Shown one piece after another: positions 1-52,632 of a stretch of 52,632 nt of DNA. The notes beneath the pieces were generated by a model that was not told the DNA's origin, made no database searches, and saw nothing but the letters and a program-made list of their open reading frames with translations. Positions within the stretch are counted from its first letter, which is position 1. Every line of letters starts with the position of its first letter. Source of the stretch: Ammonifex sp. (lineage in GTDB: Bacteria > Bacillota > Desulfotomaculia > Desulfotomaculales > Ammonificaceae). The position numbers and the translations under genes are program-made. The stretch covers positions 1 through 52,632 of the forward strand of contig QZIW01000073.1 of NCBI GenBank assembly GCA_003604985.1, given 5' to 3'.

Positions 1-22
1 CGCCCGCCCGCGGTAACACGTC

Positions 23-3000
23 TTAGTTGATCAAATTCGCCTTCTTGAGAACCCGTTCGGACACGACCGCCGAAACGGCTCGGGTTGTGACCGCCCGCGG
101 GGCGAAGCTGCCGTCCGGGTTGCCGGCCAAAATCCGCACCTTCACCGCGGACGCGATAATTGCCTGCGCCCATGGGGCGATCTGGTTCCGGTCTGTGAAA
201 CCCGCCAGCATTTCCGTAGTTTCGCCGGGGGCAAGGGTAACGCCTGCGCTGGCCTTCTCAAGCACACGCATCACAATCGCCGCCATTTCCTCGCGCGTGA
301 TGGTACGCTCGGGCGCTAGTTTACCGCCGCCGATGCCTTTGATGAGTCCCGCCTGATAGGCGGCCTCTACGGCGCCGTAGTACCACTTGCCGGACGGCGC
401 GTCGGTGAAGGTCGGTGTTTCTGGCCTAATTTCGGCAAGGCCCATGGTGCGCAGCATAACCGCCGCGAACTCGGCGCGCGTCACGGCGCGCTCCGGCGCG
501 AAGCTCGTCGCCGAAACTCCCTTCACGACGCCACGTGCGTTCATGAAGTAGATGTTGCGCTTAGCCCAGTGGTTGGCCGTGTCGTTGAACCCGCACCTGT
601 ATTGCATCACCGCGTACTTGCTTAAGTGCGCGAGGTCCACCGAAACCTTGCCGCCTGCGACGCTGCCGCCGACACAGGTCAGGGTACCGTCGTCGTTGAT
701 GCGGTAGACAAAAAGATTCGCTTCGTCCGTCGCGCTGGAACTGTCATAGGCAAATACAAGAGTTACACTCTTGCTTATGGTGGCCGCGCCGTCTCCGGCC
801 TTCACCTCGACGCTGACGGTATCTCCAACCAACTGTACGTTGGCCGGCAGGACCGGCGGTGTGGCAACCGGCGCGACACTTACCGTGATGTTTTGGCCGG
901 AAGGCAAGCTGCCGGCAGGAATGGTAAGGTCGATCCACCGGGTGTCGACGGTAAGGCTCGCTCCCTTGCTTGCGAGGGCGTCAACGGAGGTACCCGAAAC
1001 GGTAACGTTCACCGGTGTTTCCACCGTACTGACATCCACTGTGACAGATGTGGACCCGGCGGCCAGTTCTGCCTGTACCGCACTTTCGGTCACGTTAGCA
1101 TTGGTCTCGCCATCGGGGGTAGTAGTTGTCTCAGGTGTAATAGTTCCTGGAGTTTCCGTTGTCGTTGGATGTGTCTGTTGTGTTTGCGGTGTCGGACTTG
1201 AATCGCCGCCAACATCCGCTGAAGCCCTGGTTACCGTCAGGTTATAAGTCTTTGTACTGCCGACCTGTCCGGCAACTACTATGGTGATCGTATTGCTGCC
1301 CACGTTGAGACTGACGGTGTGAGGCAAACCGCTTGCAACAGTGGTTCCGTTAACCGTAATCGCAAGGTTCAGCGCCGCCACAGTCGGCGTGACGTTAAGG
1401 GTGCTGACGCTGTTGGCGACAGCCGTCGCATAACTCGTGACATCGGGATTAAAGGCAGGACTCAAAACGCCGGAACTAATAGTCAGGTTACTGAGAGAAA
1501 CGTCCGGTTCGATCTCGTACTGGGTGAAGTGCTCTACCGGAAGAGTAAGGGTACCGTTGTTCTCACTGTATACGAAGGTAGCCGTTCCCCAGTTAACCAG
1601 GTTCGGGGCTGCCGTGACGCCGTCATCGTAAACAGAAGAAACATTAAGTATAGTTTCATTCAGGGTTATTGGCCCTGCCAACTGCTCGTCGCTGAAGTTG
1701 GCCACCCATTCGGCGAATTTTTCATTAATGTTGAACAACCTGATCGTTGCTTTCTTGTCGCTCAGGTAGTCTTGCGCCTCGGCCTGGAGCGCCGGATCGG
1801 TATAAACGTGAACGCTCACCGAGGGTTCTCCTGAGGCGAAGGCCATACCCATGGCCTTGAAAACACTGCATATCTTAGGCGCGCTGTTCGGGCCGGCGCC
1901 TTCCAGGAAGTCGATGTAATCCTGCACACCTGCTTCGTATTGCCCGAACTCGATTTCTCCTATTGCCCTATATCCCCCCGGCATGGCGTCGGGTTGGTAG
2001 ATGATAAACGCCACCGGCGCGTCGGCGTTCATCTGTTTCATGTTGATGCCCGGCGTGTCGAAGGTCGGGCGTGATTTGACCGGAGGTCCCGATAGGAACG
2101 GCCACCCTCCGGGGAATGCCGCTTTTTCTTCATCAGGCGGTTCAAGATCCATGTTTACCAGAACCACGTCCAAATCGCCCGATCCGCTGATAAGAGGGAA
2201 TGGTTGTCCATAGGGTTCCAGGCCTCCTCCACTGTCGCGGTAAACCTGTACGGCCACCGGGCATGGGCCGCCTCCCGCACGGTTTTGATCAGTATTAATG
2301 ATAGGTGTGGTGAAAGCGATACCGCCGCCGCTCGGGGTTCCGGCAAGCCGCCAGGCATTGGTTGCACAGCCGTATACGACATCGCTTGTAGTGAAACTGC
2401 CGAAATCCTCTCTTCCGAAAGCCACGCTGTAACTTCCGGCCGGCAGACCGTACACCGTAAAGGATAGTGTATCGGAACCCGGGTTACGATAATAATAAAT
2501 GTGATCGGCGTCGGTGTCCCCGTTGCCGCCAAGCTCTACACTCAGGACGGTTATGGTCAGATTAGATTCCGCATAGTTCCCTGCGGCATCGTAAACCGTC
2601 ACCGTCACCGGGTAGGTTCCGGGATCCATTGAGGTAACGTCGACGGTCCAGACTTTCCATTTCATGTCGGGAGGATACGAACTGCCGCCTACTGGACCAG
2701 AAGTCGCCGTAACCCCGCTGAGGACGAAATCGTTATCCTCTATCTCGCTAAGGATGTCGGAAGCGTAAACCTCGATAGTGATTGTGTTATCGGGCGGCGA
2801 GTTCTTTACCTTTACCGCGGGATGCACCCCTACGGTGGCAATCGAAGGCGCAACGGTGTCGTAAACGAAATTATTTACGGTGGCACCGACTTGCGGTCCG
2901 GGGTACATGTCAAAGGCCCGAAGGTTGAAAGCATAGACACTATTACCTATCGAGATGCCGGTGAAGTCCAAGTTCCAGCTGTAAACGGATCCGGCTATAC

Positions 3001-3262
3001 CGAGCGAATCGTCCCACTTCCAATCTGAAACAACCGTTTCGCCATCATATACCGCGCCGTATACAACGGAAACAGAGGAGCCGCCGGAATCGAAAGTGCC
3101 GTTCACCGCCGAAAGGTTGTTAAGATAGATTACTCCACCGATTGAAGTGCCTGAAGTATTTATTGTCCACGTAGCCAGGGCCGCTCCGGGGGCTGCCAAG
3201 CAGGCCAGGCATAGAACGAAGACCAGGAGCGGCCGCAACCCTACCATTCTACTCAATCGCAT
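23..3262 (-). CDS. S-layer homology domain surface protein with Ig/cadherin-like repeats
   Basis: This is a secreted cell-surface protein of 1079 residues. The track start is 20 codons upstream, but the ATG at 3262 has the better SD (AAAGGAGGGAG) and opens directly into a signal peptide (MRLSRMVGLRPLL, then a hydrophobic run ending near AAPGAALA). The order is: Ig-like beta-sandwich regions, including a VYDAAGNYAES stretch typical of bacterial Ig folds; a cadherin-like beta-sandwich (LSNLTISSGVLSPAFNPDVT, about residues 605-695); a Thr/Pro-rich linker; a beta domain containing LTIPAGSLPSGQNITVSV; and three C-terminal SLH domains. SLH domains bind pyruvylated secondary wall polymer, so the protein is probably anchored by its C terminus. 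The first SLH has the usual TRAE motif, the second has TREE and the third TRAV, so the third may be weakened. What the rest of the protein binds is not evident. Confidence 0.9.
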   Translation of the reverse strand: MRLSRMVGLRPLLVFVLCLACLAAPGAALATWTINTSGTSIGGVIYLNNLSAVNGTFDSGGSSVSVVYGAVYDGETVVSDWKWDDSLGIAGSVYSWNLDFTGISIGNSVYAFNLRAFDMYPGPQVGATVNNFVYDTVAPSIATVGVHPAVKVKNSPPDNTITIEVYASDILSEIEDNDFVLSGVTATSGPVGGSSYPPDMKWKVWTVDVTSMDPGTYPVTVTVYDAAGNYAESNLTITVLSVELGGNGDTDADHIYYYRNPGSDTLSFTVYGLPAGSYSVAFGREDFGSFTTSDVVYGCATNAWRLAGTPSGGGIAFTTPIINTDQNRAGGGPCPVAVQVYRDSGGGLEPYGQPFPLISGSGDLDVVLVNMDLEPPDEEKAAFPGGWPFLSGPPVKSRPTFDTPGINMKQMNADAPVAFIIYQPDAMPGGYRAIGEIEFGQYEAGVQDYIDFLEGAGPNSAPKICSVFKAMGMAFASGEPSVSVHVYTDPALQAEAQDYLSDKKATIRLFNINEKFAEWVANFSDEQLAGPITLNETILNVSSVYDDGVTAAPNLVNWGTATFVYSENNGTLTLPVEHFTQYEIEPDVSLSNLTISSGVLSPAFNPDVTSYATAVANSVSTLNVTPTVAALNLAITVNGTTVASGLPHTVSLNVGSNTITIVVAGQVGSTKTYNLTVTRASADVGGDSSPTPQTQQTHPTTTETPGTITPETTTTPDGETNANVTESAVQAELAAGSTSVTVDVSTVETPVNVTVSGTSVDALASKGASLTVDTRWIDLTIPAGSLPSGQNITVSVAPVATPPVLPANVQLVGDTVSVEVKAGDGAATISKSVTLVFAYDSSSATDEANLFVYRINDDGTLTCVGGSVAGGKVSVDLAHLSKYAVMQYRCGFNDTANHWAKRNIYFMNARGVVKGVSATSFAPERAVTRAEFAAVMLRTMGLAEIRPETPTFTDAPSGKWYYGAVEAAYQAGLIKGIGGGKLAPERTITREEMAAIVMRVLEKASAGVTLAPGETTEMLAGFTDRNQIAPWAQAIIASAVKVRILAGNPDGSFAPRAVTTRAVSAVVSERVLKKANLIN

Positions 3263-3638
3263 CCGCTGGACTCCCTCCTTTCCTGCATAAGGGTAAGGGT
3301 AGTTTCTTAACTGCGCAAACACTTCGATTGAATGTCCTTATTGACTAGTTAATTTCCTTACGTCTCACCTTCTTTTAGGGGTAATCGTAAATGGTTGCAA
3401 CGCATCGTCCAAGAAGCTTTGCGAGGGTGTGAGCAGTTGAACTTGTTTTATTAACCCCTGCAGACTCTTTTGTAAAAGGGAAAAATCATAATATATTTTC
3501 GGTATAGCTGGTCCGAATCTTTAGTATTAAAAACGTAAATCAAGAAAAAGTTTATACAGTCCTAGTTACCAGCGTTCGTAAATTCGCACAAATTCATGCA
3601 ACCACTTTGAAACAATACTTTAGAAGACAAAAAGAAAA
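3263..3638. other. Intergenic leader region upstream of the SLH-domain gene
   Basis: No gene is supported here. The stretch is AT-rich between about 3480 and 3600 and must hold the minus-strand promoter of the SLH gene, but I could not choose a convincing -35/-10 pair. A CGCAAAGC element on the minus strand recalls the core of cyclic-di-GMP-I riboswitches, but the rest of that fold is missing, so I do not call one. Confidence 0.4.
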
Positions 3639-3664
3639 GGACACGCACCCGGAGGCGCGTGTCC
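3639..3664 (-). terminator. Intrinsic terminator downstream of the carbohydrate-binding module gene
   Basis: GGACACGC pairs with GCGTGTCC (8 bp, 10-nt loop). T-rich tracts lie on both sides: CCTTTTCTTTTTG on the minus strand and CCCTTTTTT on the plus strand. It can stop the minus-strand gene that ends at 3682 and looks usable in both directions. Confidence 0.75.
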
Positions 3665-3681
3665 CTTTTTTAGCCGCTTCT

Positions 3682-3999
3682 TTAATACCTGATATCGGTG
3701 AGCCAGTTCCAGCCGCTGTTGTTGTCCCAGTTGTTGGCGCTGTCCTTGAAGCAGAAATTGATTTCCGCGTTGCCATGTGCGGGTACCGAGACAGAGAAAG
3801 AACCATCGTAGTCACGGCGCATTTCCGCGGTAGCTACGTTTTTCCAGCCGTCATACCCGAAATGGCAGTAAACGACGTCGGCGCCACTGTTTTTCAGAAG
3901 GCCGTCGTAACGGATAAATACGTCCCTGCCTCTAATGGCCGGTGATGGCGAGACGTCAACCCGCTGGTCAAGGATGTGCTTGCCGTTGGCGATAAACAT
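3682..3999 (-). CDS. Stand-alone starch-binding-type carbohydrate-binding module (CBM25-like)
   Basis: This protein of 105 residues has no signal peptide and consists almost entirely of one beta-sandwich module. Features that recall CBM25/X25 modules are GRDVFIRYDGLL, VVYCHFGYDGWKN, an aromatic-rich end (NNWDNNSGWNWLTDI) and NAEINFCFKDSANNWDNN. CBM25 modules bind alpha-glucans and are usually attached to amylases. Here the module is free and predicted to be cytoplasmic, so binding to stored glycogen is a reasonable inference but unproven. The ATG at 3999 has a clear GGAGGG SD. The gene is monocistronic, with its own terminator. The family call rests on pattern recognition. Confidence 0.8.
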   Translation of the reverse strand: MFIANGKHILDQRVDVSPSPAIRGRDVFIRYDGLLKNSGADVVYCHFGYDGWKNVATAEMRRDYDGSFSVSVPAHGNAEINFCFKDSANNWDNNSGWNWLTDIRY

Positions 4000-4209
4000 A
4001 GTTAACCCTCCTTCGATTTTAAGTATTTTTCGTTCAACATTTATCTTTTGCCCGCCTTTAAGAAAAATACTTTGGAATTTAATAACAGTCTTTTAAATGC
4101 TTTAACGGGTGATTGGTAAAAGGTATTCTAAAGACTGATTTTCCGGGCAGGAATCGACGCGGCAAAGCGCGAAAATATGGAGATCAAAACCGATATCAGG
4201 GAATGGGGG

Positions 4210-5172
4210 ATGATTTTGCGAAGAGGCCGGCTTGGTTTGCTGAGTTGCTTCTTGTGTTTGTTTGTTGCATGCGCGGTGGGATGCGGAAAGCAGCAGGCGC
4301 CGCTGACCATCGGGGTTTTACCCATAACCGATAATCTGCCTTTTTGGATCGCCGAGGAAAAGGGTTATCTGAATGAAGAAGGGGTCGAGGTAAATTTTGT
4401 TACATTTCCCAGTGCCATGGAACGCGACAGTGCTTTCACTGCCGGGCAGATAGACGTCGGGGTAGGGGACCTTCTTGCCGTGGCGCAGATGCGGCAGGGA
4501 GGTACGGAAGTGAAAGCAATTGCGGTATGTCAGGGGGTTAAACCCGAAGAAGGTCGTTTCGCGGTTCTGTCGGCGCCTGGTTCGGGAATAACCGAGGTGG
4601 AGCACCTGAAAAACGTTCCCGTGGCATGCTCGCTGAAGACAATTAACGAATTCGTTCTGGACCGGTTGTTGGTGGGTGCGGGTTTCAAACCCGATGAAAT
4701 CAGAAAGGTGGTTATCGCCAAAATTCCGGTCCGTCTGGAAGCGCTGTTGAACGGCAGCATCAAGGCCGCTGTTTTGCCCGATCCTTTCGCGGCGCTCGCT
4801 GAAGCTAATGGAGCGCATCTGATAGTGGACGACACTACCGAAAACATTTCCCAGACTGTTGTCATAGCCCGCGACGATACCGTCACCGGAAATCTCGAGG
4901 CACTGAAGCGTTTGATGAAAGCCTACGACCGTGCGGTGGCCGATATTCAAGCAGACCCGGAAGCCTGGGGAAGCCTGCTCAAAGAGAAAGCGCGGGTTCC
5001 GGACCCTGTCCTCCCGGGCGGAAAGCACGGGTTAAAGGTGACGTTCTCCCGGGCGGTAATCCCTGCGCGCGAAGATGTTAAGACGGTAGTTGACTGGCTG
5101 AAAGACAAAAGCATTTTAAAGGAAAATTTAGATTACGGCGACCTGGTCGAAGAGCGGGTGATCGGCGGTTAA
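4210..5172 (+). CDS. ABC transporter substrate-binding lipoprotein (SsuA/NMT1-like)
   Basis: This is the periplasmic-type binding lipoprotein of an ABC importer. The ATG at 4210 is preferred over the track start at 4177 because the protein then begins with a lipoprotein signal (MILRRGRLGLLSCF...) ending in the lipobox ACAVGC, and because an AGGGA lies upstream. The mature protein opens with LTIGVLPITDNLPFWIAEEKGY, which is the usual start of the NMT1/SsuA/TauA family of binding proteins for sulfonates, nitrate/cyanate, thiamine precursors and similar ligands. Length (320 residues) is normal. It overlaps the ATPase gene by one base (TAATG), so the two are translationally coupled. The substrate cannot be read from the sequence, and I saw no riboswitch upstream. 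Confidence 0.85.
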   Translation: MILRRGRLGLLSCFLCLFVACAVGCGKQQAPLTIGVLPITDNLPFWIAEEKGYLNEEGVEVNFVTFPSAMERDSAFTAGQIDVGVGDLLAVAQMRQGGTEVKAIAVCQGVKPEEGRFAVLSAPGSGITEVEHLKNVPVACSLKTINEFVLDRLLVGAGFKPDEIRKVVIAKIPVRLEALLNGSIKAAVLPDPFAALAEANGAHLIVDDTTENISQTVVIARDDTVTGNLEALKRLMKAYDRAVADIQADPEAWGSLLKEKARVPDPVLPGGKHGLKVTFSRAVIPAREDVKTVVDWLKDKSILKENLDYGDLVEERVIGG

Positions 5173-5921
5173 TGATCCTGGTCGAGAACCTTAAGGTGAC
5201 TTTCAAAACGCCCAGCACCGATATTGAAGCGCTGGGCGGCGTTTCTTTCAGGGTGGAAGCCGGGGAAATTTGCGCCGTAATCGGGCCTTCCGGTTGCGGT
5301 AAGAGTACGCTCCTGTACGTTCTTGCCGGGCTTCTGGCCGGCTTCGAGGGAAAGGCAGTGGTTAACGGGGAACCCGTAAAAAGGGGCCGGCGAAAGACGG
5401 CGCTGATCCTGCAGGATTACGGGCTGCTGCCCTGGAGGAATGTTTTCGAAAACGCCGCTCTGGGTCTTGAATTAAGAGGGCTGCCGCGTAGCGAACAAGT
5501 GGCTAAAGTGGCGCCCATTTTAGACGAACTGGGCCTCCGTGAGATGCAGCGGTTGTACCCCGCTCAGCTTTCCGGCGGTCAGCGGCAGCGTGTGGCTATT
5601 GCCCGCGTTCTTGCACTTAACCCGGATTTGCTTTTAATGGACGAGCCGTTTTCTTCACTGGATGCCTTGACCAGAGAAACGCTGCAGGACAACGTGTTGG
5701 AAATCTGGCGGCGGACCGGTTGTACGGTCGTCCTGGTGACCCACAGCATAGAGGAGGCCACGTTTCTCGGACGGCAGGTGGTGGTTTTGTCCCCGCGACC
5801 CGGGCAGGTGGTGGCTACCTGCAAGAACGCGGGGGCGGGGGAAACGTCATGGAGACGGGACCCCCAGTTTCACAAGGTCTGTTCCTTTCTGAGGGAGCAG
5901 TTGGCGGGTGGAACCGGATGA
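5172..5921 (+). CDS. ABC transporter ATP-binding protein (SsuB/TauB family)
   Basis: This is the nucleotide-binding subunit of the importer, 249 residues. Visible motifs in order are Walker A GPSGCGKST (about 36-44), Q-loop ILQDYGLLPW, signature LSGGQRQRVAIARVL, Walker B LLLMDEP and the switch His in VTHSIEEA. These fit the nitrate/sulfonate/taurine ATPase subfamily. It overlaps the lipoprotein gene by one base and the permease by four (ATGA), giving a compact three-gene operon that should assemble as one membrane complex. The substrate is unknown. Confidence 0.93.
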   Translation: MILVENLKVTFKTPSTDIEALGGVSFRVEAGEICAVIGPSGCGKSTLLYVLAGLLAGFEGKAVVNGEPVKRGRRKTALILQDYGLLPWRNVFENAALGLELRGLPRSEQVAKVAPILDELGLREMQRLYPAQLSGGQRQRVAIARVLALNPDLLLMDEPFSSLDALTRETLQDNVLEIWRRTGCTVVLVTHSIEEATFLGRQVVVLSPRPGQVVATCKNAGAGETSWRRDPQFHKVCSFLREQLAGGTG

Positions 5922-6658
5922 TGCGCAGATGGATCAGCACAATAATCGCCGTCCTGGTACTACTGGTTTTTTGGATGATACTTGCGGCGGTCATCGACAA
6001 ACCCGCTTTGCCGCAACCTTTCAAGGCTTTCGCGGTTTTTTTCCGGGAGTTGCCCGGCTTGTTGTGGCGGCACCTGCTTGTAAGTACGTACCGGGTGTTG
6101 GCGGGTATCGCCCTTGCGGTATTGACCGCGGTTCCCTTCGGTCTGTACATGGGCAGGAACGCCGGCGCGGACCGCTTCGCGGCGCCGTTGGTTTACCTCG
6201 TTTACCCCATACCCAAAATAGTGTTGCTCCCGGTCATCATGGTACTTTTAGGTCTCGGTGATTCAGCAAAGATATTTCTCATCACGCTGGTCTTGTTCTT
6301 TCAGGTATTGATCCCGGTACGGGACAGTTCCCGCCACGTGCCCAGGGCGCTGGTAGACTCAGTTACATCCCTCGGCGCCGGAAAATGGGCGATTTACCGG
6401 CACGTCATCTGGCCGTCGGTGCTGCCCGAAGTGTTGACGGCGCTCCGGGTGGCCTCCGGAACCGCGATCGCGGTGCTGTTTTTCGCGGAGACCATCGCGT
6501 GCCAGGAGGGCCTTGGTTATTACCTGATGGACGCCTGGACTCGCTACGCTTACGAGGAGATGTTTGCCGGCATCATCGCCATGGGCTTGCTTGGCTTTGC
6601 CATTTACACGGTGCTTGAGTTTCTTGAACACCGGCTTTGCGCCTGGAAGTACGTTTAG
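5918..6658 (+). CDS. ABC transporter permease (SsuC/TauC family)
   Basis: This is the membrane subunit of the importer. The track ORF begins inside the ATPase gene; the real start is the ATG at 5918 in the ATGA overlap, giving 246 residues starting MMRRWISTIIAVLV. Several hydrophobic spans are visible, and the EAA-type cytoplasmic loop follows as ALVDSVTSLGAGKWAIYRHVIWPSVLPEVL, the docking site for the ATPase in BPD-type permeases. The end (LGYYLMDAWTRYAYEEMFAGI) matches the SsuC/TauC group. It is normally expected to form a homodimer. Confidence 0.9.
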   Translation: MMRRWISTIIAVLVLLVFWMILAAVIDKPALPQPFKAFAVFFRELPGLLWRHLLVSTYRVLAGIALAVLTAVPFGLYMGRNAGADRFAAPLVYLVYPIPKIVLLPVIMVLLGLGDSAKIFLITLVLFFQVLIPVRDSSRHVPRALVDSVTSLGAGKWAIYRHVIWPSVLPEVLTALRVASGTAIAVLFFAETIACQEGLGYYLMDAWTRYAYEEMFAGIIAMGLLGFAIYTVLEFLEHRLCAWKYV

Positions 6659-6831
6659 CCCCGCGTGACGACTGTTCCAGGGAGGGTTTGATCGAAAGAA
6701 AGTGTGTGAAACGTCTTCTTGAAGAGTTGCCTGCGCTGGCGCGGACCGATCCGCTGACGCGCATAGCGAACAGGCGTGCATTCAAACAGGACTGGAAAAA
6801 CATGATCAGGCACGAGGTCGTGGCCGGTTGA
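6637..6831 (+). pseudogene. Remnant of a GGDEF-domain (diguanylate cyclase) protein
   Basis: The 64-codon ORF carries LARTDPLTRIANRRAF, which is the conserved opening of GGDEF domains (DxLTxLxNRRxF), with a preceding helix as in many diguanylate cyclases. It stops about 15 residues later, long before the metal-binding and GGDEF residues, so it cannot be catalytic. It overlaps the permease 3' end. A TTG at 6688 is a possible start but its SD lies too close. This is most likely the stub left by a deletion, with the unrelated gene at 6850 now following it on the other strand. Confidence 0.6.
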
Positions 6832-6849
6832 ACGAAGAAGTCTTTTACC

Positions 6850-7425
6850 TTATATAAACTCCAGGTCGTCGTTGAAAAACCAGGGGGTAATGTAACCGTT
6901 GAAATTTTTCTGCGATGCGTACTTTGGATAGTCTTCCTCCGGTACCCGAAGGACAACTTCGTACATGTATTCTTCGCCCCCGTCCGGGGAAGCCGGCGAC
7001 TGAAACCGCCGCGTCGTCCCGGTTTTACCGTAATGAGGGCTATTGGTTTTCGTAATTCTGACTTGTCTACCGATTTTACATAAAGAAAGGCGTTGAGCTT
7101 CGGCGGCGTGTTTTTGCAGGTACTCGTTTGCGCCGCGCCGGTGTTCGTACACCCACTCGACCGGGCGGTCTATCACGCTCCAGCCCGGTTCCTGCCAGTC
7201 TTTGCCGAACCGGATAAACAGCCAGACTTCCGCAATTTCTTCACCCCTGGCGATGTTCCCCACTTCTTTAACGCAGACTTCCATCCATACGGGTCCCGGC
7301 TGCTCGCCGACGGAATAGTCCTGGATGGTCATGTTCAAGCATTCCGGGTCGCAGGAAGACCGTTCGCCGTAGTCTTTGACCCGGCGCACGAATTCCGCTG
7401 CGTTTTCCATGGTTAGGATTACCAT
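6850..7425 (-). CDS. Hypothetical protein with a KOW-like segment
   Basis: I do not recognise this gene. It encodes 191 soluble residues with no signal peptide or membrane span. The middle is rich in Trp, Glu and Val (GPVWMEVCVKEVGNIARGEE). Further on, IGRQVRITKTNSPHYGKTGT resembles the spacing of a KOW motif, which is an RNA/protein-binding beta element, but that is only a resemblance. The ATG at 7425 is preferred: GGGGTGA lies 8 nt upstream. A GTG at 7437 is possible and is the track start. The frame also stays open back to the TAG stop of the capA-like gene. It is probably cotranscribed with that gene, about 80 bases downstream of it. Confidence 0.65.
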   Translation of the reverse strand: MVILTMENAAEFVRRVKDYGERSSCDPECLNMTIQDYSVGEQPGPVWMEVCVKEVGNIARGEEIAEVWLFIRFGKDWQEPGWSVIDRPVEWVYEHRRGANEYLQKHAAEAQRLSLCKIGRQVRITKTNSPHYGKTGTTRRFQSPASPDGGEEYMYEVVLRVPEEDYPKYASQKNFNGYITPWFFNDDLEFI

Positions 7426-7506
7426 CTGCTCCGTCACCCCTGCCGGTCTTTCTTTAAGATGCTGGCTCAGGTATTCGTCGGCCTGCCGAACCTGTCCTTC
7501 ATGCGC

Positions 7507-8721
7507 CTAAAAAAACGTGGCGGCTTTGGCCGCATTGGGCTTATAAGGGAGAATATCCGCTGAAATGTTTTCTAAGTGTGCCGAGAGTTCCTCCCATACC
7601 TGGGTCATCCGTGCCCGGTGCTTGGGGGTTATGGGAATGTCGGTTACGGGATCCATGGCCGGGTGGATCGGGAGCACTCGGTAACGCTCGCGGCCGCCGG
7701 CATATCCGGTTTGTACCCACACGGGCAAATACCGGACACCCCGGATGAATGTCCCTGCGGCACTTTTTTCAATATCGAGGTACATGACGATCCCACTGTC
7801 CGAGTAACGCCAGTCCTGTGCCGAAATGAAGTTGCCGAGGGAATAGGCCGCAACGCAGATGCGTTTGGCGCCGTCGCGTTCCACGACCACTTTTTCGATC
7901 GGCTGAACCACGTGGGGGTGCGACCCGGCGACCACGTCGGCGCCATAGACGAAAAGATGCGTGGCCAGAATTCGCTGTGCTTCATCGGAAAAACGCTGGT
8001 ACTCGTTTCCCATATGGAGCACGGCCACCACTAGGTCGGCGCCCTCGCGGCGCACGGCCTGTATAGCCGCAACCACCGCGTCGGTGTCGAGGACGTTGAC
8101 GGCGAACTCCTTTCCCCAGGGCAGCGGCAGGCCGTTGGTGGAGTCGGTATAGTTTACGAACCCCAGTCTTATTCCCCGGACGTCAACGACAAAAGGCTTG
8201 TCTTTTTCAGCTTCGCTCCTGCTGGTGCCGACGTGTGCCAGGCCGGCGGCGTCAAGGTTGTCGAGGGTGGTGACGATCCCGTCCCAACCCATGTCGAGGC
8301 TGTGATTGTTGGCTGTGGCCACCAGGTCTATGCCGGCCTCCAGAACATCCCGCGCCAGGTTTTCCGGGGTATTGAAAAGAGGGTACCCGTGGTAGCCGCG
8401 GGATGCTCCCGCCAGGCGGGTCTCGAGATTGGCTACGGTATAGTCGGCCGATTTTAAATAGGGCGCAACGGGGGCAAAAACCGGGCCGAAATCGAACGTG
8501 CCCGTTTTCGGATCGTAGTCCGAATAGACCACCTGTAAGTGCATCAGCAGGTCGCCTGCTGCGGCTAACGTAATCTTGGTGCTTTTCGGCTCCTCCGGAC
8601 GGGGCGGAGGCGGCGGCGCCTGTCGCTTTGACAGTACCGGAGAACCCAGTACAACCAGGACGACCGCACAAGTGACTATGGCCGCCGAAAGAATGCCGCA
8701 CACCCGCCATTTTTTCCGCAT
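7507..8721 (-). CDS. CapA-family metallophosphatase-fold protein, membrane anchored
   Basis: This protein belongs to the CapA (PGA_cap) family, which uses a calcineurin-like metallophosphatase fold and includes the poly-gamma-glutamate synthesis factor CapA/PgsA. The ATG at 8721 (SD AAGGGCGG) gives 404 residues starting MRKKWRVCG, with an N-terminal membrane anchor, then a proline-rich spacer (APPPPPRPEEP) and the catalytic fold. Family landmarks are AAAGDLLMHLQV, NLETRLAG, ATANNHSLDMGWDGI, VAVLHMGNEYQRF, GSHPHVVQPIE and YSLGNFIS. No capB or capC lies nearby, so a role in capsule synthesis is not supported. A general envelope or phosphatase role is more cautious. Confidence 0.88.
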   Translation of the reverse strand: MRKKWRVCGILSAAIVTCAVVLVVLGSPVLSKRQAPPPPPRPEEPKSTKITLAAAGDLLMHLQVVYSDYDPKTGTFDFGPVFAPVAPYLKSADYTVANLETRLAGASRGYHGYPLFNTPENLARDVLEAGIDLVATANNHSLDMGWDGIVTTLDNLDAAGLAHVGTSRSEAEKDKPFVVDVRGIRLGFVNYTDSTNGLPLPWGKEFAVNVLDTDAVVAAIQAVRREGADLVVAVLHMGNEYQRFSDEAQRILATHLFVYGADVVAGSHPHVVQPIEKVVVERDGAKRICVAAYSLGNFISAQDWRYSDSGIVMYLDIEKSAAGTFIRGVRYLPVWVQTGYAGGRERYRVLPIHPAMDPVTDIPITPKHRARMTQVWEELSAHLENISADILPYKPNAAKAATFF

Positions 8722-8883
8722 TTTATACCGCCCTTTTAATGGTATGGTATCTAATATATACCGCCAAATTGTCAAACCCTTTAAATCGCCACGACGTTGT
8801 TCCCCCTTCTAAGGATTTATAAATTTGGACAACTCATAAACAAGTAGCGCGAGTCGATACCGGAAAGGGTTGTATCATTTACT

Positions 8884-8900
8884 AAGTGTACTGTATACTT
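8884..8900. promoter_or_regulatory. Candidate operator palindrome upstream of the pyruvate carboxylase promoter
   Basis: AAGTGTACTGTATACTT is a 17-bp near-perfect dyad around a central T; only one symmetric pair breaks the symmetry. It ends 12 bp before the predicted -35 box, where an activator or repressor could act. The factor is unknown. The rest of the 8722-9035 spacer contains no gene. Confidence 0.35.
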
Positions 8901-8912
8901 GCAGCCGCACTA

Positions 8913-8942
8913 TTTCCAAAAGGCTGTCATTCGGGTTATAAT
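8913..8942 (+). promoter_or_regulatory. Predicted sigma-A promoter for the pycB-accC operon
   Basis: TTTCCA (-35, 4 of 6 matches) and a perfect TATAAT (-10) are separated by 18 bp. The start site would be near 8950, leaving a leader of about 85 nt before the ATG at 9036. That leader ends in a T-rich stretch and a run of G that serves as SD. Confidence 0.5.
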
Positions 8943-9035
8943 AATCCCCGTATTTGCTAAATAGAAAAGCATGTTCCATTTGGGCTGGTTTCCACCTGCT
9001 TTTTATTTTTTGTGTATTTGGGGGGGGTCTTAGGG

Positions 9036-10877
9036 ATGGGTGCCGTTAGGATAACAGATACCACTTTACGCGATGCTCACCAGAGTCTTTGGGCGACCAG
9101 GATGCGTACGGAAGACATGCTTCCTATTGCGGAGCGCGTGGACCGCGTTGGTTACCATTCCCTCGAGATGTGGGGAGGAGCTACTTTCGACGTATGCCTG
9201 CGCTACCTGTACGATGATCCGTGGGAGAGGATCAGGGAACTCAAAAAGAGGGTCAAAAGTACGCCGCTGCAAATGCTCCTGAGGGGACAGTCGCTGGTCG
9301 GGTACGGGCATTACCCGGATGATGTCGCCGAAGCCTTTGTAAAAAGGGCCGTGGCAAACGGCATAGATATCATCCGCATTTTTGATGCTTTGAACGATAT
9401 TAGAAATCTCGCATTCACGATGAAGGTGGCGAAAGAGGCCGGAGCGCATGTGCAGGCGACGGTCGTGTACACCCTCAGCCCGGTGCACACAACCGAACAT
9501 TACCTTGAGACTGCTAAAAACCTTGTGGAAATGGGCGCCGACTCGATTTGCATTAAGGACATGGCCGGGATGATGGCCCCTTACCACGCATATGAACTGG
9601 TCAGTCTTTTCAAAAAGCATTTCTCTATCCCAGTGCAACTTCACTGCCACTATATCGGCGGCATGGCCGTAGGGGCGTACTTGAAAGCATCTGAAGCGGG
9701 AGTAGACGTTATTGACACCGCTTCGGTGCCGATTTCTTTCGGGGCTTCGCAGCCGCCGGTGGAAACGGTTGTGCGCGCTTTGAAGGGGACTCCTCACGAT
9801 ACGGGCCTGGACATAAAGGAACTGTTCGAGATAGCGCAGTACTTCGAAGAACTGCGCAAAAAGCGGGGTTTTGACCGCGGCGTGACCCGAATTCACGATA
9901 TGCGCGTTTTCGAACACCAAGTGCCGGGCGGGATGATCTCCAACCTGGTGACCCAGCTTCAGGAACAAAAAGCGATCCACCGCCTCCAGGATGTTCTGGA
10001 CGAAATCCCGCAGGTGCGGGCGGAACTAGGGTACCCGCCTCTGGTGACGCCCACAAGTCAGATCGTGGGGACGCAGGCTGTCCTGAACGTGCTTTTGGCG
10101 GAACGCTATAAGTTGATACCTGAAGAGGTGCGGCGGTACATTCAGGGTTATTACGGACGGCCGCCGGCGCCGATCGATCCGGAGGTGCTTAAAAAAGCCC
10201 TCGGCGATCGCGAACCCATTACCTGTAGACCCGCTGATTTACTTGAGCCGGCACTGGAAAAGCTAAGGGGAGAAATCAAGGATATGGCAACTTCGGAAGA
10301 GGATGTCTTATCCTACGCGCTTTTCCCCCAGGTTGCAAGGCGATTTTTTGAAGCCCGGAAAAAAGGAGACTGCACTTTGGCGGCGGATAAACAGGAGAAG
10401 AAAGAGGCCGGCCCCGAAAAGGAGGCGAAAGTAGTGAACATTAAGGAAATCCGGGAACTCTTGAAGCTTTTGGAAGAAAGCGACGTAACCGAATTCTCGC
10501 TTGAAAGCGCCGGGATGAAGTTAACCATCAGAAAAGGAGGGGCTTTGCCTCAGGGAAAGGATGCCCCCGTGAAGGAACCGGCGTCCCAGGAAGCCGCCGC
10601 CAAAACAGAAAAATCGGCCGCTCCGGACGAGGATTATTGCACGGTCCAATCACCTATGGTAGGTACGTTTTACAGAGCGCCGGCCCCTGACGTGCCGCCC
10701 TACGTGCAGGTGGGCAGCCTAGTGGAGAAGGGACAGGTTCTGTGCATCATTGAGGCCATGAAGCTGATGAACGAAATCCAGACGGAGGTGGCGGGAGAAA
10801 TCATTGACATTCTGGTTGAAAACGGACATCCGGTCGAGTACGGACAACCCCTCTTTCTAATCAGAGAAAGAACCTAA
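9036..10877 (+). CDS. pycB: Pyruvate carboxylase subunit B (carboxyltransferase) fused to a full biotin carboxyl carrier protein
   Basis: The protein moves CO2 from carboxybiotin to a 2-oxoacid, most likely pyruvate. The start is the ATG at 9036 (MGAVRITDTTLRDAHQSL, the standard OadA/PycB opening) rather than the track GTG at 9012, giving 613 residues. Residues about 1-445 are the carboxyltransferase: metal site DTTLRD and LHCHYIGGM, and CIKDMAGMM. From about residue 466 the sequence is that of a complete AccB: NIKEIRELLKLLEESDVTEF, a charged linker, and the biotinyl domain with EAMKLMN, Lys near 576. Family members usually carry only a short biotinyl tail. Two internal SD/start pairs sit at the junction (TTG 10377, GTG 10434) and could yield free BCCP. 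accC follows 25 bases downstream. Oxaloacetate decarboxylase is the alternative, but no membrane beta/gamma subunits are present. Confidence 0.88.
   Translation: MGAVRITDTTLRDAHQSLWATRMRTEDMLPIAERVDRVGYHSLEMWGGATFDVCLRYLYDDPWERIRELKKRVKSTPLQMLLRGQSLVGYGHYPDDVAEAFVKRAVANGIDIIRIFDALNDIRNLAFTMKVAKEAGAHVQATVVYTLSPVHTTEHYLETAKNLVEMGADSICIKDMAGMMAPYHAYELVSLFKKHFSIPVQLHCHYIGGMAVGAYLKASEAGVDVIDTASVPISFGASQPPVETVVRALKGTPHDTGLDIKELFEIAQYFEELRKKRGFDRGVTRIHDMRVFEHQVPGGMISNLVTQLQEQKAIHRLQDVLDEIPQVRAELGYPPLVTPTSQIVGTQAVLNVLLAERYKLIPEEVRRYIQGYYGRPPAPIDPEVLKKALGDREPITCRPADLLEPALEKLRGEIKDMATSEEDVLSYALFPQVARRFFEARKKGDCTLAADKQEKKEAGPEKEAKVVNIKEIRELLKLLEESDVTEFSLESAGMKLTIRKGGALPQGKDAPVKEPASQEAAAKTEKSAAPDEDYCTVQSPMVGTFYRAPAPDVPPYVQVGSLVEKGQVLCIIEAMKLMNEIQTEVAGEIIDILVENGHPVEYGQPLFLIRERT
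10359..10436 (+). promoter_or_regulatory. Two internal ribosome binding sites at the carboxyltransferase/BCCP junction
   Basis: Inside the fused gene, AAAAAAGGAG stands 8 nt before an in-frame TTG (10377), and AAAAGGAGG stands 8 nt before an in-frame GTG (10434). The GTG begins exactly where AccB homology begins. Initiation would give BCCPs of 166 and 147 residues, the normal AccB size. Purine-rich codons for Lys/Glu could mimic an SD by chance, so this is suggestive only. Confidence 0.4.
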
Positions 10878-10902
10878 ATAATCTTGGCGAGAGGATCAGC
10901 AG

Positions 10903-12255
10903 ATGTTCAATAAAATCTTGATAGCCAACCGCGGCGAGATCGCGCTCCGGATCATCCGTGCCTGCAGGGAACTTGGGATAAAAACGGTTATGGTCTACTC
11001 TGACGCCGACAGAGACAGCCTGCCGGTGCGGTTGGCGGATGAGGCTTTTTGTATCGGCCCCGCCGCGCCGGCCAAAAGCTACCTCAACTTCACCAATATT
11101 ATCAGTGTTGCCGAAGTTTCCGGAGCGGAAGCGATCCATCCGGGATATGGTTTTCTGGCCGAAAGCGCCAAGTTTGCTGAGATTTGCGCGAGCTGCGGCA
11201 TTGTGTTTATCGGTCCGCCGGTGGAGGCGCTGGAAAAGATGGGTGACAAGGCAGTAGCCAGGAAAACGGTCGCCGCGGTGGATGTTCCGGTCGTACCCGG
11301 TTCGGAGGAAGTCATCTCCGGCCCGGCGGACGCAAAAGCCCTCGCTGACGAAATGGGTTACCCCGTTTTAATCAAGGCTTCGGCCGGGGGCGGCGGACGG
11401 GGTATGCGGGTGGTTCACTCACCGGTGGAAATAGAAAGGTCGCTCCAGGCGGCACAGGCCGAATCGGAAGCGGCGTTCGGCAGCCCCGATGTCTACCTGG
11501 AAAAGTACGTGGAAGAACCGCGGCACATCGAGTTTCAAATCCTGGGCGATAAAGAGGGTAACATTGTATACTTCGGTGAACGTGATTGTTCCATTCAGCG
11601 CCGCAACCAAAAACTGCTGGAGGAAGCGCCCTCTACCGCACTTGGACCCGCCCTGCGCAGGCGGATGGGCGAAGCCGCGATTAAGGCCGCCCGGGCGGCA
11701 GGTTATTATAACGCAGGCACGGTGGAATTCTTACTGGATAAACATAATAACTTTTATTTCATTGAGATGAACACCAGGATCCAGGTGGAACACCCGGTGA
11801 CGGAAATGGTCGCGCGGCGTGACCTGGTAAAGGAGCAGATCAGGATTGCCGCCGGCGAACCGATGCAATTCAAGCAGGCGGACCTTCGTATCGAAGGCTG
11901 GGCCATCGAATGCCGCATCAACGCGGAGGACCCGAGCCGCAATTTTGCGCCCTGTCCGGGGGTGATCACTACCTTTATACCGCCCGGGGGACCGGAGGTG
12001 CGTGTAGACACAGCGGCATACCCGGGTTATACCATCCAGCAGTACTACGACTCGCTGATAGCCAAGGTAGTTACGTGGGGCCGGGACCGGGAAGAGGCTG
12101 TGACCAGAATGGAACGGGCACTGGAGGAGTTCATCATCGAGGGCGTTAACACCACCATTCCGTTTCACCAGCGGGTACTGCGCAACGCATTCTTCCGGCG
12201 GGGAGAAATCTACACCAACTTTGTCCAGCGACGTATTTTAGCTGAAGAGAATTAA
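10903..12255 (+). CDS. accC: Biotin carboxylase (pyruvate or acetyl-CoA carboxylase subunit)
   Basis: This ATP-dependent enzyme carboxylates the biotin of BCCP with bicarbonate. It has the full length of the family (450 residues) and clear landmarks: KILIANRGEIALRIIRAC at the start, the glycine-rich ATP loop KASAGGGGRGMR, FGERDCSIQRRNQKLLEEAPS, and the catalytic segment MNTRIQVEHPVTE. An SD (GAGAGGATC) precedes the ATG. The 25-base gap to pycB suggests one mRNA and one enzyme. It may also serve acetyl-CoA carboxylase if the internal BCCP is made; no accA or accD is present in the window. Confidence 0.95.
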   Translation: MFNKILIANRGEIALRIIRACRELGIKTVMVYSDADRDSLPVRLADEAFCIGPAAPAKSYLNFTNIISVAEVSGAEAIHPGYGFLAESAKFAEICASCGIVFIGPPVEALEKMGDKAVARKTVAAVDVPVVPGSEEVISGPADAKALADEMGYPVLIKASAGGGGRGMRVVHSPVEIERSLQAAQAESEAAFGSPDVYLEKYVEEPRHIEFQILGDKEGNIVYFGERDCSIQRRNQKLLEEAPSTALGPALRRRMGEAAIKAARAAGYYNAGTVEFLLDKHNNFYFIEMNTRIQVEHPVTEMVARRDLVKEQIRIAAGEPMQFKQADLRIEGWAIECRINAEDPSRNFAPCPGVITTFIPPGGPEVRVDTAAYPGYTIQQYYDSLIAKVVTWGRDREEAVTRMERALEEFIIEGVNTTIPFHQRVLRNAFFRRGEIYTNFVQRRILAEEN

Positions 12256-12257
12256 AG

Positions 12258-12286
12258 TTGATTTAGCGGGAAAAATTTAGTATGAT
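12258..12286 (+). promoter_or_regulatory. Predicted sigma-A promoter for the asp23 operon
   Basis: TTGATT (-35) and TATGAT (-10) are separated by 17 bp, overlapping the last bases after accC. The start would be near 12293, about 24 nt before the TTG start of the Asp23 gene. Confidence 0.6.
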
Positions 12287-12316
12287 GGATAAAAATTCGG
12301 ACAGGGGGGCTGTATT

Positions 12317-12718
12317 TTGAGCACAGGTATGACACCAGGGCCGGAGACCAGGGGCGAACTGGGAGCTGTTCGAATCGCGAACGAGGTAGTAGGGGTAATT
12401 GCGGGTTTGGCAGCCACCGAAGTGGCGGGTATTGCCGGAATGAGCGGCGGTATTGCCGGCGGCATCGCCGAAATGCTCGGGCGCAAGAACCTTTCAAAGG
12501 GAGTTAAGGTCGAAGTCGGAGAGCGCGAGGCGGCCATCGATCTGTACGTAGTAGTCAATTTCGGGGTGCGGATAGCCGATGTTGCGGCGCAAGTGCAAAC
12601 CAACGTTAAGCAGGCGGTGGAGGAAATGACCGGCCTTGCGGTGGTCGAGGTCAACCTGCACGTTCAGGGAGTAGTTTTTCCCGATGAGCCGCGGGAAGAA
12701 GAGCGTAAGCTGCGCTGA
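12317..12718 (+). CDS. Asp23/Gls24 family envelope stress protein
   Basis: This 133-residue protein belongs to the Asp23 family (DUF322), abundant cytoplasmic proteins that in Staphylococcus sit at the membrane through AmaP and help in cell-envelope homeostasis. Typical features are GAVRIANEVVGVIAGLAATEV near the start, the glycine-rich VAGIAGMSGGIAGGIAEMLGRKNLSKGV, then DLYVVVNFGVRIADVAAQVQ and VEVNLHVQGVVF. The TTG start has GGGGGG about 8 nt upstream. The amaP and DUF2273 genes follow, the usual three-gene arrangement in Firmicutes. Confidence 0.93.
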   Translation: MSTGMTPGPETRGELGAVRIANEVVGVIAGLAATEVAGIAGMSGGIAGGIAEMLGRKNLSKGVKVEVGEREAAIDLYVVVNFGVRIADVAAQVQTNVKQAVEEMTGLAVVEVNLHVQGVVFPDEPREEERKLR

Positions 12719-12806
12719 GCGCCCTTTCTTCCGAAACACCTTCAAGATGTGGGGGATTAAGAACAATCGTTTGTTGCGATAAAAGACTTCCAGGGGAGTG
12801 ATCTTA

Positions 12807-13343
12807 ATGGGACCGTTTGATCGCGGTCTCTTATTGCTTTACAGCTTGTGCTTCACGGTCATTCTGGGGCTGATGTTGCTTATGTGCACGGGCTGGGCGC
12901 CCGCCCTGCAACTGGCGGAGAACATCTTCACTCCCGAAAGGCAGGTTATCTTCGCCGCCGCCGGGATTATCCTTTTTGTCGCGGGATTAAGATTGATGTT
13001 CGCCAGTATCAAGCCCGGGAAAAGGATGGAGAAGGTGGCCGTAATCGAGGATAATCCGCTCGGCCAGGTGCGCATAGCGCTTACCGCCGTGGAAAGCCTG
13101 GTTTCAAAAGTAGTGGCCAATTTTACCGGTGTCAGGGAAGTCCGGCCCAAGGTCCTGACACAAGCCGACGGCATAGCCGTTCAAGTGAAACTCGTTACTG
13201 CGCCGAGTATCAGTATCCCTGAAGTATCGCAGGAGATCCAGCAGCAAGTCAAGGAGAGGGTACTTGAAGTTACGGGCATCACCGTAAACAACGTGAGGGT
13301 CGTGGTGGACAACATTACCACGGCCAAACCGCGGGTAGAGTAG
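12807..13343 (+). CDS. amaP: Alkaline shock response membrane anchor protein AmaP
   Basis: AmaP anchors Asp23 to the membrane. The ATG at 12807 (SD AGGGGAG) is preferred over the GTG at 12798 and gives 178 residues. Two hydrophobic segments are visible (LLLLYSLCFTVILGLMLLMC and VIFAAAGIILFVAGLRLMF), followed by a cytoplasmic domain related to Asp23 itself, ending in EVTGITVNNVRVVVDNI. It lies directly between the Asp23 and DUF2273 genes, which supports the assignment. Confidence 0.88.
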   Translation: MGPFDRGLLLLYSLCFTVILGLMLLMCTGWAPALQLAENIFTPERQVIFAAAGIILFVAGLRLMFASIKPGKRMEKVAVIEDNPLGQVRIALTAVESLVSKVVANFTGVREVRPKVLTQADGIAVQVKLVTAPSISIPEVSQEIQQQVKERVLEVTGITVNNVRVVVDNITTAKPRVE

Positions 13344-13353
13344 GGAGGAAATC

Positions 13354-13563
13354 GTGAATTACCAGGAGTTCTTTGAACACCACCGTGGTAAAGTGATCGG
13401 TGTGGCTTTGGGGCTTGCGTTCGGCTGGTTTTCCATCGTTTACGGTTTTTGGAAGGCCTTGTTTGTGACTATTTGTGTAGGGTTTGGCTACTACGTCGGC
13501 AAACGGGTCGATGAAAGGCTGGATTTGGGTCGCTTGTGGAACAGGCTCTTCCGGGAGAAATAG
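13354..13563 (+). CDS. DUF2273 small membrane protein
   Basis: This 69-residue protein has one or two membrane spans (VIGVALGLAFGWFSIVYGFWKALFVTICVGFGYYVG) and a basic, charged tail (KRVDERLDLGRLWNRLF). It matches DUF2273 proteins encoded with Asp23 and AmaP. The start is a GTG with a strong SD (AGGGAGGAAATC). Its function is unknown; the context suggests part of the Asp23 membrane assembly. Confidence 0.85.
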   Translation: MNYQEFFEHHRGKVIGVALGLAFGWFSIVYGFWKALFVTICVGFGYYVGKRVDERLDLGRLWNRLFREK

Positions 13564-13569
13564 GGTTAC

Positions 13570-13989
13570 ATGAGCCGGCACAGGGCAAGGGAAGCGGTTC
13601 TCGTTGTCCTCTTTCAGGTTGATGTGGGAAATGCTCAACCGGATGAAGCATTCCAGCGGACGATGGACGACCGGAGTGTTGAGGGCCAGGACCGGGAGTT
13701 CGCCCAAAGTGCGGTCTCGGGGACGCTTGAAAACCTGCACCGGATAGACGAAATAATCAAGTGCCTGAGCCGTGACTGGAAGATTGAACGGATGAACAGG
13801 GTTGACCGCAACCTGATGCGGTTGGCGCTCTACGAAATCTTATACCGGAACGACATTCCCCCCAGCGTGGCGATCAACGAAGCGGTAGAACTGGCGAAAA
13901 AATACGGCGGCGCTGACTCGCCCCGTTTTGTAAACGGTATCCTGGGTAAAGTCGCCGAGCGTTTACAGGAGTTTAAAACAGGGCAATAG
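13570..13989 (+). CDS. nusB: Transcription antitermination factor NusB
   Basis: NusB binds BoxA RNA with ribosomal protein S10 and promotes rRNA antitermination. The 139-residue all-helical protein has family features: SRHRAREAVLVVLFQVDVG at the start, then DRNLMRLALYEILYRNDIPPSVAINEAVELAKKYGG and FVNGILGKVAE near the end. The gene starts 6 bases after the DUF2273 stop. A short GC hairpin followed by CCCTTTTTT lies over its end (about 13980-13999) and may be a weak terminator. Confidence 0.96.
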   Translation: MSRHRAREAVLVVLFQVDVGNAQPDEAFQRTMDDRSVEGQDREFAQSAVSGTLENLHRIDEIIKCLSRDWKIERMNRVDRNLMRLALYEILYRNDIPPSVAINEAVELAKKYGGADSPRFVNGILGKVAERLQEFKTGQ

Positions 13990-14065
13990 CGGCCCTTTTT
14001 TGCTTTTCGGCTGCAGGGTCTTGGTTTAGCCTTAAAAAATAAGTTTACATTTTCCGGGGGATAAG

Positions 14066-15265
14066 ATGCCGGTCTTCTCCGTAACTGAAGTCACGAAGCG
14101 CATCCAGGAACTCCTCGACGGCGACCCCGTTCTGGGAGCTTTGTGGGTGCGGGGCGAAATTTCGAATCTAAGCGTTCCTTTTTCAGGACACATCTACTTC
14201 ACGCTGAAAGACCAGACCGCCCAGTTAAGGGCGGTTATGTTCCGTTCGCGTGCGCATGCGCTCGCCTTTCAGCCGGCAAACGGCCTCACGGTGCTGATCA
14301 GGGGGAGAGTGTCGGTGTACGAGCGCGACGGGAAGGTGCAGTTATACGTATATGAAATGGAGGCCGACGGTACGGGTGAACAGGATTTGCTGTTGCGGGA
14401 ACTCAGAGCGCGTCTTGAGCGTGAGGGGCTGTTTGACCCGAGCCGAAAACGAGGTTTGCCGCGGTTTCCAAAGCGCATCGGCGTCGCGACTTCACTTGAG
14501 GGAGCGGCAATTCGCGACATAGTCGAAATCACGCGCCGCAACTGGCCGTTGTCGGAGGCGGTGATCGCGCCCTGCGCGGTGCAGGGCGAAGGCGCCCCGG
14601 CTCAGATTTCAGCGGCGGTGGAACTGCTCAACAGGTTCGGTAACGTGGACGTAATAATTGTCGGACGGGGCGGCGGCTCATTTGAAGAGCTTAACGCTTT
14701 CAACACGGAAATGGTTGTCCGCAGCATTTTCGGTTCACGCATCCCAGTGGTTTCGGCCGTCGGGCACGAGCGGGACGTAACGTTGTCCGACATGGCAGCA
14801 GATGCGCGCGCGGCCACACCCTCCGCGGCTGCGGCGCTGGTTGTGCCGAATCAGGGAGAAATCTCGGACCAAATCGACCGCCTGGCCGAAAGGCTCCGGT
14901 CGGCGTTACTGGGAAGGGTTAGACTTTTCCAGTTCAGACTCCAAAGGGTTACTGAGAACCGCGTTTTTACGCGGCCGGTGGAGTCAATTCTCGGCCCAAC
15001 GGCCCAAAACCTGGACAACCTTGCGGTACGCCTGGAACGTGCGGCCCGCGAACTGCTGAGAAAAGCGGAGCAACACGTCGCTGATTTAACGGCCAGGATC
15101 AACATTTTGAGTCCGATGGACACTCTTTCGCGCGGTTATTCCATTTGCCGGCGGCCGGCGACTGGTGAGTTGGTTACTGACGCTGCCCGTGTTACGGCCG
15201 GGGAAGACGTGGAAGTGATATTATACCGGGGCCGGCTTCACTGCAAGGTTGAAAAGTCCGTTTGA
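14066..15265 (+). CDS. xseA: Exodeoxyribonuclease VII large subunit
   Basis: This is the catalytic large subunit of exonuclease VII, which degrades single-stranded DNA in both directions. At 399 residues it has the normal length. Order: an N-terminal OB fold (LWVRGEISNLSVPFSGHIYFTLKD), then the catalytic region with GVATSLEGAAIRDI, DVIIVGRGGGSFEELNAFN and SAVGHERDVTLSDMAAD, and a C-terminal coiled-coil part ending in LSPMDTLSRGYSI. It is separated from its partner xseB by folD, fchA and the DUF4416 gene, whereas the two are often adjacent. Confidence 0.97.
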   Translation: MPVFSVTEVTKRIQELLDGDPVLGALWVRGEISNLSVPFSGHIYFTLKDQTAQLRAVMFRSRAHALAFQPANGLTVLIRGRVSVYERDGKVQLYVYEMEADGTGEQDLLLRELRARLEREGLFDPSRKRGLPRFPKRIGVATSLEGAAIRDIVEITRRNWPLSEAVIAPCAVQGEGAPAQISAAVELLNRFGNVDVIIVGRGGGSFEELNAFNTEMVVRSIFGSRIPVVSAVGHERDVTLSDMAADARAATPSAAAALVVPNQGEISDQIDRLAERLRSALLGRVRLFQFRLQRVTENRVFTRPVESILGPTAQNLDNLAVRLERAARELLRKAEQHVADLTARINILSPMDTLSRGYSICRRPATGELVTDAARVTAGEDVEVILYRGRLHCKVEKSV

Positions 15266-15376
15266 CGCGGCATGGTACCCCTTAGGAAGCTTTTTATTCC
15301 GTTTGCCCACCCGTTGTTTACAAACAGGGTAAAAATTGGTTAGTCTTTCCGAAAAGTCAAAGAAAGGGGTTTGACG

Positions 15377-16225
15377 ATGGGGGATATTTTGGACGGTAAG
15401 GCTCTTGCCGCTCAAATCAAAGAGGAAGTAAAAGGAGGGGTCGGGAAGCTGGCCGAAAAGGGCATCGTTGTAAAGCTTACCGCGGTCCTTGTCGGCGACG
15501 ACCCCGGATCCGTGGTTTACGCGCGAGCCAAAGAGAAGGCCTGTGCGGGTGTCGGTATGGCTTATGAACTCCACCACCTGCCGGGGAGCGCTACGGAGGC
15601 TGAACTGATTGGATTGATTCAGAAGTTGAATACCGATGAATCGGTCCATGGCATCCTGGTGGAGTTCCCCCTACCCAAGCAGATCAACAAGTGGAGGGTG
15701 CTGGACGCTCTTTCCCCGCTGAAGGATGTCGACGGAATGACGGCCATCAACCGGGGGCGGCTCCTCGCGGGGGAAGACGGACTCTTTCCCGCTACGCCGC
15801 AAAGCTGTATTGAGATTATGGAGCGTTACGGCATTCATTTAGCCGGTAAGCACGCTGTTCTTGTAGGGCGAGGCGAGACGGTCGGACGACCGCTTATCCT
15901 GATGCTTTTGGGCAAAAATGCCACAGTTACGGTCTGCCACACGAAAACTCAGGACCTGGCCGGCCATACCCGCACCGCAGACGTTTTAATCACCGCCGTG
16001 GGCCGGGCGGGGCTGGTCACTGCCGATATGGTAAAGCCCGGTGCGGTCGTTGTGGACGCCGGTATCAACCAGACTGAAAAAGGCATCTGCGGTGACGTCG
16101 ACTTCGAAAACGTCAAACCAATCGCCGGCCGCATCACGCCTGTACCGGGCGGCGTTGGAAGTCTGACGACAACGCTGATCATGAAAAACGTATTGAAGGC
16201 CATCGAGCTACAGGGTATAGGTTAG
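15377..16225 (+). CDS. folD: Bifunctional methylene-THF dehydrogenase / methenyl-THF cyclohydrolase FolD
   Basis: FolD interconverts 5,10-methylene-THF, methenyl-THF and 10-formyl-THF using NAD(P). The ATG at 15377 is chosen (AAGGGG 8 nt upstream); the track TTG is too close to the SD. The 282 residues include VGDDPGSVVYARAKEKAC, with the catalytic Tyr and Lys (YARAKEK), GILVEFPLPKQIN, DVDGMTAIN, the nucleotide-binding GRGETVGRPL and VPGGVGSLTTTLIMKN. In an anaerobe it can serve both biosynthesis and the methyl branch of the Wood-Ljungdahl pathway. fchA follows 14 bases later. Confidence 0.97.
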   Translation: MGDILDGKALAAQIKEEVKGGVGKLAEKGIVVKLTAVLVGDDPGSVVYARAKEKACAGVGMAYELHHLPGSATEAELIGLIQKLNTDESVHGILVEFPLPKQINKWRVLDALSPLKDVDGMTAINRGRLLAGEDGLFPATPQSCIEIMERYGIHLAGKHAVLVGRGETVGRPLILMLLGKNATVTVCHTKTQDLAGHTRTADVLITAVGRAGLVTADMVKPGAVVVDAGINQTEKGICGDVDFENVKPIAGRITPVPGGVGSLTTTLIMKNVLKAIELQGIG

Positions 16226-16239
16226 GAGGGGAGTGCAAA

Positions 16240-16878
16240 ATGTCCGGTATTTTCGACTGGAGCCTGAAACAATTCTTAGCGGAAGCCGCTTCGAGCGCTC
16301 CCACACCCGGCGGAGGAAGCGTAGCCGCAGTCTGCGGCTCCCTGGCGGCGGCAATGGTTTCGATGGTTGCGAACCTTACCGTCGGGAAGGAGAAGTACAA
16401 AGACGTAGAGAGTGAAATGAAAGAGATTTTAGCGGAGAGTGCAAACCTGCTCGAACGGCTCGAAATGTTAGTAGCAGCGGATATGGAAGCATTCAACGGT
16501 TTCATGGCGGTGTTAAAACTCCCCAAAGAAAGCGAGGAGCAGAAGGCCGAGCGTGGACGCCGGATGCAGGAGGCGCTCGTTAAAGCCACGGACACGCCCC
16601 TTGGCATTGCTGAAACCTGTATGAGAATTCTCGAACTCGCCGGGGAGGCGGCCCTTAAGGGCAACAAAGGGGCGGTCAGCGACGCCGGTGTAGCTGCTTT
16701 CGCAGCCGAAGCAGCGCTGAATGCCGCGTTGCTTAACGTGGATATCAATGTCCCGTCCATCAAGGATAACGCCTACGTTGAACAAGCGGTGGGAAAACGC
16801 CGGGAACTCAGCCGCCAGGCCGCCGTTCTAAGGGAAAAGGCTGTGGGGGCGGTGGCCGCCCGCCTGGCCGTAAACTGA
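16240..16878 (+). CDS. fchA: Methenyltetrahydrofolate cyclohydrolase (FchA, cyclodeaminase family)
   Basis: This 212-residue helical protein belongs to the formiminotransferase-cyclodeaminase family, represented in anaerobes by FchA, which hydrolyses methenyl-THF to 10-formyl-THF. Typical segments are SAPTPGGGSVAAVCGSLAAAMVSMVANLT, DMEAFNGFMAVLKLPK and a run of alanine-rich helices (VAAFAAEAALNAALLNVDIN). The ATG has a strong SD (GGAGGGGAG). It duplicates the cyclohydrolase activity normally present in FolD and probably shares its mRNA. Confidence 0.9.
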   Translation: MSGIFDWSLKQFLAEAASSAPTPGGGSVAAVCGSLAAAMVSMVANLTVGKEKYKDVESEMKEILAESANLLERLEMLVAADMEAFNGFMAVLKLPKESEEQKAERGRRMQEALVKATDTPLGIAETCMRILELAGEAALKGNKGAVSDAGVAAFAAEAALNAALLNVDINVPSIKDNAYVEQAVGKRRELSRQAAVLREKAVGAVAARLAVN

Positions 16879-16959
16879 GTATGATTGTCAAACTTTAAAT
16901 GTCGTTAGACGTCTGCCGCAAACCGCCGGTTGATTGCTGATTGCTTTTAATCTGGGGGA

Positions 16960-17523
16960 ATGGGAGTGGGTTTGGTAAAGCCGATAGTCAGCGTTTTTAC
17001 CGGCGTGACAGAGTTGTTCGGAGAAGTGGAGTTCTTTTTTTCGGGGCGCTTCGGCGCCCCGGACTACGTAAGTCCGGATCTTAATTTTAATCAAACCGGA
17101 TACTACGCGAAGGAAATGGGCACTGGTCTGGTTCGGCGCATATATTCCTATCCCGACCTGATAAAACCAGCCGAATTATATCCCCTTAAACTTCTAACCA
17201 TCGACGTTGAGAACCGCTGGCGGGTAGAAGGAAAGCGCCGGGTAAATATTGACCCCGGGTACCTGAGCCTGGCAAAACTGGTACTGGCAACGACTAAAGA
17301 CAACGTTCACCGGATCTGTATCGGTGAAGGAGTCTACGCCGAAGTCACCCTGTTTTTTGAAAAAGGTGGGTTTCATCCATGGCCGTGGACATACCCGGAC
17401 TACGCCAGTGACGAATACCGCATGATTTTTGCCTGCATCCGTGAAATTTACCGTGGACAAGTTCGAAACGGGGAACAGAATACATTTAAAAGGACACATT
17501 CAGGACCGCCGGTGCGGAAGTGA
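16960..17523 (+). CDS. DUF4416 family protein
   Basis: This 187-residue soluble protein matches the DUF4416 pattern of anaerobic Firmicutes and deltaproteobacteria: FGEVEFFFSGRFGAPDYVSP, YYAKEMGTGLVRRIYSYPDLI, NIDPGYLSLAKLVLATTKD, then HRICIGEGVYAEVTLFF and FHPWPWTYPDYASDEY. No catalytic motif is known to me. The start may lie a few codons later (GTG 16966), because the SD (GGGGG) touches the ATG. It sits between one-carbon genes and xseB and appears independent of both. Confidence 0.8.
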   Translation: MGVGLVKPIVSVFTGVTELFGEVEFFFSGRFGAPDYVSPDLNFNQTGYYAKEMGTGLVRRIYSYPDLIKPAELYPLKLLTIDVENRWRVEGKRRVNIDPGYLSLAKLVLATTKDNVHRICIGEGVYAEVTLFFEKGGFHPWPWTYPDYASDEYRMIFACIREIYRGQVRNGEQNTFKRTHSGPPVRK

Positions 17524-17527
17524 AATC

Positions 17528-17555
17528 TTTACAAAACAGGGTGTTGTGCTATACT
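17528..17555 (+). promoter_or_regulatory. Predicted sigma-A promoter upstream of xseB
   Basis: TTTACA (-35, 5 of 6) and TATACT (-10, 5 of 6) are 16 bp apart. The start would be near 17562, 24 nt before the GTG of xseB. It would drive xseB, ispA, the structured RNA, oapA and dxs as a unit. Confidence 0.55.
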
Positions 17556-17585
17556 TTTCATAAATGTCAAAAGGGGTATCATTAA

Positions 17586-17840
17586 GTGGATGACGCAGAA
17601 GATTTGGGATTCGAAAAATCTCTTGAGCGTTTGGAGGCGATTGTACGGGAAATCGAGACTGGAAACCTGAACCTGGACACCGCTATGGCCCGTTTCACCG
17701 AAGGAATGGAGTTGGTGAAAAGATGCCGCGCCTTACTCGCCGGAGCGGAACAAAAACTCTACCTCCTGATCGAAGGCGAGTCTAACGAACCCCACTTGAC
17801 GCCAACCTCTTTAAAAAAGGAAAGTTCCAATGGAATTTAA
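17586..17840 (+). CDS. xseB: Exodeoxyribonuclease VII small subunit
   Basis: This is the small helical subunit of exonuclease VII; several copies wrap the large subunit. The 84 residues contain the family pattern GFEKSLERLEAIVREIETGN and LDTAMARFTEGMELVKRCRALL. It starts at a GTG with AAGGGGT 9 nt upstream and overlaps ispA by 11 bases, so translation of the two is probably coupled. Confidence 0.95.
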   Translation: MDDAEDLGFEKSLERLEAIVREIETGNLNLDTAMARFTEGMELVKRCRALLAGAEQKLYLLIEGESNEPHLTPTSLKKESSNGI

Positions 17841-18720
17841 GGCGGCGTTGACAGAGAAAGCACGCCTTATCAATCAGGCCCTGGACAGATACCTCCCCCC
17901 CGAATTAGCACCGCCGGGCGTTATCCACCAGGCAATGCGGTACAGCGTTCTTTCCGGCGGCAAACGCCTGCGCCCGGCCCTCGTCCTCGGTGCGGCGGAA
18001 GCGGTTGGCGCCGTCGGCGAAGAAATAATAACGGCGGCCTGCGGGATTGAACTGATACATTGTTACTCCCTTGTTCATGACGATTTGCCCGCGATGGACA
18101 ACGACGACCTGAGACGGGGAAGGCCGACGAGCCACAAGGTTTTCGGCGAAGCAATCGCCATTCTGGTGGGGGACGCCTTGCTGACTTTTGGGTTTGAATT
18201 GTTGGCGCGGGCAGGAATGGGCGGCGGAGTTTTACCGGAGGCCGGTCTCCGGGTTGTGGCCGAGGTTGCGGCCGCAATCGGCACCCACGGCATGGTAGGC
18301 GGGCAGACGCTCGATGTCACAGCGGAAGGAGCGGCCGTTGACCTCAAGCTGATCGAAGAAATACACCGTCTAAAAACGGGGGCCCTTTTTGAGGCTTCGG
18401 TACGGGCCGGAGCAATCCTCGCCGGCGCCACGGACCAGCAGCTTTTTCAGCTTAATCGCTACGCCCGGGAGATCGGTCTGGCCTTCCAGATAACCGATGA
18501 TATACTCGACGTGATAGGCGAAACTGCAAAAACGGGAAAAAGTGTCGGCGGTGACGCCCACAAAAAGAAGCTCAGCTATGCAGGCGTCTTTGGTGTTCCG
18601 GCGGCCCTTAAACGGGCTGAGGAGGCCGTGAATTCGGCGCTCGAAGCGATCGACGATTTCGGTGAAAATGCCGCTTTTTTGCGTCAGGCCGCGCTATTTA
18701 TCTTAACACGCGAATACTAA
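17830..18720 (+). CDS. ispA: Polyprenyl synthetase, farnesyl/geranylgeranyl diphosphate synthase type
   Basis: This enzyme condenses isopentenyl diphosphate with allylic diphosphates to make the C15/C20 precursor of quinones and undecaprenyl phosphate. At 296 residues it is complete. It has GGKRLRP, the first Asp-rich motif DDLPAMDND, GQTLDV, a K-T pair (RLKTGALFEASV) and the second Asp-rich motif ITDDILD. It is the last protein gene before the structured RNA. The pair with dxs downstream puts two isoprenoid genes on either side of that RNA, as in other OLE loci. Confidence 0.96.
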   Translation: MEFKAALTEKARLINQALDRYLPPELAPPGVIHQAMRYSVLSGGKRLRPALVLGAAEAVGAVGEEIITAACGIELIHCYSLVHDDLPAMDNDDLRRGRPTSHKVFGEAIAILVGDALLTFGFELLARAGMGGGVLPEAGLRVVAEVAAAIGTHGMVGGQTLDVTAEGAAVDLKLIEEIHRLKTGALFEASVRAGAILAGATDQQLFQLNRYAREIGLAFQITDDILDVIGETAKTGKSVGGDAHKKKLSYAGVFGVPAALKRAEEAVNSALEAIDDFGENAAFLRQAALFILTREY

Positions 18721-18784
18721 TAATTAAATCTGCCGGGACAAAGGAAATAAGCCCTTGCGGGAGTTTATCCGGATGCAGCAAGAT

Positions 18785-18814
18785 TTGTTTTATGCGAGCC
18801 CGTTATGGTATCAT
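18785..18814 (+). promoter_or_regulatory. Candidate promoter for the OLE-type RNA
   Basis: TTGTTT (-35) and TATCAT (-10, 5 of 6) stand 18 bp apart, predicting a start near 18821, just before an AT-rich hairpin (18821-18848: TGAATAAAGC/GCTTATTCA) and the closing stem of the RNA. A stand-alone promoter would allow RNA production beyond operon level. The -35 match is weak. Confidence 0.35.
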
Positions 18815-18859
18815 AAATCATGAATAAAGCGTTTAAAAAGCTTATTCAAAAAAAGTAGT

Positions 18860-19449
18860 GGGTAAGTGACGCAGTATCCTAGTCAGGACCTCTCTTTTGA
18901 AGGCGGGCCTAAAAATCCGTTAAGGGCACATCGATGAAGTTCCTGGTGCTGGCTGCCGGCGCCCAGCCGGGGGTCGGTACTGGGAGTTAAGGCGGGAGGG
19001 CGAGCCGCAATGGCATGCGGGCGTAGACCCTGCCGCCGCGGAGACCCAAGTGCGTGGGGGAAAACCTTGATCCTATGGCTTGGGCTGGAACCTGTAACGT
19101 GGTACAAAAGCTGCGTGCAGAGTAGCCTGCCTTGAGTGGGCAGGGTGGATGCAAACAAACGCAGGTTTTGGGCATGGGGCCCGTTCCCGAAACCGGCAGA
19201 TCTGAAACCCTGACTGCAAAAGAGGCTAGGAAGAGAACGGTTCTGCAGGGGAAAACCCCTAGGCTGTCCGGACTCATGGGGCACTGCAGGGATTAAAGTG
19301 TGAGCTTAGTGGTAATCCAGTCCCGGTAGCGGTGACGCGCCGGGGGCGCCCTTAAAGGGAAACCGCCGGTACGGCAACGGCCGGTGGGTACCCGGGAAAT
19401 CCTACTGGACCTAAGGTACAGCGTTTACTTGCGGTGCTGTCACTTACCC
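18860..19449 (+). ncRNA. ole: OLE RNA (ornate large extremophilic RNA)
   Basis: This is a GC-rich, roughly 590-nt stretch with no credible plus-strand ORF. Its ends form a perfect 11-bp stem: GGGTAAGTGAC (18860-18870) with GTCACTTACCC (19439-19449). Many local helices are visible, for example CCGGCGCCCAGCCGG near 18957-18971. OLE RNA is a conserved RNA of about 610 nt in extremophilic and anaerobic Firmicutes, normally encoded among isoprenoid genes (ispA, dxs) and just upstream of oapA. Size, position between ispA and dxs, and the downstream membrane protein all agree. Known OLE forms a membrane-associated ribonucleoprotein with OapA and is linked to tolerance of cold, alcohol and metal stress in Bacillus halodurans. 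I identify it from context and ends, not from a covariance search. Confidence 0.85.
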
Positions 19450-19575
19450 TATTTTGAGGAAATGAAGTCGGGGATGAAGATGTATGTTCAAAAAGGTTGA
19501 ACAGACTGAAAATCGGCTCTCCGATTTGTGATAATTAAATCAATAAGGTCATCGACAACATGAGGTGATACTTGT

Positions 19576-20187
19576 TTGCCGCAAAACCTGCCCCGCCGTC
19601 CGTTATCAAGACACGTTTTTAAGGTCCTGATATGGACGTTTGCTGCCACGGTTTCCTTTGCTTTCGTTTCGGAGAGCTTAGTACGGCGGCTGGAAGCGAT
19701 AGGGCTCGCCGTTTTTCTGTTGATGATAATCATTGCGGTAAACATAGCGTTCGACATTTTGGGTACCGCGGCGACGGCAGCTACGGAGGCGCCGCTTAAC
19801 GCCATGGCGGCCCGCAAAGTGAGCGGCGCACAGGAAGGGTTGCACCTGGTCAAGAACGCAGACAAGGTGGCCAATTTCTGCAACGATGTGATCGGAGACG
19901 TTTCGGGGATAATTGCCGGTGCCCTTGGGATTACGTTAATGTCCCGGGCACTTTTGGCGTGGCCCAAGACCAGCGAACTGTGGCTCAACATCCTGGTGAC
20001 TGCAAGTATCGCGTCCGTAACCGTAGCCGGAAAGGCCATGGGGAAACGAGTGGCGGTGACGCAGGCCAACCAGGTTATTTTTTTGGCGGGCCGGGTTATA
20101 GCCGGCTACCGGCGGGTAATTAACCTTCTAAGTGGAAGAAGCGGGAAGAATGCGAAGAAGAAGGTGCGGAGTATTGGGCGTTCTTGA
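19576..20187 (+). CDS. oapA: OLE-associated membrane protein OapA
   Basis: This 203-residue integral membrane protein has about four hydrophobic segments (near residues 15-37, 41-65, 105-130, 135-155) and a very basic C terminus ([17 protein letters not shown]) suited to RNA contact. The loop [31 protein letters not shown] between spans two and three is the kind of conserved region seen in OapA/DUF21-like proteins. OapA binds OLE RNA and brings it to the membrane. The TTG start has a near-perfect SD (GAGGTGAT, 6 nt away). It begins about 125 nt after the RNA and overlaps dxs by 14 bases. The assignment depends on the adjacent RNA as well as the protein pattern. Confidence 0.85.
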
Positions 20188-22066
20188 AAAGATAAATTCG
20201 CCGGCCGATTTGAGAAAACTGGACCCGGCGAAATTGGACACACTGGCGCTCGAAATGCGGAGCTTATTAATCGAGACGGTGTCCAAAACCGGCGGGCACC
20301 TCGCGCCCAATCTCGGGGTGGTCGAGCTGACCATCGCGCTGCACAGGGTTTTTAACACGCCGAAGGACAAGCTCATCTGGGACGTCGGGCACCAGTGCTA
20401 CGTCCATAAAATCATCACCGGGCGGCGGGAAGGCTTCGCTACGCTCAGGCAGTTCGGCGGTTTGAGCGGTTTTCCGTCACGCGAAGAGAGCATCTACGAC
20501 ACTTTTGGCACAGGGCACGCGAGCACCTCAATTTCCGCAGCCCTCGGTCTTGCAAAAGCGCGCGATTTAAACCAGGACAACCATGCCGTGGTGGCCGTAA
20601 TAGGCGACGGTGCTTTGACGGGTGGAATGGCCCTCGAGGCTCTTAACCATGCCGGACACATTAAGGCAAACATCATTGTTGTCTTAAATGACAACGAGAT
20701 GTCCATAGCCAGGAACGTCGGTGCTCTATCCGGGTACTTGACCAGACTGAGAACCGATCCGATGTACCACCGTTCGCGGGAGGAGTTCGAGAGCCTGATC
20801 CAAAAGATTCCGGCAATAGGCCCCAAGATGTTCCGCATTCTCGACCGCCTCAAGGACAGCGTTAAATATCTGGTCGTTCCGGGCATGTTCTTTGAAGAAC
20901 TCGGTTACACGTATCTCGGGCCTGTTAACGGGCACAACATTACGGCTTTGCTCAATACTCTTGATAAAGCCAAAGCCTTAAAGGGGCCGGTTCTCGTCCA
21001 CGTCGTGACGAGGAAAGGTATGGGGTACCAGCCTGCGGAAAAAGACCCTGACCTGTTTCACGGTGTCGGTCCCTTCGAAGTAAAGTCCGGCCAGGTCGCG
21101 CGCTCGACACGGGTTTCCTACATGGAGGTTTTCGGTGAAACTCTCATGAAATTAGCGGAGGAAGACCCGAGGATTATCGCGATCACGGCCGCGATGCCCA
21201 CCGGAACAGGATTGAAGTCTTTTGCCAAACGTTTCCCGCACCGGTTCTTCGATGTTGGTATCGCGGAACAACACGCCGTGACATTGGCGGCCGGTCTTGC
21301 AGCCGGCGGGTGGCGTCCGGTGGTGGCTATCTATTCGACTTTCTTACAGAGGGCTTACGACCAGATTATTCACGACGTCTGCCTTCAGCGTTTGCCCGTT
21401 GTCCTGTCCCTGGACCGGAGTGGAATAGTAGGTGAAGACGGGGTCACCCACCAGGGGCTTTTTGACCTCGTGTACCTGCGTTCCGTACCCAACATGACGC
21501 TTATGGCCCCGCAAGACGAAAACGAGTTGCAGCACATGTTAAAGACGGCAGTCACTTACAACGGGCCCTGCGCGGTAAGATATCCTCGCGGTGGCGGCAC
21601 CGGGTGCGGACTCGACAAGGAACCTCAGGTATTGCCTTACGGACAGGGTGTGGTCTTACGGGACGGGAAGGACGTTAGCATCTTTGCCGTGGGATCCATG
21701 GTGGGCGTGGCCCTGGAAGCGGCTGACCTGCTCTCCCGTCAGGGAATTGAAGCGGCGGTCGTCAACGTGCGTTTTGTTAAACCGCTGGACGAAAAACTGC
21801 TTTTGCGTTACGCCAGACAAACGCAAAGGGTGGTGACAATAGAGGAGGGAATCCTCGCCGGCGGCTTTGGAAGCGCTGTGGGGGAACTCCTATTGGACAA
21901 CGGGCTCAGCGGTGTAGAGCTTATCCGGCGGGGTATAGACGATACCTTTGTTGAGCATGGCGCACCCGACATCCTCAGGAATAAATACGGTCTGACCGCG
22001 GGTGAAGTCGTCAAAGCGGTTACCCAACCAAGGCGGCGGCTTAAAGTGGCCTTCAAAAAATCGTAA
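20174..22066 (+). CDS. dxs: 1-deoxy-D-xylulose-5-phosphate synthase
   Basis: Dxs condenses pyruvate and glyceraldehyde 3-phosphate using thiamine diphosphate, the first step of the MEP isoprenoid pathway. The TTG at 20174 (AAGGTG 7 nt upstream; [16 protein letters not shown]) fits family N termini better than the track GTG at 20132. The 630 residues include [13 protein letters not shown], the TPP motif [17 protein letters not shown] with [13 protein letters not shown], the transketolase pyrimidine domain ([30 protein letters not shown]) and a C-terminal transketolase domain. It overlaps oapA, so its translation is probably coupled to that of OapA. Confidence 0.97.
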
Positions 22067-22067
22067 C

Positions 22068-22895
22068 ATGACCGTGAATCGACTGCGGTTGGACGTGTTT
22101 CTGGTTCAAAACGGTTACTACCCATCCAGGGAGCGCGCGCAGGCGGCAATTATTGCCGGCGCTGTTTATATCAACGGGGCCTGTGTACGGAAGCCCGGTC
22201 AGACCGTAAGTGACACCGACGCCATTGAACTCCGCGGCCGGGAAGTACCCTATGTGTCACGGGGCGGGCTTAAACTCGAACACGCCTTGAAGGCCTTCAA
22301 CATCAATCTCGACGCCAAAGTCGTAATCGACGCCGGCGCGTCTACAGGCGGTTTTGTTGATTGTGCTTTAGCTGCCGGGGCACGGCGTGTCTATGCCGTC
22401 GACGTCGGCTACGGGCAACTCGCCTGGAAACTTAGGACCGACCCGCGTGTGGTTGTCTTGGAACGCACCAACGTACGCTACCTGGACCCAAACACCCTTG
22501 ACGAACCCCCGGACTTTGCCACCATAGATTTGAGCTTCATATCCCTTGAGAAGGTGTTGCCACAAATAGGCCGGCTCTTGAAACCCGAAGGGGAAGGCGT
22601 GGCGTTGGTCAAACCTCAATTTGAAGCGGGACCGGAAAAGGTGGGCAAGAAAGGCGTCGTCCGCGATGCCGCGACCCATCTTATCGTCTGCCGACGGATC
22701 GTACAGTTCATCGGGAGTCTGAACTGGGAAGTGTTAAATTTCACATTTTCGCCCATCAAAGGTCCGGAAGGCAACATAGAATTCCTTGTTTATTTCAGCA
22801 AGGCTGCCGGACAGTCCTGGGAAGGCAGCATCAGTGAAATCGTAGACGCAGCCTGGGATTTTTTCGACAAGGGCAAGGTGTTGCCTGAACATTAG
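22068..22895 (+). CDS. tlyA: TlyA family rRNA 2'-O-methyltransferase
   Basis: TlyA proteins methylate ribose of cytidines in 16S and/or 23S rRNA; some are called hemolysins. The ATG at 22068, directly after dxs, gives 275 residues. An N-terminal S4 RNA-binding domain (LRLDVFLVQNGYYPSRERAQAAI) is followed by an FtsJ-type methyltransferase domain with the SAM motif DAGASTGGFVDCAL, YAVDVGYGQLAWKLR, IDLSFISLEKVLPQI and LVKPQFEAGPEKV. The track start lies inside dxs. It sits in the dxs-tlyA-nadK-argR-recN order common in Firmicutes. Confidence 0.95.
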   Translation: MTVNRLRLDVFLVQNGYYPSRERAQAAIIAGAVYINGACVRKPGQTVSDTDAIELRGREVPYVSRGGLKLEHALKAFNINLDAKVVIDAGASTGGFVDCALAAGARRVYAVDVGYGQLAWKLRTDPRVVVLERTNVRYLDPNTLDEPPDFATIDLSFISLEKVLPQIGRLLKPEGEGVALVKPQFEAGPEKVGKKGVVRDAATHLIVCRRIVQFIGSLNWEVLNFTFSPIKGPEGNIEFLVYFSKAAGQSWEGSISEIVDAAWDFFDKGKVLPEH

Positions 22896-22930
22896 GTCGG
22901 GTGACAAAATAATTAGGGGCGGCGGAGCAG

Positions 22931-23815
22931 ATGGAAATGAAGACGGTCGGTATGGTTCTGAACCCGACACTGGGCGATAGGGTCGCCGTTGCTGCCAGGG
23001 AACTACAGACTTACCTCGAACGGAAGGGGCTGAAAGTCCTTCTGCTTGACGAGCACGCGCCGCTGGTCGGCGAAAACGGGGTTGGCAAAGAGTTATTGCG
23101 TGACATCTGCGACTGCATTTTTGCGCTGGGTGGGGACGGCACCCTGCTTTCTACGGTCCAGATCGTTGCTCCAAGCGAAATTCCGGTCTTAGGGATTAAC
23201 CTCGGCGGTCTTGGTTTCTTGTCGGAACTGGGGCCAGAGGAACTCTACCCCGGGCTTGAGCGAATTCTGGCCGGCGATTTCCGGCTCGAACAACGCCTGC
23301 TTTTACGCGGGAAGGTTGAACGAAGTGATAAAGCGGTTAAAGAGGTGGTTTGCCTTAACGACTGCGTGGTAGGGCGGGGGGCGCTGAGCAGACCCTGCCG
23401 CCTGGAAGTGCGCGTAGACGGGTACTCCGCCATGAGGTTCAACGGGGACGGTATCATTGTCTCCACACCTACGGGGTCTACGGCCTATTCGTTTTCGGCC
23501 GGTGGACCGGTGGTCGAACCGGTTGTGGCGGCAATAGTCCTTACCCCGATCTGCCCTCATTCGTTTATGGTGCGACCGATGGTGCTCAACGCAAGCGCCA
23601 CGGTCAAGGTGCTGCTTGAAACGAGTGTTGCCGGAGTTAACCTGACTGTCGACGGGCAGGAGAGCATTCCGCTCATCGCGGGAGACAAGGTGGTCATTGA
23701 CCGTTATCCCCGTCAGTTGAAGCTGATAAGAGTTGCTGAGCGGAGCTTCTTTTGCGTTTTGCGGGAGAAACTGAGACTCGAGGGTCTCAAGGATTTCGTC
23801 TCCGATAAGGAGTGA
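22931..23815 (+). CDS. nadK: NAD kinase
   Basis: NadK phosphorylates NAD to NADP. The 294 residues carry the family signature GGDGTLLSTVQ, LGINLGGLGFLSEL, the NE-like segment FNGDGIIVSTPTGSTAYSFSAGGPVV and a C-terminal beta domain with VDGQESIPL. The ATG at 22931 has GGAG only 3 nt away; a second ATG at 22937 has better spacing and may be the true start. It lies between tlyA and argR on what looks like one transcript. Confidence 0.96.
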   Translation: MEMKTVGMVLNPTLGDRVAVAARELQTYLERKGLKVLLLDEHAPLVGENGVGKELLRDICDCIFALGGDGTLLSTVQIVAPSEIPVLGINLGGLGFLSELGPEELYPGLERILAGDFRLEQRLLLRGKVERSDKAVKEVVCLNDCVVGRGALSRPCRLEVRVDGYSAMRFNGDGIIVSTPTGSTAYSFSAGGPVVEPVVAAIVLTPICPHSFMVRPMVLNASATVKVLLETSVAGVNLTVDGQESIPLIAGDKVVIDRYPRQLKLIRVAERSFFCVLREKLRLEGLKDFVSDKE

Positions 23816-23822
23816 GGTCTAA

Positions 23823-24290
23823 ATGATTAAGCTCACGAGACATAATCAAATTCTTCAGATAATAAGCGACCGGGTTGTGAAAAGCCAACGTGACCTGGTG
23901 AAAGCCCTGTCGGAATCCGGTTTAAAGGTTACGCAGGCTACCGTATCCCGCGACATAAGAGAATTGGGGCTGATAAAAGTATCGTCTAAGAAGGGTATCC
24001 GTTATGTAACTCCGGAATCCCGGGTCAAGAATGTCAGAGAGGACGACCGTCTGCGGCGCCTGGTACGTAATGCCGTTACCCAGCTGGAAGACAGCCAGAA
24101 CCTGGTGGTGGTTAAAACATTACCAGGGGCGGCTCAGGGTGTCGCCTCCGCCATCGATCAGGCAAATTGGCCGGGGGTGATAGGAACGGTAGCCGGCGAC
24201 GATACGATCCTGGTGGTGGTAAAATCAAGCGTTAAGGCAACGGCGGTACGACAGCGTTTGAACAGGCTGATCTTCGGCGAAAAGGGTTAA
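23823..24290 (+). CDS. argR: Arginine repressor ArgR/AhrC
   Basis: This is the arginine-responsive hexameric repressor. It has 155 residues, with an N-terminal winged helix (RHNQILQIISDRVVKSQRDLVKALSESG, VTQATVSRDIRELGLIKV) and a C-terminal oligomerisation/arginine-binding domain containing TLPGAAQGVASAIDQANWPGVIGTVAGDDTILVV, the usual GDDTIL motif. A strong SD (AAGGAGTGAGG) precedes the ATG. It is followed almost directly by recN, the conserved Firmicute order. Confidence 0.96.
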   Translation: MIKLTRHNQILQIISDRVVKSQRDLVKALSESGLKVTQATVSRDIRELGLIKVSSKKGIRYVTPESRVKNVREDDRLRRLVRNAVTQLEDSQNLVVVKTLPGAAQGVASAIDQANWPGVIGTVAGDDTILVVVKSSVKATAVRQRLNRLIFGEKG

Positions 24291-24291
24291 G

Positions 24292-25944
24292 ATGCTGCAC
24301 ACGCTGACCATTAAGAATTTTGCCTTAATCGAGGATCTGACCCTCGAATTTGACCGGGGGCTAAACGTTTTAACCGGTGAAACAGGCGCCGGCAAGTCAA
24401 TAATCCTTGCAGCCCTCGAACTCGCCCTCGGTGAAAGAGCAACGGTTGACCGCATACGAACCGGCGCCGGAAAGGCGGTGGTCGAAGCAGTTTTTACGGT
24501 AAGTGAAGTTCCCGCCTGCCTGAAGGCGGCCGGCATCGAAGCAGATGAAGGGTGCCTCGCTTTTCGCAGGGAACTTTATCACCAGGGAAGGAGTACCTGC
24601 AGGATAAACGGTCAGACGGTTTCACTTGCCCTGTGCAGGGAAGCGGGCGAACAATTAATCGACTTTTTAGTTCAGGGCGAACACCGGGAGATTTACCTGT
24701 CGGGCAAGCAGGGGGAGATGTTGGACGCATTCGCCGGACTTACCACTGCGAGGCTGGAGCTTACAAAACTCTATCGCCGCTGGGCAAAAGCGAAAGAAGA
24801 CGCGGCGTACCAGGCGAGAATCCACGGCGAACGGCTCAGGCGCGCCGATACACTACGTTACCAGATCGCGGAAATCGACCGGGCAGCGTTCCGGGAAGGC
24901 GAGGTTGAAGAACTCCTGCTGGAAAAAGAGTGGCTCCGGAATGCGGAGCGGATTGTGGAAAAAGCGGTTAAGGGCGGAGCGTTGCTGGCCGGTCAGGAGC
25001 ATTCCGCGGCAGACATGATAGGGGAAGCGGCCGTAATCTTAGAGGAGATTGCCGGGTACAAGGGTTCGTTTAAACCGTACGCCGAAGGGCTAACAACGGC
25101 AACGCACTTGATAAAAGAGGCGGCCAGAGAGTTGGAGAGACTGGTGGACCGGACGGAATACGAGCCGCAGCGGATAGATGCGGTGGAAAAAAGATTGGAA
25201 CTCTTTGAGAATTTGCGGCGCAAGTATGGTAATACGGTCAAGGACATTGTTGACTACCGTGAAGAAGCAGCGCGTGAACTTCTGGTATTGGATCAGGAAG
25301 AAAAAGACGCGCTTCATTTGGAAACGGAAGTGGAAAGTTTAAGGTCGGAATGGGAGGTCCGCGCCAACGAGATTCGGCTCGCGCGCAAGAAATCTGCCCT
25401 GCGTCTCGAGAAAGAGATCGTAAATGAACTGGGAAGCCTGGGCATGGAGAGGACCTTGTTCCAAGTGGTTCTCAGGCCCCTTAAAGATACCCCCAACCAA
25501 CACGGCTTGGATGAAGTGGAGTTTAATTTTACCCCCAACCCGGGAGAACCGCTGAAACCCCTCACAAATACGGCTTCGGGCGGGGAAGCGGCACGCACGG
25601 CTTTTGCGCTCAAAGTGCTTACCGCCGCCAACGACCTGGTGGAAACGTTGTTCCTTGACGAGGTTGACACGGGAATCAGCGGGAAGGCGCTTGAAGCCGT
25701 TGCCGCCAGGATAGAGCATATCGCGCAACACAGGCAGGTACTCTGCATCACCCATCAGGCACTTATTGCCGCACGCGCTAATGTCCATCACCTGATTGTT
25801 AAACGGTTCGAAGAGGGCCGTTCTGTAATCGAGGTACTTCCCCTCAAGGAGGAAGAGGACAGAATAAGGGAATTGGTCCGGCTTGTTGGCGGTGATCCCG
25901 AAACAGCCCGCGAGCATGCGGGGAGGCTCCTGAAAAGCGGATAG
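24292..25944 (+). CDS. recN: DNA repair protein RecN
   Basis: RecN is an SMC-like ATPase acting early in double-strand break repair. The 550 residues have an N-terminal Walker A (LTGETGAGKSIILAALELALG), a long alpha-helical central region rich in Glu/Arg/Leu (coiled coil, about 150-380), then the signature NTASGGEAARTAFALKVL and Walker B ETLFLDEVDTGISGKALEAV with a D-loop and the ITHQ switch. It starts one base after the argR stop. In sporulating Firmicutes spoIVB and spo0A follow, as here. Confidence 0.96.
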   Translation: MLHTLTIKNFALIEDLTLEFDRGLNVLTGETGAGKSIILAALELALGERATVDRIRTGAGKAVVEAVFTVSEVPACLKAAGIEADEGCLAFRRELYHQGRSTCRINGQTVSLALCREAGEQLIDFLVQGEHREIYLSGKQGEMLDAFAGLTTARLELTKLYRRWAKAKEDAAYQARIHGERLRRADTLRYQIAEIDRAAFREGEVEELLLEKEWLRNAERIVEKAVKGGALLAGQEHSAADMIGEAAVILEEIAGYKGSFKPYAEGLTTATHLIKEAARELERLVDRTEYEPQRIDAVEKRLELFENLRRKYGNTVKDIVDYREEAARELLVLDQEEKDALHLETEVESLRSEWEVRANEIRLARKKSALRLEKEIVNELGSLGMERTLFQVVLRPLKDTPNQHGLDEVEFNFTPNPGEPLKPLTNTASGGEAARTAFALKVLTAANDLVETLFLDEVDTGISGKALEAVAARIEHIAQHRQVLCITHQALIAARANVHHLIVKRFEEGRSVIEVLPLKEEEDRIRELVRLVGGDPETAREHAGRLLKSG

Positions 25945-25984
25945 TTTTCTGGATTCCTTGCCATTTTTATTTGGGCATAAAGGC

Positions 25985-26024
25985 GGGTTCTGCCGGGCAT
26001 TTTAAATGCCCGGAGGGAGAACCC
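25985..26024 (+). promoter_or_regulatory. Hairpin that includes the spoIVB ribosome binding site
   Basis: GGGTTCT pairs with AGAACCC, and inside it CCGGGCATTT pairs with AAATGCCCGG around a single T (perfect 21-nt palindrome, 25993-26013). The SD GGAGGGAG (26012-26019) lies in the 3' arm and internal loop, so the fold would hide it. No T tract follows, so it is not a normal terminator. Confidence 0.5.
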
Positions 26025-26026
26025 GA

Positions 26027-27376
26027 TTGTTGCATAAAATGCGCCGCCCGGCGGCATTATCTTTTTTACTCCTTTTCCTTACAGCCACTTATGTTATCGC
26101 TGCATTTTGTCCGGTGCAACAAAATTTTGCCGTGGGGGAATTCTTCAATTTAAGAGAGTCATTCCCGCACTTTTTACACAAGCACCTTTCACTCAGCGCG
26201 GACCTTCCCAACCTTCCCCGCAGCCGCTGCCCGGAGTTTTCCGGGCAATTTCAAATGTCGACGCCGGGCAGGTTCCGTACACGGGTGACTTTGAACGGCA
26301 TAGTCCCGCTCCGTACCGTGATCGTGAATGTTCAGCCCGTACTGGAGGTATACCCGGGCGGCCAGGCAATAGGAGTACTAATGCACGCCCGGGGGGTAAT
26401 AATTGTTGATCACATACAGGTTACATGCGAAGATGGTCACACACGAAGCCCGGCAGCGCAAGCGGGTTTATCTGCCGGGGATGTCATTATCACAATTAAT
26501 GGCCGCCCGGCCGCCAACGAACACACAGTTAAGGAAGCGGTAGAACAGGCGGGCAGGGAAGGACGCCCTGTCGTGCTTGAGGTCAAGCGGAACGGCAAAT
26601 CAATGTATTTTTCGGTGATGCCGGTTTTTTGCCGGTCATCACGGTGTTATCGTATTGGACTGCTGATACGGGACTCTACAGCCGGTGTCGGCACGCTTAC
26701 TTTTTATCATCCCGCGACCCGGATGTATGGGGCACTGGGACACGTCGTAACCGAGGCCGCCAACATGGGACCGGTTGAATTGTCCGAAGGCCGTATAATC
26801 GAGGCATTCATTCAAGGCGTAAGGCCCGGGCAGCGCGGGAGGCCCGGAGAAAAAGTAGGGGTTTTCACGCAGACTTCGTCGTTATCAGGTTCAATCCAGA
26901 TTAACACGCCATACGGTATTTTCGGGAAATTGGAAAGACTGCCCGCTAACCCGCTGTGTCCCGAACCTATTCCGGTGGCCCTGGCGCACCAGGTCAAGCC
27001 GGGAGGCGCTGTAATGCTTACGGTGGTAAACGGGAAGATGCTCGAGCAGTTTGAAATTGAGATTACCAGGGTTAACATCGCCGGCCAAACCGGCAGAAAG
27101 GACGTAATTATTAAGGTAACCGACCCGCGGTTGCTCGGATCTACCGGGGGAATCATCCAGGGGATGAGCGGCAGCCCCATCATTCAGAAGGGTAAGCTTG
27201 TGGCAGCCGTAACGCACGTTTTCATAAGCAGCCCGGAGAGGGGATACGGTGTCTTTGCCGAGCGCATGGTGAGGGAATGCGGTTTATTATCCGAGAAAAA
27301 GGATGGCAAGCTATACGGCCTGTACAGAGATGTTTCGTCAAAAGTGTGTTGTAAAATACGAAAACGGCTCGTTTAA
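26027..27376 (+). CDS. spoIVB: SpoIVB signalling serine peptidase
   Basis: SpoIVB is made in the forespore and, after secretion, cleaves SpoIVFA so that pro-sigma-K is activated in the mother cell. The TTG at 26027 is favoured over the track ATG because the SD GGAGGGAG lies 7 nt before it and the protein then opens with a signal anchor (MLHKMRRPAALSFLLLFLTAT). A PDZ domain follows (SPAAQAGLSAGDVIITINGRPA), then the S55 peptidase with the His segment ALGHVVTEAAN and the catalytic Ser in GMSGSPIIQKGKLVAAVTHVF. Length (449 residues) is typical. It lies between recN and spo0A, the standard order. Confidence 0.95.
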   Translation: MLHKMRRPAALSFLLLFLTATYVIAAFCPVQQNFAVGEFFNLRESFPHFLHKHLSLSADLPNLPRSRCPEFSGQFQMSTPGRFRTRVTLNGIVPLRTVIVNVQPVLEVYPGGQAIGVLMHARGVIIVDHIQVTCEDGHTRSPAAQAGLSAGDVIITINGRPAANEHTVKEAVEQAGREGRPVVLEVKRNGKSMYFSVMPVFCRSSRCYRIGLLIRDSTAGVGTLTFYHPATRMYGALGHVVTEAANMGPVELSEGRIIEAFIQGVRPGQRGRPGEKVGVFTQTSSLSGSIQINTPYGIFGKLERLPANPLCPEPIPVALAHQVKPGGAVMLTVVNGKMLEQFEIEITRVNIAGQTGRKDVIIKVTDPRLLGSTGGIIQGMSGSPIIQKGKLVAAVTHVFISSPERGYGVFAERMVRECGLLSEKKDGKLYGLYRDVSSKVCCKIRKRLV

Positions 27377-27426
27377 ACATAAAAAAGGGGAAGTTTACCA
27401 TATTTAAAGTTTTTTAAAGGTTGCAG

Positions 27427-27455
27427 GAAGGAAAATTTTTGGCAGCGGCGAAACG
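27427..27455 (+). promoter_or_regulatory. Possible sigma-H promoter of spo0A
   Basis: GAAGGAAAA and GGCGAAACG are 11 bp apart. The first fully matches the sigma-H -35 consensus (RNAGGAWWW) and the second matches the RNNGAA part of the -10 element but not its last three bases. In Bacillus spo0A is driven partly by sigma-H, so the placement is sensible; the match is incomplete. Confidence 0.35.
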
Positions 27456-27513
27456 TTTAGTTATCAATTAGTTAAAAGTACGGGAGAGGCTAAGCAAAAG
27501 GGGGGAAATCGCA

Positions 27514-28287
27514 TTGATAGGTAAGACGGTAAGAGTACTTATTGCCGATGATAACAAGGAATTTTGTGAGCTTCTAAAGGATTTCTTAAACCAACAACCT
27601 GACTTTGAGCTAGTGGGTGTTGCTTATAACGGGCTTGAGGCCGTTGAGGTCATTGAGGAAACCCGGCCGGACGTGGTGATCCTGGACATAATCATGCCTC
27701 ACCTTGATGGCATAGGTGTACTGGAGAAGTTCGTGGGGAACACGCTCCCTTACCGCCCGAAATTCATCGTCCTCACAGCTTTGGGGCAGGAAGCCATTAC
27801 GCAAAGGGCTGTAGAGTTGGGAGCCGATTACTACGTGGTCAAACCGTTTAACTTCTCTGTACTGGCGAGCAGGATCCGGCAACTCGGCGACGGTTCGGCC
27901 ACAAAGACTCCTTTCGTTGTGCCCTCAAAACCGCGGAACCTGGACATGGCGGTTACGAATATTATCCATGAAATAGGAGTTCCGGCCCATATTAAAGGGT
28001 ACCATTACTTGCGTGACGCAATCTTAATGGTGGTTGATGAGATCAACTTGCTGGGCGGCATAACAAAGGAGCTTTATCCGATGATTGCCCAGAAATATAA
28101 CACAACTCCGAGCAGGGTGGAACGGGCCATCAGGCACGCGATCGAACTGGCATGGGACAGGGGTAATGTAGACGCCATCTCCAAGTTTTTTGGCTACACC
28201 GTTAACATGGCAAAGGGGAAACCCACAAATTCGGAGTTTATCGCGATGATTGCAGACAAACTACGCCTCGAAACGAGGGTGAGTTGA
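27514..28287 (+). CDS. spo0A: Sporulation master regulator Spo0A
   Basis: Spo0A is the phosphorelay response regulator that commits cells to sporulation. The 257 residues have a receiver domain with the acidic pocket (IADDNKEF), the phosphorylated Asp in [13 protein letters not shown], the Thr (FIVLTALG) and the Lys (YYVVKPFNF), then the Spo0A-specific effector domain with [18 protein letters not shown] and the recognition helix [18 protein letters not shown]. The start is a TTG behind AAAGGGGGGAAA. A strong terminator follows, so it ends its transcript. Confidence 0.98.
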
Positions 28288-28315
28288 GAGGCCTGACCAA
28301 CCGGTCAGGTCTCTT
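28286..28315 (+). terminator. Intrinsic terminator after spo0A
   Basis: A 13-bp stem with one G-T pair is built around CCTGACC/GGTCAGG with an AACC loop and GAG/CTC at the base, followed by TTTACTT. It begins at the spo0A stop codon. Confidence 0.75.
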
Positions 28316-28440
28316 TACTTGTACATAAACAATAACATGGGGGTATAGTAATTAGAGGGGAGTTCACAGGTAATCGTCCTTGACTTGTTCGCAGAAATTA
28401 ATATACTGGTCATGGGCAACAGTAATAAGGCGGCGATGTG

Positions 28441-29559
28441 ATGGTCGTAAAAGGTCGGGTACGTGTTGACCGGCGAACAAAGAAACTCATCCAGCGCCTC
28501 CAACCTAACGAGATAGCAATCATTAGCCACAGCGGGATTGATAAGCTTGCAGCGCAAGGGCTCATTGGGGCACGCTGCAAACTTGTTCTTAACGCCGAAT
28601 GCTCGATTTCGCCTGATTACCCTAATGAAGGCCCTCTAATGCTCGTTAAGGCGGGAGTGCCTGTTATCGACAACCTCGGGCCTGAAATCATGTCTGTTCC
28701 CGAGGGTTCCGAAGTTGAAGTAATCGGTGATACCGTCTATGTAAAAAACAGTTTTGTCGCCCGCGGCGATTTCCTTGACGAAGAGAAGGTGATTACCGCC
28801 ATGGAGGCGGTAAGGAGTCGCCTCGGTGAAGTGCTCACCTCTTTTGTGGACAACACACTGGCTTACGCCCGGAGCGAAATCAGCCTCGTAGCTCAGGAGA
28901 TCCCCATGCCCCCTCTTAAAACGAAACTGCGCGGGAAGCACGTCTTAATCGTTGTCCGCGGTTTTGACTACAAAGAGGATCTGAGAGCAGTCAAATCCTA
29001 CATAAACGAGATGCGCCCTGTTCTGGTGGGCGTTGACGGCGGTGCCGACGCTCTGTTGGAATTCGGGTACCGTTCGGACATTGTTGTCGGTGATATGGAC
29101 AGTGTCAGCGATACTGCTCTCAAACAAGCCCGGGAGATTGTGGTTCATGCTTACCCCAACGGTGATGCACCGGGCTTGAAGAGGGTCAAGGAATTGGGAT
29201 TGTCGGCCTTTACGCTGCCGTTGTCAGGCACCAGCGAAGATGTCGCCATGCTCCTCGCCTTTGAAAAAGGTGCGGGCCTTATCGTTGCCGTCGGCACTCA
29301 TTCAAACGTTCTTGACTTTTTAGAAAAAGGACGGCGCGGTATGGGAAGCACATTCCTCGTGAGGTTAAAAGTAGGATCCATACTGGTTGACGCCAAGGGG
29401 GTCTCCAGACTTTATCGCAACAAGGTCAAGGGGCGCTATCTCGCCCAGGTGATCGCTGCGGCGCTGCTTCCGTTCGCGGCGGTGGCTATCATCTCTCCAC
29501 CGATAAGGCAACTTATGAGGCTGGTGTTTATTCAATTCCGGATGTTTTTAGGACTATAA
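28441..29559 (+). CDS. steA: SteA-like putative cytokinetic ring protein (thiamine pyrophosphokinase-like fold)
   Basis: This 372-residue protein matches the SteA family, defined in Corynebacterium, where SteA and SteB act together in septum formation and cell separation. The N-terminal part carries AIISHSGIDKLAAQGLIGARCKLVLNAE; the middle is the thiamine-pyrophosphokinase-like catalytic fold (PVLVGVDGGADALLEFGY, DIVVGDMDSVSD, LSGTSEDVAMLLAFEKGA); the C terminus has one membrane span (VIAAALLPFAAVAIISPP). It is not expected to make thiamine diphosphate. The ATG at 28441 or the GTG just before it is the start. steB follows 18 bases later. Confidence 0.85.
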   Translation: MVVKGRVRVDRRTKKLIQRLQPNEIAIISHSGIDKLAAQGLIGARCKLVLNAECSISPDYPNEGPLMLVKAGVPVIDNLGPEIMSVPEGSEVEVIGDTVYVKNSFVARGDFLDEEKVITAMEAVRSRLGEVLTSFVDNTLAYARSEISLVAQEIPMPPLKTKLRGKHVLIVVRGFDYKEDLRAVKSYINEMRPVLVGVDGGADALLEFGYRSDIVVGDMDSVSDTALKQAREIVVHAYPNGDAPGLKRVKELGLSAFTLPLSGTSEDVAMLLAFEKGAGLIVAVGTHSNVLDFLEKGRRGMGSTFLVRLKVGSILVDAKGVSRLYRNKVKGRYLAQVIAAALLPFAAVAIISPPIRQLMRLVFIQFRMFLGL

Positions 29560-29577
29560 AAAAGGAGAACAGTTAAC

Positions 29578-30468
29578 ATGATTATGGACATCCGCTACCA
29601 CATCATAACGCTGGTCGCGGTTTTCTTAATGTTGGGACTTGGAATCCTCATCGGCACGACAATGGTAGGAAGTGACGCCATATTAAAACAACAGGGGCAG
29701 CTTGCGGAACGCATTGAAAAGCAGTTCAACGACTTGCGTAGTGAAAACGAAAAGGTCCGGCAGCGCATCGAGCAGGTGGAGGCTGAAAACGGCGTACTCC
29801 GTACGTTTGCGGAAGAAATCGTCCCCTTTGCCACCGCAGGCCGGTTGCAGGGACTTCGGATTGGTCTTTTTGAAGCGGGCGGACCGGCGCCTCAAGAGTT
29901 GCTGAACGAACTTAGGGTGGCGGGAGCCGAGGTGGAACCGGTAATAACCTTTGTGAACGGTTTGGACCTTGCGTCCTCCTACGAAAAACTACGCCAGGAT
30001 TTCGGCTGGCCTGATAAAAAGCCGGAGGACTTGAGCGCGCGCCTCGCTCATGAAATAAGCCGCGCCGTAGCGACCGGCCAGAATCCCTCTCTGATAAGTT
30101 ATTTACAAGAGGAAGGCCTTCTAACCGTGAGCGGCAACTGCAATAAACCGGTTAACGCCGTGATTCTGGTTGGCGGCACCGAAGGGGCGGAAAACGGACG
30201 CATTTCGCGTGTTGACCTTAATTTAATCGACGGCATCATAGAGGAAGGCATCGAGATCGTGGGGGTCGAGGAGAGCACAGGCAGCGGCGACAGTATTAAA
30301 GAATACCAGCGGAGGAAAATTAGTACTGTCGACAATGTCGATACGCCTTGGGGACGCGTTGCGTTGGTCCTGGCTCTGTCGGGCCAACCGGGTAAGTACG
30401 GCACCAAACCTACGGCCAAACAACTCCTGCCGACTCATTCCACCGTTGGCGTAAACAAACCGGTTTAA
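29578..30468 (+). CDS. steB: SteB/MctB-like protein (copper transporter family, DUF3186)
   Basis: This family is named after mycobacterial MctB (copper transporter) but includes SteB, the partner of SteA. The 296 residues start with one membrane span (YHIITLVAVFLMLGLGILIGTTMV), then a coiled coil (about 38-75, QGQLAERIEKQFNDLRSENEKVRQRIEQVEAENGVL) and an extracytoplasmic domain. No obvious metal-binding cysteine cluster is present. The strong SD (AAAAGGAGAAC) and close spacing to steA suggest coupled expression. Because of this pairing, division rather than copper export is the likelier role. Confidence 0.85.
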   Translation: MIMDIRYHIITLVAVFLMLGLGILIGTTMVGSDAILKQQGQLAERIEKQFNDLRSENEKVRQRIEQVEAENGVLRTFAEEIVPFATAGRLQGLRIGLFEAGGPAPQELLNELRVAGAEVEPVITFVNGLDLASSYEKLRQDFGWPDKKPEDLSARLAHEISRAVATGQNPSLISYLQEEGLLTVSGNCNKPVNAVILVGGTEGAENGRISRVDLNLIDGIIEEGIEIVGVEESTGSGDSIKEYQRRKISTVDNVDTPWGRVALVLALSGQPGKYGTKPTAKQLLPTHSTVGVNKPV

Positions 30469-30510
30469 AGCGCCCCAAGCCCAACATAAAATTCATGCGG
30501 CGGTGCGATC

Positions 30511-31206
30511 ATGAAAACCGTTTCGGTGGTTATTCCGGCCTACAACGAAGCTTGTAACATAACGAAAGTCGTCGAGTCGGTAAGGCAAATACCCGAGGTG
30601 TCAGAAGTCATCGTCGTCGACGACGCCTCCTCCGACGAAACTTCAACCATAGCCATCAAAGCGGGAGCAAAGGTGATCTGCCTTCCGGTCAACAGCGGCA
30701 AAGGGGAAGCGGTGAGGCAAGGAATAGCAGTAGCCGCCGGGGACGTGGTGGTGCTTCTCGATGCCGATCTGGGCGAAAGCGCCGCGCACGCACGCGCGCT
30801 CATTCTTCCCGTGCTTAGTGGCGAAGCCGATATGACGGTGGCGCGCTTTCCTTCCCCCCGCAAAAAAGGGGGGTTCGGTCTCGTGCGGGGGCTTGCTCGC
30901 GCGGGGATCCGGTACTTCACCGGGCTGGAGGTTACCGCGCCTCTTTCCGGTCAGAGGGCCATTTCCAGGGACGCACTTCACGCCGTGCAGCCTCTCGCGC
31001 GAGGGTTTGGTGTTGAAGTGGCCCTTACCATAAAGGCGGCGCGAAGAGGGTACAGCATACGCGAAGTGCCCGTGTCCATGAGCCACCGTGAAACCGGAAG
31101 AGATTTACGCGGCTTTCTCCACCGGGGCCGTCAATTCCGCGATGTGCTCTTCACACTTGGCCGGCTTTATTACGAATACCGGTTTTGCAGCAAGGTGGCG
31201 GATTAA
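30511..31206 (+). CDS. Family 2 glycosyltransferase (DPM1-like)
   Basis: This GT-A fold enzyme of 231 residues would transfer a sugar from a nucleotide donor to a lipid or polysaccharide acceptor. Markers are VVIPAYNEACNITKVVESVR, VVDDASSDET, VNSGKGEAVRQGI, the DxD-type VLLDADLGE and a closing SHRETGRDLRGFLHRGRQFRDVL. It has no membrane span. It overlaps nothing, but the next gene starts directly after its stop, so the pair probably works on one envelope glycan or glycolipid. Donor and acceptor are unknown. Confidence 0.85.
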   Translation: MKTVSVVIPAYNEACNITKVVESVRQIPEVSEVIVVDDASSDETSTIAIKAGAKVICLPVNSGKGEAVRQGIAVAAGDVVVLLDADLGESAAHARALILPVLSGEADMTVARFPSPRKKGGFGLVRGLARAGIRYFTGLEVTAPLSGQRAISRDALHAVQPLARGFGVEVALTIKAARRGYSIREVPVSMSHRETGRDLRGFLHRGRQFRDVLFTLGRLYYEYRFCSKVAD

Positions 31207-32037
31207 ATGGAGTTTTTCCTCGTAGCCCTTGCGGTTTTTCTCTTTTGTTTCATTCTCACCAGGGTCATCCTCCGACCTTTGCTGGCACTTCTGCGAACGC
31301 CGTGGTCAATGCGTCCGAATTACAAGGGAAAGGAGATCCCGGTAGGAGCGGGTGCGGTTTTCCTTTTGGCACTCTTGCCTACTGCTTTCCTGGGATTTGT
31401 CGCCGCACCGGGTTATCTCGACGACAGACTAGTCTTAAGTTTTTTGTTTTTAATGGCTGTGACCACTCTGGTCGGCATCATCGATGACGTTTTGGGTGCC
31501 CGCAAAGTCACCGGCCTGAAAGGGCATTTCGGCCGGCTGCTGCGGGGAGAATTGACAACCGGCGGACTTAAGGCGCTCGCTATCGCTTTGGGCAGCCTTG
31601 TCGTCTTTGCCGGTACGGTTGATATTTGGGAAGCACTCCTCAACGCTACGCTGGTGTCTCTGTTCGTGAATGCGTTGAACATGTTCGATCTCCGCCCCGG
31701 CCGCGCCGGCAAAGTCTTTCTGGTAACCGCTTTAGCGGTGACGTTGGCGGCATGGAAAGAGCAAAATCTGGTGCCCATGTGGGCCGTCGGCGGTTCTCTT
31801 CTGGCTCTCTTTCCCCTGGACTTACGGGCGAAAGCCATGATGGGTGACGCGGGCGCCAATACTCTGGGTGCGGCACTGGGTCTCACCATTGCCTGGACCG
31901 TCGGCATCAATACCCGGCTTGGGATATTGGCCGCTTTGCTCATCCTGCATTTGTTGGCTGAGCGGTATTCTTTCACTAAAATCATTGCCGGTAACCGCAT
32001 CCTTAATTTCTTGGATCTACTTGGCCGGCGAGAATAG
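31207..32037 (+). CDS. MraY/WecA-like glycosyltransferase family 4 protein
   Basis: This polytopic membrane protein of 276 residues has about eight to nine hydrophobic segments. Family landmarks are the acidic pair in VGIIDDVLGARKVTGLKGHFGRLLRG, NALNMFDLRPGRAG and MMGDAGANTLGAALG. The family moves sugar-1-phosphate onto undecaprenyl phosphate. Compared with classical members (NxxNLxDGxDG) the central motif reads NALNMFDLRPGRAG, so substrate use may differ. It starts one base after the GT2 stop and forms the fourth gene of the steA cluster. Confidence 0.8.
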   Translation: MEFFLVALAVFLFCFILTRVILRPLLALLRTPWSMRPNYKGKEIPVGAGAVFLLALLPTAFLGFVAAPGYLDDRLVLSFLFLMAVTTLVGIIDDVLGARKVTGLKGHFGRLLRGELTTGGLKALAIALGSLVVFAGTVDIWEALLNATLVSLFVNALNMFDLRPGRAGKVFLVTALAVTLAAWKEQNLVPMWAVGGSLLALFPLDLRAKAMMGDAGANTLGAALGLTIAWTVGINTRLGILAALLILHLLAERYSFTKIIAGNRILNFLDLLGRRE

Positions 32038-32075
32038 AAGCAGGATTTTTTGCGTATGATGCCGAAAGAATTACC

Positions 32076-32753
32076 GTGACGTTAGCAAAAAACATCAAAC
32101 GAGTAAATATTTTTCTTGGACCTTTGGGCAGCGGAAAAACGGCTGTAGCCCTTAACTCGGCCCTGCATTTGGCCGCGAACGGGGAAGAGAGCGTCCTTGT
32201 CGACCTCGACATCATCAACCCTTACTTCCGGTCCCGCTCGGTACGGAAAGAGTTTGCAGGCTATGGTATAGAAGTCATCTGCCCCCCGGAAAGGATTGCC
32301 CGGGGGGATTTACCGGCTTTGCCCGGAGCCGTCCGTGGCGCTTTGGTTTCAAACAGGCGTGTCATTTTCGACGTAGGCGGCGATTCCGCCGGCGCTACGG
32401 TCCTTGGCTGCTATCAACCGTATTTGCCGAAGGGGGAATACCGTCTTTTTTTTGTTGTTAATACCCGGAGGCCCTTTATGCGGACGGTGGAAGAAATTGC
32501 GGCAACGGCGAGGGAAATAGAGACCGCGGCCCGGACCAAAATCGACTTTATAGTGAACAACACGAACCTCGGCCGACAAACAAGCGTCGCCCACGTCCGG
32601 GAAGGACTAAAAATCACCAGAGCGGCGGCCGCACGCCTGAACATCAGCGTTGCCTTCAGCAGCGTGTTGGATGACCTGAGTGAACCCGCGAAGAACCAAA
32701 TCGACGGTCAGATGCTGCCGCTTAGAATGTTTTTGAACCCGCCGTGGGATTGA
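32076..32753 (+). CDS. P-loop ATPase of unknown role
   Basis: This 225-residue protein has a Walker A (FLGPLGSGKTAVALNSAL) and a SIMIBI/MinD-like continuation with VLVDLDIINPYFRSRSVRKEF, VIFDVGGDSAG and LFFVVNTRRPFMR. It carries no other domain. Members of the MinD/CooC group switch a partner or load a metal. It is encoded 119 bases upstream of the ferredoxin gene of the 2-oxoacid oxidoreductase, but nothing proves a functional link. A GTG start with a weak SD is used. Confidence 0.75.
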   Translation: MTLAKNIKRVNIFLGPLGSGKTAVALNSALHLAANGEESVLVDLDIINPYFRSRSVRKEFAGYGIEVICPPERIARGDLPALPGAVRGALVSNRRVIFDVGGDSAGATVLGCYQPYLPKGEYRLFFVVNTRRPFMRTVEEIAATAREIETAARTKIDFIVNNTNLGRQTSVAHVREGLKITRAAAARLNISVAFSSVLDDLSEPAKNQIDGQMLPLRMFLNPPWD

Positions 32754-32872
32754 ACTTTTACCGCCGGAAGTTCGGCGTGCTTGAAAACATCCACGGCACC
32801 GGACCCAACCGGCGGCGGGTAGGGTTATCAATATGCGTGAACCTTACATTTAACGGTCATCGGAGGAGTTGT

Positions 32873-33118
32873 ATGCCGCAGGTCTTTTTTGAAAACGAAC
32901 GATGCAAAGGATGCGAACTCTGCGTTACTGTATGCCCAAAAAAAATAATCGCGTTGTCCGCGGGCGAGATAAACAGCTTCGGTTTTCACCCGGCTGTTTT
33001 AACCGACGGGACCAAGTGCACCGGGTGCGGATTTTGCTTTTTAGTGTGCCCTGACCTGGCGGTTACCGTTGTAAGGGAGGAGGGCGGCAATGGAGAGAGT
33101 ACTGATGAAGGGGAATGA
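32873..33118 (+). CDS. korD: Ferredoxin-type delta subunit of 2-oxoacid:ferredoxin oxidoreductase
   Basis: This 81-residue protein has two 4Fe-4S clusters: [14 protein letters not shown] and [13 protein letters not shown]. The ATG at 32873 with SD CGGAGGAG is the real start; the track begins 43 codons upstream in noncoding sequence. It carries electrons from the oxidoreductase subunits encoded next. It overlaps korA by 29 bases, so translation is coupled. Confidence 0.93.
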
Positions 33119-34154
33119 GGCTTTCGGTGAGGGAGCCGTCCGGGCCGGTTGCAGGCATTTCTTCGGCTATCCGATTACGCCTCAGAGTGAGTTGCCGCAC
33201 TACTTGGCCCGACGGCTTCCTGAGGTGGGTGGCCTTTACCTCCAGGCTGAAAGTGAAGTGGCGGCCATCAACATGGTTTATGGGGCCGCGGCGGCAGGCG
33301 CACGGGTGATGACCTCCTCCTCAAGCCCGGGGATCAGTTTGATGCAGGAAGGGATCTCCTACATTGCGTGCGCCGAGCTTCCCTGCGTGGTGGTAAACAT
33401 AATGAGGGGCGGACCCGGTCTTGGCAACATTGCACCCTCCCAGGCCGACTACTTTCAAGCGGTCAAGGGCGGTGGTCACGGTGATTACCGTTTACCCGTA
33501 CTGGCCCCCGCTTCAATCCAGGAAATAATCGACCTTATAGTCCTGGCTTTCGATCTTGCGGACAAGTACCGCAACCCGGTCATGGTTGTCGGGGACGGGA
33601 TCCTCGGGCAAATGATGGAGCCGGTAGAACTCGGTCCGGCGCCCGAAGTAACACCGCCGCCGAAGCCCTGGGCGACCACGGGAACCCTGGGACGAAAGTC
33701 ACGAAACGTTGTAAACTCACTGTATATCGAGCCCGAAGAATTGGAGAAAGTGAATCTGCGTTTGCAAGCGAAATACAAGCAGGTGGAGCAGGAGGAGAAA
33801 CGCTGGGAAGAATACCGCGCGGACGATGCGCAGGTGATTATCGTGGCCTTCGGTATGGTAGCCAGAATCGCAAAGGCCGTGGTTGACAGCATGAGAATGG
33901 CCGGAATACCGGTGGGGCTGATCAGACCCGTAACACTGTATCCCTTTCCCGACAAACCGCTTGCCGCCAGTGCTTCAGGCGCCGCGAAAGCCTTTCTGGT
34001 CGTGGAAATGAATGCGGGGCAGATGTTGGAGGACGTAAAGCTGGCGGTATGCGGCAGGAAACCGGTTCATTTTTACGGGCGCACCGGCGGCATGGTGACC
34101 TCGGTCGCCGAGGTCGAAGGCAAAGTCCGGGATATCTGGGAGGGTCTAAAGTAA
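33090..34154 (+). CDS. korA: 2-oxoacid:ferredoxin oxidoreductase alpha subunit (VorB/KorA type)
   Basis: This is the alpha subunit of a CoA-dependent oxidoreductase that decarboxylates a 2-oxoacid and reduces ferredoxin. The 354 residues open with [35 protein letters not shown], typical for this family, followed by [39 protein letters not shown] and a C-terminal domain ([22 protein letters not shown]). Sequence type fits 2-oxoglutarate or branched-chain 2-oxoisovalerate enzymes rather than pyruvate synthase; I cannot decide between those two. Gene order is delta-alpha-beta-gamma. Confidence 0.92.
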
Positions 34155-34901
34155 ATGGCTGTTTCCACGAAACGGACGCAGGGACTGGCGGATAAACATT
34201 TTCATTACTGCCCGGGCTGCACTCATGGTATCATCCACCGTTTGGTGGCCGAAGCGATAGAGGAACTGGGCGTACTGGAGAAGACCGTGGGCGTCTGCCC
34301 GGTAGGGTGTGCCGTCTTTGCGTACGATTATTTTAATTGTGACATGATAGAAGCCGCTCACGGGCGAGCGCCGGCGGTTGCCACCGGTGTAAAACGGGTG
34401 CTCCCGGAAAGCGTCGTCTTTACCTATCAGGGCGACGGGGATCTCGCAGCAATCGGCACCGCGGAAACGGTCCATGCGGCCGCGCGCGGCGAGAGGATAA
34501 CGACCATTTTCGTCAATAATGCCGTTTACGGCATGACGGGCGGGCAAATGGCCCCCACCACGCTGCTGGGCCAAAAAACAACCACGACGCCGTTCGGCCG
34601 GCAGTCGTCGGTTGCCGGATATCCTTTAAAGGTTTCGGAAATGGTCGCTACCATCGATGGAGCGGCTTATGTCACCCGCGTCGCCGTAAACTCACCCAAG
34701 AACATCTTGCGTGCCAAAAAGGCAATCTTGAAGGCCTTTAACGTCCAACTCAAGGGTTTGGGTTTTTCCCTGGTAGAAGTCCTGTCCACCTGCCCCACAA
34801 ACTGGGGGTTAAGCCCGCCTGAGGCGCTGCGCTGGGTGAAAGAAAAGATGATTCCGGTCTACCCCTTGGGCGACTTTAAAGTGCCGGAGGATGAAGTCTG
34901 A
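34155..34901 (+). CDS. korB: 2-oxoacid:ferredoxin oxidoreductase beta subunit (thiamine diphosphate-binding)
   Basis: This is the TPP-binding beta subunit, 248 residues. It begins with [18 protein letters not shown], contains [23 protein letters not shown] (TPP and Mg binding) and [19 protein letters not shown], and has no separate ferredoxin domain. It starts right after the korA stop and its stop overlaps the korC start by one base (TGATG). Confidence 0.94.
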
Positions 34902-35467
34902 TGTTAGAAGCGGTTCTCCTTGCCGGTTTTGGCGGTCAGGGCATACTATCTACCGGCATGTTGTTGTCTTATGCGGGGATGGAAGAAGGGTTACACGTAT
35001 CCTGGATTCCTTCCTACGGCCCGGAGATGCGGGGGGGAACCGCAAACTGCGCGGTTACCGTGTCCGATGCGCCGATTAGTTCACCGTTGGTTACGGAGCC
35101 GACGACGCTTATCGCGATGAACCTCCCTTCATTGGAAAAATACGAAACCTCGGTTAGACCGGGCGGGCTTATACTTTACAACGCCTCCCTTATATACCGG
35201 TTGCCTGAGCGGCAGGACGCAAGGGTTCTCGGCGTAAAAGCCAATGAAGTAGCCGAAAGCATCGGCAATATTCGCGTAGCCGCCAACGTGATGTTGGGCG
35301 CATTCATCGAGGTTTCGCAAGCGATTTCCCTTAAGAGCGCTCTCGAAGCGCTGACTAAAGTGCTGCCGCCGCACAGACACAAGCTTATTCCTGCGAACCA
35401 GAAAGCGTTGCAGGAAGGAGCCAGGATCGCCCGCGAAGCGGGCTTGGTGAATAGCGTCAACCATTAA
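34901..35467 (+). CDS. korC: 2-oxoacid:ferredoxin oxidoreductase gamma subunit
   Basis: This gamma subunit of 188 residues begins [27 protein letters not shown], the family signature, then [32 protein letters not shown]. It closes the korDABC operon and completes the four-subunit enzyme. Low-potential ferredoxin reduction of this kind is expected only in strict anaerobes or microaerophiles. Confidence 0.94.
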
Positions 35468-35564
35468 CCTTGAACGTTTAGTGCTCGAGAACGAGCCTTA
35501 AAAAAGGCAGCCTAAACCTTAGCCATTGATTCGGTGGTGCTCCAACCCATTACCGGAGGGCCAG

Positions 35565-36698
35565 ATGCGGGGGTTTACTTTGATTCAGACTGAAAGACTG
35601 CTGCACGAGTTTTTGGAATTGGTTAAAATAGACAGCGTTTCCGGGCAGGAAAGGTCAATCTGTGACGCTTTAAAAGGTAGGCTTGCCGCCCTTGGCTTAA
35701 CCGTGTATGAAGATAACGCCGGCGGGGCGATGCCCGAAGCAACGGGGAATATCGTCGCCCGCCTTGACGGTCCGCAATCAGGGCCGCGTCTTTTATTTTG
35801 CGCGCACATGGACACGGTTGAACCGGGAAGGGGGATAAAACCGGTAGTAGGAGCCGAGGGCACGGTTACTTCGGAGGGTGAAACCATCCTTGGCGCGGAC
35901 GACAAAGCGGGGATCGCCGCCATCCTGGAGTCTTTAAGAATAGTTATTGATGAAAAAATACCGCACGGCGGCATAACGGTGGCCTTTACCGTCCGTGAAG
36001 AGACGGGCTTAATCGGCGCCAGATCCCTGGACCCGTCCCTTAAGGCAACTTACGGGTTTGTACTCGATGCGACGGGTCCCCCGGGAGACATTGTGGTCCG
36101 CGCGCCTTCCCAGGATAAAATAGCGGCAACGGTGCACGGCCGGGCGGCGCACGCCGGGGTCAACCCGGAGGCGGGGATCAACGCCATTTACGTTGCGGCC
36201 CGCGCTATTGCGGCCATGAATCTGGGCCGGATTGACGCGGAGACTACCGCCAATATAGGCGTAATCAGCGGTGGGAAAGCGATAAACATAGTACCCGACA
36301 CTGTTTACCTGGAAGGAGAGGTCAGGAGTCTTAAAAAGGAGAAACGAGCGGAGCATACCGCCCTTCTTTGTGGGATAATCGAAAATACGGCCCGGGAAGC
36401 AGGGACTCGTGCCGAGATTTACACTGAACTGCTTTACGACGGTTTTGACCTTCAGGAAAAAGCCCCCGTGGTGCAGGTTGCAGTTCACGCAGCCATCCGT
36501 TGCGGCTTGGCACCTTCACTGACTCAGAGTGGCGGGGGCAGCGATGCGAATATCCTGAACGCCCGCGGCATCCCGACGGTCAATCTGGCCACCGGAATGG
36601 AAAACGTTCATACCACCAGGGAGAGAATCAGGGTGGTCGATATGGTGGACCTTACCCGCCTGGTTATCGAAATCACGAGGTCTGCGGGGATGTTTTAA
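35565..36698 (+). CDS. M20 family peptidase, peptidase T-like (YqjE type)
   Basis: This zinc-dependent aminopeptidase-type enzyme has 377 residues. The ATG at 35565 with SD CCGGAGGG is used rather than the track GTG at 35526. Metal and catalytic segments are LLFCAHMDTVEPG, LGADDKAGIAAILES, FTVREETGLIGA (the catalytic Glu), YGFVLDATGPPGDIV and a lid domain with GRAAHAGVNPEAGINAI, closed by NLATGMENVHTTRE. It resembles the Bacillus YqjE/PepT-like group; the natural peptide is unknown. Confidence 0.9.
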   Translation: MRGFTLIQTERLLHEFLELVKIDSVSGQERSICDALKGRLAALGLTVYEDNAGGAMPEATGNIVARLDGPQSGPRLLFCAHMDTVEPGRGIKPVVGAEGTVTSEGETILGADDKAGIAAILESLRIVIDEKIPHGGITVAFTVREETGLIGARSLDPSLKATYGFVLDATGPPGDIVVRAPSQDKIAATVHGRAAHAGVNPEAGINAIYVAARAIAAMNLGRIDAETTANIGVISGGKAINIVPDTVYLEGEVRSLKKEKRAEHTALLCGIIENTAREAGTRAEIYTELLYDGFDLQEKAPVVQVAVHAAIRCGLAPSLTQSGGGSDANILNARGIPTVNLATGMENVHTTRERIRVVDMVDLTRLVIEITRSAGMF

Positions 36699-36723
36699 AT
36701 ATTATCGTGGAGGATAAGTAGCC

Positions 36724-37551
36724 TTGCGTTTCATTAAAATGCATGGTTTGGGTAATGACTTCGTGGTAGTCGTAGAGAGTAAAGTCTCACCTGACGCTGC
36801 AGATTTCGCACGGCGCGTCTGCGACCGTCATTTCGGCGTCGGCGCAGATGGGCTGGTGTACATACTTCCTTCTGATACGGCTGACCTCCGGATGCGCGTC
36901 TTTAATCCGGACGGGTCGGAGGCCGAAATGTGCGGCAACGCCATCCGTTGTGTGGCAAAATATGCTTACGAGAGCGGCATGTCAAAAAGAGAACAACTTC
37001 GGGTGGAAACAGGCGCGGGTGTCCTCATACCACGCCTGGAGATTGAAGACGGTAAGGTAATCCAAATAGAGGTGGACATGGGAGAGCCGATTTTTGAGCG
37101 AGGTTTGATTCCCATCGCCGGACCGCCGGGACGCGTTGTTGCGGAACCTTTGGCCGTTGACGACGGAATGTTTGAAATAACCGCGGTGTCTTTCGGCAAC
37201 CCTCACTGCGTAATCTTTGTACCGGACGTCTCGGCCGTGAAACTTGACGTGACCGGTCCCAAAATCGAACGTAACCCTGCCTTTCCTAAACGTACGAACG
37301 TAGAGTTCGTCCAGGTGCTGGAGCGGGACGCCCTACGCGTGCGGGTCTGGGAACGGGGAGCGGGCGAAACCTTAGCCTGCGGCACCGGGGCCTGCGCGAC
37401 CGCGGTAGCCTCCTTTTTGAACGGCCTGACCGACCGCAAAGTAACGGTAAGCCTGCCGGGCGGGGACATTTTAGTTACATGGGCCGACGACAACCACGTT
37501 TACATGACCGGACCCGCCGCAGAAGTTTTCCGCGGCGACTGGCCAAGCTGA
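36724..37551 (+). CDS. dapF: Diaminopimelate epimerase
   Basis: DapF converts LL- to meso-diaminopimelate for lysine and peptidoglycan. The 275 residues start [16 protein letters not shown] and contain the two active-site cysteines: [17 protein letters not shown] and [17 protein letters not shown]. The start is a TTG behind GGAGG. It is followed 19 bases later by dapL, the enzyme that makes its substrate. Confidence 0.97.
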
Positions 37552-37570
37552 AAAAGAGGAGGCGTTTGCA

Positions 37571-38746
37571 TTGACGGACATCGCCAGAAGAGTTCAAAAC
37601 CTGCCCCCTTACTTATTCGCGAGGATCGAACAACTGATTGAGCAGAAAAAGAGTGAAGGCGTTGACGTGATCAGCCTTGGCATAGGGGACCCGGACGAAC
37701 CGACGCCTGAGCACATTTGCCGGGAAGCGGCGCGGCAAATCAACGTTCGTGAGAACCACCAGTACCCTTCTTCCGCCGGCATGTTGGCCTATCGAAGCGC
37801 GGTTGCCGACTGGTATGCCCGGCGCTTTGGCGTTTGGGTTGACCCCAAGAACGAAGTGGTCTCCCTGATCGGCTCCAAGGAGGGCATCGCCCATATTTCC
37901 TGGTGTTTCGTAGACCCCGGGGACACGGTCTTGGTGCCGGACCCGGGCTATCCGGTTTACGCCGGCGGAACTATCCTGGCCGGGGGAAACATCCATTGCC
38001 TGCCCCTTTTGCCTGAGAACGATTATTTGCCCCGCCTTGAGGACATCCCGTCGGACACGGCGAGAAAAGCGAAAATTCTTTTTTTGAACTACCCGAACAA
38101 CCCTACCGCAGCGGTTACCCGGGAGGGCTTTTTCGACGAAGTGGTGCGGTTCGCCCGGGAATACGACATACTTGTTTGCCATGATGCAGCTTACATCGAC
38201 GTCTCGTTTGAAGGTTATCGTCCACCCAGTTTCTTGGAAATCCAGGGGGCAAAAGAAGTCGGCATAGAATTCGGTTCTGTTTCGAAACCTTACAACATGA
38301 CGGGCTGGCGGTGCGGTTGGGCGGTCGGCAACAAACATGCCATAGAAGTCCTGGGTCGGCTTAAGTCCAACATCGACTCTGGTGTGTTCCAGGCGGTCCA
38401 GTACGCGGCAATCGCCGGGTTGAACGGCAGTCAGCAATGTGTGTCGAGAATCAACGGCGTTTACCGGAAAAGAAGGGATATGGCCCTGGCCGCCCTTGGC
38501 GAAATAGGCTGGGACATAACACCTACCAAAGCAACTTTTTACCTCTGGTTAAAGGTACCGAAGGGTTTCACCTCTGAATCGTTCGCGGAGCACCTGATCG
38601 ACAGGGCGGGGGTCGTCGTAACCCCCGGTACGGGGTACGGAAATTACGGCGCGGGTTATTTCAGGATATCACTGACCCTGTCTGACGCGTTGCTACAGGA
38701 GGCCCTTAAAAGGTTGAAAAGTACGCTCGGTAGAGTATCCTTTTGA
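37571..38746 (+). CDS. dapL: LL-diaminopimelate aminotransferase
   Basis: DapL makes LL-diaminopimelate from tetrahydrodipicolinate in one PLP-dependent step with glutamate, bypassing succinylated or acetylated intermediates. The 391 residues carry [31 protein letters not shown], the PLP Lys in [22 protein letters not shown] and [14 protein letters not shown]. Position next to dapF strongly supports this over a general aminotransferase. A TTG start follows the SD GAGGAGG. Confidence 0.92.
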
Positions 38747-38832
38747 CAGATCGCCTCCAAAACGACGGTTATACTGATGGGAACCGGTTTACGAAAACAA
38801 CTTAATAATTTGTTCAAGGGGAGAAGAACTTA

Positions 38833-40020
38833 GTGCGCCTTTCAAGCCGTGCAATGGGAATCAGCCCTTCACCGACTCTGGCGGTCGATGCCCGAGCGAA
38901 AGAACTTGCGTCAGCCGGGGAGCGGATTATCAATTTCGGTGTAGGGGAACCGGACTTCGACACGCCTGAAAATATTAAAGAGGCAGCAGCGCAAGCCATG
39001 TCCCGGGGGATGACCAAGTACACACCGGTTCCCGGAATTTTAGAGCTGAGAAAAGCAATCTGTGAAAAACTCTTCAAGGATAACGGCCTGGAGTACCAGC
39101 CCGGGGAAATCGTGGTTTCGTGCGGCGCCAAGCACTCTCTTTACAACGCGATCCAGGTACTGGTCGAAGAGGGGGACGAGGTAATAGTACCTGCCCCGTA
39201 TTGGGTCACTTATGTGGAGCAGATTAAACTGGCAGGCGCAAAACCGGTGGTAATCCAAACACGCCCGGAAAATGGCTTTAAAATATTGCCGGAAGACATC
39301 GTGCAAGCGCTGAGTCCCGATACCCGCCTTCTAATCCTCAACACACCCTCAAACCCTACCGGAAGCGTCTACACCGTTGCAGAAATTAAGGCTCTCGCAG
39401 AGGTGCTGATAACGGCCGGAATCTGGGTGCTGTCGGATGAGATTTACGAGAAACTGATTTACGACGGCGCCCGGCATACCAGCATAGCCGCTGTCAGCCC
39501 TGAGATCAAGGAAAGGACCATCGTCGTAAACGGCGTTTCCAAAGCTTACGCCATGACCGGTTGGCGCATAGGTTACGCCGCGGCGCCGGCCGGGGTTGCC
39601 AAAGCGATGACCGGCCTCCAGAGCCACTGTACCTCGAACCCGGATTCAATCGCACAGGCTGCGGCTTTAGAGGCACTTCGTGGCCCGCAGCAGAGTCTGT
39701 CGACGATGGTTGCGGCTTTTGCCGAACGCCGCGAGTACATCCTTCAAAGACTCGACCAGGTACCCGGCATCAAATGCGGCAGGCCCGGCGGGGCTTTCTA
39801 TGTGTTCCCCGATGTTTCGGCGTACTTCGGCCGGAGACTCAACCATACGACGGTTGCCAGCGGCACCGATTTGGCCGCCCTCCTGCTGGAAGAAGCAAAA
39901 GTCGCCGTTGTACCCGGAGCGGCCTTCGGTGACGATAGGTTCGTAAGAATTTCCTACGCGACCTCCTTCGAAAACATAAAGGAAGGCCTTAATCGCATAG
40001 CCACGGTACTTTGCGGGTAA
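38833..40020 (+). CDS. aspB: Class I PLP aminotransferase, aspartate aminotransferase type
   Basis: This 395-residue aminotransferase interconverts aspartate and oxaloacetate with glutamate and 2-oxoglutarate. It begins SRAMGISPSPTLAVDARAKELASAG, the typical AspB opening, with INFGVGEPDFDTPENIKEAA, LNTPSNPTGSVYT, the PLP Lys in VNGVSKAYAMTGWRIGYAAAP and SYATSFENIKEGL. The start is GTG with AAGGGGAG. Aspartate feeds the lysine pathway of the two preceding genes. Exact substrate range cannot be read from the sequence. Confidence 0.9.
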   Translation: MRLSSRAMGISPSPTLAVDARAKELASAGERIINFGVGEPDFDTPENIKEAAAQAMSRGMTKYTPVPGILELRKAICEKLFKDNGLEYQPGEIVVSCGAKHSLYNAIQVLVEEGDEVIVPAPYWVTYVEQIKLAGAKPVVIQTRPENGFKILPEDIVQALSPDTRLLILNTPSNPTGSVYTVAEIKALAEVLITAGIWVLSDEIYEKLIYDGARHTSIAAVSPEIKERTIVVNGVSKAYAMTGWRIGYAAAPAGVAKAMTGLQSHCTSNPDSIAQAAALEALRGPQQSLSTMVAAFAERREYILQRLDQVPGIKCGRPGGAFYVFPDVSAYFGRRLNHTTVASGTDLAALLLEEAKVAVVPGAAFGDDRFVRISYATSFENIKEGLNRIATVLCG

Positions 40021-40085
40021 GATCGCCGGTCGGTCGGCCCCTCCACCGTTTAGGGCTTTAAACTCACCTTTTCCGGGCTGTGCTG

Positions 40086-40110
40086 AAAAAAACCAACCCA
40101 AATGGGTTGG
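40086..40110 (-). terminator. Intrinsic terminator of the cysteine-rich gene cluster
   Basis: On the minus strand CCAACCC pairs with GGGTTGG around an ATTT loop and is followed by TTTTTTT. A second hairpin (40177-40198, GGGG...CCCC) lies between it and the stop codon at 40209. This also separates the cluster from aspB. Confidence 0.85.
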
Positions 40111-40208
40111 AAGAGCGTTAAGAGCGACTTAAATGGTAAAGACGTGAAAATCAGTGGCCGAAAAATTACGCTTGGCGGGGTCAGCGCTGTCTGGCCCCTC
40201 CTTTCCAG

Positions 40209-40784
40209 TTACGCCTCCGGATCAGGAGGAGTGCACTGGGGCGGGAACAGCACCGGCGGACATACCAGCGGCGGCGCCGGTGAAACCTGTTCGCATTTTG
40301 CAGGCACGCAGAAGCCGAAGGTCGGCACCAACAGTTTAACCACGGCCCTGGACTGAATTATGATGCAAAGGTCAACACTGCAACATACCTGCTCTCCTAT
40401 CAATACGCACTGGCATGCTGATTCCACAACGGCGCAGTCCGTAAATGTCCCCTCGGGAGCACAGAGCACCACCGTCTTGGTAAAGTTAATTGTCTTTGTT
40501 AATTCACACAGCACGACACAATCGGGACTGATGATCGTTATTTTGATTGTTGTACTGACGGCGAAGGTTACGTTTGACCTTCCGGTTTCATCGGGGGCCG
40601 TACGGGAAATCTCGGTACAGAGCGGGGAATCGACAATCTTGCACGCGGCGATTGAACCATGCGGGAACGGGAAATGGGGACACCCGGTGACGTCAAAACA
40701 CTGCTCCCGCTCGTCGGCCTGGAAACAAAAATCGTAAACTTTAAAAGTTTCAATGCACACTACTTCGAATGCTTGGTCGCTCAT
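40209..40784 (-). CDS. Cysteine-rich protein, copy B (possible spore-surface protein)
   Basis: This 191-residue protein has 19 cysteines (10%), no signal peptide and no membrane span. Segments include EVVCIETFKVYDFCFQ, SRTAPDETGRSNVTFAVSTTIKITI, CQCVLIGEQVCCSVDLCIIIQSRAVVKLL and a proline/cysteine-rich end (LVCPPVLFPPQCTPPD). It is strongly similar to copy A, with every cysteine aligned. I do not recognise the family with certainty. Cys-rich, signal-less, beta-rich proteins in sporulators are often coat or exosporium components, which is my inference. The SD (AAGGGGGAAG) is good. A perfect dyad AACATAGTATGTT (40831-40843) and a CATAAATA sequence, similar to a mother-cell -10 element, lie upstream. 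Confidence 0.85.
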   Translation of the reverse strand: MSDQAFEVVCIETFKVYDFCFQADEREQCFDVTGCPHFPFPHGSIAACKIVDSPLCTEISRTAPDETGRSNVTFAVSTTIKITIISPDCVVLCELTKTINFTKTVVLCAPEGTFTDCAVVESACQCVLIGEQVCCSVDLCIIIQSRAVVKLLVPTFGFCVPAKCEQVSPAPPLVCPPVLFPPQCTPPDPEA

Positions 40785-41074
40785 CTATCTTCCCCCTTGG
40801 AATAAATTAATATTTATGGTTGTTTACGGTAACATAGTATGTTGCGCCAGGGTTGGTTGTGATAATTTACCGATTAAATCCGGCCTTTGGTAAAGGGGAG
40901 AAGCATTTCCTTTGAGAACCGCCGTTTCCAGGTGTCATGCTGATCAACGGAGATTTGTGCTGGAAAAGTGAAAAAGCCCATTCCGGGCAAAATGAGGCTA
41001 TCCATGGTTTTTAGTTAAAACGGTACATGGTAAATTTTTTTACCCGCACGGGGTAATGTTCTATCTTTTTTACC

Positions 41075-41278
41075 TCACCCTCCTGAAACAAAAGTGCAGT
41101 TTCTCTTCACCAAATTGTAGATGAGCATCATTGAGACTTCTGTTGGGTTATAGGTCACATACACCATCTCGCGGACTATTTTCACGTCCTTGATACCCCG
41201 TTCGTTTAGTAATTGCTCCGTTAATTCTTCCCTGTCTTTGATTCCCGTTGTAGTGATCGAAGTTGTGGAAAGATACAA
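41075..41278 (-). CDS. Small protein between the cysteine-rich paralogues
   Basis: The track ORF runs back into copy A, but the real start is probably the TTG at 41278, which has a near-perfect SD (GGAGGTGA, 5 nt away), giving 67 residues. The sequence LYLSTTSITTTGIKDREELTEQLLNERGIKDVKIVREMVYVTYNPTEV suggests a small alpha/beta fold, but I recognise no family; it has a single cysteine. It is in the same direction as the two paralogues and lies about 65 nt after copy A. Confidence 0.6.
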   Translation of the reverse strand: MYLSTTSITTTGIKDREELTEQLLNERGIKDVKIVREMVYVTYNPTEVSMMLIYNLVKRNCTFVSGG

Positions 41279-41293
41279 ATATTTCACCTCCGG

Positions 41294-41322
41294 AAAGGGG
41301 CCAGGGTTAACCCGGCCCCTTT
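41294..41322 (-). terminator. Hairpin between cysteine-rich copy A and the small ORF
   Basis: AAAGGGGCCGGG pairs with CCTGGCCCCTTT (12 bp with one G-T), 22 nt downstream of the copy A stop on the minus strand. The U tract is short (CCCCTTTCC) and an SD follows at once, so it may be a partial terminator or processing site setting relative expression. Confidence 0.5.
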
Positions 41323-41343
41323 GTATTGAGTTGACTAAGTAGC

Positions 41344-41973
41344 CTAATCTAGCGGCGTGCACTGAGGCGGGAACAGCACCGGCGGGCATACCAGCGGAGG
41401 CGCCGGTGAAACCTGTTCGCATTCCTTAGGCACGCAGAAGCCGAAGCTTGGGATTAATAGTTTTACGACCGCCCGGGACTGTATTACGATGCACAGGTCA
41501 ACGCTGCAGCAGACTTGTTCCCCGATGAGAACGCACTGACAGGCGGAATCCACTATGGCACAGTCGGTAAAGGTACCATCAGGGGCGCAGAGTACCACTG
41601 TTTTGGTAAAGTTAATGGTCTTTTTGAAAACGCAAAGGACTTCGCATTCAGGGCCGACTATTATAATCTTGATAGTCGTACTCACGGCGAAGGTTACATT
41701 CGACCTTCCTGTCTCATCTGGGGCAGTACGTGAAATCTCGGTACAGGTCGGGCTATCCACAATCTCGCAATTTGCGGTGGAACCGGCGGGGAAAGGGAAA
41801 CTCGGACAATTATCGGGCAAGTTGAAACACTGTTCGCGGCTCTCCGCCTGGAAACAAAAATCATAAACTTTAAAAGTCTCAATACAAATAACTTCAAAAT
41901 CTTTAAAATGCTTACCTTTTCCATCTTTCCCATCTTTCCAATCGTTCCACTCGATGCTCATATTGTCGCTCAT
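41344..41973 (-). CDS. Cysteine-rich protein, copy A (possible spore-surface protein)
   Basis: This 209-residue paralogue of the protein at 40209 also has 19 cysteines, all matching in order. It differs by an acidic/basic N-terminal extension (MSDNMSIEWNDWKDGKDGKGKHF). Near identity covers CTEISRTAPDETGRSNVTFA and CQCVLIGEQVCCSVDLC. The DNA of the 3' ends is also nearly identical, pointing to a recent duplication or gene conversion. The SD is AAGGAGG, 7 nt before the ATG. Upstream ACATAAATTGG again resembles a sigma-E/K -10 element. Function unknown; spore coat or exosporium is plausible. Confidence 0.85.
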   Translation of the reverse strand: MSDNMSIEWNDWKDGKDGKGKHFKDFEVICIETFKVYDFCFQAESREQCFNLPDNCPSFPFPAGSTANCEIVDSPTCTEISRTAPDETGRSNVTFAVSTTIKIIIVGPECEVLCVFKKTINFTKTVVLCAPDGTFTDCAIVDSACQCVLIGEQVCCSVDLCIVIQSRAVVKLLIPSFGFCVPKECEQVSPAPPLVCPPVLFPPQCTPLD

Positions 41974-42081
41974 AACGCAACCTCCTTGGAAATATATTTA
42001 TTTTTTGGCTCTGTTTGATACCAATTTATGTTGGTTTAACGCCGGTTGTGCCAAATTACAGGAAAAAATTGCAACCCGGTC

Positions 42082-42111
42082 TTAACAAAAAACAGGCCCG
42101 GTTAGTATTAT
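42082..42111 (+). promoter_or_regulatory. Predicted promoter of the unknown gene at 42135
   Basis: TTAACA (-35, 5 of 6) and TATTAT (-10, 5 of 6) with an 18-bp spacer. The start near 42118 leaves a leader of about 17 nt before the GTG. Confidence 0.5.
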
Positions 42112-42134
42112 GGGTTTAGTTGGAGGTGACTAAA

Positions 42135-42638
42135 GTGCTCTGGTCTACGCGTTCACCAGTCAAACCCGGGCAGACAAAAAGCGCCCATCAAAAAGGTCAG
42201 ACTGACAACAAAGCGACCAAAAATGAAGGGGAAGCAATACAGGAAAGAAAGAACCCGAAAATTCCACCCGGACACAGAGCCGCGGCTACAGTCCCCGCGG
42301 ATCCGCATGGTCAAAGAGTGACCGGTAGAGGGCCAAGACCAAGCGGAACGATTGCGTCCGAGGTAGTCAAACAACTTACGTCAGCGGCTGCAAGAGCTGT
42401 CGCGGCCCAAAGTGCGCCGCCGAAAACCGTATCGGTTGACATGCTGACAAGGAAAATTTTTCGAAAGGTCGGGAACGGCGTCTTCACTTTTAAACCTGGG
42501 GGCGCGGTTACCACAGCGGAATACCAGCCTGGTTGCAAGGCGGCAGACCTTGAACCGCTTCTTAAAGGGGCGGTGAAAGACGGTTTCATCAAAACTGCAA
42601 GCTTGCGCGAGGGGCTTCCGGTTTACATCTTTAAATGA
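42135..42638 (+). CDS. Basic hypothetical protein
   Basis: I do not recognise this gene. The GTG at 42135 (GGAGGTGA, 5 nt away) gives 167 residues. The first 75 are low in hydrophobics and rich in Lys/Pro/Gly/Gln (KPGQTKSAHQKGQTDNKATKN), probably disordered. A helical segment (SGTIASEVVKQLTSAAARAVAAQSA) and a more structured end (LEPLLKGAVKDGFIKTASLREGLPVYIFK) follow. No signal peptide or membrane span is seen. It has its own promoter and terminator, so it is a single-gene unit in a spore- and envelope-related island. Confidence 0.65.
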   Translation: MLWSTRSPVKPGQTKSAHQKGQTDNKATKNEGEAIQERKNPKIPPGHRAAATVPADPHGQRVTGRGPRPSGTIASEVVKQLTSAAARAVAAQSAPPKTVSVDMLTRKIFRKVGNGVFTFKPGGAVTTAEYQPGCKAADLEPLLKGAVKDGFIKTASLREGLPVYIFK

Positions 42639-42673
42639 AGGAGATAGTCCCGGCAGTTGTCGGGCGGAAAGGC

Positions 42674-42716
42674 AAAGGGGCCGTCCCGAAAGTCATCTTC
42701 AGGACAACCCCTTTTT
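42674..42716 (+). terminator. Shared terminator between convergent genes
   Basis: AAAGGGG/CCCCTTT with inner GTCC/GGAC arms and a loop, followed by TTTTT on the plus strand. It stops the gene at 42135 and probably also the convergent CAP gene. Confidence 0.75.
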
Positions 42717-42722
42717 GGATTA

Positions 42723-43478
42723 TTAGTGGCCCAGGAACAATTGCGTCACATACACTCCGTACGGTGTGCCGACGACACCTATACCGATGGTATCGTGCCG
42801 CGGGTCCAGTAAATTGGCACGATGTCCTTCACTGTTCATAAGCAATTCATGTGCCCTCGCCACCGATCCGGCCTTGGCTATGTTTTCGGCGCCCATAACC
42901 CTGGCACTGATCCCGGCATTTCTCTCCATTTGAAGCGGTGTGCCATATGTTGGTGAGGTATGGCTGAAATAGTTGTTTTCGTACATGTCCTGACTTTTAA
43001 GCCGCGCCAGGTTGACCAGCCCCGAGTCCACAGCAAAGGCCCGAAGCCCGGCCTTAACCCTTTCTTGATTTACCAGGTCAAACATCTGCCTTTCACCCGC
43101 AGAAAGGTAATCAATATCGCCCGTTCCGCTTGGTGCGGGCGACGGTGCCGGTGTTGGTGCATGAACCGGTGCGGGTTTGGGTGTATAATAAGAGCGGTAC
43201 TGTGCCAGTTTGCTGTAATAATCCGAAGCACTGGTATAATAGGGCTTTGTTACCGTTCCGGTTCCGGCACTGCCACCCGTATTGGCTGGTGGCGGCGTGT
43301 AACTACCGGTTGGTGTGGTGCCTTGGCTCCCCCACGGGTACGCAATCCCGTATTGGCTCCACTGGGCACAATAGTCCGAAGGAGAGATGTAAGCCTGGGC
43401 GGTCCCAACTGGTACAATGGTTGCTACAAGAAACAGTAGCACGAAGAAGGTGGATAATATTCTGGCAATCCTTACCAT
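42723..43478 (-). CDS. Secreted CAP-domain protein (YkwD-like)
   Basis: This 251-residue protein has an N-terminal signal peptide (MVRIARILSTFFVLLFLVATIVPVGTAQA), a Tyr/Pro/Gly/Ser-rich linker with two related YxSxSDYxxxxxQY segments, and a C-terminal CAP/SCP domain (about 125-251): EGERQ-like opening AGERQMFDLVNQERVKAGL, KSQDMYENNYFSHTSPTYG, GAENIAKAGSVARAHELLMNSEGHRANLLD and IGIGVVGTPYGVYVTQLF. The two His and Glu of the CAP cavity are present. Bacterial CAP proteins of this kind are secreted and of uncertain role; some appear in spore coats. Confidence 0.9.
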   Translation of the reverse strand: MVRIARILSTFFVLLFLVATIVPVGTAQAYISPSDYCAQWSQYGIAYPWGSQGTTPTGSYTPPPANTGGSAGTGTVTKPYYTSASDYYSKLAQYRSYYTPKPAPVHAPTPAPSPAPSGTGDIDYLSAGERQMFDLVNQERVKAGLRAFAVDSGLVNLARLKSQDMYENNYFSHTSPTYGTPLQMERNAGISARVMGAENIAKAGSVARAHELLMNSEGHRANLLDPRHDTIGIGVVGTPYGVYVTQLFLGH

Positions 43479-43623
43479 AATATGACCTCCCCTAAATTTG
43501 TGTAGTGCGTATGACCCGGTAGCGTCATTTTATCCTCCCTTAACAAATCGAGTCAAAAACGGAATATTCGTGTTTTTTCGATAATTATATCCATGGAACG
43601 CACCTGTTTACCTTGTTAGATAT

Positions 43624-43797
43624 ATGGACATGATGGCATCCATAAGCTTTAAAGGAAACAGCTATACCATTTTTCCACCAAGAGGCTTTTCAAAGAAAGA
43701 TTGGGATAATACTTGCCCCAATAGGGGCCGATACTGGTCCGCCAAAGGCCCTCGCTGTGAAGAAATCGGGCGCACCCGGGAGTCCCGTTACGCCTGA
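43624..43797 (+). CDS. Possible small basic protein
   Basis: A 57-codon ORF, too short for the track, reads MDMMASISFKGNSYTIFPPR and continues with FSKKDWDNTCPNRGRYWSAK. It has a plausible residue mix and two cysteines, but no clear SD and no family I recognise. It lies in the 437-base gap between the CAP gene and yicC, where no other gene is supported; the rest of the gap is AT-rich leader sequence. Confidence 0.3.
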   Translation: MDMMASISFKGNSYTIFPPRGFSKKDWDNTCPNRGRYWSAKGPRCEEIGRTRESRYA

Positions 43798-43915
43798 CAG
43801 GGATATACCGGCATGTAAATGACTTTGAGCCCCTTTTCTTTTTAATTTGCAGGGATTTTTCATTTAAAGCAGAAAAAAAACTAGATTGAGGTGAAAATAA
43901 GGTGGTGATAATTAC

Positions 43916-44785
43916 TTGCGAAGTATGACCGGCTATGGTTACGGAGAAGTGACCACCTCTACGGGAAAGGTGATTGTCGAGGTCAAAGGGGTGAACCACC
44001 GTTTTTTGGACGTGGTGGTCCGGGTACCGCGTGCTTTTAACTGTTTTGAAGAAGTGTTGCGGCGGCTGGTGCAGTCGGTAAGCACCCGGGGTCGCGTCGA
44101 AATCTACCTTTTGGTCGAAGATTCGGGAAATAAAAATTTTACGGTAAAAGTTGACAAGGAACTTGGAATGGCATATTATAAGGCTCTGGAAGAATTGCGC
44201 GGCCATTTGGGCCTTGCCCCGCCCATTTCGATGGATAACGTTATTATGCAACATGGTGTCCTCACGCTCGCCGAAATCCAGGGCGAGGTTTCCGCGATGG
44301 GACCGTTCATAGAGGCTGCTGCCAAAGCTGCCCTGAAGGAGTTCCTTAAGGCCCGAGAAGAGGAAGGAATCAATCTCGCAAAGGACATCATTGAACGGGT
44401 TGAACGGCTGAAGGAAATCTCTCGATCGATGTACGGGGAAGCACCCGGCGTTGTGAACTTCTACAGGGAAAAACTCAGTGAACGTTTAAAGGAATTCACC
44501 GACTTTATTGACCCGGTACGTATTACTAGCGAGGTGGTGCTTCTTGCGGAAAGGGCCGACATCACCGAAGAACTGGTGCGCATTAACAGTCACATCGCCC
44601 GTGCTGAAGAAGTATTTAAGCATCAGGAACCGGCGGGCCGCCGTCTTGATTTTTTATTCCAGGAAATTTTCCGCGAGATAAATACCATTGGCGCTAAAGC
44701 CCAAAATTTAACCATCAGCAAACTCGTGGTAGAGGCAAAGGTTGAAATTGAAAAGTTGAGGGAGCAGGTTCAAAATCTCGAATAA
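43916..44785 (+). CDS. yicC: YicC/YloC family endoribonuclease
   Basis: This 289-residue protein has the two YicC domains: [40 protein letters not shown] at the start and a C-terminal DUF1732 part ending [40 protein letters not shown]. YicC/YloC proteins are RNA-cleaving enzymes. The TTG start follows a purine-rich SD (AAGGTGGTGAT). It heads a run of yicC-remA-gmk-rpoZ-coaBC-priA-def-fmt-rsmB, the classical Firmicute order. Confidence 0.95.
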
Positions 44786-44802
44786 ATCAAGGGGGGATTC
44801 TT

Positions 44803-45066
44803 TTGGACATCAGGCTGATTAATATCGGTTTTGGAAACATTGTCTCCGCAAACCGGATCATCGCCATTGTCAGTCCTGAGTCGGCGCCCATAAAGAGGAT
44901 CATCACCGAGGCGCGCGATCGGGGGATGCTGATCGATGCCACTTACGGCCGGCGCACACGTGCGGTCATCATAACAGACTCCGACCACGTTATCCTGTCC
45001 GCCGTCCAGCCCGAAACTGTTGCGCACCGGCTGACACCAAAAGGTGAAGGCGACGGGGGAGTTTAG
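44803..45066 (+). CDS. remA: RemA/DUF370 family regulator
   Basis: This 87-residue protein matches RemA, a DNA-binding regulator of matrix and osmoprotection genes in Bacillus: [70 protein letters not shown] covers the whole family domain. The basic TYGRRTR stretch is typical. A TTG start follows AAGGGGGG. The yicC-remA-gmk order is conserved. Confidence 0.95.
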
Positions 45067-45072
45067 CCGAGC

Positions 45073-45669
45073 GTGAATCCGGCTCTTCTTTTGGTGATTT
45101 CGGGGCCTTCTGGGGTTGGCAAAGGGACTATCTGCCGTGAATTACAAAAGCTTGATCCCACTATCTACCTCTCGGTCTCCGTTACCACCCGCCCGCCACG
45201 CGAGGGGGAAAAAGAGGGGAAAGATTATTATTTTGTTTCCGAGGACCGTTTTCGTGAACTTATGGAGCAGGGAGAGCTGCTTGAATGGGCCCGGGTTTAT
45301 GATTATTTTTACGGCACGCCAAGAACAGCGGTAAACAAAGCCCGTGCAGCGGGCCGGGACGTCCTTTTGGAAATCGATGTCCAGGGAGGGTTAAAGGTAC
45401 GCGAAAACTGTCCGGACAGCATTTTGTTGTTTGTTTTGCCACCCTCCCTCGAAGACCTTTCTATTCGCTTGAAACGTAGAGGAACCGAAAGCAGCGATTC
45501 CATTGACTCACGCCTCCGCTGGGCAGAATCTGAACTCCCTTATTACAAGCAATATGATTATGTCGTTGTGAACGACACCGTGGCAGAAGCCGTAGCGAAA
45601 GTCAGCGCGATAAGAATTGCAGAAAAATGCCGGCCCCAAAACCAAAAATTAGTTTGGCCTATTACGTAA
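45073..45669 (+). CDS. gmk: Guanylate kinase
   Basis: Gmk phosphorylates GMP/dGMP to the diphosphate. The 198 residues have the P-loop SGPSGVGKGTICREL, the GMP-binding SVSVTTRPPREGEKEGKDYYFVS and EWARVYDYFYGTPRTAV, and DVLLEIDVQGGLKVRE. GTG is the start, six bases after the remA stop. Confidence 0.97.
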   Translation: MNPALLLVISGPSGVGKGTICRELQKLDPTIYLSVSVTTRPPREGEKEGKDYYFVSEDRFRELMEQGELLEWARVYDYFYGTPRTAVNKARAAGRDVLLEIDVQGGLKVRENCPDSILLFVLPPSLEDLSIRLKRRGTESSDSIDSRLRWAESELPYYKQYDYVVVNDTVAEAVAKVSAIRIAEKCRPQNQKLVWPIT

Positions 45670-45707
45670 TTGACTAAAAACGAGCACGTTATAGCAAGGG
45701 GGTAAAC

Positions 45708-45929
45708 TTGAGGGTTATGCCCATGAGTAAACCACCGCTCGACGACCTTCTCAAGGTATCAAGCAACCGCTACGTATTGGCTATCGTCGCGGCAAAGTAC
45801 GCCCGCGTTCTAACGGATAAAGCCATCGCCGGACTATTGGACGATACTGTAAAGCCTGTCTCCAAAGCGCTGGAGGAAATAGCAAATCTAAAGGTGAAAC
45901 ATACACCCCCTGGTCGGGGCATCAAGTGA
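45708..45929 (+). CDS. rpoZ: DNA-directed RNA polymerase omega subunit
   Basis: Omega assists folding and assembly of the beta' subunit. The 73 residues contain PPLDDLLKVSSNRYVLAIVAAKYARVL and the LEEIANLKV tail typical of Firmicute RpoZ. TTG at 45708 (AAGGGGG upstream) or ATG 45717/45723 could be the start. It lies between gmk and coaBC as usual. Confidence 0.93.
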   Translation: MRVMPMSKPPLDDLLKVSSNRYVLAIVAAKYARVLTDKAIAGLLDDTVKPVSKALEEIANLKVKHTPPGRGIK

Positions 45930-46049
45930 ATCACCGTTGATTCCGGAGAAAGCAAACAAAGCGCTTTTTAAACGCTCCGGCGGTGGAGCTTTAAGCAATA
46001 GTTCTTATAATTGCGGGGTAAATAACGAAAGTGAAAACAGGTGGTTGCC

Positions 46050-47237
46050 TTGCTTACGAAAAAGCGCGTCTTGGTCGGTGTCACAGGTGGCATAGCAGCA
46101 TACAAAGCAGCTGAGCTTGTCTCGTCTTTGCGCGAAAGCGGCGCAACGGTTAACGTCGTTTTGACGGAAGCGGCACGTGAATTCGTGCAGCCGCTTACTT
46201 TTAAGGCATTGTCCGGCAATCAGGTTTATACCGGGTTGTTCGGCGGCCTTGACCCTGTGCCGCACATTAGCGCCGCGAAAGAAAGCGACCTCGTGGTCGT
46301 TTATCCGGCTACGGCCAATTTCATCGGACATGCGGCCAACGGTCTGGCGCCGGACTTACTGACCACACTCGTGCTGGCGTTTAAAGGACCGGTGGTTATT
46401 TGCCCGTCAATGAACGCCAGGATGTTCGCCAACGTGGCCGTCCAACACAACCTGGCCCGGCTTCAAGATTACGGTTACGTGATTGTTCCCCCCGAAAGCG
46501 GACGTTTGGCCTGCGGGGAGGTTGGGCAAGGCCGCCTGCCGGCACCGGGCGCGGTTTTGGAAGTAATCCGGGGAGCGCTCGTTCCCAAAGATCTCAAGGG
46601 TTTGAACTTCCTTGTAACAGCGGGACCGACCAGGGAACCTCTGGACCCGGTGCGCTATATCAGCAACCGGAGTTCAGGCAAAATGGGTTACGCGCTTGCC
46701 AGGGCAGCCCGTGATAGAGGTGCCCAGGTTGTTTTAATCAGCGGTCCGACGTCACTCGCAAAGCCTGCGGGCGTTTCTTATTCCGGGGTCAAAACCGCGC
46801 TGGAGATGCGCGAGGCGGTCTTGGAAAATTTCGACGCCGCCGATGTAGTGATAATGTGCGCAGCGGTCAGCGATTACCGCGCCAAGACCCCGTCCCCGAA
46901 GAAAGTCAAAAAAGAAGTTCGGGAAATGGTGCTGGAGTTTGTTCAAAATCCCGACATACTGGAGGAACTGGGTAGACTTAAGCGGCACCAACTTCTCATC
47001 GGTTTCGCAGCGGAAGACGACAACATTTTGGAGCATGCCCGCAGAAAGCTTGAAGCTAAAAACCTGGATATGGTGGTCGCCAACCTTATAGCACAGGAAG
47101 GCGCCGGCTTTGAGGCCGACACCAACATCGTCAAAATATTGTTTCGCAACGGCAGGTTCCTGGAATTGCCCCGTATGGATAAGTACGAGGTCGCACAGCG
47201 TCTAATGGATATGGTACTGGATATGAGGAGGATATAA
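46050..47237 (+). CDS. coaBC: Bifunctional phosphopantothenoylcysteine decarboxylase / phosphopantothenate-cysteine ligase
   Basis: CoaBC performs two successive steps of coenzyme A synthesis. The TTG at 46050 (MLTKKRVLVGVTGGIAAYKAAEL; AGGTGG upstream) fits the family better than the track GTG. The N-terminal flavoprotein domain (CoaC) has GVTGGIAAYK, the catalytic His in LDPVPHISAAKESD and CPSMNARMFAN; the C-terminal CoaB has TAGPTREPLDPVRYISNRSSGKMGYALA and FAAEDDNILEHARRKLEAKNLDMVVAN. Length 395 is normal. Confidence 0.96.
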   Translation: MLTKKRVLVGVTGGIAAYKAAELVSSLRESGATVNVVLTEAAREFVQPLTFKALSGNQVYTGLFGGLDPVPHISAAKESDLVVVYPATANFIGHAANGLAPDLLTTLVLAFKGPVVICPSMNARMFANVAVQHNLARLQDYGYVIVPPESGRLACGEVGQGRLPAPGAVLEVIRGALVPKDLKGLNFLVTAGPTREPLDPVRYISNRSSGKMGYALARAARDRGAQVVLISGPTSLAKPAGVSYSGVKTALEMREAVLENFDAADVVIMCAAVSDYRAKTPSPKKVKKEVREMVLEFVQNPDILEELGRLKRHQLLIGFAAEDDNILEHARRKLEAKNLDMVVANLIAQEGAGFEADTNIVKILFRNGRFLELPRMDKYEVAQRLMDMVLDMRRI

Positions 47238-47265
47238 GGGCGCGCCGTCTAACAATTGAGAGGCT

Positions 47266-47330
47266 AAGAGGGCGGGGAATCGGCTCGGCGATGGTTTTAA
47301 TCGAGTTTAACAATTTCAAGCCCTCTTTTT
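47266..47330 (+). terminator. Possible terminator between coaBC and priA
   Basis: AAGAGGGC (47266-47273) pairs with GCCCTCTT (47320-47327) and is followed by TTT; about 46 nt of loop sequence has its own possible stems. The long loop makes it weaker than usual. Confidence 0.45.
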
Positions 47331-47382
47331 AATTTCTGGAGCAACACTCTAAGGCGGACTTTACGGCAAACGGGAGCAGCCC

Positions 47383-49596
47383 ATGAGTAAATTCAAGATT
47401 GCCCAGGTAGTGGTTAACCGGCCGCTATCCGGCGGAAATGGTGTTTTCACTTACCTGGTACCCGAAGAACTGCGTGAGAAAACCGTACCCGGGGTGCGGG
47501 TGACCGTTCCTTTCGGGCGCCAAAGAACCACCGGTTTTGTAATTGGGCTCGAAAAAGAGAACTCAACAGAATTTCCCCTGAGGGAGATTATCTCGGTAAT
47601 CGACCAAAATCCGCCGGTTACACCGGTACTGATCAAGCTGGCCGGCTGGATGGCATCAAGATACCTGTGTCAAATGCGTGAGGCGCTGGCCGCGATTTAT
47701 GGTCCGGCCGGGAGAACGCACGGCAGAACTCAGCACCGCTGTTTTTGGCCCAAGGAAGCGGATGCGGATGTTTCAGGCCAAGTAAACGGTTCGAAAGCGC
47801 CCGCCCAAGCGCGGGCCCTACGGGTTATAGCGGCACAACCAGGAATTACCCATCAGGCGCTGTTACGGGAAGCGGGCGTAGACCGGAAGACCATCCGGGC
47901 GCTTGCCGAAAAAGGGCTTATTGTTGAGACAACGGTCGCTGAACGCCGCGATATTAATCTTGGCGCCACGGTAATGGATAAATCACCGGAACTAAACCCG
48001 GAACAACAATCGGCGGTTTCGGTGATCGGCGATGCCTTATTAAAAGGGCAAAAGCAAGTATTCCTCTTACACGGTGTTACCGCGAGCGGCAAAACCGAGG
48101 TCTACCAACACGCTGCAAAAGTCGCCCTGGAAACCGGACGCCAGGTAATTATTCTAGTCCCCGAGATTGCGCTTTCACACCAAATGATCCTCCAATTCAA
48201 AAGCCGGTTCGGCAACCAGGTTGCTGTAACTCACAGCGCGTTGGCCCAGGGTACCCGGCACGACGAGTGGCAGCGCGTCCGTAAGGGTGAGGCGAAGATA
48301 GTCCTTGGCCCGCGTTCTGCGGTTTTCGCCCCCACGGCCAATTTGGGCTTGATTGTCGTGGACGAGGAGCACGAGCCGGCGTACAAACAAGAACAGGTTC
48401 CACGTTACCACGCGCGGGAAGTGGCAATCGCCCGCGCCGCCTATGAAGGTTCAGTGGTGGTACTGGGAAGTGCCACACCGTCGTTGGAGTCGTACGCCCG
48501 GCAGCTAACCCGAACCTACCGGAACCTGCAACTTACTGAAAGGATCGACGGACGCCGGGTTCCTAAAGTCGAGGTAGTGGACCTGCGCGAAGAATTCAGG
48601 TCGGGTACCTTGAGCGTTCTAAGTAATTTGCTCGTCAACAGAATAGCCGATAAACTGCGCAAGAAAGAGCAGGTTCTGCTCTTTCTCAACCGCCGGGGTT
48701 TCGCTTCTTTCGTTCTCTGCCACGCGTGTGGTGATGTTAAGCGCTGTCCAAACTGTGATATCGCCCTGACCTACCATCAACCTGATACGCTCCTCTGCCA
48801 TTACTGCCACCATAAGACTCGCTATCAGCCGTACTGTTCAAAGTGCGGCCGCCGGGTTCAAAGTCATGGCGCGGGAACCCAGCGTGTCGAAGAAGAGGTC
48901 AGAACCCTTTTCCCGGAGGCTCGTATAATGAGAATGGACGCCGAGACCACCGCACGCCGGGGCAGCCATGCCAAAATCCTGAACGCCTTCATGATGGGCG
49001 AGGTGGATGTACTTATAGGCACGCAAATGGTAGCAAAGGGGTTGGATATTCCCGGGGTAACCCTGGTCGGTGTGATCAACGCCGATAGCACACTCTTACT
49101 GCCCGACTTTCGGGCGGCGGAGAGAACCTTCCAGTTGCTTTACCAGGTCGCCGGCCGTGCGGGAAGAGGTTCAGTGCCGGGAGAGGTAATCCTGCAGTCT
49201 CACTGCCCTGAGCATTATGCCGTACAGTTGAGCGCACGGCAGGATTTTTCGGTTTTTGCCGGCAGGGAACTGGCCTTTCGCAAACGTTTCGGCTACCCTC
49301 CCTACAAGTTGCTGGTCAGGATAATCATTTCCGGTAAGAACGAAGAAAGCGTCTTGAACCGGGCGAAGGTCCTGGCTGCAGAGTTAAATAGCGCAGCGGG
49401 AGGAAACGTAGAAGTACTGGGCCCGGCGCCGTGCCCCTTCGGAAAACTAAAGGGGCAGTACCGGTGGCATATTATTCTAAAAGGGAAACACGGAGAAACC
49501 CTGAGGGATGTTTGCCGGGATGCACTCGACCGTTTAACATTCCGTCATGCTGATGTTAAAATGGCTATAGACGTAGACCCTCAAGGTTTGCTATGA
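47383..49596 (+). CDS. priA: Primosomal protein N' (PriA helicase)
   Basis: PriA restarts stalled replication forks and loads the helicase. The 737 residues have an N-terminal DNA-binding part (AQVVVNRPLSGGNGVFTYLVPEEL), Walker A GVTASGKTEVYQ, the DEEH motif, FLNRRGF, and eight zinc cysteines in CHACGDVKRCPNC and the CHYCHH...CSKC pairs, followed by GTQMVAKGLDIPGVTLVGVINAD and QVAGRAGRG. Everything is intact. A GGGAG SD precedes the ATG. Confidence 0.97.
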   Translation: MSKFKIAQVVVNRPLSGGNGVFTYLVPEELREKTVPGVRVTVPFGRQRTTGFVIGLEKENSTEFPLREIISVIDQNPPVTPVLIKLAGWMASRYLCQMREALAAIYGPAGRTHGRTQHRCFWPKEADADVSGQVNGSKAPAQARALRVIAAQPGITHQALLREAGVDRKTIRALAEKGLIVETTVAERRDINLGATVMDKSPELNPEQQSAVSVIGDALLKGQKQVFLLHGVTASGKTEVYQHAAKVALETGRQVIILVPEIALSHQMILQFKSRFGNQVAVTHSALAQGTRHDEWQRVRKGEAKIVLGPRSAVFAPTANLGLIVVDEEHEPAYKQEQVPRYHAREVAIARAAYEGSVVVLGSATPSLESYARQLTRTYRNLQLTERIDGRRVPKVEVVDLREEFRSGTLSVLSNLLVNRIADKLRKKEQVLLFLNRRGFASFVLCHACGDVKRCPNCDIALTYHQPDTLLCHYCHHKTRYQPYCSKCGRRVQSHGAGTQRVEEEVRTLFPEARIMRMDAETTARRGSHAKILNAFMMGEVDVLIGTQMVAKGLDIPGVTLVGVINADSTLLLPDFRAAERTFQLLYQVAGRAGRGSVPGEVILQSHCPEHYAVQLSARQDFSVFAGRELAFRKRFGYPPYKLLVRIIISGKNEESVLNRAKVLAAELNSAAGGNVEVLGPAPCPFGKLKGQYRWHIILKGKHGETLRDVCRDALDRLTFRHADVKMAIDVDPQGLL

Positions 49597-49683
49597 AGAT
49601 ATGATTGCCTGGGTTTTGCTAAACGTCTGAAAAGACCGCCTCTTGCGTCAGAAGTATCGCGGTCGTGTCAGGGAGAGTAATGA

Positions 49684-50142
49684 ATGGCTATTTTCAAGAT
49701 CGTAGAAATCGGCGATCCGGTGCTGCGGGAGAAGGCAAAAAAAGTCACCAAAATTTCGGATGCCTTGCAGCGTCTCCTCGATGACATGGCAGAAACGATG
49801 TACGCCGCAAACGGCATCGGATTGGCCGCACCGCAAGTGGGGCTGTCCAAGCGTATTATCGTCGTCGATGCCGGGCAAGGCCTGCATGCGCTTATTAATC
49901 CGGAAATCATCTCCGCCAGTGGAAGCGTAACGGACCGGGAAGGGTGCCTTAGTGTTCCCGGCATTTGGGGCGAAGTGAAAAGGGCGGCAGAGATAAAAGT
50001 CCGGGCCCTCAACCGGGACGGGAAAACTATTGAAATAGAAGCATCACAACTTTTTGCGCGCGTCCTGCAGCACGAAATTGACCACCTCGACGGCATCCTG
50101 TTCGTAGACAGAGCTTTGAAAATTGCCCGAATTGAGGGATGA
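49684..50142 (+). CDS. def: Peptide deformylase
   Basis: Def removes the formyl group from nascent N-terminal methionine. The 152 residues have all three motifs: GIGLAAPQVG, EGCLSVPG and QHEIDHLDG, which supply the metal ligands (one Cys, two His) and the catalytic Glu. It is followed three bases later by fmt, which adds the formyl group to initiator tRNA. Confidence 0.97.
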   Translation: MAIFKIVEIGDPVLREKAKKVTKISDALQRLLDDMAETMYAANGIGLAAPQVGLSKRIIVVDAGQGLHALINPEIISASGSVTDREGCLSVPGIWGEVKRAAEIKVRALNRDGKTIEIEASQLFARVLQHEIDHLDGILFVDRALKIARIEG

Positions 50143-50145
50143 TGC

Positions 50146-51081
50146 TTGCGCGTTGTTTTCATGGGTACGCCGCATTTTGCCGTGCCCACGCTCGAGGCGC
50201 TGGTTGAAAGCGGCCACCACCTGGCGCTCACGGTAACGCAGCCCGATAAACCCAAGGGCCGGGGCCGGCTGCTCGCATCACCGCCGGTAAAGGAGGCGGC
50301 CCTGACCCGTGGGATAGCCATAGCTCAGCCCCTTAAGTTAAGAGAGCCGGAATTCTTGGCCTCGCTGCGTCGGCTGGCGCCTGAGGCGATTATCGTCGCC
50401 GCATACGGCAGGATTCTTCCCGGGGACATTCTCAGCTTGCCCAAATACGGTTGCATTAACCTCCACGCATCGTTGCTCCCAAAATTCCGCGGCGCCGCGC
50501 CGATACAACGGGCCTTAATGGACGGGGAAGAGGAGACGGGAGTCACGACCATGTTGATGGATGAAGGAATGGATACCGGCGACATCCTTCTCCAAAAAAG
50601 GATTACCATAGGAACAGAGGAAAACTTCGGCTCCCTTTACGCAAGACTCTCCGTACTGGGGGCCGAACTTATCGTGGAGACTTTGACGCTCCTCGACAAA
50701 GGCGCCCTGACTCGGCACCCCCAGGACCATGATCAGGCGACTTTGGCGCCGCAGCTTACAGCGGACGACGAAAGGATTGACTGGCACCGAACCGCGGTGA
50801 CGATCAGGAACCAGGTGCGTGCTTTGGATCCTTGGCCGGGAGCGCGGACCTCAGTGCAGGGAAAACTACTTAAAATCTGGCGCGCAAAAGCGAAACCAGG
50901 CGATTTTCCCGGTTTGCCCGGGATGGTTCTGGCAAGTGGGTCTGAAGGAATAGACGTCAAGACGGGCGGGGGAGTCCTGCAAATCGAAGAATTGCAGATT
51001 GCCGGCGGCCTCCGGTTGCAAGTCGGAGAATACCTTAGGGGCCATCGCGTGCCTGAAGGGACCATTTTGGGCGGCGCCTGA
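50146..51081 (+). CDS. fmt: Methionyl-tRNA formyltransferase
   Basis: Fmt formylates Met-tRNA(fMet) using 10-formyl-THF. The 311 residues begin with RVVFMGTPHFAVPTLEAL (TTG start), have TQPDKPKGRGR, the catalytic region INLHASLLPKFRGAAPIQRAL, and DTGDILLQKRI, and a C-terminal OB-like domain with VRALDPWPGA. It forms the def-fmt pair. Confidence 0.97.
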   Translation: MRVVFMGTPHFAVPTLEALVESGHHLALTVTQPDKPKGRGRLLASPPVKEAALTRGIAIAQPLKLREPEFLASLRRLAPEAIIVAAYGRILPGDILSLPKYGCINLHASLLPKFRGAAPIQRALMDGEEETGVTTMLMDEGMDTGDILLQKRITIGTEENFGSLYARLSVLGAELIVETLTLLDKGALTRHPQDHDQATLAPQLTADDERIDWHRTAVTIRNQVRALDPWPGARTSVQGKLLKIWRAKAKPGDFPGLPGMVLASGSEGIDVKTGGGVLQIEELQIAGGLRLQVGEYLRGHRVPEGTILGGA

Positions 51082-51084
51082 TAT

Positions 51085-52509
51085 TTGGGTAATCAAAATA
51101 CGGGTATGCTTGAAAGCGTAAGAAACCTGCTGGTTGCCAGCAAACCGGGGGATACTTTGACCAAACACTCTGCACGGGAACTTGCGTTAAAAGTTCTGCA
51201 CGACGTAGATGTCAACGGCGCTTACGCCAACATCGCGCTGCGCGTGATTATGGAGAGGTACCGGCCCCGAGGGCCGGACCGTGGTTTATTGACGGAGTTA
51301 AGCTACGGCACGCTCAGGCGGTTGAACACTATCAATTGGATTCTCGAGAGGTTCATGGCAAAACCACTCTCCCGGCAAAGCCCCTGGGTACGCAACATAT
51401 TGAGAATTGGGGCGTACCAACTCTTTTTTTTGGACCGCATACCCGCTTCCGCTGCATGCAATGAAGCCGTCAACTTGGGCAAGAAATACGCTTCGGAGCG
51501 GGTGGCGGGATTTATTAACGGCGTTTTACGGCGGGTTGTACGCGAGAAACACGGTGTAGTCTTCCCCGACCTGACTGCCGACCCCGTGGGCCATATTTCG
51601 TTAAAGTACTCCCACCCGGCGTGGCTTGTGAAGCTATGGCTGGAGGAATTGGGGCTCGAAGAAACGGTCCGCACTTGCGCGGCCGGCAATAAAACACCTG
51701 CCGCTACTATCCGGGCGAACGTGTTAAAAACGAACCGAGAGGAGCTCATGGGCCTTCTCGGGAACGAACTTGATTTGCTGCCGGCGCGTTACGCCCGGGA
51801 AGGAATTATAGCCCGGAACCTACAAGACGTAGAATCCCTGTCATTCTTCCGCGACGGGTACTTTTTTGTCCAGGGCGAAAGCTCAATGCTGGTGGCGCAA
51901 GCGGTAGGAGCACCGCCCGGGGTGTTTATTCTCGACCTATGCGGCGCGCCCGGCGGAAAAGCCACGCACCTTGCTGAGTTGATGGGTGACGCCGGCCGTA
52001 TCGTTGTTGTCGACATCCATCCGCACCGTCTTGCCTTGGTGCACGCAAATTGCAGTAGGCTTGGCATCAAGAGCATCGAAACTGTAGCGTGTGATGCGCG
52101 CAAGCTCGAGGGGATGTTTTGGGAAGCCGCCGATTACGTGTTGGTGGACGCGCCGTGCTCCGGTCTCGGGGTGCTCAGTCACAAGCCGGACGCCAAATGG
52201 CGCAAGGAAGCACAGACAATAACGCGCGTGGCTGAACTCCAAAGGGAGATCTTAATGAGCGCGGCCCGCTGTGTGCGTTCGGGCGGGACTCTGATTTACA
52301 GCACGTGCACCATATCGCGCGAAGAGAATTTGGAACAAATAAAGAGTTTTCTGGCGGCTGACGACCGATTCGCCCTTGAGGATTTGCGGCCTTTCCTGCC
52401 GCAGCAATTGGATTTGAAAGGGACGCTGCCCGGTGGCTACGTTCAACTTATGCCCTATCAGGGGCTGGACGGGTTTTTTATCGCCCGGATGCGGCGCCAT
52501 AACAATTAG
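51085..52509 (+). CDS. rsmB: 16S rRNA (cytosine-967-C5)-methyltransferase RsmB
   Basis: RsmB (Sun) methylates C967 of 16S rRNA. The 474 residues have an N-terminal NusB-like RNA-binding domain (ARELALKVLHDVDVNGAYANIALR, then LRIGAYQLFFLDRIPASAACNEAVNLGKKYASERVAGFINGVLRR) and a C-terminal SAM domain with LDLCGAPGGKATHLAELMG, the general PC motif VLVDAPCSGLGVLSHKPDAKW and the catalytic TC in YSTCTISREENL. A TTG at 51157 with GGGGGA upstream may be the true start, since the first 24 residues are not typical. Confidence 0.95.
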   Translation: MGNQNTGMLESVRNLLVASKPGDTLTKHSARELALKVLHDVDVNGAYANIALRVIMERYRPRGPDRGLLTELSYGTLRRLNTINWILERFMAKPLSRQSPWVRNILRIGAYQLFFLDRIPASAACNEAVNLGKKYASERVAGFINGVLRRVVREKHGVVFPDLTADPVGHISLKYSHPAWLVKLWLEELGLEETVRTCAAGNKTPAATIRANVLKTNREELMGLLGNELDLLPARYAREGIIARNLQDVESLSFFRDGYFFVQGESSMLVAQAVGAPPGVFILDLCGAPGGKATHLAELMGDAGRIVVVDIHPHRLALVHANCSRLGIKSIETVACDARKLEGMFWEAADYVLVDAPCSGLGVLSHKPDAKWRKEAQTITRVAELQREILMSAARCVRSGGTLIYSTCTISREENLEQIKSFLAADDRFALEDLRPFLPQQLDLKGTLPGGYVQLMPYQGLDGFFIARMRRHNN

Positions 52510-52531
52510 TACCTAAGGCGCTGCCATCTTC

Positions 52532-52566
52532 GAGGTCGGAGGCCGGAGGTTAGAAGTTAGAGTTAA
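52532..52566 (+). repeat. Imperfect 7-bp tandem repeat
   Basis: Five degenerate copies of a purine-rich 7-mer: GAGGTCG, GAGGCCG, GAGGTTA, GAAGTTA, GAGTTAA. They lie after rsmB in the 120-base non-coding end of the window. Confidence 0.6.
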
Positions 52567-52632
52567 AAGATCGGAATTCGTAAGAGGTGAAACTTGCACT
52601 TTGAAGCTTAAACGTTGAACCTTGATCCCCTT

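Follow-up and report, generated by a model that had tools for sequence, protein, structure and literature searches.

Two tandem cysteine-rich proteins of Ammonifex sp. as candidate sigma-K-controlled outer spore layer proteins related to BMQ_0737 of Bacillus megaterium

The spore protein BMQ_0737 of Bacillus megaterium is reportedly crucial to the integrity of the outermost spore layers, in the wording of the title of the paper which described it in 2014. Its position in these layers rests on GFP shell fitting together with immunolabelling (PMC4656864), and both the outer-layer location and the role in layer integrity are known for B. megaterium only. CsxA, ExsY and CotY, which are unrelated cysteine-rich proteins, self-assemble into two-dimensional lattices which have to be boiled in strong reductant before they dissolve (PMC7333573). 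The outer spore layers of anaerobes of the Desulfotomaculum/Pelotomaculum type are almost unstudied, and a literature search joining Desulfotomaculum, spore coat proteins and the exosporium gave a single paper, on comparative genomics. The locus described here provides a specific candidate for the main cross-linked layer of such spores, one which is tied to a Bacillus protein of known outer-layer role, and it yields a sigma-K promoter signature together with a set of partner genes.

The window (the whole 52,632 nucleotide contig of Ammonifex sp. that was analysed) carries two genes for cysteine-rich putative coat proteins on the minus strand, designated A (41344..41973; 209 amino acids, 19 cysteines), which is the first gene of the locus, and its tandem paralogue B (40209..40784; 191 amino acids, 19 cysteines). 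Both open reading frames were found to be preceded by ribosome-binding sites, and neither protein has an N-terminal hydrophobic stretch, in agreement with the first-pass annotation of this DNA, which had described two signal-less proteins sharing every cysteine while other positions had diverged. The proteins are 82% identical over 186 amino acids with all 19 cysteines in common; 8 of the 19 cysteine codons differ silently, and dN/dS is approximately 0.09. For 32 differences in 188 aligned positions the chance of sparing all 19 cysteines is P = 0.024; taken on its own, the sparing in this pair is thus suggestive, being mildly unlikely by chance and not compelling. The same annotation had regarded the 3' DNA as almost identical, which is correct for the final 65 or so bases of the coding sequences (41357..41421 in A and 40231..40295 in B, both on the minus strand, with 3 mismatches between them) but not elsewhere, where nucleotide identity is 65-85% and dS is approximately 1.3, indicating that the duplication is old rather than recent. 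This 65 nucleotide patch could have arisen by gene conversion over a short tract. As far as the genome has been assembled, A and B are its only copies of the coat gene.

When the pair and 29 members of the family were searched, no credible Pfam family was found for A, B or their relatives. The NCBIfam profile NF052457 (BMQ_0737 morphogenetic spore coat protein) matched A (E = 1.6e-14, positions 1-194 of the 199 in the profile) and, likewise over the whole length, B (E = 1.3e-11), with scores for the pair of 45.0 and 54.5 bits, which lie below the curated cut-off of 71 bits. None of 10 relatives tried against the same profile scored above the cut-off, several matching below it, and a search of 399 genomes gave matches above the cut-off in three genomes. 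A profile built from the A/B-family proteins found the same places (genomes G373, 1.5e-21; G297, 3.9e-12; G420, 1.1e-11). As two independent profiles agree, and do so in both directions, A and B are homologous to the NF052457 family. Six cysteines and the motifs KVYD, LCAPEGT, VKL, CxxxQ and FPPQC are common to A/B and the NF052457 genes above the cut-off. The differences are that A and B have 19 cysteines compared to 13-15 in single-domain NF052457 members (20 in one of 383 amino acids), that they have KVYDFCFQ (Phe/Cys) where NF052457 members have KVYDW, and that the gene occurs in tandem copies. Judged by sequence, A and B are a divergent, cysteine-richer clade of the BMQ_0737 family without a Pfam entry.

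A total of 84,980 prokaryote species were scanned for homologues of A and B, which gave 31 homologous open reading frames at 27 loci, all 27 in Bacillota and mostly in Desulfotomaculaceae/Peptococcaceae-type organisms and unclassified Bacillota metagenome-assembled genomes. Recurring motifs in these open reading frames are KVYDFCFQ, KTVxLCAPxGT, VKLLVPxxGFCVPxxC and LFPPQC. Among 26 homologues of less than 65% identity, cysteine positions were 84% conserved compared to 47% for other residues (permutation P ~1e-5), and selection thus preserves the cysteines of the A/B family. Cysteines 180, 185, 196 and 205, which lie within or close to the C-terminal arm of A, are invariant or nearly so in the alignment of homologues, and C110 of protein A is peculiar to the branch of the window itself. 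Certain cysteines are lost together in homologues (69 with 145, 147 with 156 and 56 with 114), as may be expected of partners, a signal which is only suggestive because the alignment rows are related. Lineage-specific tandem or multiple copies were seen on the tree in the genus of the window and in the genomes G034, FK2, FK3, Bu92 and MAS3, from which it follows that expansion of the family is recurrent; a further genome, G016, has three adjacent copies. No plasmid or phage record carrying the coat gene was found, and spread by mobile elements is therefore not supported.

Longer proteins bearing the coat domain were also observed. Two (L048:1486-3096, minus strand, and L049:340-1929, plus strand) combine a YVTN beta-propeller with a fused copy of the domain at the C-terminus (E values of 1e-11 to 1e-12), which suggests that the domain serves there as a spore-surface anchor. 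A SipL/SPOCS domain had been considered for the distant relatives of approximately 530 amino acids and was rejected, these being YVTN beta-propellers with a distant coat-domain copy. Two proteins of 337 amino acids (L045:1132-2142, minus strand, and L046:1429-2439, plus strand) have the coat domain followed by a beta-rich extension of approximately 110 residues, for which there were weak Ig-like Pfam hits only.

The distribution of the family was compared with that of the sporulation protein SpoIVA in the phylum sample of 399 genomes, of which 338 carry SpoIVA and 112 carry the coat family. SpoIVA was present in 110 of the 112 coat-family carriers (Fisher P = 1.4e-7), the two carriers without it being the window's own genome, which is 73% complete, and a 90%-complete genome whose congeners have SpoIVA. 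The family is patchy, being carried by about a third of sporulators and, in the phylum sample, by about one genome in four, and it is restricted to sporulators. The window itself contains a Spo0A gene (27514-28287, plus strand; 415 bits against TIGR02875), and sigma K was found above cut-off in the same genome, outside the window.

Outer coat genes are driven by sigma K, which acts late and in the mother cell. Sigma-K-type promoters were identified by motif match upstream of A (ACAACCGGCGTTAAACCAACATAAATTG, 42022..42049, minus strand) and, with the same internal spacing, upstream of B (ACAACCAACCCTGGCGCAACATACTATG, 40833..40860, minus strand). The pattern AC-N14-17-CATANNNT[AG], sought within 130 nucleotides upstream of the start, was present at 27 of 53 non-redundant family genes compared to 2 of 225 control genes from the same loci (P ~1e-20), most often at 50-58 nucleotides from the start codon. 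Across 64 upstream regions 37 matches were counted, where shuffled sequences would lead one to expect 1.6. A sigma-E reading of these promoters was rejected, since the sigma-E pattern was not enriched in the 64 regions (1 observed, 1 expected). The sigma-K motif is mostly missing in GC-rich or distant members of the family, and it was found upstream of three of the four above-cut-off NF052457 genes examined.

The first-pass annotation had suggested that these proteins assemble through disulfides or metal, with a spore-surface layer as one possible setting and a redox or metal scaffold as another. Its spore reading stands after the phyletic check, homologues not being common in non-spore-formers (27 of 27 loci in Bacillota; SpoIVA in all but two carriers), and the spore-surface interpretation is well supported, by the restriction to sporulators, the relation to a coat-family profile and the sigma-K-type promoters. 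It is very improbable that A and B act in the cytoplasm of vegetative cells, as redox or scaffold proteins: they are indeed signal-less, and their locus is flanked by housekeeping genes (aminotransferases, YicC and coaBC), but the confinement of the family to SpoIVA-bearing genomes speaks against this, and the sigma-K-type promoters argue against expression in vegetative cells only.

The gene order around A and B recurs across genera and families, and comprises a CAP/YkwD-like secreted protein, a divergent low-complexity protein, the coat gene or genes and a small HMA-fold protein. In the window, the secreted YkwD-type protein with a CAP domain (42723..43478, minus strand) matched PF00188 (E = 4.8e-16) and, at 141 bits against a cut-off of 171, TIGR02909 spore_YkwD (E = 1.4e-41); a gene of this type lies near the coat gene in approximately 23 loci. 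The divergent low-complexity protein (42135..42638, plus strand) has no Pfam match and has conserved C-terminal motifs (F.EV.PGIF.FK ... DGLPVYTFK); its gene and A border one intergenic region, and it occupies the same position in approximately 15 loci. Directly downstream of A is a gene with a TTG start (41075..41278, minus strand) encoding the HMA-fold protein of 67 amino acids, which starts 65 nucleotides past the stop codon of A and is therefore probably co-transcribed with it. B would be transcribed from its own promoter, apart from this A-HMA unit; a weak terminator-like hairpin lies between the unit and the B promoter (40976..40988, minus strand), in a scan which performed no better than chance. 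The HMA-like, CAP and divergent genes are linked to A/B and are absent around the four above-cut-off NF052457 loci. A and B extend a known kind of coat protein: their branch of the BMQ_0737 family is widespread, is richer in cysteines and has a conserved locus of its own.

The HMA-fold neighbour bears on whether the cysteines bind metal, in which case A and B would make up a spore layer that stores or buffers metal, with the 67 amino acid protein as its chaperone. An HMA-like family adjoins the coat gene in approximately 16 loci and PF00403 was above cut-off in one member (L067); the window's protein is predicted to fold as beta-alpha-beta-beta-alpha (AlphaFold2 pLDDT 90), resembling the HMA domains of CsoZ, MerP, CopZ-type proteins and ATP7A/B (Foldseek TM 0.68-0.79). 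The coat proteins, for their part, have 19 cysteines, four of which (145, 147, 155 and 156) belong to a CxC...CC hairpin and tend to vanish together. However, the CxxC metal-binding motif of CopZ, MerP and CsoZ is absent from every aligned HMA-like member, that of the window included, so that carriage of metal by the 67 amino acid protein is unlikely. In addition, the CC pair is missing in the above-cut-off BMQ_0737-family members, there is no Pfam relation to known metallothionein or ferredoxin families, and in the AlphaFold2 model of A the cysteines are scattered along the chain, flexible arms included. A metal-binding layer is considered unlikely, and disulfide bonding is favoured over metal as the probable role of the cysteines.

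The AlphaFold2 model of A has an all-beta core (residues 28-175, pLDDT ~95) of seven predicted strands, two of them more than 20 residues long, with a flexible arm on either side. A sequence search of the PDB with the coat proteins returned no relative and only a chance Bcl-2 hit, and Foldseek gave no significant solved match; hits of the coat model to phage-neck, SecB and mitoribosome structures were rejected, with TM-scores of approximately 0.25 or less. As the fold has no solved relative, lattice contacts cannot be read from a template. Beta-rich, cysteine-bearing chains with flexible arms at both ends could also be subunits of a spore appendage, an ENA-like pilus in place of a flat coat layer, and appendages on endospores occur widely among Firmicutes (PMC11952670). 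We regard this as improbable, given that the Pfam family Enas (PF13157) matched 0 of 29 members and that neither a sequence relative nor a significant structural match emerged from the PDB. PF13157 also gave 0 matches in the window genome and in 119 further genomes of the phylum, but as the controls were likewise without a match, this search says nothing about absence from the genomes.

The explanation we favour, and consider likely, is that A and B are sigma-K-controlled structural proteins of the outer coat or exosporium which are cross-linked by disulfides and have been tandem-duplicated repeatedly. Late in sporulation, sigma K would switch on A and B in the mother cell, where the signal-less proteins would fold in the cytoplasm as long-stranded beta domains and become packed round the forespore. 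Disulfides between subunits would then lock them into a reduction-sensitive layer, through cysteines located in part in the flexible arms at the two termini (the C-terminal GFCVP-C...CPP-LFPPQC segment); 19 being an odd number, at least one cysteine per monomer is left outside any internal disulfide. The tandem paralogues could co-assemble in a mixed lattice or form layers in succession, and the HMA-fold protein may act as a protein-binding helper or coat partner and not as a metal carrier. We infer a spore location, a lattice and disulfide cross-linking for A and B from these features taken together. A broader and more tentative proposal, which we consider rather doubtful as a whole, is that of a large unnamed sigma-K coat superfamily, its beta fold not in the PDB, which in many anaerobic spore-formers would build a lattice locked by disulfides, with a metal-free HMA-fold partner from the adjacent gene as assembly factor and with the domain employed again to anchor proteins at the spore surface, for instance where it follows a YVTN beta-propeller.

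No CotY/CotZ-type Pfam match was obtained for A, B or the 29 members. The mother cell produces CsxA of Clostridium sporogenes as well as ExsY/CotY of Bacillus, which are rich in cysteine and lie at the spore surface, as is proposed here for A and B; csxA, like the A/B locus, is accompanied by a conserved partner gene in divergent orientation (PMC7333573). By analogy, A and B might form lattices on the same principle as CsxA, ExsY and CotY, and the idea that unrelated cysteine-rich building blocks serve in many spore-formers can now be tested with one small recombinant protein.
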